A stretch of 25,974 nt of DNA from positions 1-25,974 of the IMG/VR virus record IMGVR_UViG_3300032322_001644. One strand, written 5' to 3'. A program made the position numbers and the translations under genes. This document shows positions 1 through 25,974 of the stretch, piece by piece. Position 1 is the first letter of the stretch. Every line of letters starts with the position of its first letter. This stretch comes from a virus. Below the pieces are notes generated by a model. That model ran no database searches. It saw only the letters and a program-made list of their open reading frames with translations, and had not been told where the DNA came from.

Positions 1-4
1 CATC

Positions 5-424
5 ATGTCTCGCTTCGCCCGCCTTGCTCTCGACACCGACACGCCCCGTCGCATGCCCATCCGCCACCCGGCCACCGGGGAGCCGATGGTGGATGCCGCG
101 GGGCGTGAGGCGTTTCTGGACCTGCTCTCGCTGAGCGGCACCGCCGCCAACAAGGCGCGCGCGCAGGCCCAGCAGCGCCGCATCGACAACCGCGTGCGCC
201 GCGTGACGGTCGAGGAAGCCGAAGCCGAGGCGCTGCAGGTGCTCGTCGCCGTGACCAAGGGCTGGTACCTGGTCGGGCTGGACGGCGAGGCGCTGGATAT
301 TCCATGCACTCCCGAGGCGGCGGCCGAGCTCTACGGCACGCCCGGCCTGCGCTTCATCACCGAGCAGGCCACCGTCTTTGCGGACACGGGGGGAAACTTC
401 CTGCCGAGCTCCTTGACGAACTGA
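5..424 (+). CDS. Tail assembly chaperone, short (gpG-like) form
   Basis: Predicted 139-residue cytoplasmic chaperone that would coat the tape measure protein during tail assembly. The assignment rests on position directly before the tape measure gene, on size, and on the lambda G/GT-type frameshift signal near its end (391-397). The body is rich in Arg, Ala and Glu. The zero-frame tail after the slip site is only about eight residues (FLPSSLTN). The start is the ATG at base 5; any ribosome binding site lies outside the window, so a slightly earlier start cannot be excluded. Chaperones of this type diverge quickly, so the function comes mainly from gene order and recoding. Confidence 0.8.
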   Translation: MSRFARLALDTDTPRRMPIRHPATGEPMVDAAGREAFLDLLSLSGTAANKARAQAQQRRIDNRVRRVTVEEAEAEALQVLVAVTKGWYLVGLDGEALDIPCTPEAAAELYGTPGLRFITEQATVFADTGGNFLPSSLTN

Positions 425-810
425 TCGAGGCAGCTCGGGCACGCTGGGCGCTCAGCGAGCGCCAGCCGGACGGCGCGACCCTGCGCCAGCACCTAGAGAC
501 GGCATGGCGGCAGAAGGGCTTCACGCCTGACACCATGCCCGCCGGGCTTCGGGTGCCAGAGATTCCGGCGGCCCTTGAGCATCTTTGGGGCTGGTTCTGC
601 GAGATCAGCGCGGCGCGCAGCGGCAATGGCGGCGGGCCGAACCCGATCGCTTTTACCGAGATCGAGGCATGGGCGCGGCTGACTGGCCGGCGCATTCGGC
701 CGCGGGACGTAGAGGCGATCATGCTGCTCGATGGCGCGTTCTTCGCGCACCTCGGCGAGCAGGACCAGAAGCGACGCGCGGCCGAGCGCGCGAAAGGGGC
801 TCGGGCATGA
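5..810 (+). CDS. Tail assembly chaperone, -1 frameshift product (gpGT-like)
   Basis: Expected product of join(5..397,397..810), about 268 residues. Ribosomes slipping back one base on GGGAAAC leave the short frame and read on as LPAELLDELIEAARARW to the TGA at 808-810. The downstream frame (about 397-807) has normal protein composition and no convincing start of its own. The only early ATG in that frame, at 304, would begin with an Arg/His-rich stretch that is plainly an out-of-frame shadow of the first gene. In lambda the equivalent T extension recruits the major tail protein to the chaperone-tape measure complex. The final stop overlaps the tape measure start (ATGA). Confidence 0.82.
391..397 (+). 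other. Slippery heptamer G GGA AAC for -1 frameshifting
   Basis: In the zero frame the codons are GGA AAC preceded by G, so the heptamer fits X XXY YYZ exactly and is close to the lambda G-GT site GGGAAAG. Seven bases downstream, CCGAGCT (404-410) can pair with AGCTCGG (432-438), a possible stimulatory stem. Confidence 0.82.
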
Positions 811-3095
811 GTGGTGCGATGGCGCCGGAAGCCGAGACGATCATCCGGCAGACGGAGACGATTAACCGGCTGATGGGCAACTCGACCACGCAGGTCGAGA
901 GGCTACAGCGGCAGCTGGACGGCGCCTATGCCGCTCAGCAGCGGTTTGCCCAGGCGCAGCAGACCATCAACTCGGCGCTGGAACGTGGCCGGCTCAGCCA
1001 AGAGCGGGCGAACGAGTTGCTGACGCTTGCTCAGCAGCGGTTCCAGAGCGCCGGGGCCGCGGCTCAGTCCTACTCGGTCGCGAACGACAACGCGGCGCGC
1101 AGCGGTCGCAACTTTGGCGGCGTGATCGGGCAGGCTGGTTTCCAGATCCAGGACTTCGCCGTTCAGGTGCAGTCCGGCACTTCGGCCCTCACTGCGCTGT
1201 CTCAGCAGGGCTCGCAGTTGCTGGGCGCATTCGGCACCGGCGGCGCGATTGCGGGCGCGGTGCTGACCATCGGCCTGCTGGCGACGCAGTTCCTGACCGG
1301 AGGCGACGCGGCGAAGGCGTTCAACGATGCGCTGGACAAGACGCGCACGCTTTACGATGCGCTCAACGAAGCAGCCGAGCGGCGCGCTGAGGGGCAGGCG
1401 CGCGAGATCGAGCGAACCCAGCGCCTGCGCGACTACTACGCCAGCCTCACCGAAGAACAGCGCCGCGGCGCCGAGGTTGCGGCGCGCGCGGCTGAGACGG
1501 CGCTTCAGACGCAGGCGGCGCGTATGTTTGAGGGCGCGACGGGCCGAATTCGCCCGTTGCTCGCTGGTGGGCAAGCTGATGACTTTGGCCTGGCCCGCAC
1601 GCCCGAACAGCTCCGCGCCGTCGAGGCGGCGATGCAGAGCATGGACCTTGCTGGCGGGCAGGCTCAGGCGCAACTTTTGCGTCTTATCGGCGCGCTAGAC
1701 GAAGCCGCGCGCAGCTCTACGCGATATGCGCCGGCGGCCAATGCTGCCCGCGATGCGCTTCTGCCTCTGATCGAGCAGTTTGGCCGCCTGGATGCAGCCT
1801 CTCGCGCTGCCGGCCGCGGCATCGACGAAGTCGCGATGGCGCAGCGCACGCTTCAGACGCAGATCGCCCAGGCGAATGTCGGGCAGGGCCTTACGGCGCA
1901 ACTGTTCCAGGCTCAGCAGCAGGCCGCGCGCTATGCCCGCGGTGACATTGCCGGCGCGCGCGCAGCGACGCGCGAGCAGGAGATCGAGGCGCGCCGCGGC
2001 GCGCTGATCCAGGAAGAGACGGAACGGTCCCGCCGATCCTTCCCGGAGGGCACAGATCGGGCGGTCATTGACGAGGCGCTGCGCTCGCGGCGCGATCAGA
2101 TCGAGCGCGAGGCCACGCGGCTTGCAAACCTTGAGCGGGAGAACCGCGAGGCCGAGGAACGAGCGCGGCAGGCCGAGCGCGAGGCCGAGCGCAACGCGCG
2201 CCGCGGAGCCGTGGAAGACCGGCGCGAGGAACGTCTCACCGAGCGCGCGCTGCGCGAGCGGAACCAGCTCATCGCGTCGCTCGACGGCGAGGCTGCGGCC
2301 AACATCCGCCTCGAGGAGTCGCTGCGCCGGATCGAGGAAGCCCGCAAGCGCAACCTGCTGTCCGAGCAGGAGGCGAACGAGCTGTCACAGCAGGTCCGCG
2401 CGCGCCGCGACCAGGAAATCGTCCGCGCCAACGACAAGTCGCAGCTCTACGCCGAAGACACGAAGCGGCTTGCGACCCTCAACCGCGAACTCTCCGACAT
2501 CATGGGCAGCGCGTTCCAGGATCTGGTGCGCGACGGGAAGAGCTTCGAGGACACGCTGAAGAACATCGAGCGGCAGCTGCTGCGGCTCGGCGACAAGTAC
2601 CTGCTTCAGCCGCTGCTTGACCAGCTCGCGCAGCTTGCCATGGCCCGTCTCGGCGGCGGTGGCGGCGGTGCTGGCGGCGGGCTCGGTGGCATCCTTAGCA
2701 GTCTGGCGGGCAGCGGCGGCGGTTCCGAGGTCATCGGCACCGGCATCGCGAAAGGCATTGAGGTGGCGGCTTCTGCCGTCCTGCATACCGGCGGCGTAGT
2801 CGGCCGCGACGGGCAGACGCGCGTGGTGCCGATTCGGGCTTTTGATGGCGCGCCCCGCTTCCATACGGGCGGCATGGCGGGCGGGATGCGCTTTGCCAAT
2901 GACGAGGTGCCCGCCATCCTGCGCCGCGGCGAGATGGTCCTCACCGAGCGCCAGCAGGCCGCCATGTCTAAGGGCTCGACCATCAATCAGACGGTCGTGG
3001 TCAAGGCGGAAGACCCCGGCGCCTTTAACCGCACCCGCGGGCAGATGGCGCGCGACATGCGCCGCGATCTGGCCCGAGCATCCCGGAGCGTTTGA
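807..3095 (+). CDS. Tail tape measure protein (lambda-type)
   Basis: This 762-residue protein sets tail length and occupies the tail lumen. The N-terminal ~110 residues are Gln/Arg/Ala-rich and probably coiled coil. Residues ~140-165 are hydrophobic and glycine-rich. A long charged Arg/Glu coiled-coil tract fills ~400-560. The segment around MGSAFQDLVRDGKSFEDTL and the following LLQPLLDQLAQL resemble the lambda tape measure C-terminal domain. A Gly-rich linker and the usual C-terminus follow (FHTGG near 685, then EVPAILRRGEMVLT). The start is the ATG at 807, overlapping the chaperone stop and preceded by GAAAGGGG. An open frame reaches further upstream, but that part is antisense-like in composition. 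At roughly 1.5 angstrom per residue (a general rule), the tail would be a little over 100 nm. Confidence 0.93.
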   Translation: MSGAMAPEAETIIRQTETINRLMGNSTTQVERLQRQLDGAYAAQQRFAQAQQTINSALERGRLSQERANELLTLAQQRFQSAGAAAQSYSVANDNAARSGRNFGGVIGQAGFQIQDFAVQVQSGTSALTALSQQGSQLLGAFGTGGAIAGAVLTIGLLATQFLTGGDAAKAFNDALDKTRTLYDALNEAAERRAEGQAREIERTQRLRDYYASLTEEQRRGAEVAARAAETALQTQAARMFEGATGRIRPLLAGGQADDFGLARTPEQLRAVEAAMQSMDLAGGQAQAQLLRLIGALDEAARSSTRYAPAANAARDALLPLIEQFGRLDAASRAAGRGIDEVAMAQRTLQTQIAQANVGQGLTAQLFQAQQQAARYARGDIAGARAATREQEIEARRGALIQEETERSRRSFPEGTDRAVIDEALRSRRDQIEREATRLANLERENREAEERARQAEREAERNARRGAVEDRREERLTERALRERNQLIASLDGEAAANIRLEESLRRIEEARKRNLLSEQEANELSQQVRARRDQEIVRANDKSQLYAEDTKRLATLNRELSDIMGSAFQDLVRDGKSFEDTLKNIERQLLRLGDKYLLQPLLDQLAQLAMARLGGGGGGAGGGLGGILSSLAGSGGGSEVIGTGIAKGIEVAASAVLHTGGVVGRDGQTRVVPIRAFDGAPRFHTGGMAGGMRFANDEVPAILRRGEMVLTERQQAAMSKGSTINQTVVVKAEDPGAFNRTRGQMARDMRRDLARASRSV

Positions 3096-3718
3096 TGGCC
3101 ACCATCGACGACGTCCGCTTCCCGGATCGCATCGCCGAGGGCGCCGAAGGCGGGCCGACCTTCTCGACGTCCATCGTCGAATCGTCCGGCGGCAACGAGC
3201 AGCGCATCGCGAATTGGAGCGTGGCGCGCGGTCGCTGGAACGTCGGCACCGGCCTGCAGGACGAGAGCGACATCGCCACGCTGATCGCGTTCTTCCGCGC
3301 GCGCCAAGGCAGGCTTCGCGGCTTTCGCTTCCGTGACTACTCCGATTGGGAAATGCCGCGGCAGACAATCGGCACGACGCAGGGCTCGGATGCGACCTGG
3401 CCGCTGTTCAAGTCCTACGTGTCGGGCTCGGTCACGGCGAACCGGCCGATCACTCGGCCTGTGTCTGGCAGTGTCCGGTGCTGGGTCAACGGTGTCGAGG
3501 CCAGCATCGGCGGCGGTGCATCGCAATTTCAGGTCAGCCTGACCACCGGCGTCATCACGCTCGGCGCGACGCTTGCCGCCACCACGGGGCAGGCAATCGA
3601 GGCCGCCTGCGAGTTCGACGTGCCCGTGCGATTCGACACCGACACGCTGCCTCTGCGCCTCGCCGCCTATCGCATCGGCGAGTGGCCCGACGTGCCGATT
3701 GTGGAGTTGCCCGAATGA
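3095..3718 (+). CDS. Distal tail protein, DUF2460 / TIGR02217 family
   Basis: This 207-residue protein matches the DUF2460 family seen in alphaproteobacterial siphophages and in RcGTA, where it is the distal tail (Dit-like) component at the tube-to-hub junction. The family features visible are an N-terminal segment with FPDRIAEGAEGGPTFSTSIV, then SGGNEQRIANWSVARGRWNVGTG and FFRARQGRLRGFRFRDYSDW. The start is the ATG at 3095, which overlaps the tape measure stop and has GGAG at 3085-3088. A TTG one codon earlier is also possible. It overlaps the next gene by ATGA, so the tail-tip genes are translationally coupled. Confidence 0.9.
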   Translation: MATIDDVRFPDRIAEGAEGGPTFSTSIVESSGGNEQRIANWSVARGRWNVGTGLQDESDIATLIAFFRARQGRLRGFRFRDYSDWEMPRQTIGTTQGSDATWPLFKSYVSGSVTANRPITRPVSGSVRCWVNGVEASIGGGASQFQVSLTTGVITLGATLAATTGQAIEAACEFDVPVRFDTDTLPLRLAAYRIGEWPDVPIVELPE

Positions 3719-4572
3719 AGGCCGCATCTTCTGGGATGCAGACGCACATCGCCGGCGATGCGCTCACGCTTGCCACCATGTGGCGCATCGTCCGCAAGGA
3801 CGGCGAGGTCTTTACCTTCACCGACCACGACCGCGATATCGTCTATGCCGGTGAAACCTACGTTGCCGCGCTGGGCTACCGCCGCGCTGCAGTGTCGTCG
3901 GGCGCCGAGCTGGCGGTCGACGAGACGGAGGTCGAGGGGCTGCTTGATTCGGCATCGATCAGCGAAAGCGACTTGCGCGCGGGCGTTTGGGACGGCGCCG
4001 CGGTGCGCATCTTCTTGGTGAATTGGGCAAACACGGCGGACGGCGAGATTAAGGTGCGCCGCGGGCGTTTGGGCGAGGTCACGCTGCGCGACGACGGCAG
4101 TTTCCGCGCTGAGTTGCGCGGCTTGGCCCAGCCGCTGCAGCAGACCATCGGCAGCCTGTATCAGCCCGAATGCCGGGCAGACCTCGGCGACGCCCGCTGC
4201 AAGGTGGATCTTGCCTTCGGCGCGGGCTGGACGCAGGAAGCGGCGATCGACACGGTGACCGACAGCGTCACGCTGGTCATGGCCCCGGGCATCGCTGGCT
4301 TCGCGGACACCTACTTCACCGGCGGCGTGGTGACCTGGCACACCGGCACGAATGCGGGCGTGTCGCGCGAGATACTGGGCTGGGTGCAATCGACGCGCAC
4401 CCTGACCCTGTTCTCGCCGCCGCCGCTGCTGCCCGTGGCCGGCGACGTGCTGCGCCTTCAGCCGGGCTGCGACAAGCGCAAGGCCACCTGCCAGTCAGTG
4501 TTCAATAACTACCTGAACTTCCGCGGCGAGCCTTTCGTGCCCGGCGCGAATGCGCTGCTCGAGACGCCATGA
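3715..4572 (+). CDS. Tail hub protein, DUF2163 family, with Fe-S-type cysteines
   Basis: This 285-residue protein belongs to the DUF2163 family, the GTA hub protein and functional counterpart of lambda gpL. The N-terminal half (TMWRIVRKDGEVFTFTDHDRDI, then the LRDDGSFRAELRGLAQPLQQ region) is typical. Four cysteines, C153, C162, C252 and C259, form C-X8-C and C-X6-C pairs. As I recall it, this is the spacing of the cysteines that hold the [4Fe-4S] cluster in lambda gpL. The start is the ATG at 3715, overlapping the previous stop. It is followed by the NlpC/P60 gene with an ATGA overlap, the standard order for this module. Confidence 0.9.
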   Translation: MKAASSGMQTHIAGDALTLATMWRIVRKDGEVFTFTDHDRDIVYAGETYVAALGYRRAAVSSGAELAVDETEVEGLLDSASISESDLRAGVWDGAAVRIFLVNWANTADGEIKVRRGRLGEVTLRDDGSFRAELRGLAQPLQQTIGSLYQPECRADLGDARCKVDLAFGAGWTQEAAIDTVTDSVTLVMAPGIAGFADTYFTGGVVTWHTGTNAGVSREILGWVQSTRTLTLFSPPPLLPVAGDVLRLQPGCDKRKATCQSVFNNYLNFRGEPFVPGANALLETP

Positions 4573-4988
4573 TCGCGCGCGGCGACCTGATCGTAGTTGC
4601 TGCGCGGTCGTTCCTCGGCGTGCCGTGGCGGCATCTCGGCAGGTCGCGCGGCGGGGTGGATTGCATCGGCCTGGTGCTGCTTTCGCTGCGGGAGGTGGGC
4701 GTGCAGATTGACGACCCCGCCCCCTACCAGCGCGAGCCGCAAGGCACGCGGCTGCTGGACGGCATCCGCGCGCACGCCGCCCAGGTCGCGCGCGAAAGGC
4801 CGGGCGACATCCTGCTGTTCCGCATGGGCGTCTATGGCGCGCATGTGGGCATTGCTTCGGTGCATCCGTCGTGGCGCGTGCCGGCGGTGGTGCATGCCTA
4901 CGCGCCGCACCGCTGCGTGGTCGAGCAGCCGATGGACGGCGCCGCGCGCACGGCGCTGGTCGGCGCGTTCCGGCTGCGGGAGGTTTGA
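4569..4988 (+). CDS. NlpC/P60 tail-tip peptidase
   Basis: This 139-residue cysteine peptidase of the NlpC/P60 fold probably cuts host peptidoglycan cross-links at the tail tip during genome entry. The catalytic triad is visible as C32 in GVDCIGL, H92 in YGAHVGIA and H109 in VVHAYAP. The N-terminal ARSFLGVPWRHLGRS segment and the RPGDILLFRM strand are typical of the phage/GTA subfamily (TIGR02219-like). It is a stand-alone peptidase, whereas lambda K also carries a Mov34 domain. The start ATG overlaps the DUF2163 stop by ATGA. Confidence 0.92.
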   Translation: MIARGDLIVVAARSFLGVPWRHLGRSRGGVDCIGLVLLSLREVGVQIDDPAPYQREPQGTRLLDGIRAHAAQVARERPGDILLFRMGVYGAHVGIASVHPSWRVPAVVHAYAPHRCVVEQPMDGAARTALVGAFRLREV

Positions 4989-4991
4989 CGG

Positions 4992-7900
4992 ATGGCGCAG
5001 CTCGGTGTCGCGGGTGCGGGCGCAGTCATCGGTGGCGTCATCGGCACCTTCGCCGGCGGCAACACGCTGTTGGGGGCGCAGATCGGCTGGGCGATCGGCG
5101 GCGTGGCCGGCGCGCTGCTGTTTCCGCCGAAGGGGCCGGACACCACCGGACCGCGGCTCAACGACCTGTCGGTGCAGACCAGCGGCTACGGCGTGCCGAT
5201 CCCAATTGTGGCCGGGCGCACCAAGCTCGCCGGCAACGTCATCTGGAAGACCGACCTGCGCGAGACGGTGACGCGCCGGCGCCAGGGCAAGGGCGGCCAG
5301 ACCGCGCGCACGACCACCTACACCTATTCGCTGTCCTGGGCGGTGGGGCTGTGCGAATGGCTGATCCCGCCGACCTCGGCGCAAGTGCTGCGCATCTGGC
5401 TGGATGCGAAGCTGGTCTACGACGCCACCGGCGCCAGCGCGGTCGCGCAGATCCCGGGCCTGACCTGGCGCTTCCACGACGGGTCCGAGGATCAGCTTCC
5501 CGACCCGCTGCTGGCGGCGACGCTGGGCGCCGACGCGCCGGCGCATCGCGGCCTGGCCTATATCGTGTTCGATGACGTCCCGCTGGCCGAGTTCGGCAAC
5601 CGCATGCCGAACGTGACGGTCGAGATCAGCGCGAACACCACCAGCACCTTCCCGCAGGTCAACAGCGTGGCGCCTGCCGCGACGCTGTTCACATCCTCGC
5701 CTTCGAACCTGATCTACGCGAACCTCTGGCCCTCAGCGGTGGCGGTGGATTACGCGCGCGGGCGCGTCTACGAGGGGCGCAAGCGCACTGCGGGCGCCAC
5801 ATCCTCTGCCGACACGCTGATCCGTGTCTATGACCTGCTGACGATGCAGGGGATCGCCGAGTATTCGGTCGATCAGATCGTCGCGCCGGTCATGGGTGGC
5901 GCAGGCGGGCCGCCGAACGCCGCGCCGGGCGTGCTGCACATGGGCGCGGACGGCTTCCTTTACATGACCGGCGGCGGCAGCAACTTTGGCGGCGTACGGC
6001 CGCCGCTCTGGAAGATCGACCCCGACAGCATGCGGGCGGTGTCGTGGTTCGGCACGCGAACCGGGGACAGCTTCTTCCTGACCGATTCCGAGACCTCGCT
6101 CACCAACCCTCTTTCGATCACCTCGTTCCAGGTTCAGCGGCTGGGGGCGACGCCGCGGACCTTCGTCGTCGTGTCGTCCTATCGCTCCGCGATGTATACG
6201 GTGGATGCCGACAACACGACCGGTGCGCCAATGGCGTATGTCTGGGGGCGTGTTGGCTCTATTTCCCCGCCAGGCATCAGCAACGGCTACAGCATTCTTC
6301 CGTTGGCGTATGAGCATGCCATAGTCGCGGGGCGGCAGTCCGAACAAGGGACCGACGTGTATTGGGTTCAATCGAAATACGATCTGACCCCGAAGCGCGT
6401 CGAGGTTGTCCGCCACACCTACGGCGCCGGCGCGGCAAGCCTTGGCGGCGGGGCGGCCATGGGCATCGTGCAGCATCCGAAAGTCACCATCGACATCAAT
6501 GCTGAGGTCGATGCTTCGGCAAGCCGCATCGTCCTGCAGTCCGCATGGTGGGATGAGGCCGACAATACGCTGGTCATCACCATTAGTGGTGCCGGAGGTC
6601 CAGCCTCGACTTGGTCGCGCTTTTCGACCTTCAAGGTGGCGCCGGACGGCACCGTCCTGTGGACGCTGGTCGACCACGCGATGCCAGCGCGCAGCGATGC
6701 GCGCGGCGACATGCGCCGGGTCTTCGGCGGTCTCTGGGGCTTGGGCGCCGGCCCTGTCTTGTTTCCCGCGACCGGCGATGTGCTGCTCTCGCCCGCCGGA
6801 GGCGACTTCAACACGCTGTCGTGGGTGGACGAGCAGCAGGCGGTGATCGGCTTCCGGGCATCGGGAGGTGGCGCGCAGGAGATTGCCAAGCGTTTCCTGG
6901 TGCGGTCGTCCCCGAACAATCTGACGGTGGGGGCGATTGTCACTGCGCTATGCGAGCGCGCCGGGCTATCGGCGGCCGACATCAACGTGAGCGCGCTTTC
7001 GGACAGCATCCGGGGCTACACGCTAGGCCGGCCGACCTCGGCGCGCGATGCGATCACGCCGCTGGGCGCGGCCTGGCAGTTCGATGCCGTGGAGCAGGAC
7101 GACATATTGGTCTTCCGCAAGCGCGGCGGCGCCCTTGTGGCAACCCTGGATTACGCCGACCTGGTGCGAGAAAGCCCGGACGGCATGGTCATGGAGGAGC
7201 AGCGTGTGCAGGACGCCGACCTGCCGCGCGAGCTGACCGTGCGCTACATCGACATCGACCGCGACTACGAGCAGAACGCGCAAAGCGCGCGGCGGCCGTC
7301 TGCGCCGATCGCGGTCACAGGCGCCAATGCGTCCTCGGGCTTCGACCTTCCGATCCCACTGACGGCGAACGAGGCCAAGACGGTCGCGCGGAGAATGATG
7401 ACCGGCACCTGGCGGGAGCGGACCCGCATTGTCGCGGCGGTCGGCCCGCAGTTCCTGCGCCTGGTGCCGACCGACCCGGTCATCGTCACGACGCGGGACG
7501 GCGCTGCCATTCGCTGCCGCGTTATCACCGTGCAGCTCGGCGCGAACTGGGTGACGCGGGTCGAGCTGGTGACGGAGGACGCCGCCACCTACGCGCTGAC
7601 CGCTGCAGGTGACAACGGGGAGGCGTACCAGCCGGGCAGCATGCCGGCGCCCTACTTCGCCCGCCTGATCCTGCCGGACATGGCGCTCGTGTCCGACGCG
7701 GACGACACGGGCGGCAACGGCCTGCGGGAGTATGCCGCAATCGGCGCCTATGACGGGCAGACTTTCCGCGGCGTGGATCACTTTCGCTCGCCCGACACTG
7801 CCGTCTGGACGCGCCTCGACCGCGCCGTGCGCAGTGTCACCTGGGGTGCCGTGAGCGCGATCAGCGGCACCCCCGTCTCGCCCTGGCTGTGGGACGAGAT

Positions 7901-8606
7901 CACGCAGATCGACGTGGTGCTGAACAACGGCGAGGTCGATGGCGCCACCTCGCTCGAGGTGCTGAACGGCGCCAACATCGGCGCGCTGATCGGGGCGGAT
8001 GGTCGCGCCGAGATTTTCCAGTGGCGCGACGCGGTGGCGCTGGGTGGGTCGGCCTACCGCCTGTCAGGCCTGCTGCGCGGGCGGCGCGGCACCGAGGATC
8101 TGATCGCGTCCCGCGCCCCGGGCGACGTCTTCGTGGCGCTGGACGCGAACCTGCTGCGGTTCGAGGCGCTCGCGGCCGAGGCCGCGGCGGTGCGATTCCA
8201 TCGCGGCGTGACGATCTACGACACGGTGGAGACGGCGCCGGCCACTGTGACCAAGGCGGCGCGCGGGCGTGCCGAGCGCCCCTATGCCCCGGTGCAGGTG
8301 GCCGGCGCGCGGGACGGGTCGAACAACCTGACGATTACCTGGGTGCGGCGCACGCGGGTCGGCGGCGAATGGCTGGATGGGACTGGCACCGTGCCGGTCA
8401 GCGAGGCCGCCGAGGCCTATGAGGTCGAGATCCTGAACGGCGGCACGGTGGTGCGCACCATCGCGCCCCTTTCGTCGGCCAGTGCGACCTACCTTGCGTC
8501 GCAACAGACGTCGGATTTCGGCAGTCCGCGGCCTAGCGTGTCGGTGCGCGTGTATCAGATAAGCGCGCAGGTGGGGCGCGGCATTGCAGCGGAGGCGACA
8601 GTATGA
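4992..8606 (+). CDS. Tail tip host-specificity (J-like) hub protein with large central insertion
   Basis: This 1204-residue protein closes the tail tip and carries receptor-facing domains. Residues 1-45 are Gly/Ala-rich and hydrophobic. They are followed by the usual VQTSGYGVPIPIVAGRTKLAGNVIW segment and a beta-rich region to about 216. The recognisable Phage-tail_3-type core resumes near residue 630, with PNNLTVGAIVTALCERAGL, SARDAITPL and VFRKRGG. C-terminal beta domains include LSGLLRGRRGTED near 1030 and a fibronectin-like segment. Between ~216 and ~620 lies an insertion of about 400 residues with repeated short beta-rich units resembling propeller blades (for example HMGADGFLYMTG and LWKIDPDSM). 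GGGAGG precedes the ATG at 4992. Confidence 0.9.
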   Translation: MAQLGVAGAGAVIGGVIGTFAGGNTLLGAQIGWAIGGVAGALLFPPKGPDTTGPRLNDLSVQTSGYGVPIPIVAGRTKLAGNVIWKTDLRETVTRRRQGKGGQTARTTTYTYSLSWAVGLCEWLIPPTSAQVLRIWLDAKLVYDATGASAVAQIPGLTWRFHDGSEDQLPDPLLAATLGADAPAHRGLAYIVFDDVPLAEFGNRMPNVTVEISANTTSTFPQVNSVAPAATLFTSSPSNLIYANLWPSAVAVDYARGRVYEGRKRTAGATSSADTLIRVYDLLTMQGIAEYSVDQIVAPVMGGAGGPPNAAPGVLHMGADGFLYMTGGGSNFGGVRPPLWKIDPDSMRAVSWFGTRTGDSFFLTDSETSLTNPLSITSFQVQRLGATPRTFVVVSSYRSAMYTVDADNTTGAPMAYVWGRVGSISPPGISNGYSILPLAYEHAIVAGRQSEQGTDVYWVQSKYDLTPKRVEVVRHTYGAGAASLGGGAAMGIVQHPKVTIDINAEVDASASRIVLQSAWWDEADNTLVITISGAGGPASTWSRFSTFKVAPDGTVLWTLVDHAMPARSDARGDMRRVFGGLWGLGAGPVLFPATGDVLLSPAGGDFNTLSWVDEQQAVIGFRASGGGAQEIAKRFLVRSSPNNLTVGAIVTALCERAGLSAADINVSALSDSIRGYTLGRPTSARDAITPLGAAWQFDAVEQDDILVFRKRGGALVATLDYADLVRESPDGMVMEEQRVQDADLPRELTVRYIDIDRDYEQNAQSARRPSAPIAVTGANASSGFDLPIPLTANEAKTVARRMMTGTWRERTRIVAAVGPQFLRLVPTDPVIVTTRDGAAIRCRVITVQLGANWVTRVELVTEDAATYALTAAGDNGEAYQPGSMPAPYFARLILPDMALVSDADDTGGNGLREYAAIGAYDGQTFRGVDHFRSPDTAVWTRLDRAVRSVTWGAVSAISGTPVSPWLWDEITQIDVVLNNGEVDGATSLEVLNGANIGALIGADGRAEIFQWRDAVALGGSAYRLSGLLRGRRGTEDLIASRAPGDVFVALDANLLRFEALAAEAAAVRFHRGVTIYDTVETAPATVTKAARGRAERPYAPVQVAGARDGSNNLTITWVRRTRVGGEWLDGTGTVPVSEAAEAYEVEILNGGTVVRTIAPLSSASATYLASQQTSDFGSPRPSVSVRVYQISAQVGRGIAAEATV

Positions 8607-9331
8607 GCGGCACCACCAACCTGAACGCGCCGTTCATCGCGGCAGCGCAGAACCAGAAAGAGGTCACGGCCAATTCTGCCTTCCAGCGGCTGGACGCAGC
8701 GATCACGGAGACGCTGGCGGTTTCCGTCTCGGCGGGCAGCGTAGCGCCCACGGCCGAGGAATACCGCGCGGCCGGGCGCGTGCTGGTTTCCGGCGCAACG
8801 ACAGCTGGGCGCACGCTGACGCTGCCGGTGCTGAAGCGGCCGATGCGCATCAAGCTGTCTGCTGCCAGCACGGTGCCGATCAGCATTGTGCGCGGCACGT
8901 CCTCACGCGCGCTGCTGCCGGGGGCGGTGGTGGAGGTCTACACAGACGGCACGACCAACGGCCTCGAAGTGCTGGCCGAATACGGCCCGATCCGGCGCGA
9001 CTTGTGGGTGCGCGGCGTCATGGACGATGACGAGATACTGGCCCGCTGGCAGGTGCAGGAAGACAGCACCCTGCTGCCAGGCCTGCTCGGCTGGGATTCG
9101 CAGGCCGACATTGCGGCAACCGGCACGACGGTGGTGCAGGTGCGGCGCGACGGCACCGAAGTGGGCACCCTCACCTGGGCCGCTGCGGGGACGGTGCCGA
9201 CGCTCGCAACCAGCGGCGGGGCCGCGCAATCCTTCACTGCCGGGCAGTTCATCGACCTGAAGGCGCCGGCAACCGCCGACGCCACACTGGCCGGGGTGTT
9301 CTTCAATACGCTGCTGATGCGGGTGCTGTGA
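8603..9331 (+). CDS. Tail-associated protein, DUF2793-like N-terminus
   Basis: This 242-residue protein follows the hub gene with an ATGA overlap and has GGAGG at 8591-8595. Its N-terminus (NLNAPFIAAAQNQKEVTANSAFQRLDAA) resembles the start of DUF2793 proteins, which are common as tail-fibre-associated proteins in alphaproteobacterial phages. The rest is predicted beta-rich, with many Thr, Val and Gly residues and no enzymatic motif seen. Position suggests a fibre, baseplate decoration or receptor-binding component. The stop overlaps the next start (TGATG). DUF2793 membership is moderately sure and the role is inferred from position. Confidence 0.72.
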   Translation: MSGTTNLNAPFIAAAQNQKEVTANSAFQRLDAAITETLAVSVSAGSVAPTAEEYRAAGRVLVSGATTAGRTLTLPVLKRPMRIKLSAASTVPISIVRGTSSRALLPGAVVEVYTDGTTNGLEVLAEYGPIRRDLWVRGVMDDDEILARWQVQEDSTLLPGLLGWDSQADIAATGTTVVQVRRDGTEVGTLTWAAAGTVPTLATSGGAAQSFTAGQFIDLKAPATADATLAGVFFNTLLMRVL

Positions 9332-9735
9332 TGGCGCTGATCATAGATGAAGTGACCATGCATCTGATGCTCGCCGAGATCGAGGCCAGCGTCGGACCGG
9401 GGCCAATCCTGCAGCTTCGCACCGGGGCTCCGTCCGGTTTGAGCGTGGTCGGCACGCTGCTGGCGGAGCTGCAATTGCCCGAGAACTGGCTGACCGACCC
9501 GGCCGCGCGTGCCGTTGCCAAGGCCGGCGCATGGCGGGTCGAGGAAGCGCAGGCGACCGGCAGCGCGGGTCACTTTGTGGTGCGCTCCGCGGACATCGGC
9601 AACACCGTGAAGATGGCCGGCGAGGTGACGAACATGGCGGGTGCGGGGCCGCTCAAGCTGTCCTCTGTCGCGATCGTCGAGGGCAGCCCCGTCGAAATCA
9701 CGACCTTTACCCTGACCGCAGGCAACGCGGCGTAA
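9331..9735 (+). CDS. Small virion-associated protein, tandem paralogue A
   Basis: This 134-residue protein of unknown family starts at the ATG overlapping the previous stop; a GTG one codon earlier is possible. It is clearly related to the next protein. Both have an IL(Q/R) strand after an acidic segment, a GTLL-E--LP--W motif, a KAG-W segment, an AGAGP-KLS-----G-PV--TTFTLT C-terminus and the ending GNA. The likely role is a virion surface or fibre-associated protein made with the tail tip. Only the paralogy is directly shown by the sequence. Confidence 0.75.
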   Translation: MALIIDEVTMHLMLAEIEASVGPGPILQLRTGAPSGLSVVGTLLAELQLPENWLTDPAARAVAKAGAWRVEEAQATGSAGHFVVRSADIGNTVKMAGEVTNMAGAGPLKLSSVAIVEGSPVEITTFTLTAGNAA

Positions 9736-9748
9736 GGAGACACAGACC

Positions 9749-10150
9749 ATGCAGTTTTCCGTCGCTGTGCGTAATCGGCGCCTTGATGGCATCGAAACGG
9801 AGATCGGCACCGCCGCCATCCTGCGCATTTTCTCCGGCAGCATCCCGGCGAACTGTGCGGCTGCGTCGACGGGCACGCTGCTGGTCGAGATGACCCTGCC
9901 GTCCGACTGGATGGCGGCTGCCGCGTCCGGCGCGAAGGCCAAGGCCGGCACCTGGCAGGACGCCAGCGCAAACGCGACCGGCACCGCCGGCTACTTCCGC
10001 ATCTTCGACAGCACCGGCAGCACCTGCGGCATCCAGGGCGCATGCACCGATACCGCCGGTGCGGGCCCGATGAAGCTGTCGACCATCAGCATCGTCTCGG
10101 GCGAGCCTGTCACCGTCGCGACCTTCACGCTCACGGACGGCAATGCCTGA
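9749..10150 (+). CDS. Small virion-associated protein, tandem paralogue B
   Basis: This 133-residue protein is paralogous to the preceding gene product. It shares the GTLLVEMTLPSDW, KAKAGTW, TGTAGYFRI and DTAGAGPMKLS segments and the closing TFTLTDGNA. AAGGAG at 9734-9739 lies at good distance from the ATG, so it is independently translated. Two cysteines in STCGIQGACTD are absent from its partner. The two proteins probably arose by duplication and could form a heteromeric fibre or decoration layer. Function is unknown. Confidence 0.78.
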   Translation: MQFSVAVRNRRLDGIETEIGTAAILRIFSGSIPANCAAASTGTLLVEMTLPSDWMAAAASGAKAKAGTWQDASANATGTAGYFRIFDSTGSTCGIQGACTDTAGAGPMKLSTISIVSGEPVTVATFTLTDGNA

Positions 10151-10177
10151 CCGCGCTGACGCGCTGAGGTAGGTCAC

Positions 10178-11317
10178 ATGGCTATCAGCTTTGTCGGCGG
10201 GCGCACGGCCGAGTGGGGCGGCAACACCACGCCCATCACCGCGACGTTTGGGTCTGGTCTGTCGGGCGGCCTGTCATCAACGCCAAGCGCCGGCGACTTC
10301 GTGGTTTTGTGGGCGGGCTACAGCACCACGTTCACGTCCAGCGGCCTGGGTGTGACATGGGGTAGCGGGGGGGCTCCAAGTATAGTCGTCGGGTCAACGC
10401 TGGATTTCGTGCGCATCCACACGTTGCTGGCTTATGGGTTCATCGATTCGACCAAGCTGGCAAATGGCACGCTGTCGATCACAAACTCAATCACGGCAGC
10501 CAATGCTTCAGGCACCTGGATTATCAAGGTCTACCGCGGCGTGGACGCTGCTACGCCGCTGGACGTTGCGCTGGTCAACGCTTCTGGCCTGAACACCAGC
10601 ACCCCGGCCTTTGCTTCGATCACGCCTGTAACCTCGGGCGCACGGATCATCGCAATGGCTGGCGGCGGCGCCAGCAGCACGACTTCGCCCTACACGTCCA
10701 GCCTGAGTAATTTTTTCGCGGACCAGCGCGATTCGACCAACACCTACCGGAACCACACAGGCTCGGGCGACTTCACGTCATGGTCGAGCGGGTCCTACAC
10801 GCCATCGACGTGGGGCGGTGGCGTCGGCGACGTCAATCACTGCTATTACAGCGTCACCATGGCGCTGCGGCCCGCGCCAACGGGGCCTTCGGGCGACGTG
10901 GCGGTCACGCTCGACGCAGCGACCCTGAGTTCGTCGGTCACGCTCGATGTGATCGTCACCGTTGCGCAGACCCTGGATGCCGCCACGCTGAGCTCGGTAG
11001 GGTCGGTCACCGCGACGGGCGCGCTGGCGGTCACGCTCGACGATTTCACTCTGGCCGGTGTCGGGTCGACCGTGATCTCGGTCGAATTGTCGGTGACGCT
11101 TGCGGGCGCGACAGTCGACGCGATCGTGGGCCAGGTCGGTGATGGCTCGACCGGCGACCTGCTGCTGGTTCTGGGCGATGCGGCGCTAGACGCCACGGTC
11201 ACATTGTCTGTCGCTGCGGATCTGGTCGCCACGCTTGCCGATGCGGCGGCTGCATCGTTCGTGCTGGCCGGGAGCCAGGGGCCATTCCAGCAGCGCCCGC
11301 TGATGATCGTCAACTGA
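10178..11317 (+). CDS. Probable tail fibre / receptor-binding protein with C-terminal repeats
   Basis: This 379-residue protein has a GAGGTAGG ribosome binding site just upstream. Residues 1-235 form a Ser/Thr/Gly-rich beta domain (SAGDFVVLWAGYSTTF, then TWIIKVYRGVDAATPLDV). Residues ~242-366 hold about six degenerate units built on VTLDAATLSS, VTLDDFTLAG and LGDAALDATV, suggesting a repetitive beta fibre stalk. The last residues (QQRPLMIVN) resemble short C-terminal tails of other phage virion proteins. As the last gene of the tail block it is the natural candidate for receptor contact. No chaperone or enzyme domain is seen. Confidence 0.7.
   Translation: MAISFVGGRTAEWGGNTTPITATFGSGLSGGLSSTPSAGDFVVLWAGYSTTFTSSGLGVTWGSGGAPSIVVGSTLDFVRIHTLLAYGFIDSTKLANGTLSITNSITAANASGTWIIKVYRGVDAATPLDVALVNASGLNTSTPAFASITPVTSGARIIAMAGGGASSTTSPYTSSLSNFFADQRDSTNTYRNHTGSGDFTSWSSGSYTPSTWGGGVGDVNHCYYSVTMALRPAPTGPSGDVAVTLDAATLSSSVTLDVIVTVAQTLDAATLSSVGSVTATGALAVTLDDFTLAGVGSTVISVELSVTLAGATVDAIVGQVGDGSTGDLLLVLGDAALDATVTLSVAADLVATLADAAAASFVLAGSQGPFQQRPLMIVN
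10904..11275 (+). repeat. Degenerate protein repeat array (TLDAATLSS-type units)
   Basis: About six imperfect units of roughly 17-22 codons occur at residues ~242-366 of the putative fibre. The first two share TLDAATLSS exactly and later units drift (TLDDFTLAG, TLAGATVDA, LGDAALDAT). The similarity is clear in the first units and weak in the last. Confidence 0.6.
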
Positions 11318-11422
11318 GAGGCCGGTGCTGCACCGTGCGGCGCACAGAACGCCCGCCTGCCGACCCCTTCAAGATCCGCACCCGTTGATGCCCCCCCCGG
11401 CGCCGGCGCTGCGCGCCACGCC

Positions 11423-11773
11423 ATGATCAAGGACAGCGACATGCAGGAAGATCCTTCGCTCGCTGCGGCGAAGATGGCCGCAGCGGCGGCAGCGATGGGC
11501 GGCGCCGCAAGAATCGCGCTGGCGCTAAACGGCGGCACGCGCGGCTTGCGCCTGGCCATAGAAGGCTTCACAGGCGCCATGCTGGGCGTCATCGCCTCCG
11601 GCGTCGCGCTGTGGCTCGACGAAGGGCTGCAAGATGCCGGATGGCCGCTGCTGATCGTGGCGGGCTTCGCCGGCCTGACGGGCGCCTTGGGCACCCGCGC
11701 GCTGGACCTGTTCGAGGACTGGGCGCGCAAGAAAATGGGTCTGCCAGCCGCCGACAAGGCCCGGAAGGAGTGA
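11423..11773 (+). CDS. Candidate holin with two membrane segments
   Basis: This 116-residue protein opens the lysis block. Two hydrophobic stretches are visible: about residues 48-66 (FTGAMLGVIASGVALWL) and 74-92 (WPLLIVAGFAGLTGALG). They are followed by a charged C-terminal tail with RALDLFEDWARKKMG, the pattern of class II holins of the LydA/phage_holin_3 type. The N-terminus is Ala-rich and unusual. A second ATG at 11441 (MQEDPS) would give a more compact protein. The preceding 105 bases (11318-11422) carry no gene that I can support. Holin identity rests on topology and neighbourhood. Confidence 0.68.
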   Translation: MIKDSDMQEDPSLAAAKMAAAAAAMGGAARIALALNGGTRGLRLAIEGFTGAMLGVIASGVALWLDEGLQDAGWPLLIVAGFAGLTGALGTRALDLFEDWARKKMGLPAADKARKE

Positions 11774-11776
11774 GCC

Positions 11777-12079
11777 ATGCCAACGCCGAAGCTGGCGAAG
11801 TCGTTCCTGAAAAAGCGAATGGCCGAAGTGCGCGCGGCCGGGTCCATCAACGGCGCCGCGCTGCGCGATGTCGAGACATGGCGCGACCGGCGCGACGCGC
11901 TGGTGACCGCCGCGCTCACGGCCATGGTGCAGTCCGGCACCGGCATGGACCCGCTGGCCATGCAGCGCGCCCTGGCCGCTGCCTTCGAGGAAGCCGCGCG
12001 GCAGGAAATGGAACGCTTCGGCGCCGGGCTGCCCTGGGTGGCGCTGTCGCGCACCGCCGCCCGCCTGTCCGCCCCCTAG
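11777..12079 (+). CDS. Small hypothetical protein in the lysis block
   Basis: This 100-residue basic, largely alpha-helical protein of unknown function has no membrane segment. It has a good AAGGAG ribosome binding site at 11763-11768 and begins MPTPKLAKSFLKKRM. The gene sits three bases after the candidate holin stop and so belongs to the same operon. No family was recognised. Confidence 0.7.
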   Translation: MPTPKLAKSFLKKRMAEVRAAGSINGAALRDVETWRDRRDALVTAALTAMVQSGTGMDPLAMQRALAAAFEEAARQEMERFGAGLPWVALSRTAARLSAP

Positions 12080-12094
12080 CCCCGGAGCGCCGCC

Positions 12095-12319
12095 ATGGCC
12101 CGCCGCCGCATCCCCGCCGCCGCGAATCCGCTCGTGGCGCTGGCCGAACGCTGCGCGGACGCGCAGCACGCCATCCTGGTGGTGCAGGAGGCGGACGGGT
12201 CCGTGCTTATGCACGCGCTGCCGCAAAGCGAGAACGCCATCTTGCAGGTCGGCTTGCTGGCGCACGCCATGGCGCTGGTCACCGGGTGCGAGGCGGACCC
12301 GGCGCCGCGGGAGGACTGA
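12095..12319 (+). CDS. Small hypothetical protein in the lysis block
   Basis: This 74-residue protein of unknown function has a short basic start (MARRRIPAAANP) and then two helical or strand segments containing AILVVQEADGSVLMHALP. CGGAG lies upstream of the ATG. The gene ends three bases before the VWA gene and is probably co-transcribed with it. No motif or family was recognised. Confidence 0.68.
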   Translation: MARRRIPAAANPLVALAERCADAQHAILVVQEADGSVLMHALPQSENAILQVGLLAHAMALVTGCEADPAPRED

Positions 12320-12322
12320 GCC

Positions 12323-12904
12323 ATGCTCTGCGCCGTGGCGTTGGTGCTGCTGATGGACGCGAGCGGGTCGATCATGCAGGACGAATGGCGCGAGCAGGTG
12401 GAAGCCACAGCGCGCGCCATTGAAAGCCCGGAGGTCGCGGACGCCATCGCGCGAGCCGGGCCTATGGTTGTCAAGGCTGTGGCGTTCAGCGACCGGGTCG
12501 CGCGGCTGACCGGCTGGGTGGTGCTGGATGGCGCGCCCGCCGCGCAAGCCTATGCGAACCGCCTGCGCCAGGCGCCGCGCGCGGTGTCGGGTGGCACCGA
12601 CATCAGCCGGGCTCTGAGCGCGGCCCATGAGGCTCTGCGCGCGGCGCCGTGCGAGGCGGATCGGCTGGTGGTGGATCTGTCGACCGATGGCGAGGCGCCA
12701 GAGGCGCCGACCGCTCTGGCGCGCGATGCCGCGCAGCTCGACGGCATCACGATCAACGCGATCGTCGTGGGGGCTGTGGCGCGGCCCGAGAGCGTCAGGG
12801 AGCACGCCATCACCGGCGACGGCTTTCTGATCCAGGCTGCCGACTGGGCATCCTATGCCGCGCTGGTGCGGCGCAAGGTGATTCTGGAGACCGCTGCGCG
12901 ATGA
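12323..12904 (+). CDS. VWA-domain protein, DUF1194-like, with intact MIDAS
   Basis: This 193-residue protein consists almost entirely of a von Willebrand factor A fold. All metal-ion-dependent adhesion site residues are present: D12, S14 and S16 in MDASGSI, T92 in SGGTDIS and D122 in STDGE. The VALVLLMDASGSI start and the DLSTDGE...GITINAIVVGA block match DUF1194 proteins of alphaproteobacteria. Those are usually exported, but here the fold begins at once with no signal peptide, so the protein is probably cytoplasmic. GGGAGG precedes the ATG. It lies between small lysis-block genes and the LLH-type holin gene, which it overlaps by ATGA. Its role in a phage is unknown; a protein-protein adhesion or control role in lysis or assembly is speculation. 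Confidence 0.85.
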   Translation: MLCAVALVLLMDASGSIMQDEWREQVEATARAIESPEVADAIARAGPMVVKAVAFSDRVARLTGWVVLDGAPAAQAYANRLRQAPRAVSGGTDISRALSAAHEALRAAPCEADRLVVDLSTDGEAPEAPTALARDAAQLDGITINAIVVGAVARPESVREHAITGDGFLIQAADWASYAALVRRKVILETAAR

Positions 12905-13248
12905 TGGACATTTCCCCTCTGACCCAGGCTCTGGTCGGCGCTGCGGCGGCTGCCGTCACCGCACTGGCCGGCGCGCTGCTGGCACGGCTGCCGCTGCTGC
13001 TGACGGCGCTGAAGGTGTCCGTCAATGGCGCCGACGCGACGCTGCTGCGGCATGCCCTGGACAACGCCGCGGCCAATGCCTCCGCGCTGGTGCAGGGCGG
13101 GCAGCCGATGGAGCGCGCGATCGCCGACATGGTCGGATACGTGCGGGCGAACCTGCCCGGCGCCATCAGCCGGCTGAAGGTGCCGCCGGAGACGCTGGAC
13201 GCGATGGCGTCGGCCGCGCTGGCGCGCGTGCTGGCGGGGAGGGGGTAA
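12901..13248 (+). CDS. Probable LLH-family holin
   Basis: This 115-residue protein has one strong N-terminal membrane segment (about residues 8-35, ALVGAAAAAVTALAGALLAR and following). After it comes a helical domain with AIADMVGYVRANLPGAISRLKVPPE, the DMV-YV--N-P-A---L pattern of the LLH holin family. The start is the ATG at 12901 that overlaps the VWA stop; a second ATG directly follows. GGGGAGGGGG before its stop serves the next gene. With the other membrane protein at 11423, the cassette has two holin candidates, one of which may be an antiholin. Confidence 0.72.
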   Translation: MMDISPLTQALVGAAAAAVTALAGALLARLPLLLTALKVSVNGADATLLRHALDNAAANASALVQGGQPMERAIADMVGYVRANLPGAISRLKVPPETLDAMASAALARVLAGRG

Positions 13249-13505
13249 TGCCGGCGCTGCTGCTCTCGCCGGTCGCGCGCTGGCTGGCGCTGGCGGCGAT
13301 CCTGGCCGCCCTGGCGGGGTGGGGTGCGATCGAGCGCGCCGGCCGCCAGGCGGCCACCGCCGACGCCGCGCTGGCCCGCGCCGAGGCCGCGGCGCTGGCC
13401 GACCGCATTAAGCACATGGAGGCCCGCCGTGAGGCTGAAGACGATGCTGCCCGTGATCCTGATCCCGCTGGCCGGCTGCGCGAGCACTGGCGCCGTGCCG
13501 ACTGA
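13248..13505 (+). CDS. Rz-like inner-membrane spanin
   Basis: This 85-residue protein has an N-terminal signal-anchor (about residues 8-27, VARWLALAAILAALAGWGAI) followed by an Ala/Arg/Glu coiled-coil periplasmic region, the architecture of i-spanins that help fuse inner and outer membranes in the last step of lysis. The start overlaps the holin stop (TAATG) and follows GGGAGGGGG. The out-of-frame lipoprotein gene beginning at 13429 overlaps its last 77 bases, the classic nested Rz/Rz1 layout. Confidence 0.82.
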   Translation: MPALLLSPVARWLALAAILAALAGWGAIERAGRQAATADAALARAEAAALADRIKHMEARREAEDDAARDPDPAGRLREHWRRAD

Positions 13506-13632
13506 CCCCTGCGGCCCGTGGCGGCCGATCCTGGTCAGCGAGCGCGACCAGCTGACGCGCGGCACGGCCGAGCAGGTGCTGGCGCACAACGAGACCGGCG
13601 CGCGGGTGTGCGGCTGGAAGGGGCGGCCGTGA
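13429..13632 (+). CDS. Rz1-like outer-membrane spanin lipoprotein
   Basis: This 67-residue lipoprotein reads in a second frame over the end of the Rz-like gene. The GTG start at 13429 has GGAGG at 13418-13422 six bases upstream. The signal sequence is short (MRLKTMLPVILIP) and ends in the lipobox LAGC, so the mature protein would begin at C17. The mature part contains GPWRPILVSERDQLTRGTA and LAHNETGARVCGW, which resemble Rz1-type proteins of other proteobacterial phages. The stop overlaps the endolysin start (GTGA). An ATG at 13444 would leave too short a signal peptide. Confidence 0.82.
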   Translation: MRLKTMLPVILIPLAGCASTGAVPTDPCGPWRPILVSERDQLTRGTAEQVLAHNETGARVCGWKGRP

Positions 13633-14285
13633 GCCTGCTGTCGCGCATCTTCTCGCGCCTGGCGCCCGCGCGGGTGGCCGAGGCGCCCAAGCCGGCCATG
13701 CCCGTGCTGGCGGTGGGCGATCCGCTGCGGCCTTGGAACGCCACAGCTGATCAGCGTTTCCGTGAGTGCGTGGCCATCGTGCTGAAGCACGAAGGTGGAT
13801 TCGTGGATCACCCCGCCGACCCTGGCGGCGCGACGAACCATGGCATCAGCCTGCGCTATGCCCGCACGCTTGGGTCCATGCTGGATATCGACGGCGACGG
13901 CGACGTGGACCGGCACGACATCCTGAAGGTCACGCCGGCCAAGGCGGCGATGGTCTACCGCGACTGGTTCTGGCGCGACGTGCGCGGTGACGACCTGCCG
14001 GCCGGCGTCGACTTGGCAGTCTTCGACTTCGCCGTGAACAGCGGCGCGCCGAGGGCGATTCGCACGCTTCAGCGTGCGGTCGGGGCCTATGCTGATGGGT
14101 TCATTGGCCCGGCGACGCTGGGGGCGGTGCGCATGGCGGCGCCTAACGCCCGCGCGGTGGTCGAGGCGGTGTGCAACGACCGGCTGGTGTTCCTGCGCGG
14201 GCTGCGCACCTGGCCAGTGTTCGGGCGCGGGTGGTCGGCGCGGGTCGAGGATGTCCGGGCGCGGGCGCTGGTGATGGCTGGGTGA
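13629..14285 (+). CDS. Endolysin, GH108 muramidase with PG-binding C-terminus
   Basis: This 218-residue enzyme is predicted to cut the glycan backbone of peptidoglycan. The GH108 signature is clear: E55 in KHEGGFVDHPADPGGATNHGIS is the expected catalytic acid. It is followed by YRDWFWRDVRGDDLPAGVDLAVFDFAVNSG and a C-terminal QRAVGAYADGFIGPATLGAV segment of the PG_binding_3 type. Between them, residues 86-97 (DIDGDGDVDRHD) look like an EF-hand or dockerin calcium loop. An N-terminal extension of about 40 residues (LLSRIFSRLAPARV and following) is amphipathic, not a cleavable signal. The GTG start overlaps the Rz1 stop, with GGAAGGGG upstream. Last gene of the rightward late block. Confidence 0.92.
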   Translation: MSLLSRIFSRLAPARVAEAPKPAMPVLAVGDPLRPWNATADQRFRECVAIVLKHEGGFVDHPADPGGATNHGISLRYARTLGSMLDIDGDGDVDRHDILKVTPAKAAMVYRDWFWRDVRGDDLPAGVDLAVFDFAVNSGAPRAIRTLQRAVGAYADGFIGPATLGAVRMAAPNARAVVEAVCNDRLVFLRGLRTWPVFGRGWSARVEDVRARALVMAG

Positions 14286-14302
14286 GCATAAGCCGCGCTG
14301 CA

Positions 14303-14455
14303 TCAAGTGCGAACGAGTCGGGAACGCTGGTGACGCCCTGGTGTCAGCGCGCCGGTCCTGTTCCCGGTTTCGGCTGTCCATTCCTGTCCGGGCGGCTTGC
14401 GCGGCGGGCGCGCCAGCCGCTCCACCGCCTCCGCGCTGGTGTCTACCGCGCTCAT
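14303..14455 (-). CDS. Small hypothetical protein, end of leftward operon
   Basis: This 50-residue protein begins MSAVDTSAEAVERLARPP. It is accepted because its ATG overlaps the preceding stop by four bases (ATGA), continuing the coupled chain. The N-terminal AVDTSAEAVERLA resembles the start of many small phage early proteins, but the remainder (basic, Gly/Thr-rich) matches nothing that I recognise. It converges on the endolysin gene with only 17 bases between the two stops, and no terminator is visible there. Confidence 0.5.
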   Translation of the reverse strand: MSAVDTSAEAVERLARPPRKPPGQEWTAETGNRTGALTPGRHQRSRLVRT

Positions 14456-14592
14456 GTCCATGTCTCCGCTGCGGGCTGCAGCCAGGACGGCGTCGCGGCC
14501 CGGCGCAGCGCCGTGTCTGCGATGGCCCAGGTCGTCAACGCGATCAGTGCCAGCGACATCATCGCCTCGAGCCAGCCGAACGCGCGGCTCAC
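14452..14592 (-). CDS. Small single-pass membrane protein
   Basis: This 46-residue protein has one membrane segment (AMMSLALIALTTWAIADTAL). The GTG start overlaps the previous stop as GTGA and its stop overlaps the next ATG as ATGA. The coding frame is supported by this coupling and by the hydrophobic profile. Function is unknown; small membrane proteins in phage early operons often act on host envelope or exclusion functions. Confidence 0.6.
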   Translation of the reverse strand: MSRAFGWLEAMMSLALIALTTWAIADTALRRAATPSWLQPAAETWT

Positions 14593-14864
14593 AGCCGCGC
14601 CCCCGCAAGCATCCGCCGCCGGTCGCGCTCGCTCGACAGCACAACCACGCCAGGCGCGCCGGCAGCGGCGTGGCCCATCTGCGGCAGCCAGTGCCGCGGC
14701 ACCGGGCCCTCTTCCACGAGCCGCGCGCGTTCCGCGCAGTCGCGTAGGTTCTTGATCACCCGCCCTAGGATCTCTGCGCTGTAATGCCTGCCGTCCTCGG
14801 CCTCGATCTGTTGCAGTCGATCGAGCGTGATCAGCGAGGCGGTGAGGTCGCTCGCGATGGTCAT
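14589..14864 (-). CDS. Small hypothetical early protein
   Basis: This 91-residue protein begins MTIASDLTASLITLDRLQQIEAEDGRHYSAEILGRVIKNLRDCAERARLVE. It is soluble and mostly helical in its first 50 residues, then Pro/Gly-rich. It overlaps its neighbours on both sides (ATGA upstream, GTGA downstream). No family was recognised. It lies directly downstream of the conserved partner of the exonuclease. Confidence 0.72.
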   Translation of the reverse strand: MTIASDLTASLITLDRLQQIEAEDGRHYSAEILGRVIKNLRDCAERARLVEEGPVPRHWLPQMGHAAAGAPGVVVLSSERDRRRMLAGARL

Positions 14865-15466
14865 GCGCTGGGCACCTCCGCGTCCGCCAGCCGCTCGTGC
14901 CGCTCACGCAGCGCCGAGGCCACCGTGTCGTGCAGCTCGGGCCGGTTCTTGGCCAGCCAATCGCGCTGCTTCAGAGTGCGATCGACCACGTCAAGTAGCG
15001 TTTGCATGTCCGCGGCGTCGGCAATGTCCGCCAGCATCGCGTCAACGCCGGCCTGCACCTTGTCCGCCTCCTGCACCAGCGGCTTCACCGTGTAGGGCTT
15101 GCGCGCCTTTTTCGTCGCCGTCAGCGCCAGCGTCACAGGCGCATCGATGTGCGACAGGTGCGAGATGCGAATGCCGCCCACCTCGAGCCCGCCCCACGTC
15201 ACGGTCGGGTCGCGGTACAGCGTCACGCCGCGGCCGGCGAACACCGAGGCATCCGCGCCCCAGCACGCGATCAGCACGCGCCGCATCGACTTGCAGGGCT
15301 TCCACGGCTTGCTGTTGTCGCCTTCGAAATAGACGCTCACCGGCTGCTCTGCGCTGCCGGGATCCGCCGTCACTCGCGTGATGCGGATGGTCCGCGGGCC
15401 GGCCAGCAGATCATCCGCGTTCAGCTGGTCGCTTTTCGGCGCTACGGTTGCACTCAGGTCGGTCAT
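14861..15466 (-). CDS. Conserved phage protein next to YqaJ exonuclease (possible recombination partner)
   Basis: This 201-residue protein is translationally coupled to the exonuclease gene (ATGA). The N-terminal 125 residues look like a compact beta-rich domain: LLAGPRTIRITRVTA, then VYFEGDNSKPWKPCKSMRRVL, then LYRDPTVTWGGLEVGGIRIS. I recall this pattern as conserved in unannotated phage proteins. The C-terminal ~70 residues are helical and charged. No RecT, Erf or SSB signature is seen, yet it occupies the place where a single-strand annealing protein or ssDNA-binding protein normally accompanies a YqaJ nuclease. Function is inferred from position only. The start is the ATG at 15466; the open frame continues upstream only as antisense-like sequence. 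Confidence 0.82.
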   Translation of the reverse strand: MTDLSATVAPKSDQLNADDLLAGPRTIRITRVTADPGSAEQPVSVYFEGDNSKPWKPCKSMRRVLIACWGADASVFAGRGVTLYRDPTVTWGGLEVGGIRISHLSHIDAPVTLALTATKKARKPYTVKPLVQEADKVQAGVDAMLADIADAADMQTLLDVVDRTLKQRDWLAKNRPELHDTVASALRERHERLADAEVPSA

Positions 15467-16143
15467 GCGAAGATGTCCTCTGCGATGATGCGGCGCTCTG
15501 TGGCGACCAGCCGGTTCTCCTGCAGCGCCTGGCGGTACTGCGCCCAGCGCGCCGCCAGCCGTTCCTCGAACGCTTCCGCCGCATCGAGGATCGCCGCCTG
15601 CACGTCTGGGCTCGCATGCACGCGGATCGGGCACAGCGGCAGCCCGCCCGAGTAGCTGACGAAGTCGCACCACGCGCGCCCCGTAACCATCAGCCCGGTC
15701 TGCACCTGGATCAGGTAGTCGGACGGCATCTCGCCCTGGCAGATCGTCTGGACCTGGAACCGCTGTTGGCGGGACTTGATCTCGATCAGACCGTCATCGC
15801 CCACCAGCCCATCCGGCGAGTAGCCGATGCGGAACCGACCGAAGTCGCGCACGATGAAGCCGACCGTCTCCACCGGCGCGTAGTGCTGCGCGTAGATGCG
15901 GCGCGCCTCGGCCTCATCGTCCATGCCGCGGAGCATGTCGTCGCTGATGTAGGCGGGCTCGACATAGCGCGTGATGCGCTGCGCCAGCAGCTCCCACAAG
16001 TGCGCGCGTTCCTTTTCGTTGCTTGCTAGCTTCAGCGTCGGCGTGATGATCAGCCGCATCTCGCTGGCGGTGAGCATGCCGCAGCGCGCAGCCAGCCATT
16101 CGTCGCTGCCCTGGATTAGGTCGCGGTGGATGGTGAGGGTCAT
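15463..16143 (-). CDS. YqaJ-type exonuclease (lambda Exo fold)
   Basis: This 226-residue nuclease is predicted to resect double-stranded DNA 5' to 3' for phage recombination. The YqaJ features are present: RDLIQGSDEWLAARCGMLTASEM at the N-terminus, then YSPDGLVGDDGLIEIKSRQQ, which supplies the D...ExK of a PD-(D/E)XK site. It is followed by the usual YLIQVQTGLMVTGRAWCDFVSY. The start is the ATG at 16143, overlapping the upstream stop (ATGA). The length is normal for the family. No RecT homologue is visible in the window. Confidence 0.93.
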   Translation of the reverse strand: MTLTIHRDLIQGSDEWLAARCGMLTASEMRLIITPTLKLASNEKERAHLWELLAQRITRYVEPAYISDDMLRGMDDEAEARRIYAQHYAPVETVGFIVRDFGRFRIGYSPDGLVGDDGLIEIKSRQQRFQVQTICQGEMPSDYLIQVQTGLMVTGRAWCDFVSYSGGLPLCPIRVHASPDVQAAILDAAEAFEERLAARWAQYRQALQENRLVATERRIIAEDIFA

Positions 16144-16337
16144 CGCACCAGCCCCGTCACCTTCGCGATTGCATGCGCGGTCCACACCACGCCGATCATC
16201 GCGAACCACCCGAACACCACCGCGCCGGCCATCCACAGCCCGCGGTTGTCCTGGTGGTGTTCTTCGCTGGGGGTCAGCGGCTGGCGGTGCAGCTCGCGCC
16301 CGCCCTCCACCACCCGGAACGACGGCTTGCGGCTCAT
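16140..16337 (-). CDS. Small membrane protein
   Basis: This 65-residue protein has a charged N-terminal domain (MSRKPSFRVVEGGRELHRQPL) and one membrane segment around residues 34-56 (LWMAGAVVFGWFAMIGVVW). Its start resembles that of the upstream gene product (MSARRQSFRAIEGGR). It overlaps both neighbours by ATGA. Function is unknown. Confidence 0.7.
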   Translation of the reverse strand: MSRKPSFRVVEGGRELHRQPLTPSEEHHQDNRGLWMAGAVVFGWFAMIGVVWTAHAIAKVTGLVR

Positions 16338-16561
16338 GCGCGCCCTCCCTTCGCCATGTCAAATCGCCGCCACACATCGGGCAGCGCGTCGAACCACGGC
16401 AGCTCGCCGGCCAGCATCGCGTCGGCTGCGTTTTGGAACCCGTGCCGCCGCATGATCGCAGCGACGAAGATGCGCCCGGTCGTCACGACGCGGTCACCAC
16501 CAGCAGCCGGCGGGCATCGTCCGCCTTCGATGGCGCGAAAGGACTGCCGGCGCGCGCTCAT
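16334..16561 (-). CDS. Small hypothetical protein with ambiguous start
   Basis: This 75-residue protein runs from the ATG at 16561, which overlaps the upstream stop. The part after residue 25 (RIFVAAIMRRHGFQNAADAMLAGELPWFDALPDVW) is clearly coding. A GTG at 16486 gives a 50-residue alternative and itself forms a GTGA overlap with an open frame ending in ADDARRLLVVTAS. The first 25 codons lie over a 28-bp duplication, so either start may be used. The similarity of MS--QSFRAIEGGR to the next gene's N-terminus favours the long form. Function is unknown. Confidence 0.65.
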   Translation of the reverse strand: MSARRQSFRAIEGGRCPPAAGGDRVVTTGRIFVAAIMRRHGFQNAADAMLAGELPWFDALPDVWRRFDMAKGGRA

Positions 16562-16618
16562 GACGCCACCTCGAGCGTCGCGTGCGTTTGCACCAGCAGC
16601 CGGCGCGCATCGTCCGCC
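16498..16618. repeat. 28-bp direct repeat pair, 27/28 identical
   Basis: Copies lie at 16498-16525 and 16591-16618, exactly 93 bases (31 codons) apart. The upstream copy on the coding (minus) strand encodes ADDARRLLV in the gene 16558-16782. The other copy encodes the same peptide in the same frame beyond that gene's stop. This looks like an in-frame tandem duplication of a gene's 3' end. Confidence 0.85.
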
Positions 16619-16782
16619 AGCGCCTTGATCCGGCCCGCGTCGGCGCGCACCTGCGCGGCCGGCACCTGCGCGTGGTCGGTCAGTGCCAGCAGGTCATCCG
16701 CGCGCGTGGCGATGACCGTCAGCGCCGCAAGCAGCCGCGTGTCGCGCGACAGGCCGGGCACGAGAGGCAAGATGGCGTTCAC
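16558..16782 (-). CDS. Small hypothetical protein
   Basis: This 74-residue helical protein begins MNAILPLVPGLSRDTRLLAAL and ends TLEVAS. The GTG start at 16782 overlaps the upstream stop (GTGA); an earlier in-frame ATG gives only a Gly-rich antisense-like extension. Its C-terminal ADDARRLLV is repeated in frame past the stop codon, so the present stop may have truncated a longer ancestor. Function is unknown. Confidence 0.68.
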   Translation of the reverse strand: MNAILPLVPGLSRDTRLLAALTVIATRADDLLALTDHAQVPAAQVRADAGRIKALADDARRLLVQTHATLEVAS

Positions 16783-17012
16783 GGCGCCACCGCCAGCGCC
16801 GCGCGCATCGCCATCGCCTGCCACTTGTCCAGCACGATCTGCTTCCGGCCGCCAGGCTGGATCACCAGAAGCCCGTCCGGCCGCGTGGCGATGCGCAGCG
16901 GGTCGCCGTCGATGCTGATGAAGGTGCCGACGATGGTGATCGCCGGGTCGGTGCTGGCCGGCGCGTCCGCCTGGGTGTCGGCGGGCTGCTCGGGGGTCAG
17001 ATCAAGGGTCAC
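16779..17012 (-). CDS. Small hypothetical protein
   Basis: This 77-residue protein has an acidic, probably disordered start (LTPEQPADTQADAPAST) followed by a small beta domain (ITIVGTFISIDGDPLRIATRPDGLLVIQPGG). The GTG start at 17012 overlaps the upstream stop (GTGA). Function is unknown. Confidence 0.7.
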   Translation of the reverse strand: MTLDLTPEQPADTQADAPASTDPAITIVGTFISIDGDPLRIATRPDGLLVIQPGGRKQIVLDKWQAMAMRAALAVAP

Positions 17013-17182
17013 TGCTCGTTCTCCGGGTTGTGGGTGGTGCAGACGCCAGCCGCCGCCGCGATCTCGTGCAGCAGGTCGGCAGGCATTCGGGGGAGCGCCG
17101 GCTTTGGCGCGGGCCAGTCGCGCAGGGTGCGCGCGACGGCGGCGGTCACGGCGTCGCAGGCCGCGGTCAGGGGGTCGGTCAT
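17009..17182 (-). CDS. Small hypothetical protein, first gene of leftward operon
   Basis: This 57-residue protein begins MTDPLTAACDAVTAAVARTLRDWPAP. It is the first gene of a ten-gene chain in which every junction overlaps. GAGGAA lies seven bases before the ATG at 17182, a better ribosome binding site than that of the genes behind it, which fits its role as the entry point for ribosomes. A 47-bp divergent gap with a palindrome lies upstream. Function is unknown. Confidence 0.7.
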   Translation of the reverse strand: MTDPLTAACDAVTAAVARTLRDWPAPKPALPRMPADLLHEIAAAAGVCTTHNPENEQ

Positions 17183-17203
17183 GCGCTTTCCTCGTTGACA
17201 GAT

Positions 17204-17218
17204 AGGGCCAACGGCCCT
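17204..17218. promoter_or_regulatory. Palindrome in the divergent gap, candidate operator
   Basis: AGGGCC-AAC-GGCCCT is a perfect inverted repeat in the 47-bp space between the leftward gene starting at 17182 and the rightward gene starting at 17230. TTGACA at 17195-17200 is nearby but has no good -10. The HTH protein encoded at 17438-17659 is a possible ligand (inference). Confidence 0.45.
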
Positions 17219-17229
17219 GCACAGAGGGC

Positions 17230-17460
17230 ATGAGCAAGCGCACCTACGACCCCCGCCCCGTCTCCGTTCCTGCGCTTCCCGCCGGCGCCGTTGGGTTCCT
17301 GTCCCGCCGAACCGATCGGCCAGAGCGGCTTGCGCTGTTCCACGCCGATGGCACGCTGTCGAGCACCTTCGCCATCTGGGAAGGTGAAACGGACATTGCC
17401 GCGGCGCTGCAGGCGGCTGGCATGACGCTGCTGCCCGGTGGTGCCGTTGTCCGCGGCTGA
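17230..17460 (+). CDS. Small hypothetical protein
   Basis: This 76-residue protein begins MSKRTYDPRPVSVPALPAGAVGFLSRR and has a beta-rich middle (RLALFHADGTLSSTFAIWEGE). It reads rightward between two leftward operons. AGAGGG is only one base from the ATG, so initiation is either weak or leaderless. It overlaps the downstream HTH gene by 23 bases in another frame, which suggests coupling. Function is unknown. Confidence 0.65.
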   Translation: MSKRTYDPRPVSVPALPAGAVGFLSRRTDRPERLALFHADGTLSSTFAIWEGETDIAAALQAAGMTLLPGGAVVRG

Positions 17461-17659
17461 ATTCCGCGCGGCCCTCGCCGCGCTGGGGCTTTCGCAGGTC
17501 GCTGCAGCCGAAGCCTTGGAAGTGGACGCGCGCACGGTCAGGCGCTGGGCGCTTGGCGAGCGCGAGGTTCCGGGGCCGGTGCGCGTGGCGCTGCGGCTCA
17601 TGGCTGTTCCTCCGCAAGGATTTGAGCCACCGCCGCAACCTCGTCGCGCGCCTCGATAG
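17438..17659 (+). CDS. Helix-turn-helix regulator (XRE-like)
   Basis: This 73-residue DNA-binding protein has an HTH at about residues 7-50: EFRAALAALGLSQVAAAEALEVDARTVRRWALGEREVPGPV. The spacing is that of small XRE-type phage regulators. It begins at GTG 17438 or the adjacent GTG 17441, inside the previous gene, with no strong ribosome binding site. The Pro/Arg-rich tail runs 62 bases into the end of the opposite-strand gene 17598-17804. It may control the divergent promoter region at 17183-17229 (inference). Confidence 0.8.
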   Translation: MVPLSAAEFRAALAALGLSQVAAAEALEVDARTVRRWALGEREVPGPVRVALRLMAVPPQGFEPPPQPRRAPR

Positions 17660-17804
17660 GGCCGACCGCGCAGCACGCGCGCAGCCCCTTCACTTCCCAC
17701 GCGGTTTCCGTTTCCGCCGCCATCTGGTCGGCGTCGTCCTGCGTAAGCCACTCGGTCTCTTCCGCAGAGCCGTCGCGAAGGATGCACAGGCAAAGCCACA
17801 TCAC
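17598..17804 (-). CDS. Small acidic hypothetical protein
   Basis: This protein of about 67-68 residues begins MWLCLCILRDGSAEETEWLTQDDADQMAAETE and contains three cysteines near its two ends. The start is either the GTG at 17804, which overlaps the upstream stop as GTGA, or the ATG at 17801. Its tail overlaps the HTH gene on the other strand by 62 bases. It is the last gene of the operon that starts at 19463. Function is unknown. Confidence 0.62.
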   Translation of the reverse strand: MMWLCLCILRDGSAEETEWLTQDDADQMAAETETAWEVKGLRACCAVGPIEARDEVAAVAQILAEEQP

Positions 17805-18427
17805 GCGGCCTCCCGCGTGGCGGCGGTCGCCGCGATGGACAGCAGCAAGTCACGAAACTCGACCGGCGTGGCGTTCCGCTTGGCCTTCTTGTCCTTGCCG
17901 CCGATCATGGAAACCAAGCCCTTGCGGCGGGCATATTCGTAGCCGTGGCGCTCAACCATTTTCGGGTCTAGGCGCTGCTCCCCCTTGCCCCAGCGCAGCG
18001 ACGGCAGATCGACGCCGTGCGCATAGAGCCACGTCGCCTTGCGCGCCTCGTGACCGTAGAAGCCTTGTTCCACGTAGCAGGTCCACCCACCAACCAGGTC
18101 GGCGGCGTGCCACCCGCCTGAGCGCGGCGGCACCGTCAGCCCGTGCGCCGCCCATGCGCGGCTGTCGGCCGGGTGCTCCAGCACGCCACCCCAGCGGCGC
18201 ACGGCGGCAAGCGCGGCGGCAAAACAGCCGCCGTCGTCGCCTAGCGCGTATTGGTGCGGCTTGCGCGGCGACCCGTGCCAGAACCGCCCCCAGCGTTCGC
18301 ACGGCGGATGCGCCACGACAGGATGCGGGCCAGCGTAGCGGCGCGCGTCGCGGACTTCATCCCAGGCGTCTACATGCGGCAGGCCGGCATAGACGCCCGC
18401 AGGCTCAACGTAGAGCCCCGCGATCAC
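17801..18427 (-). CDS. PPC-motif protein, possibly C5 DNA methyltransferase-related
   Basis: This 208-residue protein begins MIAGLYVEPAGVYAGLPHVDAWDEVRDARRY. It has HPPCERWG with C43, WGGVLEHPADSRAW around residues 79-92, and QGFYGHEARKATWLYAHG. PPC followed by an E-H/N-P/V segment and a late K-T-L segment recalls motifs IV, VI and VIII of cytosine-C5 methyltransferases. However, the protein is short, has no target-recognition domain and shows no clear SAM-binding FxGxGG. I recall similar unannotated phage and prophage proteins. It may be a minimal methyltransferase, a nucleotide-modifying enzyme or a non-catalytic relative. The GTG start at 18427 overlaps the upstream stop (GTGA). Confidence 0.82.
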   Translation of the reverse strand: MIAGLYVEPAGVYAGLPHVDAWDEVRDARRYAGPHPVVAHPPCERWGRFWHGSPRKPHQYALGDDGGCFAAALAAVRRWGGVLEHPADSRAWAAHGLTVPPRSGGWHAADLVGGWTCYVEQGFYGHEARKATWLYAHGVDLPSLRWGKGEQRLDPKMVERHGYEYARRKGLVSMIGGKDKKAKRNATPVEFRDLLLSIAATAATREAA

Positions 18428-18696
18428 GCCGCCACCCTCTCCGCATCGGCGAGCTCGCGCCGGATCCGCAGCACCAGCGCATTCGCGCGATCCCACGCGC
18501 CGCTCGTGTGCGCGTGGTCGTCGGACCACTCGAGGTCGCGCAAGGCCTGCTCGGCGCGCGCCAGGTCAGCGCGCAGGTCGGTGATGTGCGGCGGGTCGCA
18601 GTCCCGGCAGGTCCAGCGATCGTCGGCAACCCGCGCGTTGCGCGTGCGGCAGCCGCAGGCGTGGCACTCGCCGTGAGGGGACCAGGGCTCGCTCAC
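18424..18696 (-). CDS. Zinc-ribbon protein
   Basis: This 90-residue protein has an N-terminal zinc ribbon: CHACGC at residues 11-16 and CRDC at about 30-33 give two CxxC knuckles. A charged helical C-terminal domain follows (ITDLRADLARAEQALRDLEWSDDHAH). The GTG start at 18696 overlaps the stop of the tiny upstream gene. A DNA- or protein-binding role is likely, and the target is unknown. Confidence 0.75.
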   Translation of the reverse strand: MSEPWSPHGECHACGCRTRNARVADDRWTCRDCDPPHITDLRADLARAEQALRDLEWSDDHAHTSGAWDRANALVLRIRRELADAERVAA

Positions 18697-18761
18697 AGCG
18701 CCGCCCCCAGCATCAGCACGCCGATCGCAGCGGCCAGCAGGACGCCGATGATCTCGGTCAT
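18693..18761 (-). CDS. 22-residue membrane micropeptide
   Basis: The sequence MTEIIGVLLAAAIGVLMLG plus AAL is essentially one membrane helix. The ATG at 18761 shares its first base with the previous TGA (TGATG) and its own TGA overlaps the next GTG, so both junctions are coupled. AAGGCGGGG lies upstream. It is small enough for automatic annotation to miss. Function is unknown. Confidence 0.55.
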   Translation of the reverse strand: MTEIIGVLLAAAIGVLMLGAAL

Positions 18762-18976
18762 CACAGCCCCGCCTTCGCCAGCGCGCGCTGGGCTGCCTGC
18801 GCAGTCGGGCCGTCGCCTTGCCCGATGTCGTCGAGGCGCGTGAGGCAGGAGCGCAGGGCGTCGGCGAGGATGACGCCGCGGCACCGCATGTCGGCCAATC
18901 CCGCCAGCGCCTGTGCCGCCTCGGCCTCGCGCATGTCGGCGTCGGGGCTGCTGAAGACGGGCAGCGGGGCGCTCAC
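18761..18976 (-). CDS. Small hypothetical protein
   Basis: This 71-residue helical protein begins MSAPLPVFSSPDADMREAEAAQALAGLADMRCRGVIL. The GTG start at 18976 overlaps the upstream stop (GTGA). There is no membrane segment or recognised motif; two cysteines flank the central helix. Function is unknown. Confidence 0.68.
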   Translation of the reverse strand: MSAPLPVFSSPDADMREAEAAQALAGLADMRCRGVILADALRSCLTRLDDIGQGDGPTAQAAQRALAKAGL

Positions 18977-19197
18977 GACGCGCGCCCCTCGGCGGCGGCG
19001 ATGGCTTCACGGGCGCACCGCTCGATTTCTTTGAGTTCCAGAACGTAGATATCAGCCATCGCTGAATACCGCTGCGACACGCGCGTTGTGTCGTCGCGCA
19101 TCCACTCGAACCGCTTGCGCAGTTTTTCCGCCAAGTCGCGGGCGCCCTGCGCGCGGCCTTCGCTAAAAGCCTGCTCAACCACGTCTGGGGTGCTCAC
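18973..19197 (-). CDS. Small helical hypothetical protein
   Basis: This 74-residue charged, helical protein contains EGRAQGARDLAEKLRKRFEWMRDD and YVLELKEIERCAREAI, probably a coiled coil. The GTG start at 19197 overlaps the upstream stop (GTGA); upstream in-frame sequence is Cys/Arg-rich and antisense-like. Function is unknown. Confidence 0.7.
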   Translation of the reverse strand: MSTPDVVEQAFSEGRAQGARDLAEKLRKRFEWMRDDTTRVSQRYSAMADIYVLELKEIERCAREAIAAAEGRAS

Positions 19198-19463
19198 AGC
19201 ACACCTTCCGGGGCAACGCCCTGAAACTCGCAATCAACCTTCACGCAGGGGTGCAGTTTGTGCCGCGCCTTGAACACGCGCGCCGCCCGCATGCGACCGC
19301 GCTTCGCCAACACGTCGAAGCCGGCATTCAGCGCGCCGGGCGCAAGGTTCAGCACGACGTCGTCCGTAATCTTGCCGTGGCGGCAGACGAACCACGCGAC
19401 GTGGCGCGCGGCTTCCTGGCTGATTTCTGGGGTGGTGTCGGGCTGGGTGTCGGTGCTGGTCAC
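19194..19463 (-). CDS. First gene of the repressor-controlled leftward operon, hypothetical
   Basis: This 89-residue protein begins with an acidic Thr-rich stretch (MTSTDTQPDTTPEIS). It continues with EAARHVAWFVCRHGKITDDVVLNLAPGALNAGFDVLAKRGRMRAARVF, which has the look of a small winged-helix or HTH DNA-binding domain. The start is the GTG at 19463, five bases after a strong CGGAGG. It occupies the position of lambda N (first leftward early gene behind the operator), but no arginine-rich RNA-binding motif is seen at its start. Function is unknown. Confidence 0.75.
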   Translation of the reverse strand: MTSTDTQPDTTPEISQEAARHVAWFVCRHGKITDDVVLNLAPGALNAGFDVLAKRGRMRAARVFKARHKLHPCVKVDCEFQGVAPEGVL

Positions 19464-19484
19464 TGCGGCCTCCGGGTTGATGCC

Positions 19485-19501
19485 GCTTAGTATCACTGAG
19501 C
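19485..19501. promoter_or_regulatory. Operator OL1, GCTTAGTATCACTGAGC
   Basis: This 17-bp inverted repeat (GCTTAG-N5-CTGAGC) overlaps the -10 of the leftward promoter. Two other sites of identical geometry lie at 19525 and 19926. Confidence 0.75.
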
Positions 19502-19516
19502 AGACGCCGCTTGCAA
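19489..19516 (-). promoter_or_regulatory. Leftward early promoter (pL-like)
   Basis: On the minus strand, TTGCAA (19516-19511) lies 16 bases before GATACT (19494-19489), each matching 4 of 6 consensus bases. The expected start is about 20 bases before the GTG-initiated gene at 19463. One operator covers the -10 and a second lies just upstream of the -35. Confidence 0.6.
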
Positions 19517-19524
19517 GCAAAATC

Positions 19525-19541
19525 GCTCAGGCAGACTAAGC
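19525..19541. promoter_or_regulatory. Operator OL2, GCTCAGGCAGACTAAGC
   Basis: This 17-bp site has the same 6-5-6 form and starts exactly 40 bp from OL1, about four helical turns, so the two lie on the same DNA face. It sits just upstream of the -35 of the leftward promoter. Confidence 0.75.
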
Positions 19542-19589
19542 AATCTGCGCATGGCCACAGCCAGCACGCCGGCGCGGCCGGCGCTCAGC

Positions 19590-19866
19590 TCAGCGGGCTA
19601 TGGTGCGGGAGAAGCTGAGCGACCCGTTCTGGTCATGCGCGACGCGGTAGGTGACGCGCTGGCCTGCCGCCAGGCGCGCCTCACGCTCGACCAAACCGGC
19701 GAAACAGCCTGAGCGCGCGCCAAGGATCACCTCGCCGGCCGGGATCTGGCTAAGCGCCGGGGCTTTTGCCCAGGCGCTTAGCCAGATCCCGTTGCGACAA
19801 GCCCAGCCGCCGCCGCTCAATGCGGATCACGTCGCCGACGTCCGCGCGCTGAAAGCCTTTTTCCAT
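19590..19866 (-). pseudogene. XRE-type phage repressor, frameshifted or recoded
   Basis: The ATG at 19866 opens a frame that encodes MEKGFQRADVGDVIRIERRR, then LGLSQRDLAKRLGKSPGA, and stops at TAG 19752-19750 in the middle of a typical HTH. Helix 2 is complete, but the recognition helix is cut. One base further on (+1, or a lost GC pair), the frame continues as LSQIPAGEVILGARSG to the TGA at 19592-19590. Joining the frames restores SPGALSQI, a normal XRE recognition helix, and gives a protein of about 90 residues. The gene faces cro in the position of cI. It may be inactivated, or expressed by recoding. An ATG at 19944 is possible but would place the start codon within an operator. Confidence 0.62.
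19741..19790. repeat. 50-bp near-perfect inverted repeat at the repressor frame break
   Basis: The arms GGGATCTGGCTAAGCGCC (19741-19758) and its exact reverse complement (19773-19790) are 18 bp each. After one mismatch a further four pairs close a TTTT loop (19764-19767). The arms lie within the HTH-coding segment, and each contains GCTAAGC/GCTTAGC. No U-tract follows, so this is not a standard terminator. Confidence 0.92.
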
Positions 19867-19868
19867 GC

Positions 19869-19885
19869 GCTTAGCATGCCGATGC
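19869..19885. promoter_or_regulatory. Imperfect operator-like site
   Basis: GCTTAG-CATGC-CGATGC has one perfect half and a second half matching 4 of 6 positions. It lies directly in front of the repressor ATG, where an autoregulatory site would be expected. Confidence 0.4.
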
Positions 19886-19925
19886 GGCCCGTAAGCCGCA
19901 CTTAGCAATTCGCTTGCATTCAGGC

Positions 19926-19942
19926 GCTCAGTGCGGCTAAGC
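19926..19942. promoter_or_regulatory. Operator OR, GCTCAGTGCGGCTAAGC
   Basis: This 17-bp site has the same half-sites and 5-bp spacer as OL1 and OL2. It lies 7 bp before the cro-like start codon, between the divergent repressor and cro genes. No good -35/-10 pair was found for the rightward promoter. Confidence 0.72.
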
Positions 19943-19949
19943 ATGGCGC

Positions 19950-20162
19950 ATGGAACCCATGGCCCTAATCCGCCAGCGCCGCGGCCTCATGGCGAAGATC
20001 GCGCAGGAACTGCACATCACGCGCGCCGCGGTCAGCACCTGGCGCCGTGTGCCCGCCGAGCGCGTCGTCGCCGTCGAGCGCATCACCGAGATCCCGCGGC
20101 ATCAGCTGCGTCCTGACCTGTATCCGCAGCCGACCGCGTCGCATGCGCTCGAGGTTGCCTGA
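19950..20162 (+). CDS. Cro-like regulator (YdaS/Cro family)
   Basis: This 70-residue HTH protein reads RQRRGLMAKIAQELHITRAAVSTWRRVPAERVVAVERIT and then HQLRPDLYP, the C-terminal signature of YdaS/Cro-type phage proteins. It lies opposite the repressor and immediately behind operator OR, so it is the expected rightward early repressor. Starts at ATG 19950 or ATG 19959 are both possible; neither has a strong ribosome binding site. Confidence 0.86.
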   Translation: MEPMALIRQRRGLMAKIAQELHITRAAVSTWRRVPAERVVAVERITEIPRHQLRPDLYPQPTASHALEVA

Positions 20163-20163
20163 G

Positions 20164-20301
20164 ATGACCCAGATGCGCGCCGTGTCCCTTCGCGGCGCGC
20201 TGCGGCCGGCGGGGAGTTTCCCTCCCCTGGGCTATTCCGCCGGCCGCTTCAACGCTTCGTCCTCTTTCCATGCCAACAGCATCGGGGACCACGCGCCATG
20301 A
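20164..20301 (+). CDS. Small hypothetical protein (45 residues)
   Basis: This open frame begins one base after the cro-like stop and reads MTQMRAVSLRGALRPAGSFP onward. Its TGA overlaps the next ATG (ATGA), which supports it. The DNA also forms strong hairpins (20202-20247), so this could be a leader or regulatory segment that happens to be open. Function is unknown. Confidence 0.4.
   Translation: MTQMRAVSLRGALRPAGSFPPLGYSAGRFNASSSFHANSIGDHAP
20202..20247 (+). other. Strong GC hairpin behind cro
   Basis: GCGGCCGGCGG (20202-20212) and CCGCCGGCCGC (20237-20247) are perfect 11-bp inverted arms, with a further GGGAG/CTCCC pairing possible inside. No T-tract follows directly. It lies in the position of lambda tR1/nutR, so a conditional transcription signal is possible. 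Confidence 0.5.
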
Positions 20302-20612
20302 GCGCACCGGAAAAGGCTTCCATAATCGCGGCGCGCGAATACATCGCCGCCGTTGTGCGCCAGCATGGCGTCAAGCGCGGCCTCGACGTCGCAGCGCAGC
20401 GCCTGGGCATTTCTGAGCGATGGGCGCGCGGCATCCATTACAGCGAAGCCGCCTTCGTCTCGCACGCGCTCGATCGGCGCGCCCAAGCGGCGCGCAACGA
20501 ACTCGCCCGCCAGCGCGCCGCGCAGCTGCGCGCGGAACTGGCCGAATTGGAGGAGCCGCATGGCGGTCTGGTTCTGGAAGAGTCTGTCGGCGTGGGCGGC
20601 GCGGCGCGGTGA
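20298..20612 (+). CDS. Small helical protein, possible HTH
   Basis: This 104-residue protein contains AREYIAAVVRQHGVKRGLDVAAQRLGISERWARGIHYSE, which has the spacing of a helix-turn-helix (LDVAAQRLGISERWARGI). A long Ala/Arg/Glu coiled-coil segment follows. It is coupled to its neighbours (ATGA upstream, GTGA downstream). It is probably a DNA-binding early protein; the family was not recognised. Confidence 0.7.
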   Translation: MSAPEKASIIAAREYIAAVVRQHGVKRGLDVAAQRLGISERWARGIHYSEAAFVSHALDRRAQAARNELARQRAAQLRAELAELEEPHGGLVLEESVGVGGAAR

Positions 20613-21595
20613 GCAGTTCCTCGACCTCTCTGACTGGTGCCTCGTCCGAGCGCGAAACGCCCGGCGACGGCGCTATCCCTTCGAAAACGACTAGCCGCCG
20701 CCGCGGCGGGCTGCGACGCGACTTCACCCCCACCGCCGACCACATCATCCGCCTTGCGCATTCCGGCTTTCTGAAGGTGCATGAAGCCCGCCGCCTCATC
20801 AGTTGCGGCAATGCGGCGTTCTACCGTCGCATGGCCGAACTCGGATTGCCGCTGCACGGCGGCGCCAAAGGCCTTCGCAGCCCCATCCCGGCAGAAGCTG
20901 GCGATCCGTCCCGGCCGGCTGCCGGGCGCACTACGGCGCCGCGCGATAGCGGTGCTGGGCTTTCCTCCCTGCCCAATACGGGCCACCTCAACCCCGCCGC
21001 GCTGCCGCAAGACGGCGCGGCGGGGTCTTTTCCGACCGAGATCGCCATTCCCCGCCAGCGCGCCGGCGTCGCTTCAGCGACTGCGCAGCAGGGCATCGCG
21101 CCTGGGCGCGTTAACCCAGCTTCCTCCCGGAAATCGCAAACTGCGGGCGTCGCCGGCGCGCCCTGCGCATCTTCCGAGCGAATCCACCGCGGCGGCGCCG
21201 GCAACTTCCGCGTCTTTACCGCAGAGGAAGACGCGCTGATCCGGCGCGTCGCCGCCGGCGAGGTGCCTCGTGATCGCGCCTGCCGCGAGCTGCGCACCAC
21301 CTACACCAAGCTGCTCGCACGGCTGCGCGATCTCGGCTGCGAGGTGAAGCAGTACGTGCGCCACAAGCCCACGCCGCTCGCCGACTGCCCGCCTGGCTGG
21401 ATCCCGATCGCGCACGGCGGCGCCGGCATCTGGCGCGAGTACGAGGGCAGCCCGGTCAGCATCGAAGAGGCTCGCGCGCTGAGCGAGCGCGGCCTCGGCA
21501 CCATGGCTCAGAAGCGGATCGACGGAGGCTTTGACCTCCTGTTCCGCGCCCGTCACCCCACCGTCTCCCGAGAGGACACATGGCAGAGAACCTGA
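20609..21595 (+). CDS. Two-domain putative regulator with GcrA-like segment
   Basis: This 328-residue protein has a GTG start that overlaps the previous stop. Residues ~30-85 (FTPTADHIIRLAHSGFLKVHEARRLI followed by AAFYRRMAELGL) and ~203-255 (FRVFTAEEDALIRRVAAGEVPRDRACRELRTTYTKLLARLRDLGC) both look like short helical DNA-binding domains. The second resembles the N-terminus of GcrA/Myb-like regulators. The ~115 residues between them are Pro/Ala/Ser-rich and low in complexity, and their DNA contains a terminator-like hairpin. The C-terminal ~75 residues contain PPGWIPIAHGGAGIWREYEGSPVSIEEARAL. Function is inferred only. Confidence 0.72.
   Translation: MSSSSTSLTGASSERETPGDGAIPSKTTSRRRGGLRRDFTPTADHIIRLAHSGFLKVHEARRLISCGNAAFYRRMAELGLPLHGGAKGLRSPIPAEAGDPSRPAAGRTTAPRDSGAGLSSLPNTGHLNPAALPQDGAAGSFPTEIAIPRQRAGVASATAQQGIAPGRVNPASSRKSQTAGVAGAPCASSERIHRGGAGNFRVFTAEEDALIRRVAAGEVPRDRACRELRTTYTKLLARLRDLGCEVKQYVRHKPTPLADCPPGWIPIAHGGAGIWREYEGSPVSIEEARALSERGLGTMAQKRIDGGFDLLFRARHPTVSREDTWQRT
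20992..21031 (+). terminator. Intrinsic terminator-like hairpin inside a coding frame
   Basis: CCCCGCCGCGC (20992-21002) pairs perfectly with GCGCGGCGGGG (21015-21025) and is followed directly by TCTTTT. This is the form of a Rho-independent terminator on the plus strand, but it lies inside the open frame 20609-21595. It may be a conditional stop in the rightward early transcript. Confidence 0.6.
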
Positions 21596-22149
21596 CCGCC
21601 GCGACCAACGGCCCGCCGACGATGAGCGCCACGGACTTCGCCGCGCTGAAGGCCGAGCTCGTGCTTGCCACCGTCGCGAAGGACAGCGCCGTCGCCAAGG
21701 TGCGCGCCATCCGCGCGCGCATGGAGAAGGCCGGCTGCGACATGAAGGCGCTGGACCTGCATCTGCGGCTGTCCAAGATGGAGGACGCTGTCGCCGAGAT
21801 CTACTTGCGCAACGCCGGCCGCTACAACGCCTGGGCCGGCAAGCCGATCGGCTCGCAAGGCGCGCTGTTCGGCAGCGATGACGCGCCGGCGCCGAGCGAG
21901 AAGGCCGCGGAAGAGCTGCGCGGCGCGGTCGCCTACGAGGACGGCTACGTCGCAGCGCAGGGCGGGCAGACCCATGAAGACTGCCCATACGAGGCCGGCA
22001 GCTTCTTCGCTCAGCGGTGGTCGCAGGGCTACGTCGCCGGGCGCGCGGTCTTCGATGAGATCCGCGCCGGCAAGCCGCCCAAGGCCAGCAAGACGGGCAG
22101 CCGCAAGCCGGGCCGCCGGGCTCAGCGGCAGGAGCGCGCCGCAGCGTGA
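21580..22149 (+). CDS. GapR-like N-terminus joined to RMF-like C-terminus
   Basis: This 189-residue protein starts at ATG 21580 with GAGAGG upstream, 16 bases inside the previous gene's end. Residues ~23-72 (LKAELVLATVAKDSAVAKVRAIRARM followed by GCDMKALDLHLRLSKMED) recall the coiled-coil and KAL----RL-K pattern of DUF2312/GapR proteins. Residues ~117-157 (AYEDGYVAAQGGQ followed by CPYEAGSFFAQRWSQGYVAGR, with C135-P136-Y137) match the G-(10)-CPY-W--G layout of ribosome modulation factor. A basic tail follows (RKPGRRAQRQER). It could bind DNA or ribosomes. Both resemblances are by eye. Confidence 0.75.
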   Translation: MAENLTAATNGPPTMSATDFAALKAELVLATVAKDSAVAKVRAIRARMEKAGCDMKALDLHLRLSKMEDAVAEIYLRNAGRYNAWAGKPIGSQGALFGSDDAPAPSEKAAEELRGAVAYEDGYVAAQGGQTHEDCPYEAGSFFAQRWSQGYVAGRAVFDEIRAGKPPKASKTGSRKPGRRAQRQERAAA

Positions 22150-22637
22150 GCTGGACGCCGGGCATGGTGCTTTGCCTTGACCTGGCGCGCCGGCTGGGCT
22201 GGTGCGCCGGCGTGCCCGGCGCGCGCCCGCACTACGGCGTGGTGGAGCTGCGCGGCCACACGCACGGCGCAGTCTACGCCGCGCTGGTCGATTGGATCGA
22301 AGACGCCATCCGCCTGCACCAGCCGGCCGAGATCGTGGCCGAGGCGCCGCTGGTGCGCGGCCAGCACCAAGGAATGGATGCCGGCCGCCTGGCGCTGGGC
22401 ATGATCGCTCACCTCGAGCTCGTGGCGCACGACCACGGGATCCGGCTGCTCGAGGAACACGTCAGCCGCACCCGCAAGGCAGTCATGGGCCGCGGGAATT
22501 TCGCTAAGGGCACGGCGAAGGATGAAGTGCTCGCGTGGTGCCGCGCGCAGGGCTACGAGCCGCCTGACCACAATGCCGCCGATGCGGTGGTGCTCTGGCG
22601 GCATGTCGAGATGCTGCGGCAGGGCAGGGCGGCATGA
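22146..22637 (+). CDS. RuvC-like Holliday junction resolvase
   Basis: This 163-residue protein has a RuvC/RNase H fold. Candidate metal ligands are D12 in VLCLDLARRLGW, E66 in IVAEAPL, and D141 and D146 in PDHNAADAVVLW, giving the D-E-D-D set. It probably resolves branched DNA produced by replication and recombination before packaging. The GTG start overlaps the previous stop (GTGA). Confidence 0.88.
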   Translation: MSWTPGMVLCLDLARRLGWCAGVPGARPHYGVVELRGHTHGAVYAALVDWIEDAIRLHQPAEIVAEAPLVRGQHQGMDAGRLALGMIAHLELVAHDHGIRLLEEHVSRTRKAVMGRGNFAKGTAKDEVLAWCRAQGYEPPDHNAADAVVLWRHVEMLRQGRAA

Positions 22638-22762
22638 GCGACAAGCGCGAACCCGCCGAGCCCATCTACACGCCCGAAAGCCCCGACGCGCTGCGGGACG
22701 GGCTCTATGCCGGCTTCTGGGCGCACCAGAAGCCACCCGCCACCAAGGGCAAGCCGGCATGA
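22634..22762 (+). CDS. Small hypothetical protein (42 residues)
   Basis: The frame begins MSDKREPAEPIYTPESPDAL and continues RDGLYAGFWAHQK. Its ATG overlaps the resolvase stop and its TGA overlaps the next ATG, both as ATGA, which is good evidence that this tiny gene is translated. Aromatic and acidic residues suggest a folded peptide. Function is unknown. Confidence 0.65.
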   Translation: MSDKREPAEPIYTPESPDALRDGLYAGFWAHQKPPATKGKPA

Positions 22763-22926
22763 CCTGCGACCGCTGCCAAGGCACCGGGTGGGTCGAGACG
22801 CCCGCCCATGAGATCGACGCTTGCAAGTCCTGCGCAGCCCGCGCCGAGGCCGAATGGCGGCTGCAGCACCCGAAGCCTGCGCGCCCGGCCCTGCGCATCA
22901 TCAGCACGAAGGACCGCGCCGCATGA
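22759..22926 (+). CDS. Small zinc-finger protein
   Basis: This 55-residue protein has two knuckles: C3-x2-C6 in MTCDRCQGTGW, which resembles a DnaJ-type zinc motif, and C22-x2-C25 in DACKSCAAR. It is coupled to both neighbours by ATGA. It probably binds one zinc ion. The role is unknown, but it sits within the replication and recombination block. Confidence 0.72.
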   Translation: MTCDRCQGTGWVETPAHEIDACKSCAARAEAEWRLQHPKPARPALRIISTKDRAA

Positions 22927-23477
22927 GCGAGCCGATGACGCCGACGCGCAAGGCGCTTTCAGCGCGCCTGCGCTTCAACGTCTTCAAGCGCGACCAGTTC
23001 GCGTGCCAGTATTGCGGGGCGCATCCCCCGGCAGTGGTCCTCGAGTGTGACCACATCATCCCAGTGGCCGAAGGCGGGCAGAACGACATCTACAACCTGG
23101 TCACCGCATGCCAGGACTGCAACCGCGGAAAGGCGGCCGTGTCTCTCTGCGTCGTGCCTCAGAGCCTCGCCGACCGGGCCGCTGAAGTGGCAGAGCGTGA
23201 GGCGCAATTGCGTGGCTACGCAGAAGTCATGGAGGCGCAGCGTGAGCGCCTAGAGGACGATGTCTGGCGCGTCCTTTCGATTCTGTCCCCTGGCGCACAC
23301 TCAGTCCCTCGCACCGAGTACGCGAGCGTCCGACGCTTTGTGGAAAGGCTTGGCGTCTACAAGGTCATGGAGGCCGCACAGATCGCCCGTGGCAGCCGGA
23401 CCTACGGCAGCCGAATGTTCCGATACTTCTGTGGCGTCTGCTGGAACATGGTGCGCGAAATGGAGGGCAAGGAATGA
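22923..23477 (+). CDS. HNH endonuclease, replication-block type
   Basis: This 184-residue protein has an N-terminal HNH domain: C28-x2-C31 and C63-x2-C66 hold structural zinc, D43-H44 in ECDHIIP begins the active site, and N58 and N67 complete it. The C-terminal ~100 residues (EAQLRGYAEVMEAQRERLEDDVWRVL onward) are helical. It overlaps the DUF1376-type replication gene by ATGA, a pairing common in alphaproteobacterial phages. It could nick DNA for replication or be a homing-type enzyme; the position in the operon favours a phage function. Confidence 0.9.
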   Translation: MSEPMTPTRKALSARLRFNVFKRDQFACQYCGAHPPAVVLECDHIIPVAEGGQNDIYNLVTACQDCNRGKAAVSLCVVPQSLADRAAEVAEREAQLRGYAEVMEAQRERLEDDVWRVLSILSPGAHSVPRTEYASVRRFVERLGVYKVMEAAQIARGSRTYGSRMFRYFCGVCWNMVREMEGKE

Positions 23478-24370
23478 GCCGCCCATCGTTCCAATTCTAC
23501 CCCGACGACTGGCGAGCGAATTCCAACCTCCGCCGCTGCTCCTGGGCAGCCCGCGGCGCATGGATGGACGTCATGTGCCTGATGCATGATTCCGACCGCT
23601 ACGGCGTGCTCGAATGGTCGATGAAGGAGATCGCCCAAGCGCTGGGATGCCCGGCTAGTCTGCTCAACGAGCTGGTGACCAAGGGCGTGATGAAGGGCTG
23701 CGATCGCGGCCCATGCGAGCCCTTTGTCTACACGCCGCGGAGCGGCAGGAAGAACGGCCCGCCGGTCACCCTCATCGAACAGCAGGAGGGTCCGATCTGG
23801 TTCTCCAGCCGCATGGTGCGTGACGAATACCTTCGCGCCATCCGCGGCGAGGGAAGCAGGTTGGGTGAGGGCAATGGTGGGCCACCTAAGCCCACACCAA
23901 AGGCCGCACCTAACCCCCCCTTTGGTGAAGGGCAAAGTGACGGCTCTACATCTCCATCTCCATCTTCACCTTCAGAGAAGAGTTCCGAGACTACGTCTCG
24001 GCACGTCGACGCTGTCGCGTCGCCGGCCGCAACCGCCCCCCCGGATGCCCGCTCCGCGCTCTGGACCGAAGGCCTGACCCGGCTGCGACGGCTCACCGGC
24101 AAGCCCGACCGCGCCGCTCGCGCTCTGCTGGGCCAGCTCTGCGCCGCCGCTAGCGACGACTGCGCGCTGGTCGGCTCCCTGCTGCACGAGGCCGAGGCAG
24201 CGCGCGTCGGCGACCCGGTGCCATGGCTGCAGGCCGCCATCCGCACCCGCACCGGCGAGCGCACCAGCGCCGCCAAGCCCAGCCGCTTCGCGTTCCTCGC
24301 CGACGCCATGTTCGGCCCCGATGGCAAGCCCAACCCCGTGATCGACATCAGCGCCGAGAGGGTCGCATGA
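23474..24370 (+). CDS. DUF1376-type phage replication protein
   Basis: This 298-residue protein begins MSRPSFQFYPDDWRANSNLR and has the family's pattern: FYPDDW, then a predicted winged helix (AARGAWMDVMCLMHDSDRYGVLEWSM followed by EIAQALGC). Residues ~130-195 form a Ser/Pro/Gly-rich linker with clearly lower G+C. The C-terminal domain (RSALWTEGLTRLRRLTGKPDRAARALLGQL) resembles the helicase-loader-contacting part of such proteins. By analogy with lambda O, it may bind an origin within its own gene. The start overlaps the HNH stop. Confidence 0.86.
   Translation: MSRPSFQFYPDDWRANSNLRRCSWAARGAWMDVMCLMHDSDRYGVLEWSMKEIAQALGCPASLLNELVTKGVMKGCDRGPCEPFVYTPRSGRKNGPPVTLIEQQEGPIWFSSRMVRDEYLRAIRGEGSRLGEGNGGPPKPTPKAAPNPPFGEGQSDGSTSPSPSSPSEKSSETTSRHVDAVASPAATAPPDARSALWTEGLTRLRRLTGKPDRAARALLGQLCAAASDDCALVGSLLHEAEAARVGDPVPWLQAAIRTRTGERTSAAKPSRFAFLADAMFGPDGKPNPVIDISAERVA
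23881..23990. other. Candidate intragenic replication origin
   Basis: The linker-coding segment of the replication gene has an inverted repeat CACCAAAGG (23895-23903) / CCTTTGGTG (23919-23927) and two CACCTAA repeats. A pyrimidine-rich strand of CATCTC/CATCTT units (about 23948-23974) follows, with lower G+C than its surroundings. The layout resembles lambda ori within O; function is inferred. Confidence 0.42.
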
Positions 24371-25053
24371 CCGCCATTGCCCACCGCCCCGAACTGCTGC
24401 CCGAGCCCTCGGCCTGGCTGCGCGATGCGCTGGCGCACGTCGCCGCCCCGCACCCCGACATCGGCCTCGAGCCCGCGCGGATCCGGCCTGGCGTGCGCGA
24501 GGAAGCCGCGCGTCGCGCCGAAACCATGGCCGCCCAGCTCGCGCCCGCCAGCGCCGAGCAGTGGCAGCGGTTCCTCCTGCCCATGCGGGTGCTGCCGAAC
24601 GCCCCCCTGGCGGAGCGCGAATACGCCGCAGCGGTCGGCACCATCGCCTTCGCGCTGCACGACATCCCAGCCTCGGTGCTGACCGCGAACCGCCAGCGCG
24701 AAGCACTGCGCGCCCTGCGCTTCTGGCCGACGCCCAACGACCTCGCCGCCATTCTCAGCCCCGCTGCCAACGCCCTGCGCAGCGAGCATCGCGCCCTGCG
24801 CACCATCGCCGCGGCGCCCGAGGCCACCACCAGCGCCCCGCCCACGGAGGCCGAGCGCGCCGCCAACGCAGCCCGCGCCCAGGCGCTGGCGGCACACCTG
24901 CGCGGCGACGCCAGCGGCACACCTCGAGCGCGCGGCGGGTCACGCCCCCTGAGCCCGGCCGCCCTCATCGCCGGGTACGAGGCCGCCGGCACTCCGGCCG
25001 CCCTCTACCGCGCCGAGGTACTGCGGCGGCAGCACGTGGACATTCCCGGTTGA
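24367..25053 (+). CDS. Replication-block hypothetical protein
   Basis: This 228-residue helical, Ala/Arg-rich protein begins MTAIAHRPELLPEPSAWLRDAL. It contains AEQWQRFLLPMRVLPNAPLAE, LRALRFWPTPNDLAAILSP and a C-terminal SPAALIAGYEAAGTPAALYRA. There is no Walker motif, so it is not a DnaC-like ATPase. Coupling to the replication protein (ATGA) suggests a helicase-loading or accessory role like that of lambda P, but this is position only. Upstream in-frame sequence is an out-of-frame shadow. Confidence 0.8.
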   Translation: MTAIAHRPELLPEPSAWLRDALAHVAAPHPDIGLEPARIRPGVREEAARRAETMAAQLAPASAEQWQRFLLPMRVLPNAPLAEREYAAAVGTIAFALHDIPASVLTANRQREALRALRFWPTPNDLAAILSPAANALRSEHRALRTIAAAPEATTSAPPTEAERAANAARAQALAAHLRGDASGTPRARGGSRPLSPAALIAGYEAAGTPAALYRAEVLRRQHVDIPG

Positions 25054-25075
25054 CACGGCAACGGGGGCCTGGGCT

Positions 25076-25633
25076 ATGAGCGATTTCACGCCCCCCAGTG
25101 CGACGCCGACAGGCGAGACGCACGGCGGTAGCATGGCGGACCCCTGGCACGTCATTGAAACCGAACACCGCCAGGAAGCACTCGCCCGCGACAGCATCCA
25201 GGCCCTCGGCTTTACCGCCTTCCTGCCCATGGTCGCTCGCCCTCTCGGCCGGGCCACCGTCCTGCAGCCCCTCTTCCCGCGCTACCTGTTCGCCATGTTC
25301 GATGCTGGCAGCGATTGGGGCGGACTGCGGCGCGCCCGAGGTGTGGTGGACGTGCTGAGGGCGGTGGGAAGCGCAGCGCCGGCAGTCGTGGACCATCGCC
25401 GCGTCGAGGCCATCATCGCCCACTGCTCGGCGAGACAGGTGGTCGACACCGATCCCAGGCCGGCACTCATCGCCGCCGGCATCACCGTCCGCGTGACCAC
25501 CGGGCTCTGGGCTGACCACCGCGGCGTCTGCCTCTGGTCCTCAGCCGAACGTGTGGCTCTGCTGCTCGACGTCATGGGCCGCGAGCTGCGGATGATAGTC
25601 CCGCGGCGCAGCGTCACGGAGGAAGCGACATGA
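25076..25633 (+). CDS. NusG/RfaH-like transcription elongation factor
   Basis: This 185-residue protein has an NGN-type domain (ADPWHVIETEHRQEALARDSI, LGFTAFLPM, LQPLFPRYLFAMFDAGSDW, RRARGVVDVLRAVG). Its C-terminal KOW-like region is ITVRVTTGLWADHRGVCLWSS followed by RVALLLDVMGRELRMIV. Such proteins bind RNA polymerase and reduce pausing or termination. Lying between replication and packaging genes, it sits where lambda has Q, so it may act as the late antiterminator. The start is ATG 25076 or ATG 25133; the latter begins nearer the family start and follows a TTGACA (25050-25055) whose -10 is weak. Confidence 0.86.
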   Translation: MSDFTPPSATPTGETHGGSMADPWHVIETEHRQEALARDSIQALGFTAFLPMVARPLGRATVLQPLFPRYLFAMFDAGSDWGGLRRARGVVDVLRAVGSAAPAVVDHRRVEAIIAHCSARQVVDTDPRPALIAAGITVRVTTGLWADHRGVCLWSSAERVALLLDVMGRELRMIVPRRSVTEEAT

Positions 25634-25974
25634 GCCGGCTGACCGCCATCAAGCCGGCTCTTCGCACCGTCAGCACTGCCGCCGCTGCGGCTCAGCCGAA
25701 GGTCAAGGACGCGCATTACTACACCCCTGAGCATCGGGCATGGTCGCGTGCCGTCATTGCCCGCGCTGGCCATGCCTGCCAGGCCTGCGGGCGCAGCGAT
25801 ACGCGCCTCTTTGCCGACCATGTCATCGAACTGCGGGATGGGGGCGACCCGATAGCGCTGAGCAACGGACAGGCGCTCTGCGGGGCCTGCCACAGCCGCA
25901 AGACCGCCAAGGCCCGCGCCGATCGGCAGAGGGGAGGGGGGGGTCAAATCTCTGGGCCGGCTGGGGGTTTGGCC
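25630..25974 (+). CDS. HNH endonuclease upstream of terminase (partial)
   Basis: The frame is open to the window edge, with 115 codons seen. It has a complete HNH core: C50-x2-C53, D63-H64 in FADHVIEL, N79 in LSNGQAL, C84-x2-C87-H88 and K91. This is the small HNH type found next to terminase in HK97-like phages, where it supports cleavage of concatemers during packaging. The ATG overlaps the NusG-like stop. The last ~20 codons run over a poly-G tract and give GGGGQISGPAGG. The stop and the terminase genes lie outside the window. Confidence 0.9.
   Translation, partial: MSRLTAIKPALRTVSTAAAAAQPKVKDAHYYTPEHRAWSRAVIARAGHACQACGRSDTRLFADHVIELRDGGDPIALSNGQALCGACHSRKTAKARADRQRGGGGQISGPAGGLA
25932..25950. 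other. Poly-G tract near the packaging genes
   Basis: An uninterrupted run of eight G (25936-25943), within GGGAGGGGGGGG, is followed by TCAAATC inside the end of the HNH gene. It is a possible landmark of the packaging-site region, and its role is unproven. Confidence 0.35.

Follow-up and report, generated by a model that had tools for sequence, protein, structure and literature searches.

The question raised by this locus is why a phage repressor gene should stop inside its HTH, exactly at an almost perfect inverted repeat, while the neighbouring frame stays open beyond the stop. The locus lies in a 25,974-bp linear IMG/VR virus record, the whole of which (the window) was analyzed. Based upon comparison with its nearest relative, we consider it likely that the locus is a deletion scar carrying a short inverted template-switch (snap-back) copy of the quasi-palindrome class, and that neither gene product works any longer.

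Remnants of two genes

On the minus strand the HTH frame reads MEKGFQRADVGDVIRIERRRLGLSQRDLAKRLGKSPGA and then meets TAG at 19750; counted from the ATG at 19866 it has 38 codons, the last residues being ...LSQRDLAKRLGKSPGA. The preliminary description had proposed an HTH frame cut off by TAG inside the HTH, and this was borne out. The product matches columns 1-24 of the 55 columns of Pfam HTH_3, that is, the first half of the domain, helix 3 and all later parts of the repressor being missing. The complete 55-column HTH_3 with its recognition helix, which a functional XRE/HTH_3 repressor needs, is absent from this remnant.

The second frame, +1 relative to the first and open to 19590, had been taken for the continuation of the repressor. 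A +1 frame open for about 50 codons does exist, but in a profile search it matched a different gene, covering columns 81-133 of the 136 columns of the lipoprotein family PHROG 890. Judged by homology, it encodes the last third of a separate lipoprotein rather than the rest of the repressor. This remnant consists of 51 codons, IPAGEV...TIAR followed by a stop (19593-19745 from IPAGEV onwards), and lacks the signal peptide and the first ~86 residues. The signal peptide with lipobox and the full-length domain required of a PHROG 890 protein are missing from it.

The nearest relative, and the sole good match to the read-through product, is IMGVR_UViG_3300048597_000375 (referred to as L003). It encodes an intact 156-aa HTH repressor, which spans HTH_3 columns 1-53 and is read straight through with no shift, and, 120 nt downstream, an intact 137-aa lipoprotein (PHROG 890, E 2e-23). 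Each of these genes matches one side of the break only: the repressor remnant is 74% identical to the N-terminus of the L003 repressor over 38 aa, and the second frame is 73% identical to residues 87-137 of the L003 lipoprotein over 51 aa. Relatives had been suggested earlier as the place to look for an intact frame; L003 possesses one.

The lipoprotein remnant also aligns with the lipoproteins of phiAH14b and of a more distant phage, L011. In the latter the repressor is followed by a small ORF and then by an intact lipoprotein gene, the order being that of L003, with the HTH at 33097 and PHROG 890 at 33923 of its contig. All six relatives scanned carry a complete or almost complete PHROG 890. 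The PHROG 890-family lipoprotein also occurs as a stand-alone gene in other neighbourhoods, as in HK639 and phiAH14b, and therefore it is not a repressor domain.

L003 was the one close relative found. Megablast of positions 17000-22500 against phage records gave no match, and the L003 repressor, scanned against viral contigs, retrieved the L003 contig alone; adding the lipoprotein to the scan yielded one weak locus only (L010). A search of bacterial genomes for the lipoprotein found nothing, and no viral relatives were found for the neighbouring gene at 19194-19520. Relatives detected through the cro-like gene share cro, and none of them except L003 has the repressor-lipoprotein pair. As a separate observation, L011:2509-4082 carries cro, the repressor, the small ORF and the PHROG 890 lipoprotein in a row, a layout which suggests that the lipoprotein may be expressed from the prophage alongside the repressor and is a possible exclusion gene.

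Ratios of dN/dS against L003 (Nei-Gojobori) were 0.19 for the repressor remnant, 0.25 for the lipoprotein remnant and 0.09 for the cro-like gene, all of them rough values given the short pieces and the high synonymous divergence. The low ratios of the two remnants imply that selection acted on both genes during most of the divergence, and therefore that the lesion, if real, is recent. The repressor frame also stays open 5' of the ATG at 19866 and reaches a further ATG at 19944. In this stretch (19867-19944, minus strand) dN/dS was about 1.2, against the low ratio after 19866, and therefore 19866 is probably the true repressor start; the upstream stretch probably carries regulatory DNA.

Table 1. 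Coordinates of the remnants, the seam and the neighbouring control elements in the window
Feature	Position	Strand	Evidence
5' remnant, phage immunity repressor gene	19750..19866	-	HTH_3 match, L003 identity, dN/dS
3' remnant, lipoprotein gene	19590..19745	-	PHROG 890 match, L003 identity, dN/dS
Junction	19741..19753	-	DNA alignments of both flanks to L003
Inverted repeat (hairpin)	19740..19791	.	Arms 19740-19763 and 19768-19791, TTTT/AAAA loop
Divergent cro-like gene (YdaS/P22 Cro family), intact	19950..20162	+	Pfam PF15943, E 8e-12
Operator-like 17-bp palindrome GCTYAG-N5-CTRAGC, copy 1	19485..19501	.	L003 equivalent 5318-5334
Operator-like 17-bp palindrome, copy 2	19525..19541	.	L003 equivalent 5278-5294
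Operator-like 17-bp palindrome, copy 3, between repressor and cro	19926..19942	.	L003 equivalent 4250-4266

The seam and the inverted repeat

On the repressor side, DNA homology extends from 20091 to 19754 (L003 4101-4438) and ends about halfway through the HTH, while homology to the lipoprotein gene begins at 19748 (L003 5094). Absent from the window are thus ~655 bp of L003, comprising the second half of the repressor and the first two thirds of the lipoprotein, a length measured on a relative that is 73-74% identical in the two protein pieces and is not the phage's own parent. In place of the missing DNA stands TTAGC (19753-19749), for which neither parent gene has a match. Joined to CAGATCCC, it forms the exact reverse complement of repressor codons at 19778-19790, so that the inserted bases TTAGCCAGATCCC are a reverse complement of upstream repressor codons, as template switching requires. 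At the level of the alignments, the comparison shows a deletion relative to L003, a fusion of two genes and an inverted copy at the seam.

The bases CA.ATCCCGG (CA.ATCCC) are common to the junction and the L003 lipoprotein gene, and the point of return is ambiguous over ~8 nt because of this sharing. The second switch would lie somewhere in 19748-19741, an ambiguity such as micro-homology would give.

The repeat itself had been described as a near-perfect inverted repeat of 50 bp with 18 perfect pairs. It is real and beyond chance, with 19 perfect pairs in place of 18. Each arm has 24 nt, the arms being 96% complementary around a loop of 4 nt, and the stem is made up of 19 perfect pairs, one mismatch and then 4 pairs. 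Elsewhere in the window the longest perfect arm was 12, and in 300 Markov windows it was at most 17. Plain deletions joining the two L003 genes, simulated 5000 times with 0-8 random bases of filler, gave no perfect palindrome longer than 10 nt across the junction, against the 19 observed. A 121-nt RNA around the hairpin was predicted to fold with -82 kcal/mol (z = -6.9).

So stable a stem might have a function of its own, as a terminator, operator or recombination site, the gene fusion being incidental. Against this, no T-run was present at the hairpin on either strand and no terminator-like match was obtained, which rules out an intrinsic terminator; the 17-bp operator motif is not contained in it, which rules out an operator. 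A repeated element was likewise ruled out, since no further copy of the arm was found in the window and a 21-nt piece of the minus-strand arm had no exact match in the viral contigs searched. We give this explanation practically no weight.

The stability of the stem is also what a programmed +1 frameshift would call for. In that explanation, which the preliminary description had offered as a means of setting the repressor level, the hairpin shifts ribosomes at GCT-TAG to give a longer repressor, and the geometry of stop codon, stem and a +1 frame open for ~50 codons fits. It found no support, for the frame beyond the stop belongs to the C-terminus of the lipoprotein, which L003 and L011 each carry as a gene apart from the repressor. 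The shifted product would moreover be without most of the HTH (columns 30-55), and the L003 repressor is read without any shift; a programmed shift is therefore exceedingly improbable.

The residues SPGALSQI had made the shifted reading look like a restored repressor. This is a coincidence, because the second frame is the lipoprotein C-terminus; reading through the break extends the HTH_3 match merely from column 24 to column 29 of 55, a gain of 5. The codons for ALSQ come partly from the last of the repressor-homologous DNA and partly from the antisense copy of the DLAKR codons. The second frame resembled the remainder of a repressor because HTH codons copied in antisense chanced to spell ALSQI.

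Proposed origin of the scar

Template switching at the palindrome had also been put forward earlier, as a correction of two bases that knocked out the repressor. The class of event stands; its extent was a loss of ~655 bp with an inverted copy. A quasi-palindrome correction of only two bases, leaving the repressor otherwise intact, would share the mechanistic class and would account for a hairpin longer than chance, but repressor homology is not resumed after the break, the next homologous residues being those of the lipoprotein. Such a two-base indel is contradicted by L003, and there is hardly any likelihood left for this explanation.

For the deletion scar with a snap-back copy, the following course may be envisaged. 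During copying of the repressor gene the nascent 3' end ...GGGCAAAAGCCCCGGCGC would fold back on its own short imperfect hairpin, the stem being GCGCC-T-GGGC-AAAA-GCCC-C-GGCGC. The folded strand would then copy itself for ~5-13 nt (TTAGCCAGATCCC), a length bounded by comparison with L003 rather than to the base, and would re-anneal at the ATCCCG of the lipoprotein gene, ~655 bp downstream. Re-annealing there would both remove the intervening DNA and extend the hairpin to its 19 perfect pairs. The window sequence that forms the inner stem GCGCC-T-GGGC/GCCC-C-GGCGC is homologous to the L003 repressor gene, which stands in here for the phage's own parent sequence. The single stem mismatch (T.C) sits in this inner part, belonging to the parent gene, which is what the snap-back model predicts.

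Mutation by quasi-palindrome template switching is well established for E. coli (PMC7202029). The locus resembles the mutations described by the Ripley model and the E. coli lacZ QP reporters (PMC7202029) in that a nascent strand would template itself at an imperfect inverted repeat, and in that the repeat would have become longer and more perfect and the frame is broken. It differs from them in the return of the strand, which here would be ~655 bp downstream rather than adjacent, giving a large deletion besides the inverted copy (PMC7202029). Template switching is also known to create perfect hairpins, and in the four-point-model switches a reverse-complement copy beside its source forms a long perfect stem, as here; the cases taken from that source are RNA genes with compensatory changes, in contrast to a phage gene with a large deletion (PMC8794818). 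Among the papers searched, no directly comparable phage example was found in which quasi-palindrome template switching accompanied a deletion. The kind of mutation is ordinary, and its scar is unusually legible.

A chimera made in the library or the assembly, with the deletion and the inverted copy arising during amplification or assembly and the phage itself intact, is considered unlikely, a grading that is a judgement rather than a computed value. In its favour, the record is an assembled IMG/VR contig for which read support is not shown, both remnants resemble recently functional genes, with low dN/dS and no further stops, and the operators are conserved. A recent true mutation, however, would show equally low dN/dS. 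The scar further needs two switches, one to the nascent strand and one back to the original strand ~655 bp on, and therefore a single fold-back chimera does not yield it; the chimeric molecule would also have had to dominate to enter a consensus contig. Because two strand switches within ~14 nt in a consensus contig have to be explained, a chimera is less likely than a true mutation. If the scar is real, it would be a clear natural example of a two-step template switch yielding both a hairpin and a deletion. The case also shows how the tidy story of a frame broken at a hairpin can mislead.

Cro, operator-like sites and immunity

The 38-aa peptide is without a recognition helix and therefore should not bind DNA. 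The lipoprotein remnant, having neither start nor signal peptide, would be non-working as well. The divergent cro-like gene is ~90% identical to that of L003 over 61 aa. Exactly three copies of the motif GCTYAG-N5-CTRAGC are present in the window, and L003 has three at corresponding positions, a number reached by none of 100 and 200 shuffles. The three palindromes are likely the operator set, two of them preceding the left operon and the third separating repressor and cro.

Should the sequence be real in the phage population, lysogenic immunity would be lost while Cro and the operators remain, and the scar suggests a phage no longer able to establish immunity. Clear or virulent phage mutants arise with repressor deletions. 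The locus is like these mutants in that the immunity repressor would be inactivated and cro and the operators are left; it differs in being known from a contig and not from a cultured phage. The phage may have turned virulent. The contig, itself probably a fragment, yielded no tyrosine integrase. The region might even be a recurrent fragile site where snap-back deletions repeatedly remove the repressor in this lineage, with temperate and virulent forms existing side by side in the population; this is regarded as very unlikely.

Two further genes were noted in the window. At 17438-17659 the plus strand encodes a second small XRE-like HTH protein, not known to be a repressor, amid genes that lie on the minus strand. 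Positions 25076-25633, close to the contig's right end, encode a phage transcription antiterminator (PHROG 6386, E 8e-12), which by eye appears NusG/RfaH-like.
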